Source: Nitrosomonas communis
GTDB taxonomy: Bacteria; Pseudomonadota; Gammaproteobacteria; Burkholderiales; Nitrosomonadaceae
DNA: 64,000 nt
Assembly (NCBI RefSeq): GCF_001007935.1
Contig: NZ_CP011451.1
Coordinates: 3,596,001-3,660,000 of the forward strand
Direction: 5' to 3'
Shown here: positions 1 to 64,000 of the stretch, piece by piece
How the letters are laid out: every line of letters starts with the position of its first letter
How positions within the stretch are numbered: position 1 is the first letter of the stretch
The notes under the pieces: model-generated
Told to the model about the DNA's origin: nothing
Database searches by the model: none
What the model saw: only the letters and a program-made list of their open reading frames with translations
Program-made: the position numbers and the translations under genes

Positions 1-297
1 ACCCGAGCTCAGCAACTTCTGAACTATACGGTCCATGGCTGCATCCACATGTTCAGTGGGAACTGGGCGTTTATGCAATGCACGCAAGAAACTGGTATGA
101 AGCTTATTTCGATTGAATTCCGCACGTGTGCCATTTTGCTTAACCACTTGTGGCAAACGCAGTTCTACTGTTTCATAGGTCGTAAAACGCTTGCCACAAG
201 CTGCACAATGCCGCCGTCGACGGACACGATCTCCCTCTTCACTGACGCGTGAATTAATTACGCTGGTATCTTCAGCGTTACAGAAAGGGCATCTCAT
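1..297 (-). CDS. nrdR: NrdR transcriptional repressor, N-terminal part (runs off the left edge)
   Basis: NrdR is a zinc-ribbon/ATP-cone repressor of ribonucleotide reductase genes. The 99 codons present begin with an ATG at 297 (MRCPFC), followed by the paired cysteines CPFC and CAAC of the zinc ribbon, the basic [13 protein letters not shown] segment that binds NrdR boxes, and the start of the ATP-cone ([16 protein letters not shown]). The family is about 150 residues long, so roughly the last third lies outside the window. It lies just downstream of glyA on the same strand, a gene pair common in betaproteobacteria, with a gap of 110 bp. Identity is secure; only the missing C-terminus is unseen. 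Confidence 0.93.
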
Positions 298-407
298 TAT
301 TTAATACCAGTTACGCTAATTAATTCATTAGCTGGTTGCTATCTCAAAACGAATCTATGGGGGCATCTTCAAACAACAATCCAAAAATCTCTCGCTACTT
401 AAACACA

Positions 408-1658
408 TCAATTTACATAAACTGGATATTTTGCGCACAGCATCTTTGCTTCTTGTGCCACACGATCCAGAACGGCTGCGTCATTCGGCGTATCCAATAC
501 ATCCGCAACCAAATTGGCTAATTGCTCCGCCTCAATTTCTTTGAAGCCACGCGTTGTTATGGCGGGGGTTCCAATGCGAATACCGCTGGTGACAAAAGGC
601 TTCTGAGGATCATTTGGAATAGCGTTCTTGTTAACTGTAATATGGGCGGTTTCCAAAACTGCTTCAGCTTCCTTACCTGTCAAATTTTTGGCGCGAAGAT
701 CTACCAAGAACATATGGCAATCCGTCTGTCCAGAAACGATACGCAAACCACGACTTTGTAATACCTTAGCCATCACGCGTGCGTTCTCGATAACTTGTTC
801 CTGATAATCGCGGAATTCCTTAGTCGCAGCTTCTTTAAAAGCCACTGCCTTGGCTGCGATGACATGCATGAGTGGACCACCCTGAATTTGAGGAAAAACG
901 GCCGAATTAAGCGATTTCTCATATTCCTGCTTGGCCATAATCACGCCACCTCGAGGGCCGCGAAGTGTCTTATGAGTCGTACTGGTCACAAAATCAGCAA
1001 TTCCCACTGGATTAGGATAGAAGCCAGCCGCGATCAGTCCCGCATAGTGAGCCATATCGACAAATAAATAAGCGCCCACCTCATCAGCTATTTTACGAAA
1101 ATGCTTCCAATTGATTATTCTTGCATATGAAGATGCGCCAGCAACGATCATCTTCGGCCGATGTTCATGCGCCAATCGTTCCACTTCCTGGTAGTTAATT
1201 TCTTCAGTTTCAGGCACTAGCCCATAAGTTACAGAATTGAAAATTTTACCACTTAGATTAACTGGAGCACCGTGAGTGAGATGCCCGCCATGTGCAAGAG
1301 ACATTCCCAATAACGTATCACCAGGTTTTAGTGCAGATAAATATACTGCCGCATTAGCCTGAGAACCAGAATGAGGCTGTACATTGACATATTCAGCATT
1401 GAATAACGCTTTTAAACGATCAATAGCCAGCTGCTCCACTTTGTCAACATATGTGCAGCCTCCATAATAACGTTTGCCGGGATATCCCTCTGCATATTTA
1501 TTAGTAAGAACTGATCCTTGCGCCTGGAGGACTGCGGGACTAGCATAATTCTCAGAAGCAATCAATTCAATATGATCTTCCTGTCGCTGTATTTCACCTT
1601 TAATTGCTTGCCACAAATCTGGATCGACACTTTCTATCGTTTTTTTATAGGAAAACAT
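408..1658 (-). CDS. glyA: Serine hydroxymethyltransferase
   Basis: Cytosolic PLP enzyme that converts serine and tetrahydrofolate to glycine and 5,10-methylene-THF, the main source of one-carbon units. The 416-residue product has the usual family length. It starts [16 protein letters not shown] and carries the conserved [15 protein letters not shown] segment near residue 30, the GKRYYGGC motif, and the PLP lysine in [15 protein letters not shown]. The start ATG at 1658 is preceded by a weak AGAG ribosome site. It lies upstream of nrdR on the same strand and may be co-transcribed with it. No truncation or unusual residue was seen. Confidence 0.97.
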
Positions 1659-2003
1659 GACAGCATTTACTCTTTGAAAAATTGAGATATTTAAAAATAA
1701 TGCATTCTACCATTTAGAATGGTAACAGCATATAAAGCGAAGCCAAACAAAGATAATGAGCATAAATTGAAGATATTTAACTTATTATGCTCATCAAGAA
1801 AAACTAGTAGAAAAGAAGACCATTCATTAGGTCTTGCGCACACTAGATAGTATTTGCAAATCTTCAAGCAAATACCTTAAAAAATAATCTGCAAATTAAA
1901 TAAAAACTAACTTAATAGCAATGAGAAAAGTAAGTTAAATTTTTATCCCTTCTTTATCTACCCAAGATGAAATATTTTAACTGCTTTTATGAAGTGCTCC
2001 CAT
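1659..2003. other. AT-rich intergenic region between glyA and clpA
   Basis: This stretch should hold the glyA promoter (minus strand) and the end of the clpA transcript. No convincing ORF is seen on either strand. A 10-bp inverted repeat (ATGAGCATAA at 1756-1765, matched at 1785-1794) with a 19-base loop could be a weak terminator for clpA, but it has no clear T-run. Confidence 0.4.
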
Positions 2004-4262
2004 TCAAAGCGCGTCGACTTTATCATCTTCAAATTGAAGTATCACTTTTTCATCACTATTGATATCTACCGTTACTTTACCTCCATTACATAGCCGCCCA
2101 AAAAGCAATTCATCTGCTAACGCACTGCGTATCATATCCTGAATCAGGCGTGCCATGGGGCGTGCGCCCATCAGTGGATCAAAGCCATGCTCAGCCAGAT
2201 AATTACGTAAATTATCAGTGAAGACGGCTTCTACTTTTTTCTCATGTAATTGCGCCTCAAGCTGCATTAAAAATTTATCCGTGACACGCAAAATGATTTC
2301 TTTACTCAGCGACGCAAAAGAAATGATCGCATCTAACCGGTTACGGAATTCAGGAGTAAACAGGCGTTTAATTTCAACCATTTCGTCACCTGTTCTAGCA
2401 GATTTGGCAAATCCGATTATCGACTTGGTCAGCGACTCAGCGCCTGCATTGGTAGTCATGATGATAATCACGTTGCGGAAATCTGCTTTACGCCCGTTAT
2501 TATCTGTCAAGGTACCGTGATCCATCACTTGGAGCAGAACATTGAATATATCGGGATGCGCTTTCTCTATTTCATCAAGCAATAAAACTGAATGAGGTTG
2601 TTTAATAATCGTTTCTGTCAGCAACCCTCCTTGCTCAAAGCCAACATAACCAGGAGGGGCACCAATCACTCTCGAGACTGCGTGGCGCTCCATATACTCA
2701 GACATATCAAAACGATGCAATGGCACACCCAGGATATAAGCAAGCTGACGCGCCACTTCAGTTTTCCCTACCCCTGTTGGGCCAGAAAAAAGGAATGAAC
2801 CGATAGGCTTTTGCGGATTTCCCAAGCCACTTCTAGTCATTTTTATCGCTGCTGTCAGCGCATCAATGGCTGCATCTTGTCCGAAAACGATAGATTTCAG
2901 ATCACGGTCGAGCGTTTTCAGTTTGTTACGATCATCGGTTGAAATGCTTTGTGAAGGTATCCGGGCAATCTTTGCAATAATATCTTCGATCTCATGTTTA
3001 CCGATAATTTTACGCTGCTTTGATTTTGGTAAAATCCGTTGCGCCGCACCCGCTTCGTCAATCACATCAATTGCTTTATCAGGCAAATGTCGATCACCTA
3101 TGAAACGAGCTGATAATTCCGCCGCAGCTGTTAGCGCTCCTGCAGTGTATTTGACATTATGGTGCTTTTCATAACGAGATTTGAGACCGCGCAGAATAGC
3201 GACTGTCTCCTCGATACTGGGTTCAGAAACTTCAATTTTCTGAAAACGGCGGGATAATGCATGATCTTTTTCAAAAATTCCTCGATACTCATTATAAGTC
3301 GTCGCACCAATACACTTGAGTCGACCTGCACTTAACATGGGTTTTAGCAAATTAGAAGCATCTAATGTACCGCCAGAAGCCGCACCGGCACCGATTAAAG
3401 TATGGATTTCATCGATAAACAAAATAGCTTTTGGATTATCCACCAATTGTTTTAATACAGCCTTAAAACGCTGCTCAAAATCACCCCGGTACTTGGTACC
3501 TGCTAACAATGCACCCATATCCAGCGCGTACACTTGATGATAGGCCAATACCACTGGCACATCTCCTTCAGTAATTCTTCTAGCCAGCCCCTCTGCAATA
3601 GCTGTTTTACCCACACCCGCTTCGCCCACTAATAAAGGGTTGTTCTTTCTGCGACGACATAAAATCTGTATCACACGCTCAACTTCTTTTTCACGCCCGA
3701 TCAGAGGATCAATCCGATTCGTCAGTGCTAAATTATTGAGATTAATAGTATAGCTTTCAAGTGTATTGGCTGAATTCTGTTGCTGCTCGTTATCACTTTC
3801 ATCTTCAATCTTATGATCATTATTTTGTGACACTTTACAAATCTTATGCGAAATGTAGTTCACTACATCCAGCCGTGTTATACCCTTCTGCTGTAGAAAA
3901 TAAACTGCGTGAGAATCTTTTTCTCCGAAAATTGCTACTAAAACATTAGCTCCGGTTACCTCTTTTTTCCCTGATGACTGAACATGCAATATTGCGCGTT
4001 GGATGACACGTTGAAATCCAAGGGTGGGTTGAGTATCGACTTCTCCATTGCCGCTTACAATAGGTGTATGACGATTAATATGATCCTGAAGCAAAGTTCG
4101 CAAATCTTCAATATCAATCGCGCAAGCAATTAACACTTCTGATGCACTTGGATTATCTAGCAAGGCAAGCAATAAATGTTCTACCGTAATGAATTCATGG
4201 CGCTTCTGGCGTGACTCTACAAATGCCATATGTAAACTTACTTCTAACTCTTGTGCGATCAT
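2004..4262 (-). CDS. clpA: ATP-dependent Clp protease ATP-binding subunit ClpA
   Basis: Hexameric AAA+ unfoldase that feeds proteins into ClpP. The 752 residues match the family length. Visible parts in order are the Clp N-domain (residues 1-150, two repeats), AAA1 with Walker A GEAGVGKT and Walker [10 protein letters not shown], and AAA2 with Walker A GPTGVGKT and Walker [11 protein letters not shown]. There is no long middle domain, which separates it from ClpB. The start at 4262 lies one base downstream of the clpS stop, so the two are one transcription unit, as in most proteobacteria. ClpP is not in this window. Confidence 0.97.
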
Positions 4263-4263
4263 G

Positions 4264-4572
4264 TTAGTTTTTCTCCATAATACACATTAATGGATGCTGA
4301 TTCTGTCTAGAAAATTTATTTACCTGTTGAACTTTGGTCATCGCAATATCATTGGGATAAATACCGCAAATACCAACCCCTTCTGTATGAATCTTAAGCA
4401 TAACTTGAGTTGCCTTTTCTTGACTCATAAAAAAGAATGTTTGCAATACCATTACTACAAAATCCATCGGAGTAAAATCATCATTTAATAACATAACTTT
4501 GTACAAGGGAGGTAATTTAATCTTACTTTTATTTTCCTCTAGCACTCCATTCTCACGATCTTCTGTTACCAT
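4264..4572 (-). CDS. clpS: ClpS adaptor of the ClpAP protease
   Basis: ClpS binds the ClpA N-domain and delivers N-degron substrates bearing a destabilising first residue. The 102-residue protein has a disordered charged N-terminus followed by the conserved core [21 protein letters not shown], and then the helix in which [16 protein letters not shown] carries the family histidine. It lies directly upstream of clpA with essentially no gap, which indicates translational coupling. Confidence 0.96.
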
Positions 4573-4742
4573 GATTCACCTACTTAATTTAAAAAAGAAA
4601 AGCGCGAGCAAAAAAATCAAATAATTTTTTTCTTTCTTAGTTTTGTTTTTATCATATTTGACGATTCCTACAAAATTTTCAAGCGCAATAAACAAATCTT
4701 TTTATCTTTATCCAAAAGCAGCTCAAAATTTCACCCGATATC

Positions 4743-4771
4743 TTGACTTGAGTCAGAAATTTGCGTAAAAA
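4743..4771 (+). promoter_or_regulatory. Candidate sigma-70 promoter of the cold-shock gene
   Basis: TTGACT (4743-4748) and TAAAAA (4766-4771) are separated by 17 bases. Transcription from here would give a leader of about 105 bases before the start codon, in line with the long leaders of cold-inducible csp genes. The -35 matches 5 of 6 consensus bases; the -10 is weak. Confidence 0.4.
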
Positions 4772-4883
4772 TGCAACTGGCGTTTGGCTTCAAGTTCTCT
4801 GCAGTACTGGTTAGAGCCGTTTGCGGTCTTGAAATTCAAATAGTATTAGGGTTTCCAGCCCAGTTTTTTTATAGGAAGTAAAA

Positions 4884-5087
4884 ATGGCAACAGGTACAGT
4901 AAAATGGTTCAATGACTCCAAAGGGTTCGGTTTTATCACTCCTGATGATGGTAGCGAGGATTTATTTGCACATTTCTCCGCAATCAATATGACAGGTTTT
5001 AAAACCCTGAAGGAAGGCCAGAAAGTGAGCTTTGAAGTTACACAAGGACCCAAAGGGAAACAGGCTTCAAACATTCAGGCTGCCTAA
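4884..5087 (+). CDS. Cold-shock protein, CspA family
   Basis: Small single-stranded nucleic-acid binding OB-fold protein that acts as an RNA chaperone. The 67 residues are the standard length and include RNP1 (KGFGFI) and RNP2 (LFAHFSA), starting [17 protein letters not shown]. An AGGAAG ribosome site ends 4 bases before the ATG. It has a long leader and stands alone, convergent with icd. Whether it is cold-induced or constitutive cannot be told from the sequence. Confidence 0.96.
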
Positions 5088-5174
5088 GATATTGCAACAT
5101 TCATAAATCATTGTGTCATTCATTTAAAGAAGTAATTAGCCGTACAAGAATCAGCTAATTGCTTTCAATTACCC

Positions 5175-5244
5175 TAACTACTCATCGCCATTATAAAACT
5201 GGCGATGAGTAGTTATACAGCAAATTAAATATGATTTGCTGTAT
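5175..5244. terminator. Two back-to-back perfect hairpins between convergent genes
   Basis: The first hairpin has a 16-bp perfect stem (TAACTACTCATCGCCA at 5175-5190, complement at 5200-5215, loop of 9). The second has an 11-bp perfect stem (ATACAGCAAAT at 5215-5225, complement at 5234-5244, loop of 8). They share one base. They fall between the 3' ends of the cold-shock gene and icd, so a bidirectional terminator is the simplest reading. Neither has a proper T-tract, so rho-independent termination is not certain. Confidence 0.6.
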
Positions 5245-5254
5245 CGTTCCACTC

Positions 5255-6505
5255 CTAGCCCATTCTTGCTATCATTGCATTTCCAAATCCAGAGCATGTG
5301 GCTTCAGTTGCGTCATGCATTTGTCTCGCAAAATCATAAGTTACCATTTTATCTTGGATAGTTTTTTCCATCGCTTTAATAATCATATCTGCAGCTTCAT
5401 TCCAGCCGATATGTCTTAGCATCATTTCAGCTGAAAGAATAATTGATCCAGGGTTGACCTGATCCTTACCCGCATATTTAGGGGCAGTTCCATGCGTAGC
5501 CTCAAAGATCGCAACCGAATCACTTAGGTTTGCTCCTGGGGCAATGCCAATTCCCCCTACTTGTGCGGCTAAAGCATCTGAAATGTAATCACCATTTAAA
5601 TTTAAAGTCGCAATCACATCATATTCATCAGGGCGCAATAAAATTTGCTGCAGGAAAGCATCGGCGATAACGTCTTTCACCACGATTCCTCCCTTATCCT
5701 CAGGTAATTTCATCCACGGCCCGCCATTTAACAATTCAGCACCGAATTCCTTCATGGCCACGTTATAGCCCCAATTCTTGAAAGCCCCTTCGGTAAATTT
5801 CATAATGTTACCCTTATGCACCAAAGTTACCGATTTTCGCTCATTATCGATCGCGTATTGTATTGCCTTCCGTACTAACCGTTCAGTTCCCTCTCTTGAG
5901 ACAGGCTTGATACCAATACCAGAAGATTGAGGAAAACGAATACTCTTTACTTGCATTTCTTTAATCAAAAAATCGATCACTTTCTTTGCAGATGCTGATT
6001 CTGCTTCCCATTCTATTCCCGCATAAATATCTTCTGAATTTTCACGAAAAATGACCATATCGACTTTCTCAGGATTTTTTACCGGACTAGGTACACCCTC
6101 GAAATAACGAACAGGACGCAAGCAAATATATAAATCAAGCAACTGGCGTAATGCTACATTAATAGAGCGGATACCGCCGCTTACAGGCGTTGTCAAAGGT
6201 CCTTTGATAGAAACAACATATTCTCTCGCAGCCTGTAATGTTTCATCAGGTAACCAAATATTCTCACCATATAACTTGGTTGATTTCTCGCCAGCATACA
6301 TCTCCATCCAGAAAATTTTGCGCTTATCGCCATATACCTTATACACTGCGGCATCCACAACTTTTATCATTACAGGCGTAATATCAATTCCTATCCCATC
6401 TCCCTCAATAAATGGAATAATTGGGTAATCTGGCACAGTCAGCGAGAGATCGCTATTGACAAGGATTTTTTCGCCATCAGGAGGCGCTTTGATATGCTGA
6501 AACAT
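5255..6505 (-). CDS. icd: Isocitrate dehydrogenase (NADP-dependent)
   Basis: TCA-cycle enzyme that oxidises isocitrate to 2-oxoglutarate, cytosolic. At 416 residues it matches the E. coli-type Icd. It shows the substrate-binding segment [26 protein letters not shown], the phosphorylatable-serine region just before it, [16 protein letters not shown], and the cofactor motif [11 protein letters not shown]. It supplies 2-oxoglutarate for the sucAB enzyme encoded later in the window, although the two loci are far apart. The start ATG at 6505 sits next to an AT-rich upstream region. Confidence 0.96.
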
Positions 6506-6609
6506 AAAATCTCCAGTAAAATAATAGTTTATAGAATATATTTTAATTTAATCTTGAATAATTGAATAAATCTATATCAACAAATATTGATTTAATTGCT
6601 ATTGACTAT

Positions 6610-7119
6610 TCATTCAATTGCTATCTGACCAGTCGTGCTAACCCGTAATATCATTTTGTCCCTGGACTGAATAACTTCAACTCTACGCAAGAAATTCTGC
6701 CCAAGCAGACCCACTTTTCCCTCCATACCTATGCCTACACTTAATCCCTTTACCAAAATACCACCTACCTTGATATCTTGTTCAGATACAATTTCACCCA
6801 GGAATTTACCGCTAGCGCTTGAAAAACTTGCTAGCCTACCATTTGGCAATTTTGCAGCACGTGCTAACTCATAGCTTATAGAAACGATACTTGCCCCGGT
6901 ATCAACCATAAAATCAACAGGGTATCCATTGAGTTCCCCCCGAACATAATAATGCCCATCCCATGATCTGGGAATCACAACCTCATTGCCTACCAGGCTA
7001 TCTGGGATAATAGCAATTTTGGGTTTTTGCCAATTCTCAAAAAATAAATAGGCAGCACTAAAAACGATTAACCAGATAATTAAAGCGGTAACATAACCCC
7101 ATGGAATATAACTGCGCAT
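6610..7119 (-). CDS. Membrane-anchored retropepsin-like aspartic protease (clan AA, TIGR02281-type)
   Basis: The 169-residue protein begins with one transmembrane segment (about residues 7-27, YVTALIIWLIVFSAAYLFF), followed by a single-domain pepsin fold. The catalytic motif is VDTGASIVSIS in the middle of the protein. The C-terminal GLLGQNFLRR is typical of the family, where the active enzyme is expected to be a dimer. Bacterial relatives are predicted periplasmic proteases of unknown substrate. It stands upstream of icd on the same strand with a 104-bp gap. Function beyond the fold is inference. Confidence 0.8.
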   Translation of the reverse strand: MRSYIPWGYVTALIIWLIVFSAAYLFFENWQKPKIAIIPDSLVGNEVVIPRSWDGHYYVRGELNGYPVDFMVDTGASIVSISYELARAAKLPNGRLASFSSASGKFLGEIVSEQDIKVGGILVKGLSVGIGMEGKVGLLGQNFLRRVEVIQSRDKMILRVSTTGQIAIE

Positions 7120-7448
7120 TGTAAAATTATCTATTTCTTAGATGGAGGGATATAGCTCAGTCAAACAAAAAAATGGTAGAAAATCGTGTAGAAATTAAAT
7201 ACACCCATATTGTTAACTGGTATTTTATGGTTTCATTGATCAGAAATATTACATTTTAAATCAAATTTATTACTTTCTATTTAATTAAGCATTTGTCTTA
7301 TCCGTTCTACTCTTGATTGTCATGATAAATGAATGGGCTAAATGATATGATTCAGGAGAATACGGATGGGTAATTAGTAAGCAACCTTTTATTGCTTGCT
7401 GAAAAATACGCTAAAATGTAGCTTTTGAACTTTTATCGGGAGCCTTTA
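7120..7448. other. Divergent intergenic region upstream of the protease gene and ilvE
   Basis: About 330 bases with no credible ORF. It should contain the promoters of the two divergent genes. I see no operator, riboswitch or leader-peptide pattern. The ribosome site CGGGAG (7437-7442) just before ATG 7449 decides the ilvE start. Confidence 0.4.
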
Positions 7449-8369
7449 ATGTCAATGGCAGACCGCGATGGAGTAATCTGGTTCGATGGAAAAATGGTTC
7501 CTTGGCGAGATGCTACCACGCATGTACTTACTCACACTCTACATTATGGAATGGGCGTATTCGAAGGTCTACGTGCTTATCAAACAAGCAAGGGACCGGC
7601 CATTTTCCGTTTAGTTGAGCATACTGACCGCCTGTTTAATTCAGCGCATATCTTCAGAATGACTATTCCTTTTGATAAAGCCACACTGATGCAGGCGCAA
7701 AAGGAAGTAGTGAAACAGAACCATCTTGAATCTGGTTATATTCGCCCTATCGTCTTTTACGGCGCAGAAGCAATGGGATTATCTGCCAAAAATCTATCCG
7801 TCCATGTCGCAATTGCAGCTTGGCCATGGGGAACTTATTTAGGGCCAGATAGTTTAGAAAATGGTATTCGTGTTAAAACCTCCTCCTTTTGCCGTCATCA
7901 TGTCAATATTAATATGTGTCGTGCAAAATCAGTCGCAACCTACACCAATTCTATCTTGGCGCACCAGGAAGTTGCGATGGATGGCTATCATGAGGCATTA
8001 CTTCTTGATGTAGATGGGTATATTGCTGAGGGTTCGGGAGAAAATATTTTTATCATCAAACAGGGAAAGCTTTATACACCTGATTTGACCTCTTGCCTTG
8101 AAGGCATTACACGCAATTCAGTGATCGAGCTGGCACAAGAAATGAATATTCCTGTAATCGAAAAACGCATTACCAGAGATGAGGTTTATTGCGCAGATGA
8201 AGCTTTCTTTACAGGGACCGCAGCAGAAGTTACCCCAATTAGAGAGCTTGATAATCGTACCATTGGGAATGGCAAGCGCGGTCCAATTACTCAGCAGCTA
8301 CAAGCTTTGTTTTTCGATTGTGTCAGTGGTAAAGCAACCCATCATACCGACTGGCTACACTATATTTAA
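7449..8369 (+). CDS. ilvE: Branched-chain amino-acid aminotransferase
   Basis: Class IV PLP aminotransferase carrying out the last step of leucine, isoleucine and valine synthesis. The start is taken as ATG 7449 (MSMADRDGVIWFDG) because a GGGAG site precedes it; the in-frame ATG 8 codons upstream lacks one. Recognisable motifs are THTLHYGMGVFEGLRAY, the PLP lysine region in SVATYTNSILAHQEV, and the class IV signature EGSGENIFIIKQGKLYTP followed by EGITRNSVIELA. Length is about 306 residues, as expected. The next gene starts 21 bases downstream, suggesting an operon. Confidence 0.95.
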   Translation: MSMADRDGVIWFDGKMVPWRDATTHVLTHTLHYGMGVFEGLRAYQTSKGPAIFRLVEHTDRLFNSAHIFRMTIPFDKATLMQAQKEVVKQNHLESGYIRPIVFYGAEAMGLSAKNLSVHVAIAAWPWGTYLGPDSLENGIRVKTSSFCRHHVNINMCRAKSVATYTNSILAHQEVAMDGYHEALLLDVDGYIAEGSGENIFIIKQGKLYTPDLTSCLEGITRNSVIELAQEMNIPVIEKRITRDEVYCADEAFFTGTAAEVTPIRELDNRTIGNGKRGPITQQLQALFFDCVSGKATHHTDWLHYI

Positions 8370-8390
8370 CCTAGTTTAATAGAGCCATCC

Positions 8391-8606
8391 ATGAATACCA
8401 TGAATAAACAACCCACTACCCTTAATCAGCGACAAATAGAAATCACTGAGGACGATTTACCTTTACATTGCCCTACACCATCAATGCGACTATGGAATGC
8501 TCATCCACGTGTATTCTTACCTATTGAAGCTACCGGTGAAGCGCTATGCCCTTATTGCGGTACGCGCTATATTTTGAAAGGTGGAGTAAAAGCAGCGCAG
8601 CATTAA
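8391..8606 (+). CDS. Zinc-finger domain protein (zf-CHCC / NDUFS6-like)
   Basis: A 71-residue protein with the conserved pattern LHCPTPSMRLWNAHPRVFLP, then CPYCGTRYIL, giving the Cys-His-Cys-Cys zinc site of the zf-CHCC family related to the NDUFS6 subunit of complex I. Bacterial members are commonly encoded beside ilvE and LPS genes in betaproteobacteria. It follows ilvE by 21 bases on the same strand. A second ATG lies 3 codons in. The cellular role is unknown. Confidence 0.85.
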   Translation: MNTMNKQPTTLNQRQIEITEDDLPLHCPTPSMRLWNAHPRVFLPIEATGEALCPYCGTRYILKGGVKAAQH

Positions 8607-9070
8607 ATCAAATCATGAATCATATTTCCGATCAATTCATATCGAAATGCTGATATAAATTCCCAAAGATAATTTTATTCTGATAGAAATTTCTAAAGCA
8701 TAGAATATCAAAGGTATCGTAGATATCGCGCTAATTAGCAGTATAGTTGAAATGACTGCTCACGCTATTTACTCTCAAGCGTATATGCGTAGACTAAATT
8801 TATGGTTTATGGTTGTAATAGAATGGAATTGCAGACTATTTAACCCTTCCCTTGTTCGAGTATTGGCAGCAGGGCTATAAAAGCAGCATTTAAGCTATGG
8901 AAACAAGGATAGTTCCCATGCTGATCCTCTTAATAAAGGCTGTGAAGTGATAACATTATTTTACGGAATAAATGAAACCTTATCACAATACTGCGGCTGG
9001 AAGAGCCTGAGCGAGGCTAATACTAAGGGAAGGTTTCTTCTCGCACACCTCGAAGCCACTAGTCCGGCTA
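8607..9070. other. Non-coding or decayed DNA, no identifiable content
   Basis: About 460 bases between the zinc-finger gene and the IS982 relic. Every frame is broken by stops, and I recognise no family in the fragments. An 8-base complementary pair (GAAACCTT near 8970, AAGGTTTC near 9030) may form a large hairpin. The position beside a transposase relic suggests decayed mobile DNA, but that is inference only. Confidence 0.3.
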
Positions 9071-9741
9071 TCAGATTAATAAAGAAGTTAAATGAGCTAA
9101 AATGGTAAGAATGCTCCATTTGCAACGAGATATTGCTTTCAATTGATCGTTGACTGTTACAATGAGCGCGTGTTTACGCAATGAAAGTATATCAAACAGC
9201 GGCAACAGCTTGTTTTCATGTTCTCGGTGACGAGCTGTACGCCCGGTTGCCATAGTTGCTCAAAGAGCGCTTGGGGGAGGTAGCTCCCGGTCATTAAAAA
9301 ATTTCCCAAATAAGGCGCGTGATAGCTTCAGCTCCGCATCACAGCCATCAGCCTTGCTTGCCATTATATTCATTCCCCGCAGTGCTTCTTGCTCATTGAG
9401 GGCTAAGTGTAGTTTGAACTCATGAACCCAACCCACACTGACCTTCCGCTGGTCAACAAACTCTACTATCGCGTTATGCGATTGGATACAGCGATGGTGA
9501 AATATAATGTGTTTATTCCATTTCTAGATCAAAACTGACTTTGTCGGCTTCGCCTTGCGTATTATTGATAGTGTTTGCGGCTCGCCTTCGCGTCATGTTT
9601 GATTTAGAAATGAAATTAGACACAACTCTTGTCGCTGCTGAAGTTACTTGAGCGGTAACTCTCCACCAAGCGCTGCTTCCACCGCGGATCAAATCCTTTA
9701 CAAAAGTCGTCAATCGCACAAAAACTCGCTATAGTATCCAT
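9071..9741 (-). pseudogene. IS982-family transposase, fragmented relic
   Basis: Reading the minus strand, an ATG at 9741 opens an IS982-like N-terminus (MDTIASFCAIDDFCKGFDPRW) that stops after 41 codons at the edge of a repeat element (9513-9618). Beyond the repeat the C-terminal half resumes: RKVSVGWVHEFKLHLALNEQ, LFGKFFNDREL, then in a second frame ALFEQLWQPGVQLVTENMK, then in a third frame NKLLPLFDILSLRKHALIVT plus VNDQLK. These are the ordered conserved blocks of IS982 transposases. About 100 central residues are missing and at least two frameshifts are present, so it cannot be active. Confidence 0.8.
9513..9618 (+). repeat. MITE-like element family 1, copy 1
   Basis: A 106-bp element with terminal inverted repeats related to TTATTCCATTTCCAAATCAA and an interior containing TTTGTCGGCTTCGCCTTGC and CGGCTCGCCTTCGCGTCA. 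It lies inside the IS982 transposase relic. The left and right ends here have diverged somewhat (CATTTCTAGATC and GATTTAGAAATG). It has no coding capacity. Other copies are at 15126, 19418, 38427 and 47657. Confidence 0.88.
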
Positions 9742-10129
9742 CTGAATCTGGCTTCGTCAGTAATGAAATTCTTTTACAAAATGGCTTCATCATAGAGAAT
9801 TGAAGCTGCAATTGAAGCTCTTTTACAGCTTTTCTTATGTCGAACTCACATTAATTTTAAATAAATGAGAGCTTTTAACTCATTTAATAAATTTTTTTGC
9901 CGCACTTGTAGCTACTTGTAAACCATTGGTCATGAATTCGCTAACAAGAAAAACATTTCTTTTTGAACAGGCTATGAGAAAAACCTCTAGGTTATGCGCA
10001 ACTCAATCAGATTAATTATCTCTGCAATAACACGCCGTCCTTCTAGTTAAACTTAATCAGTTTCTTCTGACAAGCAGTACGCTGCTAAAAAGTAGGGGAA
10101 CTTGGTTTGCGAGTAATCATCAAATTGCC
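9742..10129. other. Intergenic region upstream of the BepA-type gene
   Basis: About 390 bases. The part next to 9741 is probably the left flank of the IS982 relic; no element end could be fixed. The remainder should contain the promoter of the downstream protease gene. No ORF or RNA gene is seen. Confidence 0.3.
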
Positions 10130-11644
10130 ATGAAATTTTACTACCTGATCATAGTCATACCATTACTTTTCCCTGCACACATTTTCGCAGAAGATGATCT
10201 TCCGGATCTTGGTGATATATCACAAGCCACTATCACTCCTCGGCAAGAGCGACAGCTCGGTTTAGAGATTATGCGAAAAATTCGCGCAGACCCTAGCTAT
10301 CTAAATGATGCCGAAATAGACGGCTATCTTAATAATTTAGGTAATAAGCTCATTTCTTCATCAAATGAAACAAAACCAGATCAATCATTTGAGTTTTTTG
10401 CACTCCAGGATCCATCCATCAATGCCTTTGCTTTACCAGGTGGATTTATGGGTTTCCATAGTGGACTGATTATCGCAGCACAAAGTGAATCTGAATTAGC
10501 GGGCGTTATGGCTCATGAAATTGCGCACGTCACTCAAAAGCATTTAGCAAGGATGATTTCTGGGCAGCAGCATATTGGACTCATTACGACTCTTGCTGCT
10601 CTCGCTCTCGCTATTCTTGCCTCTCGCTCCAATCCTCAAGCAGGGCAAGCCATACTCGCTACCGCACAGGCTGGAGCCATTCAATCCCAATTGAATTTTA
10701 CACGTAATCATGAAAAGGAAGCTGATCGAATCGGTTTCAATATATTACATAAAGCAGGATTTGATCCTCATGGGATGTCAGCTTTTTTTGAGCGCTTACA
10801 GAATGCTGGGCGATATTATGAAAACGGTGCCCCATCTTATCTGAGAACCCACCCGCTCACTCATGAGCGTATAGCCGATATTGAGAATCGCACACGGGAA
10901 TTTTCTTACCGACAAGTTCCCGACAGCCTTGATTTCCACTTGGTTCGAGCCAAGCTGAAGGCCATTCTGGGAAATTCTACTGATACCGTAAAGGAATTTG
11001 ATGCCCGTATACAAGATAAGCGTTACGCAAATGAAATTGCAGAACGCTACGGTCTAATTTATGCTCTATTACGTGACAAGCAACCTAAGCGTGCAGATAA
11101 AGAATTAAACGAATTATATCGTATTATCTATTCTGATCATGCTGCCAGCTTACTTAAGAATCATCAATTGGGCAAGCCCATTCTAGTTGAAAGTGAATAT
11201 TTACAGTCAGGAGCCATGATCGAAGTGCTTGCTGCACGAGTTAAACTAGCTAACAAACAAATTAAAGAGGCGCTTAAAATTTACCAAACTGCATTAAATG
11301 CCTATCCGCAAAATCGCGCACTTATTTATGATTATACATTAGCGTTACTAAACCACCAAAATGCTCAGGCTGCTCTTGAATTCCTCAATAAGCAGTCAAA
11401 AATGATTCCAGAAAACATTCACCTTCATCGGCTAGAAGCACAATGTTATTCTGCTCTAGGAAACCATATGCTCCAGCATCGCGCTCAGGCAGAAGTTTAT
11501 ATTCTAGAAGGAAAATATAAAGCTGCAATCGAGCAATTAGAGATTGCTTTACGTAAAGATAATAGTAATTTTTATCAATCATCCAGTATAGAAGCACGCT
11601 TGAGACAGCTTAAGGAATTCGTTGCTGCTAATGAAAAAAAGTAG
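10130..11644 (+). CDS. bepA: Periplasmic M48-family metalloprotease with TPR tail (BepA/YfgC-like)
   Basis: BepA-type proteins act in the periplasm in quality control of outer-membrane protein assembly. The 504 residues comprise a signal peptide (MKFYYLIIVIPLLFPAHIFA), an M48 zinc protease domain with the active site MAHEIAHVTQKH (near residues 125-137) and the third zinc ligand in NHEKEADRIGFNIL, and then a TPR-rich C-terminal half (about 270-500). Length and architecture fit E. coli BepA. It stands alone upstream of the mac genes, 85 bp apart. The exact substrate is inferred from the family. Confidence 0.88.
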   Translation: MKFYYLIIVIPLLFPAHIFAEDDLPDLGDISQATITPRQERQLGLEIMRKIRADPSYLNDAEIDGYLNNLGNKLISSSNETKPDQSFEFFALQDPSINAFALPGGFMGFHSGLIIAAQSESELAGVMAHEIAHVTQKHLARMISGQQHIGLITTLAALALAILASRSNPQAGQAILATAQAGAIQSQLNFTRNHEKEADRIGFNILHKAGFDPHGMSAFFERLQNAGRYYENGAPSYLRTHPLTHERIADIENRTREFSYRQVPDSLDFHLVRAKLKAILGNSTDTVKEFDARIQDKRYANEIAERYGLIYALLRDKQPKRADKELNELYRIIYSDHAASLLKNHQLGKPILVESEYLQSGAMIEVLAARVKLANKQIKEALKIYQTALNAYPQNRALIYDYTLALLNHQNAQAALEFLNKQSKMIPENIHLHRLEAQCYSALGNHMLQHRAQAEVYILEGKYKAAIEQLEIALRKDNSNFYQSSSIEARLRQLKEFVAANEKK

Positions 11645-11747
11645 TAACCTCGCTCCCTGCTTGCTAATACCTAAAATCAGCCACCACTGATGATAATCCT
11701 ATTCCATCATTTCATTATGCAAATATGATTTGATTTGGTTCTCCCTA

Positions 11748-12905
11748 ATGACTCATCTTAATCTTAAAAATAAGTTAATTGTTTTACTCATTCTTTTAGT
11801 AGCTGGTGCAATTTATGGCTATACCAATAAAAAGCTAGAATCAGAAAAAGATGAATATCGAACCAGAACTGTTGATCGTGGAGATATTGTTCAAGTGATT
11901 TCAGCTAATGGCACAGTGACACCTCTTGAGCTTGTCAATGTTGGAACACAAGTATCAGGCACTGTATCTAAAATATATGTCGATTTTAATGATCAGGTAA
12001 AAACAGGCCAAACATTGGCAGAACTTGATCCAGCCCTTCTCAAAGCTCAACTACAACAATCGGAGGCGAATCTTAAGAGCGCTCAGGCGACCTTAAAAAA
12101 TGTCATAAGTAAAGTAACCCGTAGTCGCATTCTGTTAGAAAAAGGATTTATTTCCAATGAAGCATTAGACGAAATTGAACAACAACTCGATATTGCACAA
12201 GCCCAAGTAGCGATCAGCAAAGCTAACGTAGAACGTGATCGTGCCAATCTGAATTACAGTGTCATTCGATCACCGATCTCAGGAGTAGTAATCGCGCGTG
12301 ATGTAAATGTGGGACAAACTGTTGCCGCTAGCTTCCAGACACCCATTCTGTTTCAGATCGCCCGCGATCTTCGACAAATGCAAATCAATATTAGTGTCGC
12401 TGAAGCCGACATAGGCCAGATATACACTGATCAGGAAATTTCTTTTACAGTAGATGCGTTTCCAGAACGAGAATTCACAGCTCATGTTAAACAAATACGA
12501 TTGAATCCTGCAATTCAGGAAAATGTGGTTACCTATAACGTAGTGGCAATGGTGATCAATGATGATGGCACATTGTTGCCTGGCATGACAGCGAATGTTC
12601 GTTTCATCGTCCATCAAAAAAATGCTGCCCTTCGGGTGCCTAATGCCGCACTTCGTTATAAGCCAAAAAATGAAATACCCGCCTCCAACCTCTCCCCTTT
12701 GGCACGAGCGCGTCAACCCTTGCTATACCGCCTCAAAAATAACGCGCCTATACCCATAAATGTAGTAACCGGAATTACAGATGGAAATTTCACTGAAATT
12801 ATTTCGGATGAGCTAACAGAAGGAGATGAGGTCATTATCAGCGATGCTACAAGCAAAAAGCAGAATGAAGCATCCATGAGCAATTTTAGATTCAGGATGT
12901 TCTAG
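11748..12905 (+). CDS. macA: MacA-like periplasmic adaptor of an ABC efflux system
   Basis: Membrane-fusion protein that links an inner-membrane MacB-type ABC permease to an outer-membrane channel. The chosen start is ATG 11748 (MTHLNLKNKL); an upstream in-frame TTG is possible. It has one N-terminal transmembrane helix (LIVLLILLVAGAIYGY), a lipoyl/barrel-sandwich half (GTVTPLELVNVGTQVSGTVS), a coiled-coil hairpin (about residues 95-170) and beta-barrel segments. Its stop overlaps the GTG start of the ATPase gene by one base. No outer-membrane TolC partner is in the window. Confidence 0.9.
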   Translation: MTHLNLKNKLIVLLILLVAGAIYGYTNKKLESEKDEYRTRTVDRGDIVQVISANGTVTPLELVNVGTQVSGTVSKIYVDFNDQVKTGQTLAELDPALLKAQLQQSEANLKSAQATLKNVISKVTRSRILLEKGFISNEALDEIEQQLDIAQAQVAISKANVERDRANLNYSVIRSPISGVVIARDVNVGQTVAASFQTPILFQIARDLRQMQINISVAEADIGQIYTDQEISFTVDAFPEREFTAHVKQIRLNPAIQENVVTYNVVAMVINDDGTLLPGMTANVRFIVHQKNAALRVPNAALRYKPKNEIPASNLSPLARARQPLLYRLKNNAPIPINVVTGITDGNFTEIISDELTEGDEVIISDATSKKQNEASMSNFRFRMF

Positions 12906-13627
12906 TGACAAGTCAAGGCTGCACCCCAGATCAGCCATTGATTCGGGTGGAGAATCTATACAAAACTTACCAATTAGAGGGCCAAGCAAATCAGCCGATT
13001 TGCCATCAGGTGCTGTCTGATATCAATCTTGAAATCCACTCGGGAGAATTCATTGCTATCATGGGGCAATCCGGCTCAGGAAAATCTACCTTGATGAATA
13101 TACTGGGTTGTCTTGATGCGCCTACAAGCGGCAATTATTGGTTGGGTGGCCGCAATGTTGCCTCCCTTTCCAACAATGAACTGGCACATGTACGAAATTG
13201 TAGTATAGGCTTCGTATTCCAGGGTTTTAATTTACTCAAGCGCATAACAGCACTGGATAATGTAGCGATACCATTACTGTATGCAGGTATGAACCGCAAA
13301 GAAAGCCGCAAACGCGCCTTAACCTTATTACAACAGACCGGTTTGGGCCAGTTTACATTACATTATCCCAATCAGCTTTCTGGAGGACAACAACAGCGTG
13401 TAGCCATCAGTCGAGCATTAATTAATCAACCACAGCTTATCCTGGCTGATGAACCAACTGGCAATCTTGATACACAAACCAGTCATGAAATCATGACATT
13501 ATTCAAACAACTTAATGAGAATCAAGGCATATCTATTATTCTGGTAACGCATGAAGATGATATTGCCTCCTATGCAAACCGTCTCATTCGATTAAAAGAT
13601 GGCCGCATTATCCAGGATAAAAAATAA
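12905..13627 (+). CDS. MacB/LolD-like ABC transporter ATP-binding protein
   Basis: The 240-residue nucleotide-binding domain drives the MacAB-type exporter. It has Walker A GQSGSGKST, signature [15 protein letters not shown], Walker B LILADEPTGNLD and the H-loop VTHEDD, so it should be active. The GTG start at 12905 overlaps the macA stop. In E. coli MacB this domain is fused to the permease; here it is a separate protein, as in many relatives. A MITE-like element (13645-13824) lies between this gene and its permease partner. Confidence 0.93.
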   Translation: MTSQGCTPDQPLIRVENLYKTYQLEGQANQPICHQVLSDINLEIHSGEFIAIMGQSGSGKSTLMNILGCLDAPTSGNYWLGGRNVASLSNNELAHVRNCSIGFVFQGFNLLKRITALDNVAIPLLYAGMNRKESRKRALTLLQQTGLGQFTLHYPNQLSGGQQQRVAISRALINQPQLILADEPTGNLDTQTSHEIMTLFKQLNENQGISIILVTHEDDIASYANRLIRLKDGRIIQDKK

Positions 13628-13644
13628 ATGCGGGATTTATTTAT

Positions 13645-13824
13645 GAGTACCTCTAAAAATTCATATTTGCGAGCATCCGCTTTGCGGATGGCCTGCTTAC
13701 CCCGTTTCGTCACCATACGTGGTTGTTCACAAAAAATGTTGTCTTACCTATCAATGACAGGCTGCGTCAACATTTTTTGTTCTTACCTTGTCTTGGCTAA
13801 AACTCTAATTTTTTAGAGGCACTC
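13645..13824 (+). repeat. MITE-like element family 2, copy A
   Basis: A 180-bp element bounded by inverted repeats (left GAGTACCTCTAAAAA, right TTTTTAGAGGCACTC). Near the left end is a hairpin with stem CATCCGC and GCGGATG around TTT. It fills the gap between the mac ATPase and permease genes. The same sequence recurs at 27666-27850. It contains a 62-codon ORF (from 13628) whose frame is not kept in the other copy, so I treat it as non-coding. Confidence 0.8.
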
Positions 13825-13861
13825 TTATGTTATTTCATGATAATAGAATTTCAACTTCCGC

Positions 13862-15085
13862 ATGAACTTTCTGACTATTACCGGTGAAGCTTTCCATGCG
13901 CTGCGGGTCAATCGTTTGCGCACCGTGCTCACCATGCTTGGTATGATTATTGGAGTTGCGGCTGTGGTATTGATGTTATCAATCGGACAAGGAGCCCAAA
14001 TCCATATTAATAACACAATTGCTTCTATGGGGAGCCATCTTTTGCTGGTACTACCAGGCGCAACCTCCTCAGGCGGATTACGATTTGGAAGTGGAACTGT
14101 TAAAACACTGACTGTGGGTGATGCCCAAGCTATAGCAGAATTATCTTCAATTGAAGCGGCTGCGCCCGTCATTTCTGGCATCGCTCAACTTAATCATGGT
14201 GCAAATAACTGGAGCACAACGATAACTGGTACAACCCCAGACTATTTTTCTGTTGGTAATTGGTCTATAGAGAGTGGTGCAATATTTTCAGAAGTAGACT
14301 TACGCTCTGCTACCCGTGTTGCTGTCCTGGGAAAGGTAACTGCTGAGAATTTATTCGGAAATGAAGATCCTACGGGAAAAATATTTCGTATCGCTAACAA
14401 ACCATTTCTGGTAGTGGGTGTGCTTACAGCCAAAGGACAGAGCCTTAGTGGGCGAGACCAAGATGACAATGTACTTATACCCCTTACCACTGCTCAACGT
14501 CAAATTCTAGGCAACCAATTTCCTGGTTCAATTGGTCATATGCTAGTTCAAGGAAAATCCGCAGACAGGATGGAAGAAGCAGAATCGGAAATTACTCGCT
14601 TACTACGGCAACGCCATCGTATCTCTGACAGGAAGGAAAACGATTTTACTGTGCGAAACCTAACGGCCATAGCAAGTGTTGCAAGCACTACAGCAAAAGC
14701 AATGGCTTGGATGCTAGGGGCTATTGCCTCAATCTCACTGTTGGTTGGCGGTATTGGCATCATGAATATCATGCTGGTATCAGTTACGGAACGTACCCGC
14801 GAAATTGGCATTCGTATGGCGATAGGAGCTAGCCACCGCGCCATCCTCATGCAATTCTTATTGGAAGCTATGATAATTTGTATCCTAGGTGGCTTAACCG
14901 GTGCGATATTGGGAATTAGTGGCGCATGGATGATAAGTCAGATTGTAGATATGCCTATCGTCATTACCTTCAGCATGATTGGTTTGGCTTTTACCTTTGT
15001 AGCTATTATTGGCATATTCTTTGGTTTCTATCCTGCTAATAAAGCGGCTTCATTAAAGCCAGTGGAAGCGTTACGTTATGAGTAA
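13862..15085 (+). CDS. MacB-type ABC transporter permease (FtsX domain)
   Basis: The 407-residue inner-membrane partner of the ATPase at 12905. It has four transmembrane segments in MacB order: one near residue 20 (VLTMLGMIIGVAAVVLMLSI), a large periplasmic MacB_PCD domain, then three C-terminal helices beginning with MAWMLGAIASISLLVGGIGIM. The coupling segment TERTREIGIRMAIGA is diagnostic for MacB/LolCE permeases. It starts 234 bp after the ATPase gene because a repeat element has been inserted between them; the operon may therefore be split or polar. Confidence 0.92.
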   Translation: MNFLTITGEAFHALRVNRLRTVLTMLGMIIGVAAVVLMLSIGQGAQIHINNTIASMGSHLLLVLPGATSSGGLRFGSGTVKTLTVGDAQAIAELSSIEAAAPVISGIAQLNHGANNWSTTITGTTPDYFSVGNWSIESGAIFSEVDLRSATRVAVLGKVTAENLFGNEDPTGKIFRIANKPFLVVGVLTAKGQSLSGRDQDDNVLIPLTTAQRQILGNQFPGSIGHMLVQGKSADRMEEAESEITRLLRQRHRISDRKENDFTVRNLTAIASVASTTAKAMAWMLGAIASISLLVGGIGIMNIMLVSVTERTREIGIRMAIGASHRAILMQFLLEAMIICILGGLTGAILGISGAWMISQIVDMPIVITFSMIGLAFTFVAIIGIFFGFYPANKAASLKPVEALRYE

Positions 15086-15125
15086 AATTCTTGCCGTAAA
15101 TTATCATGCCCTCAGCAAAGGATAG

Positions 15126-15230
15126 TAATTCCATTTCCAAATCAAAACTGATTTTGACGGCTTCACCTTGCTGTATTGTTTATACTGTTGCGACTCGCCT
15201 TCGCGTCATTTTTGATTTGGAAATGGAGTA
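15126..15230 (+). repeat. MITE-like element family 1, copy 2
   Basis: A 105-bp copy in the same orientation as copy 1, with well-kept ends (ATTCCATTTCCAAATCAAAA on the left, TTTTGATTTGGAAATGGAGT on the right). It lies between the mac permease gene and the ISNCY-type insertion sequence. Confidence 0.88.
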
Positions 15231-15280
15231 ACCTACAATTCAGTGGCTGAGAAAACCAGGGGATCAGGGACAACTAATTA

Positions 15281-17153
15281 GTGTCGGCCCGAAAACCCTC
15301 TTCTTCTATAATAAACATAGGGTTGCGTCTAATTCAAGAAAAGAAGATTGCTGAAAAATTGAGTGAAAGTGCCGTTATTAGGTGGTTTTGGCGTATTTTC
15401 AAGCAAAACAATTTCAAACTTCGATTCAAATCAGCGAAAATATTGTCCTCAAAGACAAACTTCGTTCAAGTGGAAATCAAATGCGCGTAGTGCAAAATAC
15501 CCAGATGGAATTAGGTGAAATTGATGTATCCCACATCAAATTTGACTTGAGATCACGAGATGATATTCCGAAGATACTGCGCGGCTTACAGCACCTGTAC
15601 CTGGATGAGGCATTGTGCCACAAAGTTTTTGCCTTACTGGAAAGTGAAATTGCCCCCAAGGTGGATAAGCACAATGGTCGTCCTGGCATGACCCTATGGA
15701 GTGTCCTGGTATGTGGCGTATTACGGCTGGACTTAAATGCTGATTATGACCGTCTGCACGAATTGGTCAACCAGCACAGGACCTTGCGCGCAATGTTGGG
15801 GCATAGTCTGTACGATGAAGACAAGCAATATGCCTATCAAACCCTGGTGGATAATGTCAGTTTGTTCACGCCAGAATTGCTGGACAGATTAAACCAGATC
15901 ATCGTCGAGGGAGGGCATATCCTCATAAAAAAGGACGAAAGCGCCCTGCGTGGGCGGTGCGACTCCTTTGTGGTTGAAACCGATGTGCATTTTCCAACCG
16001 ACATCAACTTATTGGGGGATGCCCTGCGCAAAGCGATTACGCTGACGGCGCGCTGGTGCGAAAGCCAGCACTTAAGCGACTGGCGGCAATATCGCTACAA
16101 TCTACGTCAATTAAAACGACTTATGCGCAATGCACAGAGCAAGAAGCGCCGCAAAGCCGCAGACCAACAAAGCAACCTACAAACGATTCAAGCGTATCAG
16201 GCCTATATTGAGCAAGCCCAATGTTACGTGAAAAAAATTCAAACCACCTTAACCAAGCTGGCTACAACTGCTACGCGCGAGTTGCTGCAAAAGATTGAAA
16301 TTGAAGACTACCTCCAACATGCCAAGCGCCAAATAGACCAAATTGAGCGTCGTGTTATCAAAGGCGAAATCATTCCTCACCAGGAAAAAGTATTCTCCAT
16401 TTTTGAACCCCACACCGAATGGGTCAGTAAAGGCAAAGCCGGTGTGCCTGTCGAGTTAGGCGTCAAAGTGTGCATTCTGGAAGACCAGCATCAATTCATC
16501 TTGCACCATCACGTAATGGAAAGACAAACCGATGATCAAATTGCGGTAAACATGGTCACGCAAGCTAAAAAACGCTTTCCCATACTCAATGCCTGCAGCT
16601 TCGATAAAGGTTTTCATTCACCTGCTAACCAGGCTGAATTAGCCCAACATCTTGAGCAGGTTACGCTGCCCAAAAAAGGCAAACTATCCAAAGAGCGCAA
16701 AGCAATAGAACAAATGGAAGAATTTGTTAAAGCCCGTCGTGCGCACTCAGCAGTAGAGTCAGCAATCAATGCGCTGGAGGTGCACGGACTAGACAAATGC
16801 CCAGATCATGGCATGGGTGGTTTTAAACGTTACGTTGCACTGGCTATTGTCGCCAGAAATATCCGCCGAATAGGTGATATTCTATGGCAGCAGGATGTGG
16901 AGCGTGAGCGCAAAGCTATAAAACGTCATTTAAAAGCACCAACAAGCAGCTTAAGCTCTCCCGCTAACGCAAAAAACCGCCTGATTGCGAGCAATCAGTG
17001 GTGAGTGCTGGGTAGAAACCGTATTTTTCATGCCATGCCTCACAAAAATACAATCAGAGGCTTTTTTGGATGTATGGTTTCGTTGCATTTTTACAAAGGC
17101 ACTTAAAAATTAAGCAGATTACTGGTGAAAAAATGGGGTTTTCGGACTGGCAC
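15281..17153 (+). mobile_element. ISNCY-type insertion sequence, complete ends
   Basis: The element is 1873 bp. Its terminal inverted repeats are left GTGTCGGCCCGAAAACCCTC and right (complement) GTGCCAGTCCGAAAACCCCA. It is flanked by TAATTA on both sides (15275-15280 and 17154-17159), a 6-bp target duplication (7 if the shared C is counted). One transposase gene fills the interior. The intact ends, duplication and full-length ORF suggest a fairly recent, possibly active element. Confidence 0.88.
15481..17004 (+). CDS. Transposase of an ISNCY-type insertion sequence
   Basis: DDE-type transposase of about 507 residues. The start is taken at ATG 15481 (MRVVQNTQMELGEIDVSHIKF), matching where the family begins; an in-frame GTG at 15382 would add 33 residues with no family resemblance. 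Recognisable parts are the N-terminal SRDDIPKILRGLQ, the catalytic-region segment DSFVVETDVHFPTD, the coiled basic middle, and the late NACSFDKGFHSP and RRAHSAVESAINALEVHGL blocks. There are no frameshifts. It lies within intact inverted repeats. Confidence 0.88.
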   Translation: MRVVQNTQMELGEIDVSHIKFDLRSRDDIPKILRGLQHLYLDEALCHKVFALLESEIAPKVDKHNGRPGMTLWSVLVCGVLRLDLNADYDRLHELVNQHRTLRAMLGHSLYDEDKQYAYQTLVDNVSLFTPELLDRLNQIIVEGGHILIKKDESALRGRCDSFVVETDVHFPTDINLLGDALRKAITLTARWCESQHLSDWRQYRYNLRQLKRLMRNAQSKKRRKAADQQSNLQTIQAYQAYIEQAQCYVKKIQTTLTKLATTATRELLQKIEIEDYLQHAKRQIDQIERRVIKGEIIPHQEKVFSIFEPHTEWVSKGKAGVPVELGVKVCILEDQHQFILHHHVMERQTDDQIAVNMVTQAKKRFPILNACSFDKGFHSPANQAELAQHLEQVTLPKKGKLSKERKAIEQMEEFVKARRAHSAVESAINALEVHGLDKCPDHGMGGFKRYVALAIVARNIRRIGDILWQQDVERERKAIKRHLKAPTSSLSSPANAKNRLIASNQW

Positions 17154-17170
17154 TAATTATGCGCAACTAT

Positions 17171-17214
17171 GATCAAAAAAAACCGCCCTATAAAGAGCGG
17201 TTTAAAATTTTGAT
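17171..17214. terminator. Bidirectional hairpin terminator
   Basis: The long palindrome GATCAAAA...TTTTGATC encloses a GC stem AAACCGC / GCGGTTT, with A and T runs on both sides. It lies between the ISNCY element and the small lipoprotein gene, at whose 3' end it probably acts (minus strand). Confidence 0.75.
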
Positions 17215-17238
17215 CATTCTATTTAATTAATTAATTAA

Positions 17239-17379
17239 TTATTTTTTTTGTTCATCGGCTTTATCAGGCATGGAATCACGCTCCATCATAGAACTAGGTG
17301 GATATTGAGCTGGTTTAGGATCACCACAAGCCGTCAATGCCAGCGCTGAAAGTATTGCTACTAAGAGTGCAGATTTCAT
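17239..17379 (-). CDS. Small predicted lipoprotein
   Basis: A 46-residue reading frame. Its start ATG 17379 is preceded by a good GGAGATAAAGAAA ribosome site. The product begins MKSALLVAILSALALTACGD, a signal peptide with lipobox LTAC, so the mature lipoprotein would start at Cys18 and have only 29 residues, rich in proline and charged residues (PKPAQYPPSSMMERDSMPDK). A hairpin terminator follows (17171-17214). Similar tiny lipoproteins are often left unannotated. The role is unknown; the signal sequence plus ribosome site make it a real gene candidate. Confidence 0.7.
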   Translation of the reverse strand: MKSALLVAILSALALTACGDPKPAQYPPSSMMERDSMPDKADEQKK

Positions 17380-17764
17380 TTTCTTTATCTCCTATATAAA
17401 CAAATATGATGAATTAATTATATTTAAATATACAACACATCTTTGGTCATTCATATCTAGAATGACGCTATTCTTAATAACAGAATTATAATGTACTGTC
17501 CAGTAAATTAAATAATAATCTATTGAACATCGAGTATTATAAAGCATATTACAGCAGTTTATTCTTATAATACCCTAAGTAAAAACAGCGAGATAGATAA
17601 AATAAATCCAAGTATGACTATTCAGGTTTTACTATAAGAAGATCTGACCTACTTGTTATTACTATTTTACTGATTCTCCTGCTTCGGCTCTACAGAGTTT
17701 ACTTTGTTCAATCTTAATAACTCATCAGAAATTACCATACAGACTTTATCCTAAAATAAAAAGT
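17380..17764. other. AT-rich intergenic region, nothing identified
   Basis: About 385 bases between the small lipoprotein gene and the EI24-type gene. It should include the lipoprotein promoter and the 3' end of the EI24 transcript. There are many stops in all frames and no repeat or hairpin that I trust. Confidence 0.3.
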
Positions 17765-18502
17765 TTATTTTTGAGAAGAATCAGAACTCGATTTCTGACG
17801 GTAATTTTCCAGACGTGCTAATTCAAAATGGATAAAGGCTAATGCGGTTAATGTCGGAGCAAACAAATTCAGTACGGGTATAAATTGAATGAGACCAGTT
17901 AACAATCCTAAACCCCATAGTGATAATTTATTGGTAGCCAGTAAAATCTCTAACTCTTCTTTACTGGCGTGCTCTGATAATGCATCATAGCTAAATAACC
18001 GCTGATTTAAATAGGCTGCGGCTAAAAAAGACATTAACATTCCAATACCAACAAACCAAAAAGGTAAAGAAATACCCAACAATACAATAAATATAATAAT
18101 TGCGGAAATAACGTGAACTAAACTACCCACCAGACTTCCTCCGTTTTTCCGCTGAAGTAGTGGATAATATCGCTTAGCAACAAAATCGATCAGTGACGAC
18201 ATAACAAATAGAGCAGTTATTATCATGGCAGTCACAATCACCAAAATAACAAGAATAATTACATTTAATATACTCCCTATACCATCAGTAATCTTGAGTA
18301 AGGCTGACTCATCAAACCACTCTTTCATGAAGGTAAATGAAATAATCTCTGCAATCCATTCAGCTGAAGGTGTCCAGAAAAAGACACCCACTATTAGCCA
18401 GAATAAGCTAGCTACTAAAAGAGGCCAAACCAGTATCCATAAAATTTTAACGTTAAAAAGATTACGAAAAGATAGTGAGAATGCATTAAAAATCTGTATC
18501 AT
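17765..18502 (-). CDS. EI24/CysZ-like integral membrane protein
   Basis: The 245-residue protein resembles the EI24 domain family that includes the sulfate permease CysZ. It starts MIQIFNAFSLSFRNLFNVKI, which is typical of proteobacterial members, and has several hydrophobic helices (near residues 20-45, 75-100, 120-150 and 200-225). The start is the ATG at 18502. It stands alone, divergent from flgM. Whether it carries sulfate or does something else cannot be told; no sulfur genes are nearby. Confidence 0.78.
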   Translation of the reverse strand: MIQIFNAFSLSFRNLFNVKILWILVWPLLVASLFWLIVGVFFWTPSAEWIAEIISFTFMKEWFDESALLKITDGIGSILNVIILVILVIVTAMIITALFVMSSLIDFVAKRYYPLLQRKNGGSLVGSLVHVISAIIIFIVLLGISLPFWFVGIGMLMSFLAAAYLNQRLFSYDALSEHASKEELEILLATNKLSLWGLGLLTGLIQFIPVLNLFAPTLTALAFIHFELARLENYRQKSSSDSSQK

Positions 18503-18737
18503 GTAATATCGTTTTTAAGAATTCAAGACTCTTTTAAACTATAAAAGCTTATTAATTATATGCTCAAAAAAACATCAGTTATTTTTTATTTCGGGGGAAA
18601 TGAATTAAGAATATAAATGTATAACATGTAATACAATGGATATTAGAAAAAGTATGGGTTATATATTTACACAAAGCAAAATAGTTTGGGTAAATATCAC
18701 TTAATTATCAATATTTCTATTAAAAAGGATTTTTATC

Positions 18738-19049
18738 TTGAAAATAGAAAATACGAATTCAACGCGAGTAACCAGTATTAATAATGATGATGAGCAAAAA
18801 TATAATGACAAAACTTCCTCTAACGATGAATCGCCATATTTTTCTCAATTAAAAAATAATTTGCATACTAACTCTTCTATTTTATCGCACCCCATCGAAA
18901 ATAATAATAAAATTGTAGATACAGCTAAGGTGGCAAAGATTAGGCAAGCAATAATCGAGGGTCGCTTTAAAGTTAACCCAGAAGCAGTTGCTGACCGATT
19001 GTTAGAAACAGTAAAAGAGCTTATTGAATCGAAGAAAAATAATACATAA
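18738..19049 (+). CDS. flgM: Anti-sigma-28 factor FlgM
   Basis: FlgM holds sigma-28 (FliA) inactive until the flagellar hook is complete. The 103-residue protein has a polar, disordered N-terminus and the conserved C-terminal binding helices KIVDTAKVAKIRQAIIEGRF and NPEAVADRLLETVKEL. The start is TTG 18738, chosen because AAAAGGAT lies 8 bases upstream; no ATG gives a better start. No flgA, flgN or other flagellar gene is beside it, which is unusual because flgM normally sits in an flgA-flgM-flgN group. Confidence 0.88.
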   Translation: MKIENTNSTRVTSINNDDEQKYNDKTSSNDESPYFSQLKNNLHTNSSILSHPIENNNKIVDTAKVAKIRQAIIEGRFKVNPEAVADRLLETVKELIESKKNNT

Positions 19050-19754
19050 TTTAAATGCAGTCGTTATTTGATGGAATATTTCTCCAACAAAATTAAAATT
19101 ATAGGTGGATATTCTTGTATTACAAAAAATGATCAGAAATTACATTGGGTTGTATCACTTGTTTCAGCTTTAATTTTGCTTCACTAAAATATCATTAGAA
19201 CCAAGTTATTCGATGACGTTAATAGAATCAATTATTAGCTTATACTAGGCATCATGCCTATAGAAGCGATAGAAATCACTCCTACTGAAGAATAAATAGG
19301 TTATCTGGAGAAAATGGTATAAAACCATAGCGCCAGGCGCAGGTAGATTAAGAAAGAATCATTTTAGCCTGTGCTACAGGCAAACAGAATAGAGCAATTA
19401 CTGCAGAATGTGACTCCTTATTCCATTTCCAAATCAAAAATGACGCGAAGGCGAGCCGCAGACAGTATAAAAGTAATACGGCAAGGCGAAGCCGACAAAG
19501 TCAGTTTTGATTTTTTAGAAATGGAATTAGAATGGCGTGTCAGAAATAGCACGTAGCCAAAGCACGCTATTGCCAGACTTGAGAATGAGCGGTAACCCTG
19601 GCCAACCTGAAATATATGGTAAGCGTTTGGGCATAGACTGTTATCCAAACTGAAATAATCTACTTCTTTCGCCACAATCATCGAAAAAAATCACTTCACC
19701 GCATCAGCCCTCTTGAGCAATTTGTTATTTGCTTAAATATGTCAAAGCAAAGAT
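19050..19754. other. Intergenic region holding a MITE-like element
   Basis: About 700 bases between flgM and pstB (convergent ends). The only recognised content is the family 1 repeat at 19418-19529. The rest contains short open frames without family resemblance and no credible ribosome sites. Confidence 0.4.
19418..19529 (-). repeat. MITE-like element family 1, copy 3 (inverted)
   Basis: A 112-bp copy in the opposite orientation to copies 1 and 2: after the left end TTATTCCATTTCCAAATCAA come TGACGCGAAGGCGAGCCGC, an AT-rich centre and GGCAAGGCGAAGCCGACAAA. The right terminal repeat has a small change (TTTTTTAGAAATGGAATTA). It lies between flgM and pstB. Confidence 0.88.
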
Positions 19755-20564
19755 CTAGCCAAAGCGTCCTGTAATATAATCTTCTGTTTGCTTGTTCTTT
19801 GGTTTGATAAAAATAGTGTCTGTTGTATCAAATTCTATTAACTGACCTAAATACATATAAGCAGTATAGTCAGAAACCCGAGCAGCTTGTTGCATATTAT
19901 GAGTTACTATAAGTATGGTCACTTTATTTTTAAGATCAGCGATCAATTCTTCAATGCTGGCAGTTGCAATTGGGTCTAATGCCGAAGTAGGTTCATCAAA
20001 TAATAATATTTCAGGGTCAGTTGCAAGCGCTCTTGCAATACATAATCGCTGCTGCTGTCCACCAGATAGATTAAAAGCAAGGTCATTCAGCCGATCTTTA
20101 ACTTCATCCCACAAGGCTGCATTACGTAACGCATCCTCCACTTTCTCTTCCAACATTGCACGTTGCTTAACGCCTCTTACTTTCAACCCATAAGCGACAT
20201 TTTCATAGATTGATTTAGGAAAAGGGTTCGGTTTTTGAAATACCATGCTGATACGCATTCTTACTTCAATCGGGTCAACATGAGAAGACAGAATATTCTC
20301 GTTGTCTGGGTAAAGAATGATCTCACCTTCATACCGATTACCTGTATAAAGATCGTGCATCCTATTAAAACATCGCAGAAAAGTAGATTTACCGCAGCCT
20401 GATGGGCCTATTAGTGCAGTTACCTGCTTTTCATGTAAAACCATATCAATATTTCTCAACGCATTAAAATCTCCATAATAAAAATTTAACTTTTTAACTA
20501 TGGATTTATATTGAGCAGGAGAGAGTTTATTTGCTTCAGGTTCTACTAAATTATTTTTTACCAT
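19755..20564 (-). CDS. pstB: Phosphate ABC transporter ATP-binding protein
   Basis: ATPase of the high-affinity phosphate importer. The 269 residues include Walker [10 protein letters not shown], the PstB-specific RCFNRMHDL, signature [15 protein letters not shown], Walker [14 protein letters not shown] and H-loop VTHNMQQ. All catalytic motifs are intact. Its start overlaps the end of pstA by 7 bases. The usual next gene, phoU, is absent; a repeat element and flgM follow instead. Confidence 0.97.
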
Positions 20565-21484
20565 TTGATTTTTTTACGCATACGATAGCGAAGATAAATA
20601 GCCAATGCATTCATTGCAAGCGTCATAACAACCAGGACCAGTCCTGCTGCTGCTGCATTAAACTGAAACTCCTCTTCAGGTCGTGATACCCAATTAAACA
20701 TTTGTATTGGCATTACCGTGAAAGGTGCTGTCAACCATTCAAATGATATAAATGGAAATTCACTTTTTATTGGAGAGGGAGGTAAGAATGCAATAAAAGT
20801 TAATGCGCCAATTGTTATAATAGGGGCTGTTTCACCAATTGCTCGAGCTAAGCCGATAATGATACCGGTCAAGATACCTGGTGCAGAATATGGTAATAAA
20901 TGATCAGCAACTGTTTCCCACTTGGTGGCACCTAAAGCATAAGAACCTTCCCGAATCGCAACTGGAATAGATCGTATTGCCTCACGAGTTGCTACAATTA
21001 CAATAGGTAAAATTAAAAGAGCCAGAGTTAATCCAGCAGCCAAAATACTCTGCCCCAGACCTAATTGATAAACAAACAGACCCAATGCTAATAAACCATA
21101 AATAATAGAAGGTACTCCCGCAAGGTTGGTAACATTAATTTCTATTAGTTCTGTGAATAAATTTCTAGGCGCATATTCTTCTAAATAAACTCCGGCAGCT
21201 ACCCCAAGCGGGATAGCGGCCATTGCTGTAACCAACATTACTAGCGTAGTGCCAACCCACGCTGAAAGTATACCCGCAGATTCTGGGCGACGCGAAGGGA
21301 ATGAAGTAAAAAAATCCCAGGATAAACGTGGTGCACCATCTATGAGCATTTGTGTAAATAAAGCAATAAATGTCAATATAGCGAGCATTAAAGCAAGCAT
21401 ACCCGAAATTAAAAAAATTAAATCCCAAAGTCTATGTCGGGCAATAACCACACGTAATTCTTCTAATTTCTTTTCATCACTCAT
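20558..21484 (-). CDS. pstA: Phosphate ABC transporter permease PstA
   Basis: Inner-membrane permease of the Pst phosphate importer, 308 residues. It has about six hydrophobic segments, beginning with [21 protein letters not shown], and the permease EAA loop region [23 protein letters not shown]. It overlaps pstB by 7 bases, indicating coupled translation. It follows pstC with a gap of 131 bp. Confidence 0.95.
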
Positions 21485-21615
21485 AAATGCTGGTTAATAA
21501 CAATAAAATTTTCAAAAAATACTTAACAAAGCATTGATAATAACTGCATCGATTTAATAGCGGCGGCCTAACTTAAATATAATCCGAATCCAATTTTAGA
21601 ATAGTAGAAGCTTCT

Positions 21616-22563
21616 TTAATATGTCTCACGATATCGCTTACGTAGCAGATGACCAAGTATATTAAAAATTAATGTGATCAATAATAAAGTTAGCCCTGCT
21701 GCAAAAATAGTTTGGTAGCCAATACTACCATGTGGCAAATCACCCAAACTTACCTGAACAATATATGCAGTGATTGTTGCTGCTTGTTCCATGGGATTCC
21801 ACGTTAGATTTGGTTGCATTCCAGCAGCAATAGCTACGACCATAGTTTCTCCAACTGCCCGAGAAATAGCTAAAATATAAGCAGCTGCGATACCTGAGAA
21901 CGCTGCAGGCATTACCACTTTGATAGCCGTCTGAAACCTTGTGGCACCTATGGCATAAGAACCTTCCCGTAAATGCATTGGCACAGAACGCATCGCATCC
22001 TCAGTCATTGAACTTACATAAGGAATAATCATTATTCCCATTACTAGTCCAGCGGATAGCAAGCTAAACCCTGGTAGATCAGGAATAATTACCTGCAATA
22101 AGGGTGTAACGAATAAGAGAGCGAAATAACCATAAACGATGGTAGGGATACCACCTAGCAATTCCAGAAATGGTTTTGCAATCTCTCGTACCGTATATGA
22201 TGCAAATTCAGAAAGGTAAATAGCTATCGTTGTACCTAATGGAAGCGCCACTAGAAGGGCAATAGTTGAACTTACTACTGTTCCTGAGACTAAGGGAAGA
22301 ATTCCGTAATGCGCATCATCAAATAATGGTGTCCATTGTTTCTCTGTAAGAAATTCCCAAATTGAAACATGCTGAAAAAATGTGATCGATTCTTTTATCA
22401 GCATGAAAACAATAGAAAAGGTAATTACAACTGAAAAAAAAGCTGCCAAAAGTAGCAGCAGTTCTATAAATTTCTCTCTTAAATGGCGCTTATAGCTATA
22501 CCGAAGATTACCAGTTGATCTGCCTCTCTTCTCACATGTACTCTTTATATTTTTTGAATACAT
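21616..22563 (-). CDS. pstC: Phosphate ABC transporter permease PstC
   Basis: Second permease of the Pst importer, 315 residues. It has a basic cytoplasmic N-terminus (RGRSTGNLRYSYKRHLREK) longer than usual, then six predicted helices and the EAA loop TEDAMRSVPMHLREGSYAIGAT. It is the first gene of the pstC-pstA-pstB group. No pstS lies upstream in the window: the preceding 349 bases are non-coding and the next gene is cycB. Confidence 0.95.
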   Translation of the reverse strand: MYSKNIKSTCEKRGRSTGNLRYSYKRHLREKFIELLLLLAAFFSVVITFSIVFMLIKESITFFQHVSIWEFLTEKQWTPLFDDAHYGILPLVSGTVVSSTIALLVALPLGTTIAIYLSEFASYTVREIAKPFLELLGGIPTIVYGYFALLFVTPLLQVIIPDLPGFSLLSAGLVMGIMIIPYVSSMTEDAMRSVPMHLREGSYAIGATRFQTAIKVVMPAAFSGIAAAYILAISRAVGETMVVAIAAGMQPNLTWNPMEQAATITAYIVQVSLGDLPHGSIGYQTIFAAGLTLLLITLIFNILGHLLRKRYRETY

Positions 22564-22912
22564 ATTAATTTTCTATATTAATTTAATTTGTTTTTATTCA
22601 AAAATAAGAATCAATTTGTTTTATGAGAAGCAGTCCATCGATATGATGTGATTCATTAATATTGAGTACTGAAAAATTCTACTCATAACTTAACTTCTTG
22701 CTAGAAATGTGTGATCACATTATGGAAGTTAATTAATCTTTATTTCACCAACTTTACTTTGTAAATAAAGAATTAATAAAATATTCCGCTGAAAAAAAAA
22801 AGAAATTCCCTCGCTCTCATCAACCTATCGATTCTGAAACGACGTTCACTCTATGAGTGAGCGTCGATATCATAATGATAAAGTCCTCCGATTTTGATGA
22901 GTCAAATATTAA
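22564..22912. other. Intergenic region between cycB and pstC
   Basis: About 350 AT-rich bases holding the 3' end of the hao-cycAB transcript and the presumed pstC promoter (both minus strand). I looked for a Pho box and saw none that I would defend. A hairpin at 22840-22866 is listed separately. No pstS fragment is recognisable. Confidence 0.4.
22840..22866 (-). terminator. Hairpin downstream of cycB
   Basis: CGACG and TCACTC pair with GAGTGA and CGTCG around the loop TAT, with one T-G position in the stem. It lies about 50 bases past the cycB stop on the minus strand. A T-run follows only about 40 bases later, so it may stabilise the 3' end rather than terminate by itself. Confidence 0.5.
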
Positions 22913-23581
22913 TTAATCATCATCATCGGAGCCTTCTTCGGAAGCATTTTCTTCAGCTTCTTCACTATTTCCCTCTTCTTCGTCATCTTCATCCTCAGCC
23001 TCCTCGTCTTCTTCCGGCTTCAACACCATCTTGCCAGCAGCTAGGCTCGCATTTAAATCCGTCATCGGAGCTTCTTCATGGACCAGGTTCTGATGGCAAT
23101 CGATACAGGTGGCTCCCTCAGTTTCCATTTTCTTGTGCTCGGCCTGAGCGCTTTCGCCAGGTGGTTGCGGATCTTTATGACAGGTTCTGCAGGTGATGCT
23201 ATCCCACTTTTTGAGGTTCATACGCGCATCATGCGCCATGATGAGTCGACGCTCATTGAATTTTTCCAATGTGGAATAATCATTAACCAGTTCAAGGTAG
23301 AGCTCACGCGCACCATCCACAATATGGGTGGCCACTGCCAGATGGAAGTTCTCAAAGCCTTGCGGAATATGACAATCCTTGCAGCCGGGATTAACGCCTA
23401 ATGCGCCATAGTGTGAGGACTGCTTCAATTCTTTTTGCGGATAACTCATCGAGTGGCAGCTCGTACAGAATTCTTCTGTGGAAAGCGCTGCTTCCCCTCC
23501 GAATACGACGGCTACCAATACTATTCCCAGCAACCCGCCAATCAGCAAGCTGCCAATTGATCCTTTTTGTAGTGCGGTCAT
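22913..23581 (-). CDS. cycB: Tetraheme cytochrome cM552 (NapC/NirT family quinone reductase)
   Basis: CycB is thought to pass electrons from cytochrome c554 into the quinone pool in ammonia oxidisers. The 222 residues hold an N-terminal membrane anchor (SIGSLLIGGLLGIVLVAVVFG, residues 8-28) and four CXXCH heme sites at about 39, 67, 131 and 159. The last 30 or so residues are almost entirely Glu and Asp (from about residue 188). This acidic tail is not part of the NapC core. It is the last gene of the hao cluster, 24 bp after cycA. Confidence 0.93.
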   Translation of the reverse strand: MTALQKGSIGSLLIGGLLGIVLVAVVFGGEAALSTEEFCTSCHSMSYPQKELKQSSHYGALGVNPGCKDCHIPQGFENFHLAVATHIVDGARELYLELVNDYSTLEKFNERRLIMAHDARMNLKKWDSITCRTCHKDPQPPGESAQAEHKKMETEGATCIDCHQNLVHEEAPMTDLNASLAAGKMVLKPEEDEEAEDEDDEEEGNSEEAEENASEEGSDDDD

Positions 23582-23605
23582 TATTCTTTTCCTTTTTTTA
23601 CAGTT

Positions 23606-24322
23606 TTACTCTTCTTTTCCTTTTTCACCTTCTTTAGCACTGGCCTGGAATTCATCGTGATACTTGAATTTAGGTTCACCCACAAACACACCATCGAGTT
23701 TGAAGTGCTCGTGCATGGCTTTCACATCTTTGACCATTTTATCAAAGTCAAAGGCGTATTTCGGATCCACGTCCGGAGTAAAGGGGGTGTAAGGCGGTTT
23801 CGCATCTTTCCAGGGCGAACCTTCATAGTTCAGGTGACAGGCATTGCAGCTTTCTTCAAACGCAAAGTCTTGTCCTTTGTCTGCCAGGGTTTTACGCGGC
23901 GTGGTCTTGTTTGATTTCTCAAAAGCTTGCCCGGCCTTGCGGTGATCGCCACGGTAATTTTTGCCCGGTCCATGACAGGATTCACAGCCTACTCCTGTCA
24001 GCGGTTTTTTCGGGGCATCAATGCTATAGCCGCCTGTTTTGCCAAATCCGTCGACATGACAGCCGACGCAGTCTTTGTCCTGGGTATAGTCTTTCTCAGG
24101 ATCCAGCTTGGCTTTGACTTTGGCTTCCTTTTTGGTATTGGGCTTGAGCGATTCCATCGCTTTGGCATGGGCGGTGTCTTTCCAGGATTTGGCTTGCGAT
24201 TTGTGACAGTTGCTGCATTTGGTGCGACCTTCAAATGGGGCGTCTGAGGCGGCGATAGCAGCGCCTGTCATGAATGCAAACATGGCTGCGATAGCAACGG
24301 CATAGGCTGTAATGTACTTCAT
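23606..24322 (-). CDS. cycA: Tetraheme cytochrome c554
   Basis: Periplasmic electron acceptor of hydroxylamine oxidoreductase. The 238-residue precursor has a signal peptide (MKYITAYAVAIAAMFAFMTG plus AAIAA) and four CXXCH sites: CSNCH at 36, CVGCH at 85, CESCH at 113 and CNACH at 159. The conserved C-terminal stretch around DPKYAFDFDKMVKDVKAMHEHF is also present. The extreme C-terminus is lysine/glutamate-rich. It lies between haoB and cycB, the standard order in Nitrosomonas. Its base composition is GC-rich compared with the pst genes next door. Confidence 0.96.
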   Translation of the reverse strand: MKYITAYAVAIAAMFAFMTGAAIAASDAPFEGRTKCSNCHKSQAKSWKDTAHAKAMESLKPNTKKEAKVKAKLDPEKDYTQDKDCVGCHVDGFGKTGGYSIDAPKKPLTGVGCESCHGPGKNYRGDHRKAGQAFEKSNKTTPRKTLADKGQDFAFEESCNACHLNYEGSPWKDAKPPYTPFTPDVDPKYAFDFDKMVKDVKAMHEHFKLDGVFVGEPKFKYHDEFQASAKEGEKGKEE

Positions 24323-24442
24323 GTTCTCTCCTCTCTTTTAATTTGGGTCTTGATTATCATCCGGCTAAGCCTCAATTGTACGCGATCATCGGATTGTGTA
24401 AATGGTTTTGATGCGATCAGGGGTATTGGTTGGCGGCTCGCT

Positions 24443-25471
24443 TCATGGCAGCTTGTATACCCAGTATCCCCCTTGTTGATAAACGAGTTGCACCGCCTGG
24501 AGGTTCAGTGGCGGCTCTTTCTCAGTAAAAGGCAGCAGACGCGCCATGAGGGTCTGCGTGCTGGGCTCGTCGGCAAGAAAGAATGCCCGGATGTCGCGAT
24601 CAGACAGGGATTGCAGGGTATAGGTGTTGTAATCATGTTCTTTCATCTCGACTTTCATGTGGTTGATCAGCCCATGGATATTGCCGGTCAGCATGAAGTT
24701 TTTGTAGGCAACGCCAAATTTGTCCGGGTGCAGCAGTCCTAATTTGTATAAGTCAGAGACATGGATCACGAGGTAGGCTTCCTGGTTGGGGCCAATCAGG
24801 TCACGCAGTTTGGCTGCGCCTGCTTCGGGCGGTTGCAGCAGGGCTTCAGTAAAGCGCTGGAACTGGTCTCGTTCTTGTGCGGTGGGCACACTGTGTGAAA
24901 GGTCGCTTTCATAGGTACGGATGGTGTCGGCATGCTGCTGCCAGCGCGCCGGAATGATGAGCGGTTCATTTAAGTGTGCGTTAAACAGGGTGTTGCGTTC
25001 GGACAGCAGGTGTATTTGACGCGAGGTATCCCACCAGGCCAGGATAAGGGCGTCCGGCGAGACGTATTTGCCGATGGCGCTGGCTAATGCGCTCAGCTCC
25101 GAGGGTTTGCGCTCCAGGGCAAGCAGCGGTTCTCCCGTTTGATTTTCCCAGTTGAGCAGTACCGGCCCTTCTTTTTCCTTTTGCCCGAAATAGGCCAGCG
25201 CAATGGGCTGGTCTTTTTCTGCTATGTGTATTTCATATTTGCTGACCTTGAGCGTCGGCCAGGCTTCCAGTTCGAGTTCCGGAAATTGGTTCGCTTCCCC
25301 TTCTGCGATCAGCTGGTAGTGATAGGGGGCTGTCTGCGGTGTCAGCCAGAGATAAGCAAACCAGCTAAGTAAAATGAAACCTCCCGTTACGAGCGTGATG
25401 CCTAGTAACGGGAGGAGCTTGTCTTGCCAGCGCCCCCCGGGGGGGCGCTGTTTGTCATTGGCAGTACTCAA
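24443..25471 (-). CDS. haoB: HaoB, membrane protein of the hydroxylamine oxidation cluster
   Basis: The 342-residue protein has one N-terminal transmembrane helix ([20 protein letters not shown]) and a large, presumably periplasmic, domain without heme motifs. Its place between haoA and cycA is the conserved position of the gene also called orf2 or haoB in ammonia oxidisers. Its ATG overlaps the haoA stop by four bases (25468-25471), so translation is coupled. Function is not established; a role in HAO assembly or anchoring has been suggested from conservation alone. It is separated from cycA by 120 bp. Confidence 0.88.
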
Positions 25472-27180
25472 GCTTTGTTTTGCTTACGTTTACGCCAGCC
25501 GATCAGCGCGAGCGTGCCAGCCAGCAGCAGGCCACCGCCGAGTCCGCCCAGTGAGATTTTTTCACTGTTGCTGTTCAGGTCAAGCAGACTGGTTTTGCTT
25601 CCTTCCAGTTTGTTGACGCGTTCCTGCAGGGTGAGCATTTCGCGCAGTCGGGTGTGTTCGTCCTGAATTTCGACATAGGCGCGATTCATTGGACCCCATC
25701 CTTCCGTATAGGTCCAGCCACCGGGGTTGACGTGGGCAAAGCCTACGTGCATTTTAGCAAGGTCGTTCTCAGCCATTTCGAGTACTTTGAGTTCCATCGA
25801 GGCCGGGTTGTTGCCTTTTGACCAGAACAGCTGGGTGAATTGGCCAAAGCCCGGTTTGTCAGGAGCAGGCGGGGCCGGACGGTTGGTTTTTTGTCCGGTC
25901 AGCAGGCCTTCATCGTAGAGCTTCTTGACGATGTCATGGGCTTCCTGATATTTGGCCAGGCCTTCGAGCGTGCCTTTGTCCATGAGTTCCAGGTAGGTGC
26001 GCGCAAAACGCTCGGAGTGACATTGACTACAGGTGGCTGCCCAGGAGTCGAGTCGTTTTTCTGACCATTCGCTGGTGATGTTTTCAGCCACACCGGGTAC
26101 AAACGGATAGTTGGCCCAGCGTACTTTTCGTACCATGTTGTGCGCGTATTCGCCTTCATATTCCATGTGGCAGCTGGCACAGGTGGGGGCGCTTTGGCCG
26201 CCTTTTTCAAAGGCGTCTTTCAAGGGCACGTCCCAGTTCCATTTGTCGCCCATCATGGCGGTGACTTTGCCGTGTTTGGACATGGAGTAGGCTTCCCAGT
26301 TGTTGTGGTCTACCCCGCTGTGGCAGGTGGCGCAGGCTTCCGGTTTACGGGATTCTGCCGCAGAAAATTCATGCCGGGTATGACAGCCGTCACATTTGTT
26401 CTGGTTGTAGTGGCACATGGAGCAGCCTTCAGCCACTTCGCGCTGCGGCATAGCAGCCCAGACGGTGGTTTCGATGTTGGCTTTCCAGTCCAGTGCATGC
26501 GAGGGGCGTCCTTCCGGCCATTGTCCATTCGGGAAAATCATGGTGTCGCGTTCCGATTCACGCTCGGCAAATTCGCGCAGGTGACAGGTGCCGCAGGCGT
26601 CAGCGGTCGGCATGCGGATGTCTTTGGTGTGATCCGCTTTCTTCTTGGTGTTTATTTCGACGTGGCAGTCGATACAGCCTACTTCCTTCAGATTCTCCTT
26701 GGCACCCAGTTTACCGAGAGAACGCAGGTTATTTTCGACTTCCTCCAGCTTTTCCTTTTTGTAATATTTTGCATCTTCCGGTTTCAGTTTACGTACTTCG
26801 TCCAGGTTAGCATGGGTGCTGCGTTTCCAGGCTTGTACCCAGACCGGTGATTCGTCGGAGTGACATTCGACGCATTCTTGACGCGTGACGACTTCCTTGA
26901 CCGATGAAGGGGATTTGTAAAAGGTGGTCGGGTCCAAATACATGCTATAGGGAATCGGCTCCCAGTATTCAGCCATCGTGCCACGTCCTGCTCCCTGAGC
27001 AGGATCCTTGTAGCGCTTGACCAGCGCGTCGTAGGTCTCCTTCGGCGTTGCCTTGCTACGATCCAGATTCAGTGCCTTGTATGTCTCATCCGGCACGGTC
27101 GACAGGTTCGCATGCACTGCTCCCGCCATCATTACTCCACAGGCTATCGCTAGCCCTTTCAGCCATTTTCTGGCATCCAT
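25468..27180 (-). CDS. haoA: Hydroxylamine oxidoreductase (octaheme)
   Basis: Periplasmic enzyme of ammonia oxidisers that oxidises hydroxylamine, passing electrons to c554. The start is ATG 27180 ([10 protein letters not shown]) with a strong GGAGAGAGGA site; an upstream in-frame ATG is ignored. The 570-residue precursor has a 24-residue signal peptide ending VHA. Eight CXXCH motifs start at residues 103, 169, 196, 253, 263, 283, 334 and 384. Tyr491 in [16 protein letters not shown] is mature residue 467, the position of the tyrosine cross-linked to heme P460 in N. europaea. A C-terminal helix ([16 protein letters not shown]) followed by basic residues suggests membrane attachment of the precursor. 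The gene follows rpsT by only 65 bp. Confidence 0.98.
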
Positions 27181-27245
27181 TCCTCTCTCCTCCCTTCTTT
27201 GCTTTTTGTTTTTAATATATGAAATTTCTATCCAGAGCCAGATTA

Positions 27246-27509
27246 TCACACCATAGCTTTAATCGAGCTTGCTAACCGGCTTTTATGCCGTGCGGCCTTG
27301 TTTTTATGAATAATCCCCTTATTTGCAATAGAATCCAAAACACTGGTTGATTTCTTAAACACAGTTTCAGCTAGTTCTTTATCACCAGATTCAATTGCTT
27401 TTCTTATGCTTTTGATCGCAGTTCGCATTCTGGATCGCAAACTAAAATTTTCCTCTCGCCTCACGACAGTTTGTCTAGCTCGTTTCTTGGCTTGTGCTGT
27501 GTTGGCCAT
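27246..27509 (-). CDS. rpsT: 30S ribosomal protein S20
   Basis: Small basic protein binding 16S rRNA, 87 residues. It starts [13 protein letters not shown] at ATG 27509, the family start; an ATG four codons upstream is not used by relatives. The conserved [19 protein letters not shown] and [16 protein letters not shown] segments are present. The stop falls 65 bp before the haoA start on the same strand, so read-through into the hao cluster is possible. Confidence 0.97.
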
Positions 27510-28068
27510 ATAATTCCTCAATCAATTTTTGCTAAAAAAACCTCGGATGTTACGTTTATTCTAAAAATAATGCAACATTACGTCATCATTAATATTCTTC
27601 GATTAAATTACTAACAGTAATCCACTCAAAAACCAAGTCTTCCATTATAGAATAGAATTTCTAATGGCCACCTCTAAAAATCTATATTTTCGAGCAATCC
27701 GCTTTGCGGATTGCTCGCTTATCCCGTCTCGCCATAATACTTCGTGGTTCACAAAAAATCTTCCTTATCTAAATCAGCTATATGCCGCGCCAACACTATT
27801 TGCTCTCGCCTGATCTTGGTTAGAACTCTGAACTTTTTTTAGAGGTGCACTAATATCTATCTGTTTTTTAGAAATATTCTGAAAAAGAATGCTAATATGC
27901 TCTTCTAATTTGAATTTTGCTTTATCCACTTCATCCATATCTATCGATATCCTGCCTCGCCTTACATCATAAAAGACTATCAGAATCTACCTAGACAGAA
28001 TCATCTTTCATTGAAGATATATTCGCTGAAAATACGCGTTCACATCAGATTCATTTCATAATGGAAGA
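27510..28068. other. Intergenic region between rpsT and the ISAs1 element
   Basis: About 560 bases. It contains the family 2 repeat copy (27666-27850) and presumably the rpsT promoter near 27520-27600. A 54-codon minus-strand frame (27774-27938) begins outside the repeat and ends inside it; I do not support it as a gene. Confidence 0.4.
27666..27850 (+). repeat. MITE-like element family 2, copy B
   Basis: A 185-bp element similar over its whole length to 13645-13824. Its ends are CCACCTCTAAAAA on the left and TTTTTTAGAGGTGCAC on the right. The internal hairpin is longer here: GAGCAATCCGC / GCGGATTGCTC around TTT, an 11-bp perfect stem. The paired differences from copy A keep the stem. It lies between rpsT and the ISAs1 element. 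Confidence 0.8.
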
Positions 28069-28082
28069 CAGGGTAATCGCGC

Positions 28083-29217
28083 TTAAATTATCCCAATAAC
28101 CTGACGTAAATACTCATTATCCCATCCGGCTTTTAAACGCTTGATCTTGATGCCAACCCTGGAGGTTTTTTCGGCCTTGATCAGATTCAGGGCGATATGC
28201 CGGATCACAGCCAGATTCGCAGCACTATGTCCCTTATTCGCAGCACTATGTCCCTTGCGAGTCCGATTGCTGTCTTCATCAAAGGCGATATCAAGCACCC
28301 AGTGCAAATTGTTCTCTATAGCCCAATGCGCCCGCACCACACGCTCTAATCGCTCCGGATCATTCGCATCAAGGCTACTGATGAAATAGCGTATTTCCTC
28401 GGTCACTTTGTTATCGGTTTCTCTTGTGGCGGTAATGGCAATAATGCTTCGTAAGCTTTTCCAGTCATGCCGTTCCTGGAGCCAGGCTATATCGGCTGTT
28501 GCTCGAATTGAGCGGGTTTCAATTCGGCCATGCTCACCTTCATAGCTAACCGAGGTTACTTTCGGCGATAAAGATGACGTGAAAAATGTCTTCACATCGT
28601 CGTGTAGGGTGCCCTGATTGCCTTTCAGGCTAAACACATCGTCACCGCCTTGCTGTTTAATCTGTTCGGCAATTTTCTTCTGGCAGCCTATGGCGTCGAT
28701 CGTAATCACTGCCCCTGCGATATCAAGTCTTGAAAGCAATTTGGGAATGGCAGTGATTTCATTTGATTTGTCATCGACTTTAACCTGGCCTAACACCAGA
28801 TGGTTGTGCTGAGCCCAAGCGCTGACCATATAGATGGCGGCTTTTTTTGAAGACTGGTCGAGGCTACGTCTTAAACACTTACCATCTATCGCAATCACTT
28901 CGCCTTCGGTGATGGTGGCCAGGTCAGCAACCCAGCGGGAAAAAAAAACGCTGAACTGCTCGGTATCAATGGCGGCGTAAACTTCTCCGAAGGTATCATG
29001 CGAAGGGATGCCATGCTTTAAACCCAGCAATTCGGTGAACCATGCCTCTTTTGCCAAGCCAAATTGTTCAATAGCAACCCACATCTGCACCACAAATCGT
29101 AGCGCAGATACTGATAAAGAAAATATCTTGTAGCTGATGTCTCTTTTGTCTGTTTATTCGCGGGTCTTGAATACTCGAAAAGTGATGGATAATGAAAGGT
29201 GTTGGCTTTACTGTCAT
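28083..29217 (-). pseudogene. ISAs1-family transposase, frameshifted
   Basis: The main open frame (28083-29093, 336 residues) carries the family core: GEVIAIDGKCLRRSLDQ, the ITIDAIGCQKKIAEQI strand, FSLKGNQGTLHDDV, and RAHWAIENNLHWVLDIAFDED. The true N-terminus is in another frame, from ATG 29217 (MTVKPTPFIIHHFSSIQDPR through ICATICGAD). The two join at about 29080-29086, where one extra or two missing bases break the frame. A 21-bp tandem duplication (28216-28257) repeats KGHSAAN in the C-terminal region. Together these changes probably inactivate it. Confidence 0.88.
28216..28257 (-). repeat. 21-bp perfect tandem duplication in the ISAs1 transposase
   Basis: Two copies of a 21-base unit (28216-28236 and 28237-28257) differ only in the final base and encode KGHSAAN twice, in frame. 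They lie near the conserved C-terminal catalytic region, where family members have a single copy (RTRKGHSAANLAVIRHIALN). Confidence 0.9.
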
Positions 29218-29309
29218 TTAAAATCTAAATGATAACGTTATTACCTTATCTAAATTCTATTTTCAAGCACTTTTAAGCGCGATTGCCCTGTAATGGAAGA
29301 GGCTGGAAA

Positions 29310-29338
29310 TTGACAATTCCGTATGAGTAGCATAATAT
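29310..29338 (+). promoter_or_regulatory. Sigma-70 promoter of rplM-rpsI
   Basis: A consensus -35 TTGACA (29310-29315), a 17-base spacer and -10 TAATAT (29333-29338) lie about 60 bases before the rplM start. The ISAs1 right end plus its target duplication finish only 9 bases upstream of the -35 box. Confidence 0.75.
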
Positions 29339-29398
29339 CTCTGATTAATTTGTGTTTAAAAAGAAAACACTCCATATAAAAAGAGCGAGATAAGTCCA

Positions 29399-29833
29399 GT
29401 GAAAACCTTTTCAGCTAAACCACATGAAGTCCAACATGATTGGTTTGTTATAGATGCGACCGATAAAGTTTTGGGAAGATTAGCCGCAGCAATAGCACAT
29501 CGTTTGCGGGGCAAACATAAAGCTATTTATACTCCTCATATTGATACAGGAGATTATATCGTTGTTGTTAATGTTGATAAGATCCGTGTAACGGGCAATA
29601 AAGCAGAAGATAAGAAATATTATCGTCATAGTGGCTATCCTGGAGGAATATACGAAACTAGTTTCAAGAAGATGCATGCACGTTTTCCTGGAAGACCTCT
29701 AGAAAAAGCAGTAAAAGGCATGTTACCTAAGGGTCCTTTAGGTTACGCTATGTTCAAAAAACTTAAAGTGTATGCAGGAGATACTCATCCTCATACCGCA
29801 CAGCAACCAAAGTTATTAGAAATCAGGGCTTAA
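29399..29833 (+). CDS. rplM: 50S ribosomal protein L13
   Basis: Early-assembly large-subunit protein, 144 residues, close to the 142 typical of the family. The GTG start at 29399 gives [20 protein letters not shown]. Conserved blocks are [33 protein letters not shown] and [21 protein letters not shown]. It is followed after 3 bases by rpsI, the universal pair. Confidence 0.98.
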
Positions 29834-29836
29834 TTT

Positions 29837-30229
29837 ATGGCAATAAATTATAATTACGGGACTGGTCGCAGAAAAAGCGCTGTAGCTAGAGTCTTTATTA
29901 AACCAGGGAGTGGCTTATTTACCATTAATAATAAACCAGTTGATGAATATTTTTCACGTGAAACCGGACGCATGATTGTTCGTCAGCCGCTTGAGTTGAC
30001 TGGCAACATGGCAAATCTAGATATTATGGTTAATCTCTGCGGTGGTGGGGAATCCGGACAAGCAGGTGCAGTGCGCCACGGAATAACCAGAGCTCTAATT
30101 GATTATGACGCTTCTCTTAAACCGGTTTTAAGCAAGGCAGGCTTTGTGACACGTGATGCACGTGAGGTTGAACGGAAGAAAGTTGGCTTACGTAAGGCGC
30201 GTCGACGCAAACAATTCTCTAAACGTTGA
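29837..30229 (+). CDS. rpsI: 30S ribosomal protein S9
   Basis: Small-subunit protein whose C-terminal tail reaches the decoding centre. It has 130 residues, with the family start [14 protein letters not shown], the [20 protein letters not shown] block and the basic C-terminal tail [17 protein letters not shown]. It is co-transcribed with rplM. A strong terminator follows. Confidence 0.98.
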
Positions 30230-30244
30230 TTTATTAAATTTTCC

Positions 30245-30277
30245 AAAAAAAGCCGCCCTATATTGGCGGCTTTTTTT
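30245..30277 (+). terminator. Rho-independent terminator after rplM-rpsI
   Basis: The stem AGCCGCC / GGCGGCT (30251-30257 with 30265-30271), extended by an A-run on the left and a T-run on the right, is a textbook terminator starting 16 bases past the rpsI stop. Confidence 0.92.
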
Positions 30278-30331
30278 GTTTTACCGGAATTAAAATATAT
30301 TAAAATATATGTTCTAGTACACAGGAACTCT

Positions 30332-31360
30332 ATGATAAAAGTCGGTATAGTGGGTGGGACAGGCTACACAGGAGTGGAGTTGTTACGCATTCTTGCACAA
30401 CATCCGGAAGTTCAACTAAAAGTAATCACTTCACGGCAGGAAGCTGGCATGTCTGTGGATGAATTATTTCCCAGCTTACGCAAGCAAGTAACTCTTAAGT
30501 TTACTGATCCCGGCAAAGCAGAGCTAAATAAATGTGATATCGTTTTTTTTGCAACGCCCAATGGAGTTGCTATGCAACAGGCAAAAGCCTTGTACGATGC
30601 CGGCATTCTCGTAGTTGATTTATCTGCAGATTTTCGTATCAAAGATGTGGCAGAATGGGAAAAGTGGTATGGAATGTCTCATGCTTGCCCGGAATTAGTT
30701 GCAGAAGCAGTGTATGGTTTGCCTGAAATAAATCGTGAGCAAATAAAAAATGCGCGACTAATCGCTAATCCTGGTTGTTATCCTACCGCAGTGCAATTAG
30801 GTTTCCTGCCTTTAATTGAAGCTGGAGTAGTAGATATGAATCATCTGATTGCTGATACTAAATCAGGTGTATCCGGTGCAGGACGTAAAGCAGAAGTCCA
30901 TACCTTATTTTCAGAAGCAGCTGATAATTTCAAGTCTTATGCAGTACCAGGGCATCGTCACCTACCTGAAATAAAGCAGGGTTTATCCAATATAGCTAAA
31001 AAACAGGTTGGTCTTACCTTTGTGCCTCATCTTACACCCATGATTCGTGGCATTCATGCAACACTCTATGCAAGACTGACCAAAAAGGTTGATTTGCAGA
31101 CTTTATATATGGATCGTTACGCTAACGAACCATTTGTTGATATATTACCAGCAGGGAATCATCCAGAAACACGTTCTGTCCGAGGATCTAATTATTGCCG
31201 AATTGCAGTGCACCGTCCCCAAGATGGGGATATTGCGGTAATACTTTCGGTAACAGATAATCTCGTAAAAGGTGCAGCGGGGCAGGCAGTGCAAAATATG
31301 AATATCATATTTGGATTTCCAGAAACATTAGGGATTGAGCATATTCCCTTATTGCCTTAA
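30332..31360 (+). CDS. argC: N-acetyl-gamma-glutamyl-phosphate reductase
   Basis: Third step of arginine synthesis: NADPH reduction of N-acetylglutamyl phosphate. The start is ATG 30332 ([20 protein letters not shown]), preceded by AGGAAC; an upstream in-frame ATG lies within the rpsI terminator and is rejected. The product has 342 residues, with the nucleotide-binding GGTGYTG, the catalytic cysteine in [13 protein letters not shown] and the conserved [10 protein letters not shown] and [10 protein letters not shown] segments. It stands in the block rplM-rpsI-argC-erpA, which is common in betaproteobacteria. Confidence 0.96.
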
Positions 31361-31522
31361 CCCTATTTTGAGCTTAATTTATCTATAAAATAAGAAACTG
31401 TTACAAAAAGAATACTTCTAAATCAAGTAAATCTTACTCATAAGTTAATTTTCTACATACCAAATAACAATACGCCTTATTCAAGATTTTTATTTAATCA
31501 TAGATAAAATAGGTGGAATGAT

Positions 31523-31888
31523 ATGAGCACAATAAACACCCATTTAAATACTGAAAAGCAGTTACCTTTAATGTTTACTGCGAATGCAGCAGACAAAGTT
31601 AAGCATCTTATAGAAGAAGAAGGAAACCATAATTTAAAATTAAGAGTCTTTGTAAGCGGAGGGGGATGCTCAGGCTTTCAATATGGCTTTACTTTCGATG
31701 AAATCATCAATGAAGACGATTTTGTTATGGAAAAAGAAGGGGTAAAACTCTTAGTGGATTCAATGAGCTTTCAATATTTAATTGGTGCCGAAATTGATTA
31801 CCAGGAAAACCCTCAGGGCGCACAGTTCATTATTAGAAATCCCTCTGCAGCAAGCACATGTGGTTGCGGCTCTTCTTTCTCTGTTTAA
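31523..31888 (+). CDS. erpA: Iron-sulfur cluster insertion protein ErpA
   Basis: A-type carrier that delivers Fe-S clusters to target enzymes. It has 121 residues, with the three conserved cysteines in [12 protein letters not shown] and [12 protein letters not shown] 31523 has AGGTGG upstream. It is likely transcribed from its own promoter in the 162-bp gap after argC. The gene ends convergently with anmK, 18 bases apart. Confidence 0.95.
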
Positions 31889-31906
31889 TTGTTTAGCTAT
31901 CGAAGT

Positions 31907-33016
31907 TTAGGCAGTATAAATTGCCCCGAGAATCCGATAGCCCTGTGCACCGGTAACTGCGGGAAGATTACTAGGCAATTTATTTATCGTTTGTTTGGCT
32001 AACCAGGCAAACGCAAACGCCTCCATCCAATCTGCATTGACCCCTAATACATCGGTCAGATTCACTTCTTTCCCGGGCAAAGCTGTCTTTAGCTCAGCTA
32101 CCAGCTTGCCATTGCGGGCCCCTCCCCCACACAAATAAATTTCTTCAGCCTCTGGAAAATGAAGCCATATAGATAGAGCAATGGCTTCAACAGAAAGCTT
32201 CAGCAAGGTTGCCTGCACATCTTGGGGCGATTCTTTCCCATGCAAATAGCTTTTCAACCAATCACTATTAAATAGTTCTCTACCTGTACTTTTCGGTGGA
32301 GGTAGAGAGAAAAAGGGAAATGTCAGCAATGCTTCCAATAATTCTGGGAGAATACATCCTGTTGCGGCCCAAGATCCATTGTGATCATACAGGCTCCCTG
32401 TGTGCTGTAAACACCAGGCATCCAACAAGATATTTCCTGGACCACAATCAAAACCAATCACCTCCCGCTTAGGTGGAAGACTGGTAACGTTTGCAATACC
32501 GCCAATGTTCACTATAATGCGATGTTTTTCTGTATGGCCAAACATAACTTGATGAAATGCGGGTACCAAGGGCGCACCTTGCCCCCCTGCTGCGATATCA
32601 CGACTTCTGAAATCTGCAACCACCGTAATGCCAGTCAGCTCAGCTAGAAGTGCGGCATTACCTAATTGGATACTATAAGCTCTTTCAGATTGGGGACAAT
32701 GTCTCACAGTCTGACCATGACAACCAATAGCAGTAATATTTTGCGAGCTAACCCCACTTTTGCTTAGAAGCCCTTCTACTGCGTCAGCATATAATCTAGA
32801 TAGTTTGTTACTTACTAATGCAGTACGATGCAGCTCATCATAGCCAGCTTGATTTAACGCCAACAGTTGCTCCCGTAAATATTGATCGTACATCACGAAA
32901 TAAGTCTCGATCAAAGAAGGAGTCGAAGAATTAAAGTCGACTAATGCCGCATCTATTCCATCGAGGCTTGTTCCTGACATAATCCCAATATAAAGAGATG
33001 ATCTCAAAAGATCCAC
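31907..33016 (-). CDS. anmK: Anhydro-N-acetylmuramic acid kinase
   Basis: Phosphorylates anhydroMurNAc released in cell-wall recycling. It has 369 residues, with the N-terminal ASKHA phosphate loop GIMSGTSLDGIDAALVDF, the segment GCHGQTVRHCP, the second phosphate loop NIGGIANVTSLP, GFDCGPGNILLDAW and the late LCGGGARNGKL motif. It follows the M23 peptidase gene on the same strand with a 35-bp gap, an association that fits peptidoglycan turnover. Confidence 0.96.
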   Translation of the reverse strand: MDLLRSSLYIGIMSGTSLDGIDAALVDFNSSTPSLIETYFVMYDQYLREQLLALNQAGYDELHRTALVSNKLSRLYADAVEGLLSKSGVSSQNITAIGCHGQTVRHCPQSERAYSIQLGNAALLAELTGITVVADFRSRDIAAGGQGAPLVPAFHQVMFGHTEKHRIIVNIGGIANVTSLPPKREVIGFDCGPGNILLDAWCLQHTGSLYDHNGSWAATGCILPELLEALLTFPFFSLPPPKSTGRELFNSDWLKSYLHGKESPQDVQATLLKLSVEAIALSIWLHFPEAEEIYLCGGGARNGKLVAELKTALPGKEVNLTDVLGVNADWMEAFAFAWLAKQTINKLPSNLPAVTGAQGYRILGAIYTA

Positions 33017-33051
33017 CTACTAGACTGGAGAAAATTCGTAAAACTCAAGGA

Positions 33052-34380
33052 TCAATTGGCGGAAGCGAAATTGGCATTACGAAGCAAATCTAAGCGAGCA
33101 ACCAGCTCTTTGGTATCTCGATGAAACGCAGCTTTGTTTCTTTTGCTGATAGGGTACGCAGCAGGCATTACCACTTTTGATGGATCGCGCTGAACTCCAT
33201 TGATACGGAGCTCATAATGTAGATGGGGTCCTGTTGCCATTCCGGTTGAACCAACATATCCAATCACTTCACCTTGCTTAACATATTTCATTTTTTGTAT
33301 CCCTTTTTTGAAAGCGGATAAATGTCCATAAGCAGTACTGTATTCTCCCCGATGCTTCAATACGATCAGGTTACCATATCCATTCTTCCGCCCAGTGTAT
33401 TCTATTGTTCCATCTGCCGTCGCCATCACAGGAGTCCCTGTTGGCGCAGCATAGTCGATGCCCTTATGAGCTCGCCATTGCTTCAATATCGGATGGAAAC
33501 GAGCATTTGTAAATCCTGAACTGATCCGGGAAAACTCTAATGGCGCTCGCAAAAACGGTTTGCGTAAACTCTCGCCGGAAGGGGTATAGTAATCACCCTC
33601 ATCATCAGAAGCCTGGAAATAGACGGCCCGGTAAGACTTACCCTTGTTGATAAACTCAGCCGCTAAAACACGTCCATATTGAGTATTCTCGCCATTATCA
33701 TGAGAAGTCTCATAAACGACCGTGAAACGATCACCTTTTTGCAAGTCACGGTAAAAATCGATATCTGATGCAAAGATATTAGCAATCTGAATGGCGATAT
33801 TTGTCGGCAATCCAGCAGCATCCGTAGCTGCAAACAAAGAACTTTCTATAACGCCAGATCCAACACTGACACCTGTGTTTACTCCAGCAGACTGCTCGCT
33901 CAATTCATAAGTGTCATCCACCTTCTCCATCAGGAATTGCTCACCATTGCCGTAAAAATATCGTAGCGCTAACAATTCCCCATCTGCTGTAGTTTCAGCA
34001 TGAATGACTTCTCCAGGCTTGAGTTGCCGCATCGCTTTACTATCTTTGGCAACGCGCAAAAAATCAGTTTTATCCTGCTGATTAATTTCCAAGCGCGCAA
34101 GAATCGCAGCCATCGTATCCCCACGACGAATGTTCTCCTGACGCCAAAATGCACTATTCGTATCATCGGAAATGGCCATTTCAGGAAGCGGAAGAGTACG
34201 AACAATTTTACGTTCTGGAATATCTGGTAAAGAAGTATTGGGTGCGATGCCAAATGCAGTGACTATGCCAAATAGGGGCAGACTGGATAAGATTGTTAGC
34301 CAACGTAATCTTTTATGTATAAATACCGATGGCTTTTGCGCTAAAATCCTTATTTTATCGCGTGGTGACGTATATAGCAT
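33052..34380 (-). CDS. M23 family peptidoglycan endopeptidase (MepM-like)
   Basis: The 442-residue cell-envelope hydrolase has an N-terminal transmembrane anchor (LTILSSLPLFGIVTAFGIA), an OapA/LysM-like region in the first half (RRGDTMAAILARL), and a C-terminal LytM/M23 domain with zinc ligands in HKGIDYAAPTGTPV and GPHLHYELRING. It is expected to cut peptidoglycan cross-links in the periplasm. It is divergent from tyrS and upstream of anmK; the same neighbourhood is frequent in betaproteobacteria. Confidence 0.9.
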   Translation of the reverse strand: MLYTSPRDKIRILAQKPSVFIHKRLRWLTILSSLPLFGIVTAFGIAPNTSLPDIPERKIVRTLPLPEMAISDDTNSAFWRQENIRRGDTMAAILARLEINQQDKTDFLRVAKDSKAMRQLKPGEVIHAETTADGELLALRYFYGNGEQFLMEKVDDTYELSEQSAGVNTGVSVGSGVIESSLFAATDAAGLPTNIAIQIANIFASDIDFYRDLQKGDRFTVVYETSHDNGENTQYGRVLAAEFINKGKSYRAVYFQASDDEGDYYTPSGESLRKPFLRAPLEFSRISSGFTNARFHPILKQWRAHKGIDYAAPTGTPVMATADGTIEYTGRKNGYGNLIVLKHRGEYSTAYGHLSAFKKGIQKMKYVKQGEVIGYVGSTGMATGPHLHYELRINGVQRDPSKVVMPAAYPISKRNKAAFHRDTKELVARLDLLRNANFASAN

Positions 34381-34521
34381 CTTATGTTACATCTCCTATT
34401 TGTTGTGAGCCGGCCGGTAAGTCTAGCACAAAAATGTGCAATCCCTAGCCTGGCATTCCATAGTAAACAAACTTAAAATAAGCAGATTTTTAAGACTCTA
34501 AAATAACCCATTGTATTTATT

Positions 34522-35736
34522 GTGATTAACTCAATCTCCGAACAACTAAAAATAATCAAACGCGGATGTCATGAGCTGCTGATAGAAGAAGAATTAATCC
34601 AAAAGCTCAAAGCAGACGCACCTTTGAGAATTAAAGCCGGATTTGATCCTACTGCACCTGATTTGCACTTGGGCCATACGGTATTACTGAATAAGTTACG
34701 CCAATTACAGGATATGGGCCATCATATTTTGTTTTTGATTGGTGATTTCACAGGAATGATAGGTGACCCTACTGGTAAAAATTCAACACGTCCTCCGTTA
34801 ACACGTGAGGAAGTCGCGCAGAATGCCAAATCCTATACCACTCAGGTATTTAAAATCCTTAGATCCGATCAAACCGAAGTGGTGTTTAACTCTACCTGGA
34901 TGGATAAACTTAACGCCGTCGATCTCATCAAACTTTCTGCAACTTACACGGTTGCCCGAATGCTGGAAAGAGATGACTTCAGCAAACGTTATCGTACTAA
35001 TCAACCTATAGCTCTCCACGAGTTTCTCTACCCGCTTATTCAAGGCTATGACTCAGTTGCCCTCAAAGCCGATATCGAATTAGGTGGAACTGACCAAAAA
35101 TTCAATTTATTGATGGGACGTGAATTACAGAAACATTTTGGTCAGCCACCCCAATGCATTCTCACCATGCCATTATTAGAAGGGCTGGATGGCATCAATA
35201 AAATGTCCAAATCCTTGAACAACTATGTTGGCATCACGGAAAGCGCTAATGATATCTTCGGAAAGCTCATGTCAGTTTCCGATACTTTGATGTGGCGCTA
35301 TATCGAATTACTGTCATTTGAATCATTAGATACTATCCATCATTGGAAGCAGGAAGTAAAACAAGGTCGAAATCCACGAGAAATTAAAGTACTGTTTGCT
35401 CAGGAGATCGTAGCCCGCTTTTATAACAAAATGGATGCTGAGAAAGCACTGATTGATTTCGAAACCCGCTTCAAGAAAGGGGCGATACCTGATGATATTC
35501 CTGAAAAATTACTTCAGATTAATGAAGCAAATATTCCTATTGCCCAGTTATTAAAGCAATCTGGGTTGACGTCGAGTAGCAGCGAAGCATTACGCATGAT
35601 TGAGCAAGGAGGAGTAAAGCTGAACGGAAATAAAATTATTGATAAGTCAATCCATCTAGCAGTGGGTGAAACATTCGTGGTCCAAGTAGGCAAGCGTAAA
35701 TTCGCTAAAGTCACCATAGTTCCAACTAAATACTAG
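34522..35736 (+). CDS. tyrS: Tyrosyl-tRNA synthetase
   Basis: Class I aminoacyl-tRNA synthetase charging tRNA-Tyr, 404 residues with GTG start at 34522 ([16 protein letters not shown]). The HIGH-type motif is [10 protein letters not shown] and the KMSKS motif is [10 protein letters not shown]. The C-terminal S4 RNA-binding domain ([20 protein letters not shown]) is present. It belongs to the TyrS group with the longer KMSKS region (TyrZ-like). Divergent from the MepM-like gene. Confidence 0.97.
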
Positions 35737-36080
35737 CATTTGTTATGCCTAAAACCAATCTACTCCTCAGCACTGGAAGGAAACAAAACTCTATTTTTTT
35801 GTGATAATGGGTAATCATTTTTTTCGCATCGCTAATGAAAAGACTCGACATATTTGATAATTCATGTATAATCCTTTGGCTATAAAAATAGTAGCCATCT
35901 TTTTAGATTCCATCGTTTCTGACCTTCTTCCGATTTTCCCACTACATAGTCTGGAAATTGTGTAATACCACTGGTTAGCTGCGATGTTTTATATCTGCGC
36001 CAGCGGTATTTGTTGCCTACGAGTTTCTGGTCTCAATCCCTGCTCGCGTATTTTTTATTTATACACATCAGGAAAAAAAC
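35737..36080 (+). other. Long leader and promoter region of the RNA helicase gene
   Basis: A 344-bp gap between tyrS and the helicase gene without any convincing ORF. A promoter candidate at 35845-35872 would leave a leader of about 200 bases, similar in style to the leaders of cold-inducible helicases. I did not find a repeat or riboswitch pattern in it. Confidence 0.4.
35845..35872 (+). promoter_or_regulatory. Candidate promoter of the RNA helicase gene
   Basis: TCGACA (35845-35850) and a perfect TATAAT (35867-35872) are separated by 16 bases. The -10 is consensus; the -35 matches 4 of 6 bases. Confidence 0.5.
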
Positions 36081-37448
36081 GTGTCTTTTGAAGATTTGAA
36101 TTTACATCCCTCTATTATTAAAGCCATTAATGAGTTAGGTTACACCTCTCCTACACCTATCCAACAACAAGCTATTCCAGAATTAATTCAAGGTCATGAT
36201 GTCATGGCATCGGCTCAAACAGGCACTGGCAAAACAGCTGCATTCATGTTACCTGCACTGCATCGCCTGGCTACCCCTACAAAAGTACAAGGTCGTGGGC
36301 CGCGCATCCTTGTATTGACACCCACTCGTGAGTTAGCGTTGCAGGTCTCTGATGCAGCAAGCAAGTATGGCAAATATCTGTCTCGCATCAAAGTCGTTAG
36401 TATTTTGGGTGGCATGTCCTATTTTTTACAAAATAAATTATTATCTCAAACGGTAGATATTTTGGTCGCAACACCCGGTCGCCTAATCGATCATATTCAA
36501 CGAGGACGTATTGATTTCTCACGGCTGGAAATGCTGGTATTAGACGAAGCAGATCGTATGCTTGACATGGGATTCGTTCATGATGTTGAAAGTATTGCTT
36601 CCACAACACCAGCAAGTCGCCAAACTTTATTATTCTCCGCTACACTAGACTCAACGATAGACAAAATTGCAGCACGATTACTGAAATCCCCTAAACGCAT
36701 ACAAGTTGCCTCACAACGCGCAAAACTTGAAAATATCGAGCAACGCCTTCATTATGTGGATGATCTCTTGCACAAAAATAAGCTGCTCGATCATTTATTG
36801 CGTGATCAATCGCTCAAGCAAGCTATCGTTTTTACCGCAACCAAGCGGGATGCAGACGATTTAGCTGACGATCTTGCAGCACAAGGGCATGAGGTTGGGG
36901 CACTTCATGGTGATATGAGTCAGCGTGAGCGTACACGTACGTTGACTAAATTGCGTAACGGAAGACTTCGTATACTGGTTGCCACGGACGTGGCAGCAAG
37001 AGGAATTGATATCGCCGATATCACTCACGTTATCAATTTTGATTTACCGAAATTTGCTGAAGACTATGTACATCGTATCGGGCGAACAGGCCGCGCTGGT
37101 GCTTCAGGTATTGCTGTTTCCTTCGCTTCCGGGAAAGATAGCATCAGCCTGAAAAGAATTGAACGCTTCACGGGTCAGCGTATTACCCCTTCTGTCATTC
37201 CAGGTATAGAACCAAAATTCAAGCCACGAATTCGGCAAAATGAAGGGAAAGCGCAGAAAGTTCCACATGTTGTTCATAAGCGCAATCGCTCTTGGGCATC
37301 AAATGAAAGAAATTCTTTTAACCACACCGATTCAAACAAGAACCATTCTCATAGATTCGAGCGCACCCCTAGTAACGATAGCAAGAAGCGCTCTTTTAGA
37401 CGCCCAAATCAATTCAACTCGGGCATTTATGCTGAATCAAGCAATTAA
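36081..37448 (+). CDS. rhlE: DEAD-box ATP-dependent RNA helicase, RhlE type
   Basis: RNA helicase of 455 residues; relatives act in ribosome assembly and mRNA decay, often under cold conditions. GTG start at 36081 after AGGAAAAAA. Motifs in order: Q-motif region SPTPIQQQAIP, motif I AQTGTGKTAAF, VLDEADRMLDMG (DEAD), SAT, and the C-terminal VATDVAARGIDI and HRIGRTGRAG. The last 80 residues are a basic, serine/arginine/asparagine-rich tail likely to bind RNA. The type assignment (RhlE rather than another DEAD-box group) is by overall look. Confidence 0.88.
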   Translation: MSFEDLNLHPSIIKAINELGYTSPTPIQQQAIPELIQGHDVMASAQTGTGKTAAFMLPALHRLATPTKVQGRGPRILVLTPTRELALQVSDAASKYGKYLSRIKVVSILGGMSYFLQNKLLSQTVDILVATPGRLIDHIQRGRIDFSRLEMLVLDEADRMLDMGFVHDVESIASTTPASRQTLLFSATLDSTIDKIAARLLKSPKRIQVASQRAKLENIEQRLHYVDDLLHKNKLLDHLLRDQSLKQAIVFTATKRDADDLADDLAAQGHEVGALHGDMSQRERTRTLTKLRNGRLRILVATDVAARGIDIADITHVINFDLPKFAEDYVHRIGRTGRAGASGIAVSFASGKDSISLKRIERFTGQRITPSVIPGIEPKFKPRIRQNEGKAQKVPHVVHKRNRSWASNERNSFNHTDSNKNHSHRFERTPSNDSKKRSFRRPNQFNSGIYAESSN

Positions 37449-37514
37449 TTCAACCTGTAAGAATAATTCTAAAAGATCACTTTTAGGATAATCTGTAAAA
37501 AGAGAAGATAAATA

Positions 37515-37538
37515 ACTACGGCAGATCACTGCCGTAGT
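37515..37538. terminator. Hairpin between convergent genes
   Basis: A perfect 10-bp stem ACTACGGCAG / CTGCCGTAGT with loop ATCA lies 66 bases past the helicase stop and before the end of the convergent membrane gene. No strong T-tract, so probable but not certain terminator for one or both genes. Confidence 0.6.
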
Positions 37539-37590
37539 ATATCCCTTATTCACTACGAGTCATCTTGTGAGAGTGGGATATTTTTTACTT

Positions 37591-38397
37591 CTAATTGTAT
37601 TTCCTTATTTGATCTGTTTGATTAAATCTTTCTAATAATCTACGCTTTTTTAGCATACGTAGCATCCAGTAAGCGGCAAAGCCTGCTAGAAGATGTTTAA
37701 GCGTATGGCCACTAATCATTTGACCGAAATGATAGATCTCCTCATCCAGTATTTCTGCCAGCTTAGCCAGACCGTAAAGAAAAATAATCACGTAAATATC
37801 TCGTCCTCGTGTATAGCGGGATGGAAACCAAATTGCCAATAAAATGATCGATAGTATCGAGCAGATTTGCACGACAATATAAAAATTCAGATTCCCGTCG
37901 CCCTGCAGCTCACTCCAGTACCAGTAAGTCACACTAGCTACCCCCATTATCAGCAATACCGGCAACCAGCGCAAACCTTGTTTGACACCTATCCGCTCCG
38001 TCATGGTTGCAGCTAATAAACCCATGATGGCAATGGTTATAGGGAATCTATCCCAAAATAAAGTATGGTTATCTGGTTGCCAATGATAATAAGCTGATCC
38101 CATACTTACTAAGATGATACTTAAAAATATGGTCATGTATGGCCAACATTCTGAGAAGGCAGAAAACGTTTTTTGTACGAGCAACACCTGCATACGCCTC
38201 AGAAAGACTAAGCCAGCTACCCCAACAAACAAAAAAGCCAGATTAGAAACAACGTTGAGAAAATTAGGAATACCCAGAAATGAGCGTCGGTCAATAAATT
38301 CATGATAGGAAAGAGGCTGAGGAATGGGTTGCAATATGGCAGCAACGAGTAATCCCATGATGAAAAGTAGTATCAGAATACAAAATCTGGTTTTCAT
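37591..38397 (-). CDS. Ceramidase-like integral membrane protein
   Basis: Multi-pass protein of about 268 residues with seven predicted helices, resembling the alkaline ceramidase/phytoceramidase family. Family-like features are the early YHEFIDRRSFLGIPNFLNVVSN, the SAYYHWQPDN segment with histidine and aspartate, and the late HTLKHLLAGFAAYW histidines that would complete a metal site. Start ATG 38397 (MKTRFC) is preferred over one 7 codons upstream. A family 1 repeat (38427-38532) lies right upstream and takes the place of the promoter region. Bacterial substrate unknown. Confidence 0.72.
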   Translation of the reverse strand: MKTRFCILILLFIMGLLVAAILQPIPQPLSYHEFIDRRSFLGIPNFLNVVSNLAFLFVGVAGLVFLRRMQVLLVQKTFSAFSECWPYMTIFLSIILVSMGSAYYHWQPDNHTLFWDRFPITIAIMGLLAATMTERIGVKQGLRWLPVLLIMGVASVTYWYWSELQGDGNLNFYIVVQICSILSIILLAIWFPSRYTRGRDIYVIIFLYGLAKLAEILDEEIYHFGQMISGHTLKHLLAGFAAYWMLRMLKKRRLLERFNQTDQIRKYN

Positions 38398-38426
38398 GAT
38401 CTTCAATTTTGATTGCAAGAGTCACC

Positions 38427-38532
38427 TTATTCCATTTCCAAATCAAATATAACGCGAGGCGAGCGGCAGACAGTATCAATCATAAGGCCAGGTGAAACCG
38501 GCAAAGTCAGTTTTGATTTATAAATGGAATAA
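38427..38532 (-). repeat. MITE-like element family 1, copy 4 (inverted)
   Basis: A 106-bp copy in the same orientation as copy 3, with ends TTATTCCATTTCCAAATCAA and TTGATTTATAAATGGAATAA. It fills the gap between radA (ends 38541) and the ceramidase-like gene (starts 38397), so it probably reshapes transcription between them. Confidence 0.88.
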
Positions 38533-38540
38533 GTACTTCC

Positions 38541-39914
38541 TTAACGCAATTGAATCACTGCTTCTTCAATCCGCTGCACCGCGATGATCTCAAGGCCAGG
38601 AATAGATTGTTTGGGCTGATTGGCTTTGGGAATAATCGCTTTAGCAAAGCCCAATTTGGCTGCCTCTTTTAATCGCTCCTGACCACGCTGAACAGGACGC
38701 ACTTCTCCTGCCAAGCCGATTTCACCAAATACGACTATTTTTTCCGGCAATGGTTTGTTTTTCAGAGAAGAAACTATCGCAAGGACAACCGCCAAATCTG
38801 CACCAGGCTCTGTGATCTTGGCACCCCCCACCGCATTGATAAAAACATCCTGATCAAAGCAAGGAATACCTGCATGTCGATGCAATACAGCCAGTAACAT
38901 CGCCAACCGATTTTGTTCTAATCCCACACTTAATCGCCTGGGGTTAGGCGCATGCGCAGCATCAACCAGCGCTTGGATCTCTACCAATAATGGACGCGAC
39001 CCTTCTTGGGTTACCATCACACAGCTGCCTGACACTCGGCTATCATGATGGGAAAGAAATAAAGCTGAAGGGTTGCTCACTTCACGCAGACCCTTCTCGG
39101 TCATCGCAAAAACGCCCAATTCGTTGACGGCACCAAAGCGGTTTTTGAATGCCCGAATCAAACGAAAACTGGAATGGGTATCACCTTCAAAGTACAGTAC
39201 GGTATCCACCATATGTTCAAGCACACGCGGTCCAGCAAGGGCACCTTCCTTGGTAACATGGCCAATTAAAAATATACAGACTCCTTGAGCCTTGGCTAAC
39301 CGCGTCAACTGAGCAGCACATTCGCGCACCTGAGCAACTGACCCTGGCGCCGATTGTAGTGTATCCGAATAGATGGTCTGAATCGAATCAATTACAGCCA
39401 CTTTGGGTTGATATTCAGCGAGGACTGCTTGAATGTTTTCCAATCGAATTTCGGTTAATAGTTTGACTGCTGACACCTCAAGCGTTAAACGTTTGGCACG
39501 TAGCGCAACTTGTTGTGCTGATTCCTCCCCACTGACATACAATACCTCATGCCGGGCCGACATGGCTGAGAGCGCCTGCAATAACAGTGTGGATTTACCA
39601 ATACCGGGATCGCCACCCAGCAGGATGACCCCGCCTCGCACCAGCCCCCCCCCCAATACCCGATCAAATTCGGTCATCTCTGTCGAGTAACGCGGAGATT
39701 CTTCTGTTACAACCTCATTTAAATTGCATACTTGGCTGACCTCAGTTGCAGCAATAAAGCGAGAGCTATTTTTATCGAAACTCGTGTAACTCGTTTTCTC
39801 AGCAACGGCTTCTACTAGCGTGTTCCATTCTCGGCAATGCGGACACTGTCCCTGCCATTTCAAAGTTTGGCCACCACAGGCATTACAGAAATAGAGCGAT
39901 TTAGATTTGGCCAT
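38541..39914 (-). CDS. radA: DNA repair protein RadA
   Basis: RadA is a RecA-like ATPase that promotes branch migration in recombination. Start ATG 39914 (MAKSKSLYFC); a second ATG lies one codon earlier. It has an N-terminal zinc finger (CNACGGQTLKWQGQCPHC), Walker A GGDPGIGKSTLL, the RadA-specific KNRFG in FKNRFGAVNELGVF, and a C-terminal Lon-like domain (VGGAKITEPGADLAVVLAI). The product has 457 residues, normal length. Confidence 0.97.
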   Translation of the reverse strand: MAKSKSLYFCNACGGQTLKWQGQCPHCREWNTLVEAVAEKTSYTSFDKNSSRFIAATEVSQVCNLNEVVTEESPRYSTEMTEFDRVLGGGLVRGGVILLGGDPGIGKSTLLLQALSAMSARHEVLYVSGEESAQQVALRAKRLTLEVSAVKLLTEIRLENIQAVLAEYQPKVAVIDSIQTIYSDTLQSAPGSVAQVRECAAQLTRLAKAQGVCIFLIGHVTKEGALAGPRVLEHMVDTVLYFEGDTHSSFRLIRAFKNRFGAVNELGVFAMTEKGLREVSNPSALFLSHHDSRVSGSCVMVTQEGSRPLLVEIQALVDAAHAPNPRRLSVGLEQNRLAMLLAVLHRHAGIPCFDQDVFINAVGGAKITEPGADLAVVLAIVSSLKNKPLPEKIVVFGEIGLAGEVRPVQRGQERLKEAAKLGFAKAIIPKANQPKQSIPGLEIIAVQRIEEAVIQLR

Positions 39915-39964
39915 CATTTACAGCCATTGCGTTATTATCCCGACCAAAAGAGCAAACGGATCGA

Positions 39965-40510
39965 TTAATCGTAAACTTCTGCTTCGTAAAAAGGTTTTCC
40001 TTGCGCATCTTTGGTTGATAACATAGGCTCGTTCTCAATAGGCCAATGGATATTTAATACCGGATCGTCCCATAGAATACAACGCTCATATTCAGGTGCC
40101 CAGTAATCAGTTGTTTGATAAAGAAATTCTGCAAATGCTGAAAGTACGACAAAACCATGAGCAAAACCTTCAGGGATCCAAAGCTGTTTCTTATTTTCCG
40201 CACTAAGAATTTTTCCCACCCACTGCCCAAATGTAGGAGAAGTTTTACGAAGATCCACTGCCACATCAAATACTTCACCCGCAATTACACGTACCAGCTT
40301 ACCTTGAGGCTGCTTGATCTGATAATGCAAACCGCGCAAAACATGTTTCATAGAACGGGAATGATTACTTTGGACAAATGTCACATTTCTACCGATCAAA
40401 GCGTCGAATTGGCGCTGATTATAACTTTCAAAGAAGAAACCACGTTCATCACCGAATACGCGTGGTTCAATGAGGTATAACTCAGGTATCACTAACTGCG
40501 TCGCTTTCAT
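39965..40510 (-). CDS. rfbC: dTDP-4-dehydrorhamnose 3,5-epimerase
   Basis: Cytosolic cupin enzyme of dTDP-L-rhamnose synthesis for LPS O-antigen. It has 181 residues, with the typical EPRVFGDERGFFFESYNQ start region, the catalytic His in RGLHYQIKQPQGKLVRV, and IPEGFAHGFVVLSA. It starts 2 bases after the rfbA stop, so it is co-translated. rfbB and rfbD, which complete the pathway, are not in this window. Confidence 0.96.
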   Translation of the reverse strand: MKATQLVIPELYLIEPRVFGDERGFFFESYNQRQFDALIGRNVTFVQSNHSRSMKHVLRGLHYQIKQPQGKLVRVIAGEVFDVAVDLRKTSPTFGQWVGKILSAENKKQLWIPEGFAHGFVVLSAFAEFLYQTTDYWAPEYERCILWDDPVLNIHWPIENEPMLSTKDAQGKPFYEAEVYD

Positions 40511-40512
40511 AT

Positions 40513-41466
40513 TTAACCAAGCTTTTCTTCATTATTCATACCGTCAATATAGCCATGCTTGAGAATCTGCATCAAATATAGACCATAACCGTTTTTACTC
40601 AATGGATGAGCCAGCTTTTCCAACTGGGCAGCATTAATCCACCCTTTTCGATAAGCAATTTCTTCTGGACAGGCTATTTTAAGTCCTTGCCTGTGCTCGA
40701 TCGTAGCTACAAATTGACTGGCATCCAGCAAAGAATCATAGGTACCCGTATCAAGCCAGGCATAGCCACGCCCCATAATTTCCACATTCAGCCTACTTTG
40801 AGCCAAATAAATCCGATTGAGATCAGTGATTTCCAGTTCATTACGTGCTGAAGGCTTAAGACTTTTGGAAAAATCAACGACTTGCTGATCATAAAAATAC
40901 AAGCCAGTTACAGCATAATTTGATTTTGGTTGCCTGGGCTTTTCTTCCAAATCGACCGCCAGCCCTTTTTGATCAAACTCAACCACACCATAACGTTCAG
41001 GATCATTGACATGATAGGCAAAAACACTCGCACCTTCTTGACGCATCATGGCGTTTTCGAGCAGATAATGGAAATCATGCCCATAGAAAATATTGTCCCC
41101 CAGAATAAGTGCAGAATGATCATTATGGATAAAAGATTCCCCAATGATAAAAGCCTGAGCCAATCCATCTGGTGAGGGCTGAACAGCATAAGATAAATTC
41201 AGCCCCCAGTGCTCACCACTTCCCAGCAAATGTCTAAAAAGCGGCGTATCCTGTGGCGTAGAAATAATGAGAATATCTCGAATACCCGCCAGCATCAGGG
41301 TGCTTAAGGGATAATAGATCATTGGTTTATCAAAAACCGGCAATAGCTGTTTGGAAACAACCTGAGTAACGGGATATAGTCTTGTACCAGAACCACCCGC
41401 TAAAATAATACCTTTTCTTCGGCAAGCAGCAGTTTGTGTCAGATTAATAGGATGCACTGGAATCAT
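40513..41466 (-). CDS. rfbA: Glucose-1-phosphate thymidylyltransferase
   Basis: First enzyme of dTDP-rhamnose synthesis; makes dTDP-glucose. It has 317 residues, with the nucleotidyltransferase motif [51 protein letters not shown], and the late [18 protein letters not shown]. The N-terminal 17 residues before the motif ([17 protein letters not shown]) are longer than in most relatives; a later start is possible. First gene of the rfbA-rfbC pair. Confidence 0.95.
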
Positions 41467-41648
41467 TTTTATTATTTTATTGCATTAAACTTAATTGCTT
41501 CTATCAATTATTTGAACAAAAGCCTGATTAAAATAGATTGTATAAATTTAGCCATAATATTTCTTACACTTAATGACATGTCTAACTTTTTTATCTCCCC
41601 TGCTTTAACATGCATCCATTGTATCTTGATATTCAAATAAGCTGACCT

Positions 41649-43280
41649 ATGATCGAAATACAAATGCTCCGCCGCCTGATGATATGGGTTGTGCCCTACT
41701 GGACAATGCTTGCATTCGCTATCATCAGCCTGATTACCATTGCAGTCACTACCTCCTTATTACCCTTATTCATTAAACCATTACTGGATAACATTCTGAC
41801 CAGTCAGCACGGATTAGAAGAGTTTCAGTTTGCTCTTCTGGCGATACTAGGTTTATTAATTACACGTAGCCTCGCAAGCTTCTCTTGTAGTTATGCAACT
41901 AGTTGGATAAGTGGAAAAGTCGGAATAGATCTGCGAAGAACCTTGTTTGATAAACTCCTAGCGCTACCTTTATCCTATCCGAAAGAAACGAATTCAGACA
42001 AACTCAATATCAATCTCTTCTCAGAAATCGAGCACGCTACCGATAGTATCGCTCAGATCCTAATCATTTTCGTCAAAGAAATATTAACCATAACTGGCTT
42101 GTTGATAGTGATGATACTCTTAAACTGGGAATTCTCATTCATGGGATTTTTAATCGCAGTGGTTATTGGTTTAATCATGCAATTTGTCTCTCAAGCGAGT
42201 AACTCATATCAAAAAGTACCCTCCTTATTAATAACACCTACTTTTTTAACATCGTGCAAGCATATCAAATCAATCAAGCTTGATGGTAGCCAGTCACAAG
42301 AAAGTCAACATTTTTGCAACTCCATTGATCATCAACGAAATCTTGCCCTAAAACAAGTAGTCGCCAAAACATTTAGCAAAACCATTGCATTCATTATGAT
42401 TGCTACTATCTTAACGGTATTTTTTTTCCTTTTTAAACAACAGATCTCTCTTGGCATGATGACGGTCGGAGACGCAAGTGCTCTAATCACAGCAGTACTG
42501 ATGCTTGTTCTTCCTGTAAGACGCGTACTGAACATACAAACATCTCCACAAAATAAGTTTCAAGTCATCCACAATGTCGATGCACTGCTTGCACAACAAA
42601 ATGAAACTGATTCAGGCAAAGTTGAGATAGCCAACGCGCGCGGTCAAATACGGTTTGAAGAAATCAATGCTGGTAATTACTCACAAACATGCCCTCCCCT
42701 CTTCAACCTCACCTTGACGATACAGCCGGGTGAAATCATTGCGCTACCAGGCTCCAGCCAGGGTCAGGAAAGAACATTGATCGATCTTATTGCACGTTTT
42801 ATTCACCCAGCAAGTGGTAGAATATTGTTCAATGACATTGATATTGCCACAATCAAGCTAGCTGACTTGCGTGCAAAGATCTCCTGGATAACACCCGACA
42901 CCAGGCTTCTAAACGATACCATCGCAGCCAATATCGCCTACGGTACAATGCGCTGTGCGACAGAAGCAAGCATCATGAAAGTTGCGCGCACTTGCCATGT
43001 GACCACATTTGCACGCGAAATGCCGCATGGCCTTCAAACCAGAATTGACAATCAAGATATTAAGTTCACGGAGAATCAGCGCCAACGCATCTTAATTGCC
43101 CGGGCATTACTTAAAAACCCGGCAATTGTCATCATTGACGAGACGACATCCGTTTTTGATACCGATTGCCGATTGGTAAACAATGCGCTTGATGCTTTAA
43201 TCCAGAATCGCACTACCTTGATCGCCTCATCCCAGCCAAACATGCTTGGAAAAGCGCATCGGATTATCAAGTTAACATAG
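41649..43280 (+). CDS. MsbA-like ABC exporter protein with degenerate ATPase motifs
   Basis: A 543-residue half-transporter: six membrane segments (about residues 10-290) fused to a nucleotide-binding domain. It is built like the lipid A flippase MsbA, but the key ATPase motifs are lost. Walker A reads PGSSQGQERTL where the family has GxSGSGKST, so the lysine is replaced by Glu and the Ser by Arg. The signature LSGGQ is FTENQ, and the H-loop histidine is Ser (IASSQPN). Walker B (IVIIDE) survives. The open frame is intact over its full length. It is next to LPS genes. It may be a non-catalytic partner, or a gene under relaxed selection before decay. Confidence 0.8.
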   Translation: MIEIQMLRRLMIWVVPYWTMLAFAIISLITIAVTTSLLPLFIKPLLDNILTSQHGLEEFQFALLAILGLLITRSLASFSCSYATSWISGKVGIDLRRTLFDKLLALPLSYPKETNSDKLNINLFSEIEHATDSIAQILIIFVKEILTITGLLIVMILLNWEFSFMGFLIAVVIGLIMQFVSQASNSYQKVPSLLITPTFLTSCKHIKSIKLDGSQSQESQHFCNSIDHQRNLALKQVVAKTFSKTIAFIMIATILTVFFFLFKQQISLGMMTVGDASALITAVLMLVLPVRRVLNIQTSPQNKFQVIHNVDALLAQQNETDSGKVEIANARGQIRFEEINAGNYSQTCPPLFNLTLTIQPGEIIALPGSSQGQERTLIDLIARFIHPASGRILFNDIDIATIKLADLRAKISWITPDTRLLNDTIAANIAYGTMRCATEASIMKVARTCHVTTFAREMPHGLQTRIDNQDIKFTENQRQRILIARALLKNPAIVIIDETTSVFDTDCRLVNNALDALIQNRTTLIASSQPNMLGKAHRIIKLT

Positions 43281-43372
43281 CTAGAATGAGTAGTTTCAAA
43301 GAAAGCCCTTCTTTAGTAGCTAGGCCCTATCCTATAAAACAGGTGAATAGTAGTATGGTCGCAAAACTACAA

Positions 43373-44131
43373 TTATTTCTTCTTTAATACCAACAGTATG
43401 TCATCCAGCCCATACCGTACTACTTCTAGTCGATCATTGCATTGAGAAACGTAATCCCCGCTTATGAGGGGAAGCTGGAATGGAAAGAATGCTGGGTTAT
43501 TTAACAACAAGCCCAGTGCCACCTTGCCTTCTGAGGTGGCATGAAGTGCGGACTCAAACATCAGAATGGCTAGATCAGGATCAGCAACACTGATTGGCGC
43601 TGATTTCTCATAACAACCTTTGTTCTCAGCGTCCTTAAGTATTCCCCAAGCTACAAAGGAGCGCACGGTGTAACGTGCATTTCTAGCAACCGTTTCTCTA
43701 TCCCCATATTGTTCCTTGATGCGTCCAAACACCTGAACCTGGGTTATCTGATCTTGAAGATTAAAAAGTCTTCCTGCCTGTTTAGCGATATTAAACCAGA
43801 AAGGGTATGAAGCAGATATTATTATCCAGTGAAGCGGGAGCCACTCCTCAGTTGATAAACTTCTTGCAAACATTAGTGCTTCATCACGAAATGGAACTAA
43901 ATCAGAATCGGGAGCAAACCAGGAAGTCAAAATACCGATTGCCATTCCGTAGGTTTTTTCGCCTCTCTGACCTGTACCACCACTTTGCTTTTGCGTTTTT
44001 AGAAATTCATCCAATTCCGCTCGTATTTCTTTTTCGGACATCCCGGCCAGCATCATCTGAACAGTACGATCCATCCAGTATTTTTGAATCGTCTGTTTGA
44101 CACCTAATTTCTCATGCCTTTTTCTCATCAC
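43373..44131 (-). CDS. BREX-associated protein in the brxA position
   Basis: A 252-residue protein with no enzymatic motif I recognise; mainly helical, soluble, with a basic N-terminus (MMRKRHEKLGVKQTIQKYWM). It overlaps the end of pglZ by four bases (44128-44131), so it is translationally coupled. In type 3 BREX loci the gene after pglZ is brxA, and the position fits; sequence likeness to the DUF1819/BrxA family is not obvious to me, so this is a context call. A domain search would decide. Confidence 0.5.
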   Translation of the reverse strand: MMRKRHEKLGVKQTIQKYWMDRTVQMMLAGMSEKEIRAELDEFLKTQKQSGGTGQRGEKTYGMAIGILTSWFAPDSDLVPFRDEALMFARSLSTEEWLPLHWIIISASYPFWFNIAKQAGRLFNLQDQITQVQVFGRIKEQYGDRETVARNARYTVRSFVAWGILKDAENKGCYEKSAPISVADPDLAILMFESALHATSEGKVALGLLLNNPAFFPFQLPLISGDYVSQCNDRLEVVRYGLDDILLVLKKK

Positions 44132-46203
44132 CGTGTCCTCCTTTCAAACTTCACCAGGGGCACGATGACTTCTTCAATAGCGATACCGCCATGCCCTACC
44201 ATGGCCTCTCCAGGATGCACGAAGGCATCGCGTCCACCCGTCACCAGGGGAAAATAATCTGCTGGCAATCCGACCGGCTGCCACTCATGGGCAAATGGGA
44301 AGATTCCTGCGACCTGAGAACGGAGTTCCGGCGTGGGATACACACGAACCCGCTCACCGCGAGTTTCGGCAATCACACCTTCAGATGGGCGGCCTTTGCC
44401 ATTGCATTCGATGTTACCATGATCGGATGTCAGCCAGACCTCATACCCATAGTCCAGCAGGTAACCGACCAGCGCCGCAAGAAATCCACCTTGGCACCAT
44501 TGCTTGATCTGATTGTGCATCCCAGCCGAGCCGAGTTGCATGCCATGCATGATCTTGTCGATCTTGTCCACAACAAGTCCTACTACTTTGGTTTTGCCGG
44601 GATGGATTACGGAGTCGAGCACGCTGGATGAATTACCGTCGCCAAGACCACGCTGGTAGGCGACATCCAGCCGGGACAGGCCATGACCTTCCCAGAACTG
44701 TTTCCAGAGTTTCTCTTCGCTGTTGGTCGAGTTGATGGATGACGGGAAATAGAGCGGCGGTTTGCCCGAAAAAATTGATTGCCGCGATACTGAGGTCAGC
44801 GTCGGGATCCAGGCGAAAGTCGCGAATTCGCGCATGACCAGATTGGCATCCTGCTTCTGCAAAAGTTGGCGGATAGTCACCCACTGGTCCAGGGCAAGGC
44901 CGTCTACCACGATCAGGCCCACACGATTGTCCCTCAACTCCTCTACATCCCGAGCCAAGCGGCGGGGCACATGGTGCACCATAGCCGGATTTGTCGGCGG
45001 CAAGTTGATCAGACTGGAATAGTGTTCGGCCAACCAATCGGCAAAAATCGTATTCAAGATATCACCGACTCCTTTTAACCGGTTCTGATGCACGGTGCTG
45101 TTGCCGCAATGAACCAGTGAAGAAAGCTCGGCCCATTTCAGCGCAAAGGCAGTCCAGTCAGAGTAGCGCGCTTCTGCTGTCGGCAGCTCCTTTTCGACAA
45201 GGTCAAGCAGGCGGGAGATACGAAGCTCTTCATCATCCACACCGACCATGGCAATGCCGCTTCGCACCCAGGACCCAGCATCCACCTCCATGCCAGTGGC
45301 CTCGACAGGTATAAGTTTTCCCTCCAGGAACAAGTTGTCGACGTAAACCTTAATATCATGATGATCAAACGGCAAGAGATTAGGCCCTAAATACTTGAGA
45401 CCATATTGAGGCTGACGCCCATCATGCATCGTTCGCACTGGCTGGGTACTGCTTTGCGGTACCCAAATCTGCTGCCCTACTGATTTGTTAGGTGAATCTT
45501 CTATGAGCTGATCAATCTTTCTTAAGCTATTCAGGAAAAGAGGCCACCGCTCCTGCAGAAAGGCAAAAAATGCCTTCTCATTAGGAATAATTTCTTCCAA
45601 GGGCCAAACCTTGAATCCACCATGGCTTATGAGAACCTGAACGAACCGATGAGCCAGCATGAGCGGGATCTGAAGTTTCCCATAATGCAAACGAAGCAAA
45701 ACCCGCAGCAGCTCCACCTCGTTAGCGATCAGCTCGGCGGCGATGCCGAACACATGGCGGAGAATGAAGTCCTTGGTGGCATTGTCGCCCATACGATCCG
45801 GCGGCGACTTGCGCTGTGCCTCAAAGAGCGCATCGAGCAGGCTCCGGTCGAGCTTCTCGATGACCGGGTAGCTCAGGTTAGGAAAGAGATCCCCCAGATT
45901 GAAGGAGAGCTTGCGTCCTGCCTGGAGCAGGTCGTAAGGCAAGGATTCCAGCTCGGTATCCTGCAAATGGAGGATCACCGCCAGATCGGTGTGCTCGCCT
46001 CGGTCAGAGATTGAGCGGTATTGGGACTCATAGGCGTATCTAAATTCGATCGGGTCATTGAACTCGATCAGGTCGAATCCGCGTCCGCGAAGCTCCAACG
46101 CTAGTTTCTCCTCAGTCAACAGACCGTCAGGGTCTGCAACTAGAGTGAGTTTGCTGACGTTGGGTACAAACTCGTTCAGGATGGCGTCTCGCCAACTACT
46201 CAT
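44128..46203 (-). CDS. pglZ: BREX-3 phosphatase PglZ
   Basis: PglZ is the signature protein of BREX phage defence, of the alkaline-phosphatase superfamily. Start ATG 46203 (MSSWRDAILNEFVPNVSKLT) is preferred because AGGAAGC precedes it. The open frame extends 11 codons further, but that start has no ribosome site. About 691 residues. Phosphatase-type elements include VGLIVVDGLALDQW, the long middle around RQSIFSGKPPLYFPSS, and the late EVWLTSDHGNIECNG metal-binding segment. By eye it is GC-richer than its neighbours, in keeping with acquisition by transfer. Upstream partners are deleted (see findings), so the system cannot work as BREX. Confidence 0.85.
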   Translation of the reverse strand: MSSWRDAILNEFVPNVSKLTLVADPDGLLTEEKLALELRGRGFDLIEFNDPIEFRYAYESQYRSISDRGEHTDLAVILHLQDTELESLPYDLLQAGRKLSFNLGDLFPNLSYPVIEKLDRSLLDALFEAQRKSPPDRMGDNATKDFILRHVFGIAAELIANEVELLRVLLRLHYGKLQIPLMLAHRFVQVLISHGGFKVWPLEEIIPNEKAFFAFLQERWPLFLNSLRKIDQLIEDSPNKSVGQQIWVPQSSTQPVRTMHDGRQPQYGLKYLGPNLLPFDHHDIKVYVDNLFLEGKLIPVEATGMEVDAGSWVRSGIAMVGVDDEELRISRLLDLVEKELPTAEARYSDWTAFALKWAELSSLVHCGNSTVHQNRLKGVGDILNTIFADWLAEHYSSLINLPPTNPAMVHHVPRRLARDVEELRDNRVGLIVVDGLALDQWVTIRQLLQKQDANLVMREFATFAWIPTLTSVSRQSIFSGKPPLYFPSSINSTNSEEKLWKQFWEGHGLSRLDVAYQRGLGDGNSSSVLDSVIHPGKTKVVGLVVDKIDKIMHGMQLGSAGMHNQIKQWCQGGFLAALVGYLLDYGYEVWLTSDHGNIECNGKGRPSEGVIAETRGERVRVYPTPELRSQVAGIFPFAHEWQPVGLPADYFPLVTGGRDAFVHPGEAMVGHGGIAIEEVIVPLVKFERRTR

Positions 46204-46322
46204 TAAGCGCTTCCTGGTTGAACCACGAATAAACACGAACGGATATCACCTGAAATCACCCTGGTTAAGGCATGGATCTGGTGCGGCAAAGGGATGACAT
46301 TGGATTCCACAAAACTCAGCAT
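46203..46322 (-). pseudogene. Scar of a BrxHII-type helicase gene
   Basis: A 39-codon frame ends in a TAA that overlaps the pglZ ATG. Its middle, VIPLPHQIHALTRVISGDIR, resembles the segment just before Walker A in BrxHII-type SNF2/DEAH helicases, where PxPHQ...AL..a.sGd..R is followed by LLADEVGLGKT. Here the ATP-binding motif is missing and the frame ends after 11 more codons. The position directly before pglZ is where brxHII stands in BREX-3 loci. I infer that nearly all of the helicase gene was deleted. Confidence 0.5.
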
Positions 46323-46459
46323 ACCTCAAGCCAAGAAGTTTTTTCCGAAGCGAATGCTTTATGGACACGCTCTCAGCAATCGGGAATTGGTTGATGTGGT
46401 TCCCTGTAACTGGACAACCTGAAAGAAAGTTCAGCTCTGATATGTATAGTTAAACAGGT

Positions 46460-47287
46460 TCAGGCAACCCGATCAATTCTTGGATCACTATAGTAGATTT
46501 CATCAGGCGTAAGACGGTCAAGGCTTTGATGAAATCGTTCTTGATTGTACCATTCAAACCATGTGGATAAATTCTGCTTTATCTCCTTCAGATTATTGAA
46601 TTCTCTGGTATATAAAAGCTCATACTTAACTGTCCGCCAAAGTCGTTCAACAAAAATGTTGTCATAGTAGCACCCCTTGCCATCCATGCTGATCTGAATA
46701 TGATGATCTTTTAGTATGGAGGTAAATGCTTCGCTGGTAAACTGTACGCCCTGGTCGGTATTCATGATCTGTGGACAGCCATAATCCTGGATGGCTGCCT
46801 CCAGCGCCTGAGTACAAAAGTCAGTATCCAAGGTATTGGACAAGCGCCAGCTCAACACCTTACGCGAATGCCAGTCGATGATGGCAACCAGATAGCCAAA
46901 GCCTTTCTCCATGGGGACATAGGTTATGTCGGCAGCCCAAACCTGATTGGGTTTATTAATGACAAGTTCTCTAAGCAGATAAGGATAGACCTTATGCTGT
47001 TTGCTTGAGATGCTGGTCCTGGGTTTTGGAGCTATGCTGACAATACCGAGTGTCTTCATTAAGGAAGAGGCTTTCTTGCGCCCTAACATGATTCCCTGGC
47101 GCTGAAACCAGGTAGCATAACTGCGTGAGCCATATTGTGGCGTCTTTAAGTACTGTTCATCCATCATGCGCAGCAGAACCAGATCAGCATTACTGATTGG
47201 TTGCGGTTGATAATAATAAGTTGAGCGCGCCAGATCCAGCAGCTGACATTGACGAGTTTGACTAAGTTTGCCATGGGGCTCAATCAT
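46460..47287 (-). CDS. IS3-family transposase, orfB
   Basis: The catalytic rve (integrase) half, 275 residues. The DDE triad is visible in NQVWAADITYVPMEKG, IMNTDQGVQFTS and FVERLWRTVKYE. The helix-turn-helix-like RSTYYYQPQP segment leads in. It is intact and in the usual order after orfA (20-base gap). A programmed frameshift linking the two frames is typical of IS3, but I could not define the slippery site. Confidence 0.95.
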   Translation of the reverse strand: MIEPHGKLSQTRQCQLLDLARSTYYYQPQPISNADLVLLRMMDEQYLKTPQYGSRSYATWFQRQGIMLGRKKASSLMKTLGIVSIAPKPRTSISSKQHKVYPYLLRELVINKPNQVWAADITYVPMEKGFGYLVAIIDWHSRKVLSWRLSNTLDTDFCTQALEAAIQDYGCPQIMNTDQGVQFTSEAFTSILKDHHIQISMDGKGCYYDNIFVERLWRTVKYELLYTREFNNLKEIKQNLSTWFEWYNQERFHQSLDRLTPDEIYYSDPRIDRVA

Positions 47288-47307
47288 CTCTTTGCGTTCT
47301 ACAAGAC

Positions 47308-47589
47308 TTAATGATTGAGCTTTCTTGCTAAAAAATCGCGTTCTACCGCCAATTGACCAATAACCCGGTGCAGGTCATCTGTTGTAGGCTGCTCCTTATT
47401 GGCGGCAGTATTATTTTTACAAAACAGCTCGGCAGCTTGCTCAATGAGTTGCCGTTTCCAGCTATTGATCTGCGTGGGATGTACATTATAACGCGCTGCT
47501 AATTGGGGGACAGTTTCATCACCACGTATCGCTGCCAGCGCTAGTTTTGCTTTGAATTCGCTCGAATATTGTATGCGCTTTTTACTCAT
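47308..47589 (-). CDS. IS3-family transposase, orfA
   Basis: The 93-residue DNA-binding protein starts MSKKRIQYSSEFKAKLALAA, with a helix-turn-helix (VPQLAARYNVHPTQINSWKRQL) and a leucine-rich coiled coil at the C-terminus (VIGQLAVERDFLARKL). Preceded by AAGGAG. Confidence 0.94.
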   Translation of the reverse strand: MSKKRIQYSSEFKAKLALAAIRGDETVPQLAARYNVHPTQINSWKRQLIEQAAELFCKNNTAANKEQPTTDDLHRVIGQLAVERDFLARKLNH

Positions 47590-47656
47590 TGTTATTAAGC
47601 TCCTTTTTAATTCTGCCAGAGCTTAACAACCTGTACAGTTTTTGGGTACCACTTCA

Positions 47657-47741
47657 GAATTTGTCGGCTTCACCTTGCCGTATTATTTTTATACTGTCTG
47701 CGACTCGCCTTCGTGTCACTTTTGATTTGGAAATGGAATAA
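47657..47741 (+). repeat. MITE-like element family 1, copy 5 (truncated by the IS3 element)
   Basis: 85 bp remain: the left about 21 bases are missing where the IS3 right end sits, but the rest is well kept (TTTGTCGGCTTCACCTTGCC ... CGACTCGCCTTCGTGTCA, right end TTTTGATTTGGAAATGGAAT). Same orientation as copies 1 and 2. Confidence 0.88.
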
Positions 47742-47744
47742 CGA

Positions 47745-47985
47745 GGGGCTAGGGGAAAGTTTGTTCATAAAGCTATTGATCATTTTGCTGGCTTCCATCT
47801 GCAAGTTCAGGATTGATAAGAGTTGTTCTTCAAAAAGGTAACCAAAACGTTGGGCAATAAAGATTTGCGTTTCGATTTCGGTCAAAGACTCCCTTGCAAT
47901 GAAAAAAGAGCGTTAAAATCAGCCGTTGAGATTTTTGCATGGCCTGTTGCCAAACAATTAAATTCTTGTAGCTGTTAATTTTCAT
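47745..47985 (-). pseudogene. Four-helix-bundle (S23-type) protein, broken
   Basis: The minus strand from ATG 47985 reads MKINSYKNLIVWQQAMQKSQ, the usual start of the S23/four-helix-bundle family. After a shift of frame and a missing centre of about 50-60 residues it continues SLTEIETQIFIAQRFGYLFE and ILNLQMEASKMINSFMNKL, the family end. The ATG overlaps the brxF stop (ATGA). Such proteins are often found in or near defence and rRNA loci with unknown function. A family 1 repeat lies at its 3' end. Confidence 0.75.
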
Positions 47986-48476
47986 AGCTCGCCCCTCACT
48001 CCTCGATCCTCCTTCCTAATCTCAACGATCAATGCATCGACCGAGTCATAGCTACGGTACTCGGGATGACCGGTTTCTGCATACAAAAGCCTCCCGGAGA
48101 TTATGTTTCCGTTCCATGAAGCCACAATGGCCTGATTTCTCGAAATGCTCTGCAGCAACCGCAAAGGGTCTTGCTTGAGGTCTTTGTCGAAAAGGATCTC
48201 TAGATTATCCAGCACCACCGGTGTCTGAGCTTTATCTACGATTTGGTTGAGAATTCCAGGCAATCGTAGTGATCGCTGCTTCACAGTCAGCTCAAGCAAT
48301 TCAATGGAAAGCGCCTGATTAATATTGATGACAAATACCCCGAACTCCTCGGCAACATTCTGCAGAACGCTAGTCTTGCCGGAACCGGTTTCGCCTACGA
48401 GTAATACCAAACGGTAATATAAGCCTTCGGCTGCTCGCAGGGATCGTATTATCTTGTCGGGAATTGGTTCGGCCAT
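47982..48476 (-). CDS. brxF: BREX-3 P-loop protein BrxF
   Basis: The 164-residue ATPase has Walker A GETGSGKTSVL near residue 30 and Walker B-like VVLDNLEILFD near 95. Size, the N-terminal IRSLRAAEGLYYRLVLLVGE context and the NPxxLLQ-like region DPLRLLQSISRNQAIVASW are those of BrxF, the first gene of type 3 BREX loci. The frame looks intact. brxC, normally next, is absent; a broken four-helix-bundle gene, a repeat and an IS3 element follow instead. Confidence 0.78.
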   Translation of the reverse strand: MAEPIPDKIIRSLRAAEGLYYRLVLLVGETGSGKTSVLQNVAEEFGVFVININQALSIELLELTVKQRSLRLPGILNQIVDKAQTPVVLDNLEILFDKDLKQDPLRLLQSISRNQAIVASWNGNIISGRLLYAETGHPEYRSYDSVDALIVEIRKEDRGVRGEL

Positions 48477-48751
48477 AGTTGCTGCTTCTTATTATTTTTT
48501 GCTTGCTCGTCAAACGCATCACCATAAGGGCTCTATTATCTACTTTGTCTTGTTTGAGCAACAAGTATTTTGAAAAAAGAGGAATTAACCAAGGTGCTTC
48601 CCTGATCCACTGTTGGAGCCTTTTACGAAAGGGAAAAAAATAATATCGATGACTGATGATCTGCCATTTACCTCTTCAGTATCATCAGTTTATGCTGTTA
48701 AGATTACGAAATTGATTAATCTTATATCTACACTAACCACCCTGCATCCAG

Positions 48752-49120
48752 CTAAATAATCAGTGCTGCTGCCACACGACGGCCTTCTGCAGATAAAATA
48801 TTATAAGTGCGGCAGCCAGCCTGGGTATCCATCACTTCTAATCCGATCCCTGAAGAAACCATTGCTTTCATCAACTTAGGATCAGGAAAACGCAGTGCTG
48901 CCCCGGTTCCGAGTAAAATAATTTCTGGTTGAAAAGGTCGTATGCAGTCAAAATGGGCTGTTTCCAACTGCTCAATACTTTCGATTTGCCAGTTCTCGAT
49001 AATGTGATCTGGCAGTACGATCAAATTATCCTCATAACGAATTTGATTAATCGTAACATAGCCTTCCCCGTAACTGGTGAAAATATTGATTCCTTCATGC
49101 TCTGAAAGATGTAGCTTCAA
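48752..49120 (-). CDS. Mth938-like domain protein
   Basis: A 122-residue protein of the Mth938/NDUFAF3-like family. The conserved core is EIILLGTGAALRFPDPKLMKA, followed by GIGLEVMDTQAGCRTYNILS and EGRRVAAALI. In mitochondria a relative helps assemble complex I; bacterial function is unknown. In betaproteobacteria it is often found beside an alanine-type aminotransferase and hom, as here (divergent, 236 bp apart). Confidence 0.88.
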   Translation of the reverse strand: MKLHLSEHEGINIFTSYGEGYVTINQIRYEDNLIVLPDHIIENWQIESIEQLETAHFDCIRPFQPEIILLGTGAALRFPDPKLMKAMVSSGIGLEVMDTQAGCRTYNILSAEGRRVAAALII

Positions 49121-49356
49121 GGCAAAACCTCCTGCTTATTTATCGATAAAGAGTCTGTTCTTTATCCAGTAGAATATATTTAAAAATTATATTCAGTGTA
49201 TTGCGTTGTTGAACGATTGTGCAGCAAGTAGTTATCAATAAAAAATTTAGCGTTTTTTTATTTTACTTTTTTGCAAAAATATATGGGTCAGGTAACATTA
49301 TATTCTCTTTATTTTTTCAATATCTATCTACTACAGTGTAGTTTTTCATATTAACC

Positions 49357-50592
49357 ATGCAGCCCATCACGAAATCCAGCAAGCTTGCTAACGTCTGTTA
49401 CGATATTCGGGGGCCCGTACTCGATCGGGCCAGAGAAATGGAGGAAGAAGGTCATCACATTATCAAACTCAATATCGGCAACCCCGCTTCATTTGGCTTT
49501 GAAGCACCCGAGGAAATATTACAGGATGTGATCCGGAATCTGTCCGCTGCATCTGGTTATTGCGATTCAAAAGGCCTCTTCGCTGCACGCAAGGCCATCA
49601 TGCATTACACCCAGGAAAAACATATTCCAAATGTGCAAATGGATGATATTTATATCGGTAATGGCGTTTCTGAACTGATCATGCTTGCCATGCAGGCACT
49701 GCTGGAAAACAACGATGAAGTGCTTATTCCTGCGCCTGATTATCCGTTGTGGACAGCTGCCGTATCGTTAGCAGGGGGGACGGCACGCCATTATATTTGC
49801 GATGAGCAGTCTGATTGGTTTCCGGATCTGGATGATATTCGTGCTAAAATAACGCCTCATACGCGCGCAATCGTAATCATCAATCCCAATAATCCAACAG
49901 GTGCGCTGTATCCGGTCGATTTACTGCTCGAAATCATAGAAATTGCCCGTCAGTATCACTTGATCATTTATGCGGACGAGATTTATGACAAAATACTTTA
50001 TGATCAAGCTATCCATACCTCGATCGCTTCCTTGGCTGATGACATTTTGTTTGTGACATTCAATGGCTTGTCGAAGAATTACCGGGCAGCAGGTTTTCGT
50101 TCTGGTTGGATAGTAGTATCAGGTGATAAACAACGCGCGCAGGATTATATTGCAGGCTTAAATATGCTGGCTTCTATGCGCCTGTGTGCAAATGTACCCG
50201 CGCAATTCGGTATCCAGACTGCATTAGGGGGTTATCAAAGCATATATGATTTGACGTTACCTACCGGGCGACTCAAACGACAACGTGATCTTGCTTGGCA
50301 ACTTCTGACCGATATCCCGGGTGTAAGTTGCTTTCGTCCCCAATCAGCGCTGTATCTATTTCCACGCCTGGACCCAAAAATTTATCCAATTCAGGATGAT
50401 GAGAAATTTGTGCTGGATATGTTGCTGGAAGAAAAAGTGCTGGTAGTACAAGGAACAGGTTTTAATTGGCCCTGTCAAGATCATTTCCGTGTAGTGTTTC
50501 TACCCAATAGTGATGATCTGGCTGAAGCTATTGGACGCGTCGCACACTTCCTGGAACGTTACCGTAAACGCCATGGTATACACGCCGTATAA
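49357..50592 (+). CDS. PLP-dependent aminotransferase, AlaA type
   Basis: Class I/II aminotransferase of 411 residues, resembling AlaA alanine transaminases. Motifs: NIGNPASFGFEAPEEI near the start, GNGVSELIMLAMQALL, INPNNPTGALY, ADEIYDKILYD, and the PLP lysine in NGLSKNYRAAGFRSGW. It is upstream of hom, 96 bp apart, in the same direction, a linkage common in betaproteobacteria. Substrate (pyruvate/glutamate) is inferred from the family. Confidence 0.9.
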   Translation: MQPITKSSKLANVCYDIRGPVLDRAREMEEEGHHIIKLNIGNPASFGFEAPEEILQDVIRNLSAASGYCDSKGLFAARKAIMHYTQEKHIPNVQMDDIYIGNGVSELIMLAMQALLENNDEVLIPAPDYPLWTAAVSLAGGTARHYICDEQSDWFPDLDDIRAKITPHTRAIVIINPNNPTGALYPVDLLLEIIEIARQYHLIIYADEIYDKILYDQAIHTSIASLADDILFVTFNGLSKNYRAAGFRSGWIVVSGDKQRAQDYIAGLNMLASMRLCANVPAQFGIQTALGGYQSIYDLTLPTGRLKRQRDLAWQLLTDIPGVSCFRPQSALYLFPRLDPKIYPIQDDEKFVLDMLLEEKVLVVQGTGFNWPCQDHFRVVFLPNSDDLAEAIGRVAHFLERYRKRHGIHAV

Positions 50593-50688
50593 TCCCATAG
50601 CCAATCTCATTAAATATGCTCAGAAATTCTGAAGAATCCATAATTTAATTATTTTGTAACAATTTTTGCTTATTTTAACAATTAGAAT

Positions 50689-52002
50689 ATGAACCCCATT
50701 AATGTTGGCTTATTAGGAATTGGTACGGTCGGTGGCGGCACCTATACCGTCCTGAAACGTAACCAGGAAGAAATTGTCCGCCGTGTTGGTCGTAACATTG
50801 TCATCCGTATTATTGCCGACCGTGATACCGAAAAAGCCCGCCGTCTCGCTGATCGTGATACGACAGTAACCGCTGATGCATTTGAAGTCGTCTCACGGCC
50901 CGATATTGATATTGTCATCGAATTGATCGGCGGACAAACTATTGCCAAGGAACTGATACTACAAGCGATTGCCCACGGTAAACATGTGATTACAGCCAAT
51001 AAAGCGCTTTTGGCCTCTCATGGCAGTGAGATTTTTGCAGCCGCTCAGCAAAAAGGCGTCATTGTTGCCTTTGAGGCTGCAGTTGCAGGGGGGATACCTA
51101 TTATTAAAGCATTGCGCGAGGGATTAGCCGCCAATCGGATAGAATGGATTGCTGGCATTATCAATGGTACCAGTAATTTTATTTTGTCGGAAATGCGTGA
51201 GAAAGGGCTTGCATTCGATACAGTATTGGCCCTCGCACAAAAACTTGGCTACGCGGAAGCTGACCCTACCTACGATATAGAAGGAATCGACGCTGCCCAT
51301 AAAATAACCATCATGGCAGCGATCGCTTTTGGTATCCCGGTCAGCTTCAACAAAGTGTATATCGAAGGTATCACCCAACTAAGTAACGATGACATCCGTT
51401 ATGCTGAAGAGCTCGGTTATCGCATCAAGTTACTCGGTATTACCAAACGTGTAGCGAAAGGCATCGAACTACGTGTGCATCCTACCCTCATCCCTATTAA
51501 AAGATTGATCGCTAATGTGGAAGGCGTGATGAATGCGGTAGTCGTCAAAGGCGACGCCGTCGGACCGACACTTTACTATGGAGCAGGTGCAGGCGCAGAA
51601 CCGACAGCCAGCTCGGTCATAGCTGACTTGGTCGATGTGGCACGTTTACTGACCGCCGATCCGGAACATCGCGTGCCTTATCTCGCATTTCTGCCAGAAT
51701 TATTATCAAATATTCCGATCGTGCCGATGGAAGAGGTTGAAACTGCTTATTATCTTCGCTTACAGGTGATGGATCAACCCGGCGTTCTTGCTGATATCAC
51801 ACGCATCCTGGCTGATTCAGATATTTCGATCAACGCTATGGTGCAGAAAGAACATGCTGAGGAAGAGGATAAAGTCAATATCATCATGCTCACTCATACA
51901 ACGATAGAAAAGAACATCATTGCAGCATTAGATAAAATTGAGAAATTACCTACCATGGCAGGAAAGATAGTGCGTATCCGTTTGGAAGAATTAAACAAAT
52001 AA
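50689..52002 (+). CDS. hom: Homoserine dehydrogenase
   Basis: Reduces aspartate semialdehyde to homoserine in the threonine and methionine pathway. It has 437 residues: NAD(P) site GLLGIGTVGGGTYTVL at the start, the catalytic GIINGTSNFILSEM and GYAEADPTYDIEGIDAAHKI, and a C-terminal ACT domain (YYLRLQVMDQPGVLADITRI) through which threonine probably inhibits it. Not fused to aspartokinase. Followed by thrC after 98 bp. Confidence 0.97.
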   Translation: MNPINVGLLGIGTVGGGTYTVLKRNQEEIVRRVGRNIVIRIIADRDTEKARRLADRDTTVTADAFEVVSRPDIDIVIELIGGQTIAKELILQAIAHGKHVITANKALLASHGSEIFAAAQQKGVIVAFEAAVAGGIPIIKALREGLAANRIEWIAGIINGTSNFILSEMREKGLAFDTVLALAQKLGYAEADPTYDIEGIDAAHKITIMAAIAFGIPVSFNKVYIEGITQLSNDDIRYAEELGYRIKLLGITKRVAKGIELRVHPTLIPIKRLIANVEGVMNAVVVKGDAVGPTLYYGAGAGAEPTASSVIADLVDVARLLTADPEHRVPYLAFLPELLSNIPIVPMEEVETAYYLRLQVMDQPGVLADITRILADSDISINAMVQKEHAEEEDKVNIIMLTHTTIEKNIIAALDKIEKLPTMAGKIVRIRLEELNK

Positions 52003-52100
52003 GCATGATGTAATTTGAGTCGAATTACCGCCTTTTTTCAAAATCAGTCTAGGATAGTCGCTTATTTCTTCTCCTCCCTTATTATTTCAATCAGAATATT

Positions 52101-53516
52101 ATGCGTTATATCTCTACTCGCGGCGGTATGTCGCCAAGAACTTTTACTGAAATACTGCTGAGCGGCCTTGCGCCAGACGGCGGGCTCGCTGTACCTGAAG
52201 TTTATCCAAAGATTAGTCCGCCTGAACTTGAGGCATGGCGTCATCTGGATTATCCAGCGCTTGCATTTGAAGTGCTTTCTCGTTTCATGGATGATATTCC
52301 TGCTCATGATTTGCGCAACTTGATAGCGCGCACTTACACAGCGGAAGCATTTGGCAGCACAGACATTACACCGGCTAAAACCCTTGAACCCGGGTTGCAC
52401 ATTTTGTGTTTGTCAAATGGACCAACCTTAGCATTCAAAGATATCGCCATGCAGTTATTGGGAAATTTGTTTGAATATACATTGGCCAAGACAAATGCTG
52501 AACTGAATATACTCGGAGCAACTTCAGGTGATACCGGTTCAAGTGCTGAGTATGCCATGCGCGGCAAACGGGGTATCCGTGTATTCATGCTTTCACCACT
52601 TGGCAAAATGAGCCGTTTCCAAACCGCGCAAATGTTTTCCTTACAAGATGACAATATTTTTAATATTGCTATTCGCGGTGTCTTTGACGACTGCCAGGAT
52701 ATTGTCAAAGCAGTCAGTAATGATCATATCTTCAAAGAAAAATACCATATCGGCACGGTCAATTCGATCAACTGGGCGCGCATAGCTGCGCAGATCGTTT
52801 ACTATTTCAAGGGGTATTTTGCAGTCACTCAATCCAATGATGAGCAAGTATCATTTTCTGTGCCATCGGGAAATTTTGGAAATATCTTCGCTGGCCATGT
52901 CGCGCGTATGATGGGGCTGCCAATCAGACAACTCATTCTAGCCACTAACGAAAATGACGTATTGGATGAGTTCTTTCGTACTGGGCTGTATCGGCCACGC
53001 ACCACTACTGAAACACATCACACAAGCAGCCCCTCGATGGATATCTCCAAAGCTTCCAACTTTGAGAGATTTATCTTTGATCTGACAGACCGCAATGCGA
53101 TGCGGGTTAAGGAATTATGGCAATCCATTGATAAAGGCAATGCCTTTGATCTATTTGGGACGGCTTTATGGGTCAAAACGAAAGAGTTTGGCTTTATTTC
53201 CGGAACCAGCCATCATGCGGCACGTATTGATACGATTCGCCAACTCTATCATGAGCACAAAGTTTTGATTGACACCCATACCGCGGATGGAGTAAAAGTG
53301 GGACTTGAATATCGCGAGCCGGGTATTCCGCTTATTTGCCTGGAAACCGCGCTACCTACAAAGTTTGCCGAAAGTATCAAGGAAGCTGTGGGATTGGAGC
53401 CAGCACGGCCTGCAGGATTTAAAAATCTGGAAGACCTACCTCAACGCTTTGAGGTCATCGATAAAGATGTAGATGCAATCAAGACTTTTATCTGCCAGAA
53501 GATTGAACAGACTTGA
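52101..53516 (+). CDS. thrC: Threonine synthase
   Basis: PLP enzyme that turns phosphohomoserine into threonine. It has 471 residues, the longer class of ThrC. Starts MRYISTRGGMSPRTFTEILL. The PLP lysine is in NGPTLAFKDIAMQLLGN; the phosphate-binding ILGATSGDTGSSAEYAM and the VNSINWARIAAQIVYYF block are present. It follows hom in the standard hom-thrC order. Confidence 0.97.
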   Translation: MRYISTRGGMSPRTFTEILLSGLAPDGGLAVPEVYPKISPPELEAWRHLDYPALAFEVLSRFMDDIPAHDLRNLIARTYTAEAFGSTDITPAKTLEPGLHILCLSNGPTLAFKDIAMQLLGNLFEYTLAKTNAELNILGATSGDTGSSAEYAMRGKRGIRVFMLSPLGKMSRFQTAQMFSLQDDNIFNIAIRGVFDDCQDIVKAVSNDHIFKEKYHIGTVNSINWARIAAQIVYYFKGYFAVTQSNDEQVSFSVPSGNFGNIFAGHVARMMGLPIRQLILATNENDVLDEFFRTGLYRPRTTTETHHTSSPSMDISKASNFERFIFDLTDRNAMRVKELWQSIDKGNAFDLFGTALWVKTKEFGFISGTSHHAARIDTIRQLYHEHKVLIDTHTADGVKVGLEYREPGIPLICLETALPTKFAESIKEAVGLEPARPAGFKNLEDLPQRFEVIDKDVDAIKTFICQKIEQT

Positions 53517-53631
53517 TGATTAAGATTTCACTCTGAATAGATCAATTTTTTAAACTGCATCGATGCCATCACCCTGCCCTGCTATCTTGATCGGTGAATA
53601 TTAACTGTTAAGAAACGGAGGAGCTTCAATC

Positions 53632-54327
53632 ATGCGATTCTCAATTAGCCGGTATAATCCTGACAAAGATGAGAAACCTTACATGCAGGATTACGATATT
53701 GAGTTAGAGTCAACTGACAAAATGCTGCTGGATGCCTTGATTCGAATCAAGTCTCAGGATGATAGTCTTAGCTTGCGTCGCTCCTGCCGGGAAGGTGTAT
53801 GTGGCTCAGATGCAATGAACATCAATGGCCGAAATGGATTAGCTTGCATCACTCCAATCGCTAGTCTGAAAGAACCGATAGAAATCCGCCCTCTGCCTGG
53901 CCTGCCGATTATTCGCGATTTAATCGTAGATATGACACAATTTTTTAAGCAATATCACTCGATCAAACCTTATTTGATCAATAATGATCCTCCTCCAGAG
54001 ACCGAGCGATTGCAATCGCCGGAAGAAAGAGCTGAATTGGATGGGCTTTATGAATGTATCCTGTGTGCATGCTGTACCACAGCATGCCCCTCGTTCTGGT
54101 GGAACCCGGACAAATATGTCGGCCCTGCCGGCTTGCTGCAAGCTTACCGTTTCCTGGCTGACAGCCGCGATCAAGCTACTGCTGAACGATTGGATTATCT
54201 GGAAGATCCTTATCGCCTGTTTCGCTGCCATGAAATCATGAATTGTGTCGATGTCTGTCCAAAAGGATTACATCCCATGAACGCAATTAGTAAGATAAAA
54301 AATCTGCTAGTGAAAAGAACGATATGA
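53632..54327 (+). CDS. sdhB: Succinate dehydrogenase iron-sulfur subunit
   Basis: Electron-transfer subunit of complex II at the inner membrane, 231 residues. It has the [2Fe-2S] cysteines in CREGVCGSDAMNINGRNGLAC (positions spread over about 20 residues), the [4Fe-4S] group CILCACCTTACP and the [3Fe-4S] motif CHEIMNCVDVCPKGL. AACGGAGGAG precedes the ATG. The sdhC, sdhD and sdhA genes that normally precede it are absent here; thrC is upstream. Confidence 0.97.
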   Translation: MRFSISRYNPDKDEKPYMQDYDIELESTDKMLLDALIRIKSQDDSLSLRRSCREGVCGSDAMNINGRNGLACITPIASLKEPIEIRPLPGLPIIRDLIVDMTQFFKQYHSIKPYLINNDPPPETERLQSPEERAELDGLYECILCACCTTACPSFWWNPDKYVGPAGLLQAYRFLADSRDQATAERLDYLEDPYRLFRCHEIMNCVDVCPKGLHPMNAISKIKNLLVKRTI

Positions 54328-54557
54328 AACAGCGAGAACGCCTTTATTGGCGTTGTCGGCGCGGCTTGCTAGAGCTGGATATTGTATTGCAGCGCTTTCT
54401 GGATAAATACTATGCGCAATTAGATGAAGCGCAGTTAAATACGTTTGAATCCTTACTCTTACTCCCTGATAATGATCTGTGGGATATAATTTCTTCTAAA
54501 AAAGAAGCACCAAGCGAAAACTTGAAGTCATTATTAAAGCTTCTTCAACAAAGTTAA
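54324..54557 (+). CDS. sdhE: Succinate dehydrogenase assembly factor SdhE
   Basis: Helps insert FAD into SdhA. The 77-residue protein has the signature RRGLLELDIVLQRF (RGxxE-type motif) near residue 14 and the downstream LLLLPDNDLWDIIS. It overlaps sdhB by four bases (ATGA), so the two are co-translated. Its partner SdhA is encoded elsewhere. Confidence 0.93.
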   Translation: MKQRERLYWRCRRGLLELDIVLQRFLDKYYAQLDEAQLNTFESLLLLPDNDLWDIISSKKEAPSENLKSLLKLLQQS

Positions 54558-54625
54558 GCAAACTTACGCTGTCAGTTATACTAAACTAAAGCGTGTAGAT
54601 CCATCCTCAAACCATGGAGATAGAT

Positions 54626-55927
54626 ATGTCTGAACAACGTATAGCAACCTTGCTGCTTGGCGAGAATAAAGAACCGGTTGAGCTCCCGATTATGCCGGGT
54701 GCGATGGGTCCGGATACGATTGATATCCATACCCTCTATGCCAAGAGTGGCATGTTTACTTATGACCCTGGTTTTCTTTCTACGGCTAGCACAAAATCTG
54801 CTATTACATTTATTGATGGGGACAAGGGGATACTCCTCTATCGTGGCTACCCTATTGAGCAGTTAGCGACACAATGCGATTTCATGGAAGTCTGTTATTT
54901 GCTACTGAATGGCGAATTACCTTCTGACGAACAAAAAAAGCAATTTGTTCATGCTATCAAGAGCCATACCATGCTGCATGAACAACTGGTCAGATTTTAT
55001 AGTGGATTCCGCAGAGATGCTCACCCTATGGCAGTAATGGTGGGGGTAGTGGGTGCCTTGTCAGCCTTTTACCATGAAGCGATGGATATATCAGATGCGG
55101 TTCATCGTGAGCAATCCGCCTTCCGACTGATTGCCAAACTACCGACGATTGCGGCCATGGCTTATAAATACAATATTGGACAACCCTTCATTTATCCACG
55201 CAACGATTTAAGCTATGCTGCAAATTTTCTGCACATGATGTTTGCCACACCTGCTGAACATTATGAGCCCAATCCGGTTTTCGTAAAAGCGTTAGATCGT
55301 ATTTTAATTCTTCACGCTGATCATGAACAAAACGCCTCAACTTCTACAGTCCGCCTGGCAGGTTCCAGTGGCGCCAATCCATTTGCCTGTATTTCTGCTG
55401 GCATCGCCTGTTTATGGGGTCCCGCGCATGGGGGCGCAAATGAAGCATGCCTTAACATGCTGGAGGAAATTGGCGATACTTCACGCATCACTGAATATAT
55501 CAAACGCGCGAAAGACAAGAATGATCCTTTCCGCCTGATGGGCTTCGGTCATCGGGTATACAAAAATTTTGATCCACGCGCAAAACTGATGCGTGAAACC
55601 TGCCACGAGGTATTAGATGAAATGGGGCTCCATAACAATCGCCTTTTCAAGCTCGCCTTGGAGCTAGAGAAAATTGCTCTGGAAGATGATTATTTCATTA
55701 CTAAAAAACTTTATCCCAATGTCGATTTTTACTCTGGCATCATACAACGTGCATTAGGTATACCAACTTCTATGTTTACTGCAATTTTTGCAATGGCACG
55801 GACGGTGGGCTGGGTAGCTCAATGGAATGAAATGATCGCTGATCCCGATCAAAAAATTGGACGCCCTCGTCAGCTCTACACCGGTGTGACACAAAGAGAT
55901 GTACCGTCGAAAGAAACTGACAAATAG
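54626..55927 (+). CDS. gltA: Citrate synthase
   Basis: First step of the TCA cycle, hexameric type of Gram-negative bacteria, about 433 residues. Start ATG 54626 ([13 protein letters not shown]) is preferred because GGAGA lies 4 bases upstream; an ATG four codons earlier is the alternative. Motifs are [41 protein letters not shown]-like region ([10 protein letters not shown]), [30 protein letters not shown] and the catalytic-Asp region [11 protein letters not shown]. Follows sdhE by 68 bp. Confidence 0.97.
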
Positions 55928-56108
55928 TAAGATCAACCCTAAATTTTAGAAATAAATTTTATGTGTATAGGGGTAAAAAGGGAAAAACCATAAAATTAAA
56001 TTAGCATTGTTGGAATACAGGTCGACCGGCCAAATAAATTAAACCATATTGTGCAGGTACAACCTATTGCAAGGTGCTTCCGTTTTTTAACATATAGCGA
56101 GTTTGGTC

Positions 56109-58964
56109 ATGATGAGACAATTCTTTGAGAATTCAATATTATTTGGCATTAATGCTCCTTTTATCGAAGATCTCTATGAAAAATATCTCAGCAGCCCGGA
56201 TTCAATACCTCTTGAATGGAGGAGTTATTTTGATTCATTGCAGCAGACCCTGACGATAACTGCACGAGATGTTCCCCATACTCCCATCATTGAATCATTT
56301 GTAAAACTCGCACAAACTCCTCCATCTGAAAAACGTGTTGGCAGCTTATCAGTCGCTCCTTCTTTAGTCCCGTCTGAGGCTAAGGAACGTAAACAAATAG
56401 CTGTTCTCCAGCTTATCAACATGTACCGCTTTCTTGGGGCGCGTCTGGCGCGTCTCGATCCACTCAATCATCAGCAAATATCGGATACACCAGAACTCGA
56501 CCCGGCTTTTTATGAATTAACTGAAGCCGATATGGAAACCGTTTTTAATACTGGTTCACTGGTAGATCAGGAGCATGCGCCATTAAAGGAAATTTTACAA
56601 ATACTGCGGCAAACTTACTGCGGCACCATTGGCGCAGAATATATGTTTATTACTGATTTAAAGCAGAAGCGCTGGATTCAGAATCGTGTGGAAGGTCCGC
56701 GCTCCCAGCCCAGCCTTACTGCTGATTACAAACGACATATCCTTGAACGCCTGACTGCTGCAGAGGGTCTGGAAAAATACCTTCACACTCGCTATGTTGG
56801 ACAAAAGCGTTTCTCTGGTGAAGGAAATGAAAGCCTGATTCCTTTACTGGATAAATTGTTACAACATGCGGGCGAAGTTGGCGTACAAGAAATCGTGATT
56901 GGCATGGCACATCGAGGCAGACTGAATGTGCTGGTTAACACGTTAGGCAAAATGCCCTCAGATTTGTTTCTGGAATTCGAAGGAAAAAAAGTGCAGACGC
57001 TCGCCGCCGGCGATGTCAAGTATCATCAGGGATTCTCGTCCGCTGTGATGACACCGGGTGGAATTGTATATCTTGCCCTTGCGTTTAATCCTTCCCACCT
57101 TGAAATCGTTAACCCTGTGGTGGAAGGCTCAGTTCTTGCCCGTCAGCATCGTTTGCAGGATAAAAAAGGAGAGTTAGTCATTCCTGTGTTGCTGCATGGC
57201 GATGCAGCCTTCTCTGGGCAAGGAGTGGTAATGGAAACATTAAACTTGTCGCAAACACGAGGCTACGGTACAGGCGGTACCGTTCATATCATCATTAATA
57301 ACCAGATCGGCTTTACTACCTCCGACCCTCGTGACAGCCGCTCCACCCTTTATTGCACCGATGTGGCAAAAATGATCGAAGCCCCTATTTTCCATGTCAA
57401 TGGTGATGATCCTGAAGCTGTTGTCATGGTGACAGAAATTGCATTGGATTATCGCATGCAGTTCCACAAGGATGTTGTCATTGATTTAGTGTGTTTTCGC
57501 AGGCAAGGCCACAATGAGCAGGACGAGCCCATGGTCACGCAGCCCTCCATGTACCACATCATTAATAAACACCCTGGAACACGCAAGCTTTACATGGATA
57601 AGCTGGTCGCAGCAGGCATCATTACTGTGGCTGAGGCAGAAGCTATGGTCAAGGCCTACTATGATGCCATGGATGCAGGGAGCAACCCCAACAAAACCAT
57701 TCTCTACGATTATAAATCACCTCACGCAACCAATTGGGTGCCTTTCCTTAATCCAGGTAAATGGAATCAACCAGTAAAAACAGGCGTTCCCATAGATAAG
57801 TTAGAATTCCTGGCAGAACGGCTAACGGATACTCCGGCGACCTTTAAATTGCATCCGAGGGTGGAAAAAATTATTGCCGATCGTCGTGAAATGGGAAAAG
57901 GAAACTTGCCACTGGATTGGGGAATGGCTGAAAATCTGGCCTACGCCTCACTACTGAAAGAGGGTTATCCCATCCGCTTCTCCGGGCAAGATAGTGGGCG
58001 CGGCACCTTTTTCCATCGCCATGCGGTATGGCATGATCAGAATCGCGAGCAGGAACAATGGGAAGATGGCATTTATGTACCGCTTCGTCATATTGCAGCC
58101 AAGCAGCCTGATTTCACGATTATCGATTCCATGCTCTCGGAAGAAGCCGTGTTAGGTTTCGAGTATGGTTATGCAACGGCTCAACCGAATGCACTCGTTA
58201 TATGGGAGGCGCAGTTTGGTGACTTTGCTAATGTCGCACAAGTTGTCATTGACCAATTTATCACCTCGGGCGAAGCCAAATGGGGACGTTTATGCGGATT
58301 AGTCATGATGCTGCCGCATGGGTATGAGGGGCAAGGACCTGAACATTCATCGGCCCGGTTAGAGCGATTCCTGCAGTTATGTGCGGAATATAATATCCAG
58401 GTATGTGTTCCTTCCACGCCTTCCCAGATCTTTCATTTGTTACGACGGCAGATGATCCGTCCCATTCGCAAACCATTGATCATCATGATGCCCAAAAGCT
58501 TGCTTCGACATAAAGAATCGGTATCTTCATTAGAAGATCTCGCTAATGGTCAATTCCAAGCGGTCATTCCCGAAATCGAGCCTCTCAATGCAGATAGGGT
58601 AAGGCGTATCATTGGCTGTAGTGGCAAGATATATTATGAATTACTCGCCTATCGCCGCAAGCAAGGCATTACCGATATGGCCATCATTCGGATCGAACAG
58701 CTCTATCCCTTCCCACACGAAGATTTTCAAGTAGAAATAGATCGTTACCACAATGCCAAGGAAATCATCTGGTGCCAGGAAGAACCAGGCAACCAGGGAG
58801 CTTGGCACCGTATTCAACATTACATCCTTAGGCATAAGCGACCTGATCAGATTCTCAGCTACACTTTACGTCCTTCATCGGCATCACCTGCTGTTGGTTA
58901 TCTGGAGTTGGATCGGTTCCAGCAGAAAGAACTGGTTGAGGCGGCATTTCGGGATAAAATTTAA
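56109..58964 (+). CDS. sucA: 2-oxoglutarate dehydrogenase E1 component
   Basis: Thiamine-diphosphate decarboxylase subunit of the 2-oxoglutarate dehydrogenase complex, about 951 residues, full length. Start ATG 56109 (MMRQFFENSILFGINAPFIE); a second ATG follows directly. Motifs: IGMAHRGRLNVLVNTLGK, FNPSHLEIVNPVVEGSVLAR, LLHGDAAFSGQGVV, VDLVCFRRQGHNEQDEP-type ThDP site (ICFRRQGHNEQD region), GQDSGRGTFFHRHAV and HGYEGQGPEHSSARLERFLQ. Some autotrophic ammonia oxidisers are said to use this enzyme weakly; the gene here looks intact. sucB starts 15 bp downstream; the E3 gene is not in the window. Confidence 0.97.
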   Translation: MMRQFFENSILFGINAPFIEDLYEKYLSSPDSIPLEWRSYFDSLQQTLTITARDVPHTPIIESFVKLAQTPPSEKRVGSLSVAPSLVPSEAKERKQIAVLQLINMYRFLGARLARLDPLNHQQISDTPELDPAFYELTEADMETVFNTGSLVDQEHAPLKEILQILRQTYCGTIGAEYMFITDLKQKRWIQNRVEGPRSQPSLTADYKRHILERLTAAEGLEKYLHTRYVGQKRFSGEGNESLIPLLDKLLQHAGEVGVQEIVIGMAHRGRLNVLVNTLGKMPSDLFLEFEGKKVQTLAAGDVKYHQGFSSAVMTPGGIVYLALAFNPSHLEIVNPVVEGSVLARQHRLQDKKGELVIPVLLHGDAAFSGQGVVMETLNLSQTRGYGTGGTVHIIINNQIGFTTSDPRDSRSTLYCTDVAKMIEAPIFHVNGDDPEAVVMVTEIALDYRMQFHKDVVIDLVCFRRQGHNEQDEPMVTQPSMYHIINKHPGTRKLYMDKLVAAGIITVAEAEAMVKAYYDAMDAGSNPNKTILYDYKSPHATNWVPFLNPGKWNQPVKTGVPIDKLEFLAERLTDTPATFKLHPRVEKIIADRREMGKGNLPLDWGMAENLAYASLLKEGYPIRFSGQDSGRGTFFHRHAVWHDQNREQEQWEDGIYVPLRHIAAKQPDFTIIDSMLSEEAVLGFEYGYATAQPNALVIWEAQFGDFANVAQVVIDQFITSGEAKWGRLCGLVMMLPHGYEGQGPEHSSARLERFLQLCAEYNIQVCVPSTPSQIFHLLRRQMIRPIRKPLIIMMPKSLLRHKESVSSLEDLANGQFQAVIPEIEPLNADRVRRIIGCSGKIYYELLAYRRKQGITDMAIIRIEQLYPFPHEDFQVEIDRYHNAKEIIWCQEEPGNQGAWHRIQHYILRHKRPDQILSYTLRPSSASPAVGYLELDRFQQKELVEAAFRDKI

Positions 58965-58979
58965 AAAGGAAAGCAGATT

Positions 58980-60230
58980 ATGTTAATCGAAGTCAAAGTA
59001 CCACAATTGTCTGAATCGGTTGCTGAAGCCACTTTGATTTCCTGGCACAAGCAGCAAGGTGAGATGGTCAATCGCGGTGAAAATCTTATTGATGTTGAAA
59101 CTGACAAAGTAGTTCTCGAGCTACCTGCTCCGCAGCAAGGTATTCTAGCTGAAATTATTAAGGGGGATGGTACGACAGTAAAAAGTGGCGAAGTAATCGC
59201 TAAAATAGAGACAGAGATTCGGGAAGCCAAAGAACAACCTAAGGTTGAAGCAATGACTGAAAAAAAAACCACATCCTCTGAAGCCTCAGGAAGTGAGGAA
59301 ACACCCTCCGTAGAAGAAACTGAGCCGGTCACACCAAAGCTAATGCCTGCAGCTAAAAAAGTGGCTGAAGAAAACAATCTCAGCTTGGATGATCTCAATG
59401 TTATTAAAGGAACAGGACGTGATAGCCGCATCACTAAGGAAGATATCCTAGCCTATGTGAAAAATAAGACCCTTACCTCTCAAGCAAAAACTAAAATGCC
59501 TGAGACAGTGGTAATGCCTGCAACCGGAAATCGACCTGAACAACGCGTGCCAATGACTAGATTACGCATGCGTATTGCTGAGCGGTTGGTACAGTCTCAA
59601 GCAACCACTGCCACCCTGACGACATTCAATGAAGTCAATATGCAGGCGATTATTGATTTACGTACGCGTTACAAAGATACCTTTGAAAAAGAGCACGGGG
59701 TTAAACTCGGCATTACTTCATTCTTCGTCAAAGCGGCTGTTGCCGCGCTGAAGAAATTTCCTATTATCAACGCTTCGGTAGATGGTAACGACATTGTTTA
59801 TCATGGTTATTATGACATCGGTATCGCTGTGGCAAGTCCACGCGGATTGGTGGTACCGATTATCCGTAACGCTGATCAGTTATCATTGGCAGAAATAGAA
59901 AAGCAAATCGCTGATTTCTCAAAAAGAGCGCATGAGGGCAAATTGACCATTGAAGAATTAATGGGGGGTACTTTTTCCATTACGAATGGGGGTGTCTTTG
60001 GATCGATGCTTTCTACGCCCATTATCAATCCGCCGCAAAGTGCGATTTTAGGTATTCACGCGACTAAGCAACGCCCTGTAGTTGAAAATGGTCAAATTGT
60101 TATACGTCCTATCAATTATCTTGCGCTTTCCTATGATCATCGCATTATTGATGGTCGTGAAGCTGTGCTGTCGCTGGTCGCTATCAAGGAAGCTTTAGAA
60201 TATCCAGTCAGTCCGCTATTTGAGCAATGA
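58980..60230 (+). CDS. sucB: 2-oxoglutarate dehydrogenase E2 component (dihydrolipoyl succinyltransferase)
   Basis: Core acyltransferase of the complex, 416 residues. Lipoyl domain first, with lysine in [13 protein letters not shown] (about residue 43); then a charged linker (about 80-120); a peripheral subunit-binding domain ([27 protein letters not shown]); and the catalytic domain with the C-terminal [13 protein letters not shown] histidine/aspartate. AAGGAAAGC precedes the ATG. Convergent with dnaE, 18 bases apart. Confidence 0.97.
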
Positions 60231-60248
60231 GACATTAGAAATAACTCA

Positions 60249-63200
60249 TTAATAAATGATCTCTACGTTCTCTGGCTGTAGATAAGTAGATAGCGATTCA
60301 ATCAATGTGTCATCTAGATGAACCTGCCATTTATTACCTAACTCGATCTCGCAGGTTGCGTACTGGTTCCGGTAAATGACCGTCACAGGGCAGTAGGAAT
60401 AAAGGTGGCTTTCTGCACCTTTATTTTTGGCTATGCTATCTTGCCGATAAGGCATGAACAATTCCCTAAGCCTGGCGATAGTGGTTATATCAGAGGTTAC
60501 CGAGCCGTTTATGACGAACCTTAATTTTTTTGCATGGCAAGAGCGAGCACTTGCAAGATCATAAAGTTTATCGGCAATAATGCGAAGCTCATCATTGCCT
60601 CCAAAAGCATTACTAATAGTCACTTCAGCAATCAGAAGTTGATCTTCTTTTAGAAGATCAGTGTGTTGACAAAATAATTCGTTATAAACCACGACCTCTA
60701 CTTGGGCATGACCATCGTCTAACACAATGATGGCCATTTTCCCTCGACGCGTCATTTGCGTGCGAACAGAATGTATCACGCCAGCAATTAGCTGAAGCTC
60801 TCGTCGCAAACTTGAACTAAGTCGATCTAGGCGGGTCTGGACAAAGTGGCTAAGCTCTTTTACGTAGGTAGAAAATGGATGTCCGCTGAAATAAAACCCT
60901 AATCCCAGCTTCTCATTCTGCAGTATCTCTTTCTCTGACCATTGGGGAACGTTAACTAAAGCCGGATGTTGAAAATTATTCTCCATTTCCGTAAATAAAC
61001 TCGTCTGATGAATTGACAAACTACGTTGCTCGGCAAATTCGATCGCGATGCCTACAGAGGCTAATAAGCCTGCCCGGTTAGGATCGATACTATCAAATGC
61101 ACCGACACGAATAAGTGATTCTATAACACGACGGTTTACTACTCGCCGATCAATCCGACAACAAAGATCAAATAAATCAGTAAACCATCCACCTTGATTG
61201 CGTGCATCAATAATGGCTGAGATAGCCCCTTCCCCGGTGCCCTTCACTGCTCCCAAGCCATAACGGATAGTTCTTTCATCAATTGGATGGAAATGATACC
61301 TGGATTGATTGATATCTGGCGGTAAAATAGTGAGCCGATTGGCCAGACAGTCCCCGTAAAAAATATTGATCTTGTCGGTATCATTCATTTCTGCCGACAA
61401 ACACGCAGCCATAAACTCTGCAGGAAAGTGTGCTTTAAGGTAAGCTGTCTGAAACGCGATCAAGGCATAAGCCGCAGCATGCGATTTATTGAAACCATAA
61501 CCAGCAAATTTCTCCATCAAATTAAACAGCGTAATCGCATCCTGTTCAGTCAAACCATTCTTGATGGCACCCGCTACAAAAATATCGCGTTGCTGCGCCA
61601 TTTCTTCAACCTTTTTTTTGCCCATCGCACGCCGTAGTAAATCAGCGCCCCCCAAGCTATACCCGCCTATCACCTGAGCAATTTGCATCACTTGTTCCTG
61701 ATAAATCATGACGCCATACGTTGGCCCAAGAATAGGTTCCAGACGCGGATCCAGATATTCCACACGTTTTCCGTGTTTACGTTCTATAAATTCGGGGATC
61801 AGATCCATTGGCCCAGGTCGATAAAGTGCGACCAGAGCGATGAGATCTTCAAACCGATCAGGCTTCGCTTTTTGCAGCAGATCTTTCATACCGCGTGATT
61901 CAAATTGAAAAATTCCGATGGCGTTGCCTTTTCTCATCAACGCATAGGTTGCAGCATCCTCTAAAGGAATATGATCTAAAGAAAAGGGTGGATTCAGTGG
62001 AAATGTCGACTGTCCAGCTTGCTGATCGGCTGCCTGTGCCCCTAATTCAGCATAACGCTGCCGAATATCACAAACTGCCCTGTCGAGAATAGTCAGGGTA
62101 CGCAATCCAAGGAAATCAAACTTCACCAAACCAATTTTCTCGACATCATCCTTATCAAATTGGCTAACGACCGAATCTCCCGCATCAGCGCAATACACAG
62201 GGCAAAAATCAGTAATCTTGCCCGGTGCAATCAGCACACCCCCTGCATGCATTCCCACGTTGCGCGTCAGCCCCTCTAGACGTTCTGCTAGTTCCAGCAA
62301 ATTACGCACATCTTCTTCCTCTCGTGCGCGCTGTTCCAATTGAGGTTCAACAGCACGTGCTTTTTTTAGCGTCATCCCGATCTCAAATGGCACTAATTTA
62401 GCTAGTTGATCGACAAAGTTATACGGTAAATCGAGCACACGGCCCACATCTCGCACGACTGCTTTTGCTGCCATCGTGCCAAAAGTGACAATCTGTGAAA
62501 CACTCTCAGCACCATAGCGCTGCTTTACATATTCAATGACGCGTTCGCGCCTATCCTGGCAGAAATCGATATCAAAATCTGGCATAGATATTCGTTCGGG
62601 ATTCAGGAAGCGCTCGAACAGCAAATCATAGCGCATCGGGTCAAGATCAGTAATCCCAAGTGAATAAGCCACAAGAGAACCAGCACCTGATCCACGCCCT
62701 GGACCTACCGGCACATCGTTCTGCTTAGCCCAGTTGATAAAATCAGCGACGATTAAAAAATAGCCGGCAAATCCCATCTGGATGATAGTATTCACTTCGA
62801 AATCCAGTCTGTTCTGATATTTTGGCAGTTTCGAAGCATATACTTCGATCTCTGGAAATAGAACATGCAGGCGTTTTTCTAACCCAGCTTCGGCCTGCTC
62901 ACGCAAATATTGCTCAATACTAACCGCACCCGGTGTTGGAAAACGTGGCAAGCGGTTAACGCCTAGCTCGAGCACAAGTGAACAGCGCTTGGCAATTTCT
63001 ATACTGTTGGCAAGAGCGGCTGGTATATCCGCAAAAAGAGCCTGCATCTCTGCTTGCGTTTTAAAATATTGCTGCTCGTTAAAGCGATGCGGACGCCGGC
63101 GGTCACCTAACACATATCCTTCTGCAATGCATACCCTCGCCTCATGGGCTTTATAATCTTCAGGTTCTAAAAATTGCACTGGATGGGTTGCCACAACAGG

Positions 63201-63794
63201 TAATTGCAATTTGGAAGCCAGTTGCAGAGAATTTCGTACACAGCTTTCCTCGTTCGCATAGCCGATCCGCTGCACCTCGATATAGAATCGTCCTGGAAAT
63301 AAGCTTGCCCATTCTTGAGCAAGAGTTTCAGCTGCACTCAAATTATTTTGCGATAGATGCAACCCTATTTCACTACGATAGGCACCTGACAGCAGAATCA
63401 ATCCATCTGTTCCACTTTCATTAGCATGAAACCATGATTTGCGGAATTCAGCCCGGCCACGGTATAAATTCTCACGATAAGCTCGTGATAGCAAACGACA
63501 CAATAACAAGTAACCAGTAAAAGATTGGCATAATAATAAAACGCGCGTAGGCTTATCACGATCTGTCTCATTCGTAATCCAGCTATCACACCCAATGATA
63601 GGTTTGATACCCTTTTTATAAGCGCTTTGGTAGAATTTGATCAATCCAAAAAGATTGGCAAGATCCGTTAACGCCACTGCTGGCATATTATCTGAAGCTG
63701 CTTTTGATAAAACTTCATCGATACGAACGATGCTATCAACGATGGAGTATTCACTATGCAGTCGAAGGTGGATAAAAGCAGGATCAGTCAGCAT
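60249..63794 (-). CDS. dnaE: DNA polymerase III alpha subunit
   Basis: The replicative C-family DNA polymerase, 1181 residues, full length. N-terminal PHP domain (FIHLRLHSEYSIVDSIVRI), then the polymerase core with the catalytic aspartates in MPDFDIDFCQDRRERVIEYV, VGPGRGSGAGSLVAYSLGIT, and the FNKSHAAAYALIAFQTAYLKAHFPAEF segment, followed by an OB-fold region (LIAGVIHSVRTQMTRRGKMA). Start ATG 63794. It is the largest gene in the window. Confidence 0.98.
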   Translation of the reverse strand: MLTDPAFIHLRLHSEYSIVDSIVRIDEVLSKAASDNMPAVALTDLANLFGLIKFYQSAYKKGIKPIIGCDSWITNETDRDKPTRVLLLCQSFTGYLLLCRLLSRAYRENLYRGRAEFRKSWFHANESGTDGLILLSGAYRSEIGLHLSQNNLSAAETLAQEWASLFPGRFYIEVQRIGYANEESCVRNSLQLASKLQLPVVATHPVQFLEPEDYKAHEARVCIAEGYVLGDRRRPHRFNEQQYFKTQAEMQALFADIPAALANSIEIAKRCSLVLELGVNRLPRFPTPGAVSIEQYLREQAEAGLEKRLHVLFPEIEVYASKLPKYQNRLDFEVNTIIQMGFAGYFLIVADFINWAKQNDVPVGPGRGSGAGSLVAYSLGITDLDPMRYDLLFERFLNPERISMPDFDIDFCQDRRERVIEYVKQRYGAESVSQIVTFGTMAAKAVVRDVGRVLDLPYNFVDQLAKLVPFEIGMTLKKARAVEPQLEQRAREEEDVRNLLELAERLEGLTRNVGMHAGGVLIAPGKITDFCPVYCADAGDSVVSQFDKDDVEKIGLVKFDFLGLRTLTILDRAVCDIRQRYAELGAQAADQQAGQSTFPLNPPFSLDHIPLEDAATYALMRKGNAIGIFQFESRGMKDLLQKAKPDRFEDLIALVALYRPGPMDLIPEFIERKHGKRVEYLDPRLEPILGPTYGVMIYQEQVMQIAQVIGGYSLGGADLLRRAMGKKKVEEMAQQRDIFVAGAIKNGLTEQDAITLFNLMEKFAGYGFNKSHAAAYALIAFQTAYLKAHFPAEFMAACLSAEMNDTDKINIFYGDCLANRLTILPPDINQSRYHFHPIDERTIRYGLGAVKGTGEGAISAIIDARNQGGWFTDLFDLCCRIDRRVVNRRVIESLIRVGAFDSIDPNRAGLLASVGIAIEFAEQRSLSIHQTSLFTEMENNFQHPALVNVPQWSEKEILQNEKLGLGFYFSGHPFSTYVKELSHFVQTRLDRLSSSLRRELQLIAGVIHSVRTQMTRRGKMAIIVLDDGHAQVEVVVYNELFCQHTDLLKEDQLLIAEVTISNAFGGNDELRIIADKLYDLASARSCHAKKLRFVINGSVTSDITTIARLRELFMPYRQDSIAKNKGAESHLYSYCPVTVIYRNQYATCEIELGNKWQVHLDDTLIESLSTYLQPENVEIIY

Positions 63795-63926
63795 AATGCT
63801 ACAATTAAAAAATTAACTTTTCGACTTTCAGGATTATTTCTGGAGATGATTCACTATTAATGGGCGTAGTGTCTCGTATGCGTACCAAACGGCCCATCGA
63901 TTTAATATTACTGCTCATTTTACACT

Positions 63927-64000
63927 ATGCTAAACACCCTTGAACTTTTACTCCCAGCTGGCTCGCTGGAAAAAATGCGTATTGCTTATGCTTATGGCGC
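63927..64000 (+). CDS. U32-family peptidase, start only (runs off the right edge)
   Basis: The 24 visible codons after ATG 63927 read MLNTLELLLPAGSLEKMRIA and then YAYG, the standard beginning of U32 collagenase-like peptidases such as TrhP/RlhA, which in E. coli act in tRNA or rRNA hydroxylation. Which subgroup this is cannot be told from so little sequence. Divergent from dnaE. Confidence 0.75.
   Translation, partial: MLNTLELLLPAGSLEKMRIAYAYG

Follow-up and report, generated by a model that had tools for sequence, protein, structure and literature searches.

Decay of a type 3 BREX phage-defence locus in Nitrosomonas communis, very probably in steps that removed the helicase before the core genes

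Background

Type 3 BREX consists of BrxF, BrxC, PglXI/BrxXI, BrxHII, PglZ and BrxA, although only 77% of the type 3 systems are reported to include BrxHII (displayed text of PMC12839542). In the type 1 BREX system of E. coli, loss of brxX, brxB, brxC or brxZ abolishes both protection and DNA modification, according to the displayed text of PMC6326788. Insertion sequence (IS)-mediated loss of defensive mechanisms has been described in Acinetobacter baumannii (title of PMC7392541), and going by that title this type of event is already known; on BREX decay in Nitrosomonas no paper was found, judged by titles and displayed abstracts.

The locus considered here occupies the minus strand at 43373-48476 of the window, the whole 64,000-nucleotide stretch of N. 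communis DNA that was analysed, and lies between a DUF498/Mth938 gene and an ABC-exporter gene, its position in the Nitrosomonas communis group. What is left is clearly the dead remnant of an already known anti-phage system, a case of decay and not a novel system type. Very probably a type 3 BREX already lacking its helicase mattered to its host until a recent IS-linked deletion killed it, in a stepwise decay at this communis-group site. The features are as follows.

47982..48476, minus strand: brxF, 164 aa, the P-loop protein of type 3 BREX, found by profile search
47670..47985, minus strand: broken four-helix-bundle gene (23S rRNA intervening-sequence protein family); its ATG overlaps the brxF stop and its frame changes
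47657..47741, minus strand: truncated dispersed repeat, 85 bp of a unit of about 108 bp, MITE-like with inverted ends, cut by the IS3 element
46392..47656, minus strand: IS3-family element, 1265 bp, flanked by TTC and ACC with no 3-bp duplication
46359..46391, minus strand: 3' end of an accessory PIN-domain nuclease gene, its last 10 codons (TNSRLLRACP*), adjoining IS3
46245..46334, minus strand: brxHII helicase scrap, profile positions 76-106 (31 positions), about codons 91-113 of the 965-aa gene of locus L118
44128..46203, minus strand: pglZ, 691 aa, type 3, open and conserved
43373..44128, minus strand: brxA, 251 aa from an ATG that overlaps the pglZ stop

Surviving and missing genes

Three of the six core proteins remain, in the type 3 order brxF ... 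pglZ-brxA with overlapping pglZ and brxA frames, and BrxF and PglZ match type-specific profiles. brxF scores 197 bits against NF033453 (BREX_3_BrxF; cut-off 50) over profile positions 2-149 of 149, and pglZ scores 897 bits against NF033449 (BREX_PglZ_3; cut-off 250) and 1078 bits in PADLOC. The coupled gene that the initial annotation placed at 44131-43373, in the brxA position, is indeed BrxA by the PADLOC profile PDLC02444 (311 bits, residues 2-252 of 252), with no match in Pfam or NCBIfam; only its start needs revision, the ATG at 44128 being likelier from the sequence than the GTG at 44131. The three surviving proteins thus all match the models expected of them, and the brxF and pglZ frames are open in the window, as had been claimed. 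PglZ differs at one of 116 near-invariant columns (69 homologs) and BrxA at none of 24 (73 homologs). BrxF retains its Walker A motif, GETGSGKTS, and departs at 7 of 78 columns, a count over columns common to three homologs only and with the tail included: the C-terminal tail of four relatives is absent, and EIRKEDRGVRGEL stands in its place at the join to the four-helix-bundle gene.

That gene starts with MKINSYKNLIVWQQAMQKS at 47985 and continues in a different frame; the fragment 47885-47670 matches TIGR02436 over positions 66-108 at 22.1 bits, slightly below the cut-off of 24. Frame change and partial match together confirm that it is broken. In four relatives only about 45 bp separate the profile matches of brxF and brxC, too little to hold such a gene. 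The truncated repeat is also real, 47657-47741 being part of a dispersed repeat with inverted ends that the IS interrupts.

Unlike a complete type 3 locus, the window has neither brxC nor pglX, its brxHII is reduced to a scrap, and the gap holds IS3, the four-helix-bundle remnant and the repeat. Profile searches of the complete 4.07-Mb genome gave no match to the brxC/PglY ATPase and none to the pglX(I)/BrxXI methyltransferase, a check set in advance, so that the loss of both genes holds genome-wide and a complete brxC/pglX working set elsewhere in the genome is rejected. Six genomes were searched for these two genes (the window's own, Nm44, G011, G059, G087 and G091), and the last four gave full matches to both, the brxC match of G011 being in two pieces on two contigs. 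For BrxHII, the window's genome gives the scrap at the locus and seven other matches, all partial and in other, longer frames of 475-1406 aa. The initial reading of a wrecked type 3 BREX locus is upheld by the three profile matches, the genome-wide absence of brxC and pglX and the brxHII scrap. With the methyltransferase and the central ATPase missing, the remnant of BrxF, PglZ and BrxA is expected neither to modify DNA nor to restrict phage by BREX, a caution against reading intact pglZ and brxF calls as a functional BREX.

A fuller locus at the same site

Decay from a fuller ancestor is indicated both by the brxHII and PIN scraps and by a relative, G011 (loci L139 and L118), a metagenome-assembled genome (MAG) labelled N. 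communis (its contig JAGFJM010000111 is L034). As had been anticipated for a relative, the full gene set stands there at the same chromosomal site, from the DUF498/Mth938 gene to the ABC gene, split over two MAG contigs with the break inside brxC: one (C23) reads DUF498-brxF-brxC and the other (C80) brxC-...-pglX-...-PIN-brxHII-pglZ-brxA-ABC gene. The aligned parts of brxF, pglZ and brxA are about 81-83% identical in DNA to the window. G011 differs in having brxC, pglX, PIN and brxHII, and also in the insertion of Schlafen-like, ParA-like and HATPase genes into the locus.

Early loss of the helicase

The initial annotation described a 39-codon helicase scar, and this stands in part. The frame runs from stop to stop over about 40 codons, of which some 23 are brxHII (VESNVIPLPHQIHALTRVISGDI); the rest is not helicase, and the part adjoining the IS is the end of the PIN gene. 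A whole PIN gene (Pfam PIN) is present in locus L117 of N. communis Nm44, with a homolog in L118. The L117 PIN protein has no match elsewhere in the window's genome, and an inversion that left the PIN gene elsewhere is therefore rejected.

Nm44 (L084 and L117) carries a second remnant at the same site, as judged by the DUF498 flank, with the same brxHII scrap, pglZ and brxA; its contig ends inside brxA. It differs from the window in several respects: its PIN gene is open, whereas the window has only the PIN 3' end; it lacks brxF; its pglZ is broken by a 1-bp loss and a stop; and a truncated porin gene lies in its gap where the window has IS3. The Nm44 stretch gives no IS3 match, and its genome gives none to brxC or brxF and only a 42-position match to pglX, on another contig.

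Both edges of the brxHII scrap are common to the window and Nm44. These shared junctions show that nearly all of brxHII was lost before the window strain and Nm44 separated. The initial annotation had a single IS3-linked deletion take brxC, pglX and brxHII together, which would explain why the space from brxF to pglZ lacks all three and contains an IS3 copy. That version now appears most improbable: the PIN gene end separates the helicase scrap from the IS, and the edges of the scrap lie in sequence that is the same in Nm44, where the PIN gene is open and IS3 gives no match. Nm44 thus contradicts a single deletion unless the stretch moved between strains after the event. Between window and Nm44, dS is 0.127 for brxA against 0.21-0.34 for four flanking genes, and part of the stretch may therefore have transferred between strains.

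The identical run, 159 bp at 46178-46336, spans the scrap and the beginning of pglZ. No other run in the stretch is as long (permutation p 0.0039, post hoc), and in 5,249 aligned flanking bases the maximum is 92. Substitutions relative to Nm44 are spread unevenly across the stretch. Folded as RNA, 46180-46391 does not stand out (z -0.52), a search of 46150-46700 turned up nothing resembling a promoter or terminator, and the scar had no match in a plasmid collection; with these and the uneven substitutions, the idea that the scar holds a conserved leader or RNA is not sustained.

The IS3 junction

The IS3 element has a DDE transposase (46463-47287; 267 bits against NF033516, cut-off 160), two frames and inverted ends (TGAAGTGGTACCC / GGGAACCACATCA), as is characteristic of the family. 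Twenty copies, the window's included, were fetched from 44 matches. Compared with the window's copy, eight of the 19 others are identical over 1265 bp, nine have one difference and two are of 1266 bp. A 3-bp target duplication accompanies 10 of the 20; at the L003 copy the duplicated triplet is TTC. The lack of a duplication at the window's copy is weak evidence when taken alone, since the other 10 of the 20 share it.

The two sides of the window's copy are halves of two unrelated sequences, the short repeat within which it sits and the PIN gene, and the copy does lie at a deletion junction, as first proposed. Since the far side holds the PIN gene and lacks the rest of the repeat (~20 bp), the IS marks the end point of a deletion or recombination. 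Across this copy brxC, pglX and most of the PIN gene were lost, presumably either because two IS3 copies recombined or through a deletion next to the IS. In the fetched set (20 of 44 matches) nine further copies lack a duplication, and none of them has the TTC on its right or the ACC on its left that a reciprocal copy would carry. We think it unlikely that brxC and pglX were already gone and that IS3 later inserted into a dead locus, the deletion not being IS-caused; such an insertion would agree with the lack of a duplication at half of the fetched copies and with the nearby four-helix-bundle gene being itself broken, but after a plain hop the missing ~20 bp of repeat should lie beyond the IS, where the PIN gene is found instead.

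The near-identity of the IS3 copies suggests that this IS-linked loss of the core genes was recent, although gene conversion may have homogenised the copies and so masked an insertion of greater age.

Selection on pglZ

Under strict polarising, the window's branch of pglZ has 6 nonsynonymous and 24 synonymous changes since the split from Nm44. With a divergent block (44580-44900) excluded, 4 and 17 changes remain and omega is 0.075 (CI 0.018-0.229; p 7e-8 against neutrality). The result stands on this recount, and a bias from the block is rejected. The counts are small (30 and 21 changes), and 68 of the 139 differing codons cannot be polarised by the strict rule. They show pglZ on this branch to have evolved, as far as codon changes record it, under purifying selection since the split. 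The difference between the window and Nm44 branches is not significant (Fisher p 0.29). Pairwise omega between window and Nm44 (pglZ 0.167, brxA 0.175) exceeds the 0.089-0.11 of pglZ among three relatives with a fuller locus, and some relaxation is therefore possible.

Because pglZ went on under selection after the helicase was lost, the helicase-less system, or part of it, would still have worked. It has also to be asked whether the remnant itself is a reduced but useful module, in which selection preserves the frames and PglZ (nuclease/phosphodiesterase), DNA-binding BrxA and P-loop BrxF need neither BrxC nor PglX to act. The purifying selection and the retained near-invariant residues of PglZ and BrxA are as this would predict, and the longest Nm44-identical run fits a kept leader. 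We nevertheless give this little credence: going by the IS identity, the core genes went so recently that most of the pglZ codon signal predates their loss; the broken pglZ of Nm44 means that the pglZ/brxA pair was not kept there; of the 46 relatives in which the 10 kb upstream of pglZ are available, Nm44 alone lacks both pglX and brxHII; and single brxA, brxB, brxC or brxZ is non-protective in E. coli (displayed text of PMC6326788). A self-standing defence or regulatory role for BrxF-PglZ-BrxA without ATPase, methyltransferase and helicase, with selection and not recency keeping the frames open, is accordingly hard to credit. The three frames would be open mainly because there has been too little time to decay, any residual role being lesser. 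Recent loss and a retained role had both been offered initially; IS identity, codon evolution and the kept near-invariant residues favour a recent core loss after a longer selected helicase-less phase.

Helicase-less type 3 loci

The locus would thus record an ordered, stepwise death of a type 3 BREX: first the helicase, then a phase with pglZ selected, then core loss at the IS. The useful part is the selected helicase-less phase, which suggests that type 3 BREX can keep mattering without BrxHII, in agreement with type 3 loci where BrxHII is not found. Five loci among the relatives (L043 of G059, L053, L065, L069 and L070) have no full BrxHII match; brxHII is a scrap or unmatched and pglZ stays, as in the window. 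They differ from it in having pglX in all five and brxC in four, the L053 stretch beginning near pglX. Coverage of brxA is at least 95% in four and 19% in L065, and OLD-like ATPase matches occur in four of the five.

Composition of the remnant locus

The locus is a real and well-bounded remnant of a known system, type 3 BREX, and is ordinary as a kind.

48476 to 43373, minus strand: remnant locus, in the order brxF, broken four-helix-bundle gene, cut dispersed repeat, IS3 element, gene scar, pglZ, brxA

Profile matches settle the identities first proposed for the three surviving proteins: BrxF (NF033453 BREX_3_BrxF, 197 bits), PglZ (NF033449 BREX_PglZ_3, 897 bits) and BrxA (PADLOC BrxA profile, 311 bits). 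The complete host genome, a single contig of 4,067,838 bases, contains no match to BrxC or PglX in a search that found both in G011 (the MAG N. communis isolate mag.23), G059 (Nitrosomonas sp. OFTM113) and the further relatives G087 and G091. BrxHII is represented at the locus by profile positions 76-106 only and elsewhere by seven partial matches within other frames of 475-1406 aa, while PglZ and BrxF each match once; thus no complete BREX set was found elsewhere in the genome.

An older loss of the helicase gene

The initial annotation was right as to a real remnant, but its history, a single IS3-associated deletion of brxC, pglX and nearly all of brxHII, is revised here to two events, since N. 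communis Nm44 carries the same brxHII scrap with an open gene (205 aa) for the accessory PIN nuclease. The gene order in G011 is PIN gene, brxHII, pglZ. In the window the bases adjoining the IS encode TNSRLLRACP*, the end of the PIN gene, followed by ~50 bases, ~23 brxHII codons and the pglZ leader. The spacer between PIN end and scrap is the same in Nm44 save two differences, the scrap and the entry into pglZ are the same, and a 159-bp run over scrap and pglZ start is identical. Because these features are common to both strains, brxHII was lost to either side of the scrap before their split, barring a later transfer of the stretch. Window-Nm44 dS is 0.227 for pglZ, 0.127 for brxA and 0.21-0.34 for four flanking genes. 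The identical run (46178-46336) is the longest of the region, lying over a supposedly dead scrap and the pglZ start.

BrxHII occurs in 702 taxa, or 77% of type 3 systems, according to a 2026 survey (PMC12839542), which also counts PIN, Schlafen and OLD-linked nucleases among the backup effectors that BREX loci carry. Seventy-nine relatives were fetched, 46 of them with 10 kb upstream of pglZ; among these, pglX was present at 30% coverage or more in 43, and brxHII fell below 50% coverage in seven, six of which have pglX (by BLAST, so that divergent helicases may escape). Nm44 is the sole relative of the 46 that lacks both. G059 retains brxF, brxC, pglX, pglZ and brxA. Of its brxHII only a scrap of 44 positions is seen, and the place of the helicase is taken by a gene for an OLD/AriA-like ATPase and another of 349 aa.

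The IS3 junction

The IS3 element (1265 bp) lies inside a ~108 bp repeat, of which 85 bp remain. The remainder is not found across the IS3; the PIN gene end stands there instead, so a deletion or recombination ended at the IS3. By the G011 equivalent the lost stretch is estimated at ~10.5 kb, comprising brxC, Schlafen-like, ParA-like, pglX, HATPase and small genes and most of PIN. The window copy is flanked by TTC and ACC; a 3-bp duplication is present in 10 of 20 copies fetched (two of the ten share flanks) out of 44 matches, many of them partial. Eight of the 19 other fetched copies are identical to the window copy, nine differ by one base and two are of 1266 bp. With zero differences over 1265 bp from eight copies, the insertion dates from well after the separation from Nm44, provided that gene conversion has not masked its age. 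The identical set probably spread after the strain splits, since the best matches of at least 500 bases reach only 90% identity in Nm44 and 96% in the relative G080, both of them drafts, where repeated elements are often fragmented. The corresponding stretch of Nm44 showed no match to the IS3.

The interrupted repeat is MITE-like, ~105-108 bp with inverted ends, and has five window copies (9513-9616, 15125-15232, 19414-19527, 38425-38532, 47657-47741). A first look gave 331 candidates in the genome, and the 40 scored fell in 40 places. Another copy lies downstream of brxA in G011.

Separate decay in Nm44 and selection on the surviving genes

Nm44 decayed its own way after the helicase loss. 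Profile search of its draft (~200 contigs) gave no match for brxF or brxC and, for PglX, a single weak match of 42 positions on a different contig; its gap contains a truncated porin gene, and its pglZ has lost one base at 45541, with a stop at 44706 (window coordinates). A ~320-bp block of this pglZ (L117, the Nm44 remnant stretch, about 17412-17732; window 44580-44900) differs from the window copy far more strongly than the remainder of the gene does, is also further from three outgroups, and contains the Nm44 stop codon; it was perhaps imported by recombination.

Codon changes in pglZ were polarised with G011, G087 and G091. Of the 139 differing codons, a strict rule left 68 unpolarised and gave, on the window branch, 6 nonsynonymous against 24 synonymous changes; a loose rule left 50 unpolarised and gave 10 against 27. 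Without the divergent block these become 4 and 17 under the strict rule (omega 0.075, 0.018-0.229; p 7e-8 against neutral) and 8 and 20 under the loose one (omega 0.127). PglZ departs at one of 116 near-invariant columns (A429G; 69 homologs), BrxA at none of 24 (73 homologs) and BrxF at 7 of 78, tail included, with only three homologs compared. Given the low omega and retained near-invariant residues, pglZ was maintained through most of the period that followed the helicase loss. Against sustained selection, the pairwise window-Nm44 omega (pglZ 0.167, brxA 0.175) exceeds that of pglZ among the three fuller relatives (0.089-0.11), so that selection may have relaxed somewhat, either in Nm44 alone or in both strains. 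Changes on the Nm44 branch number 15 nonsynonymous and 29 synonymous, falling to 6 and 10 (omega 0.19) once the block is excluded; a Fisher test finds no significant difference between this branch and that of the window (p 0.29). Selection on pglZ together with the IS3 identity makes it the natural reading that the core, brxC and pglX, would have been lost last and recently; what BREX specialists could draw on is the preceding period under selection without a helicase.

Expected function of the remnant

In a study of E. coli type 1 BREX (PMC6326788), neither protection nor modification survived deletion of brxX, brxB, brxC or brxZ, deletion of brxA was without effect, and brxA, brxB, brxC or brxZ alone gave no protection. 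By analogy, BrxF, PglZ and BrxA should provide neither protection nor modification. Some leftover activity is conceivable, since type 1 PglZ is reported to be a metal-dependent nuclease (PMC12839542), although the evidence does not require it.

The chromosomal site in relatives

Among 61 sampled Nitrosomonas genomes, a set outside which Nm44 falls, the DUF498 (Mth938) gene is present in 57 and an ABC-exporter match at E 1e-60 in 52, but a close ABC ortholog (at least 68% identity) in only four, the window's own included (G000, G080, G076, G011); the remaining matches are of 30-37% identity. The fuller locus looked for at this site is found in G011 over two contigs, the first reading DUF498-brxF-brxC and the second running from the rest of brxC through pglX, PIN, brxHII, pglZ and brxA up to the ABC gene; we infer that the halves adjoin across the contig break within brxC. 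In G076 three other genes occupy the interval, one HerA/mad8-like by similarity; in G080, whose surroundings of the site are 97-98% identical, the genes after DUF498 are ones that we take to be kdp-like. Of the family's 125 genomes, nine have a PglZ match, and neither G076 nor G080 is one of them. The site therefore takes different cargo in different strains.

The G076 genes (L142, 2362-7745) are co-directed, of 1039, 343 and 412 aa, the first being the HerA/mad8-like one, and are perhaps another defence cargo. In the second G011 contig (L118, 5906-7692) the block between pglX and brxHII consists of a HATPase-like gene, a small ~118-aa gene and a PIN-like gene, the last present in 3 of the 79 loci (L034, the same locus as L118; L039; and L084, that of Nm44).
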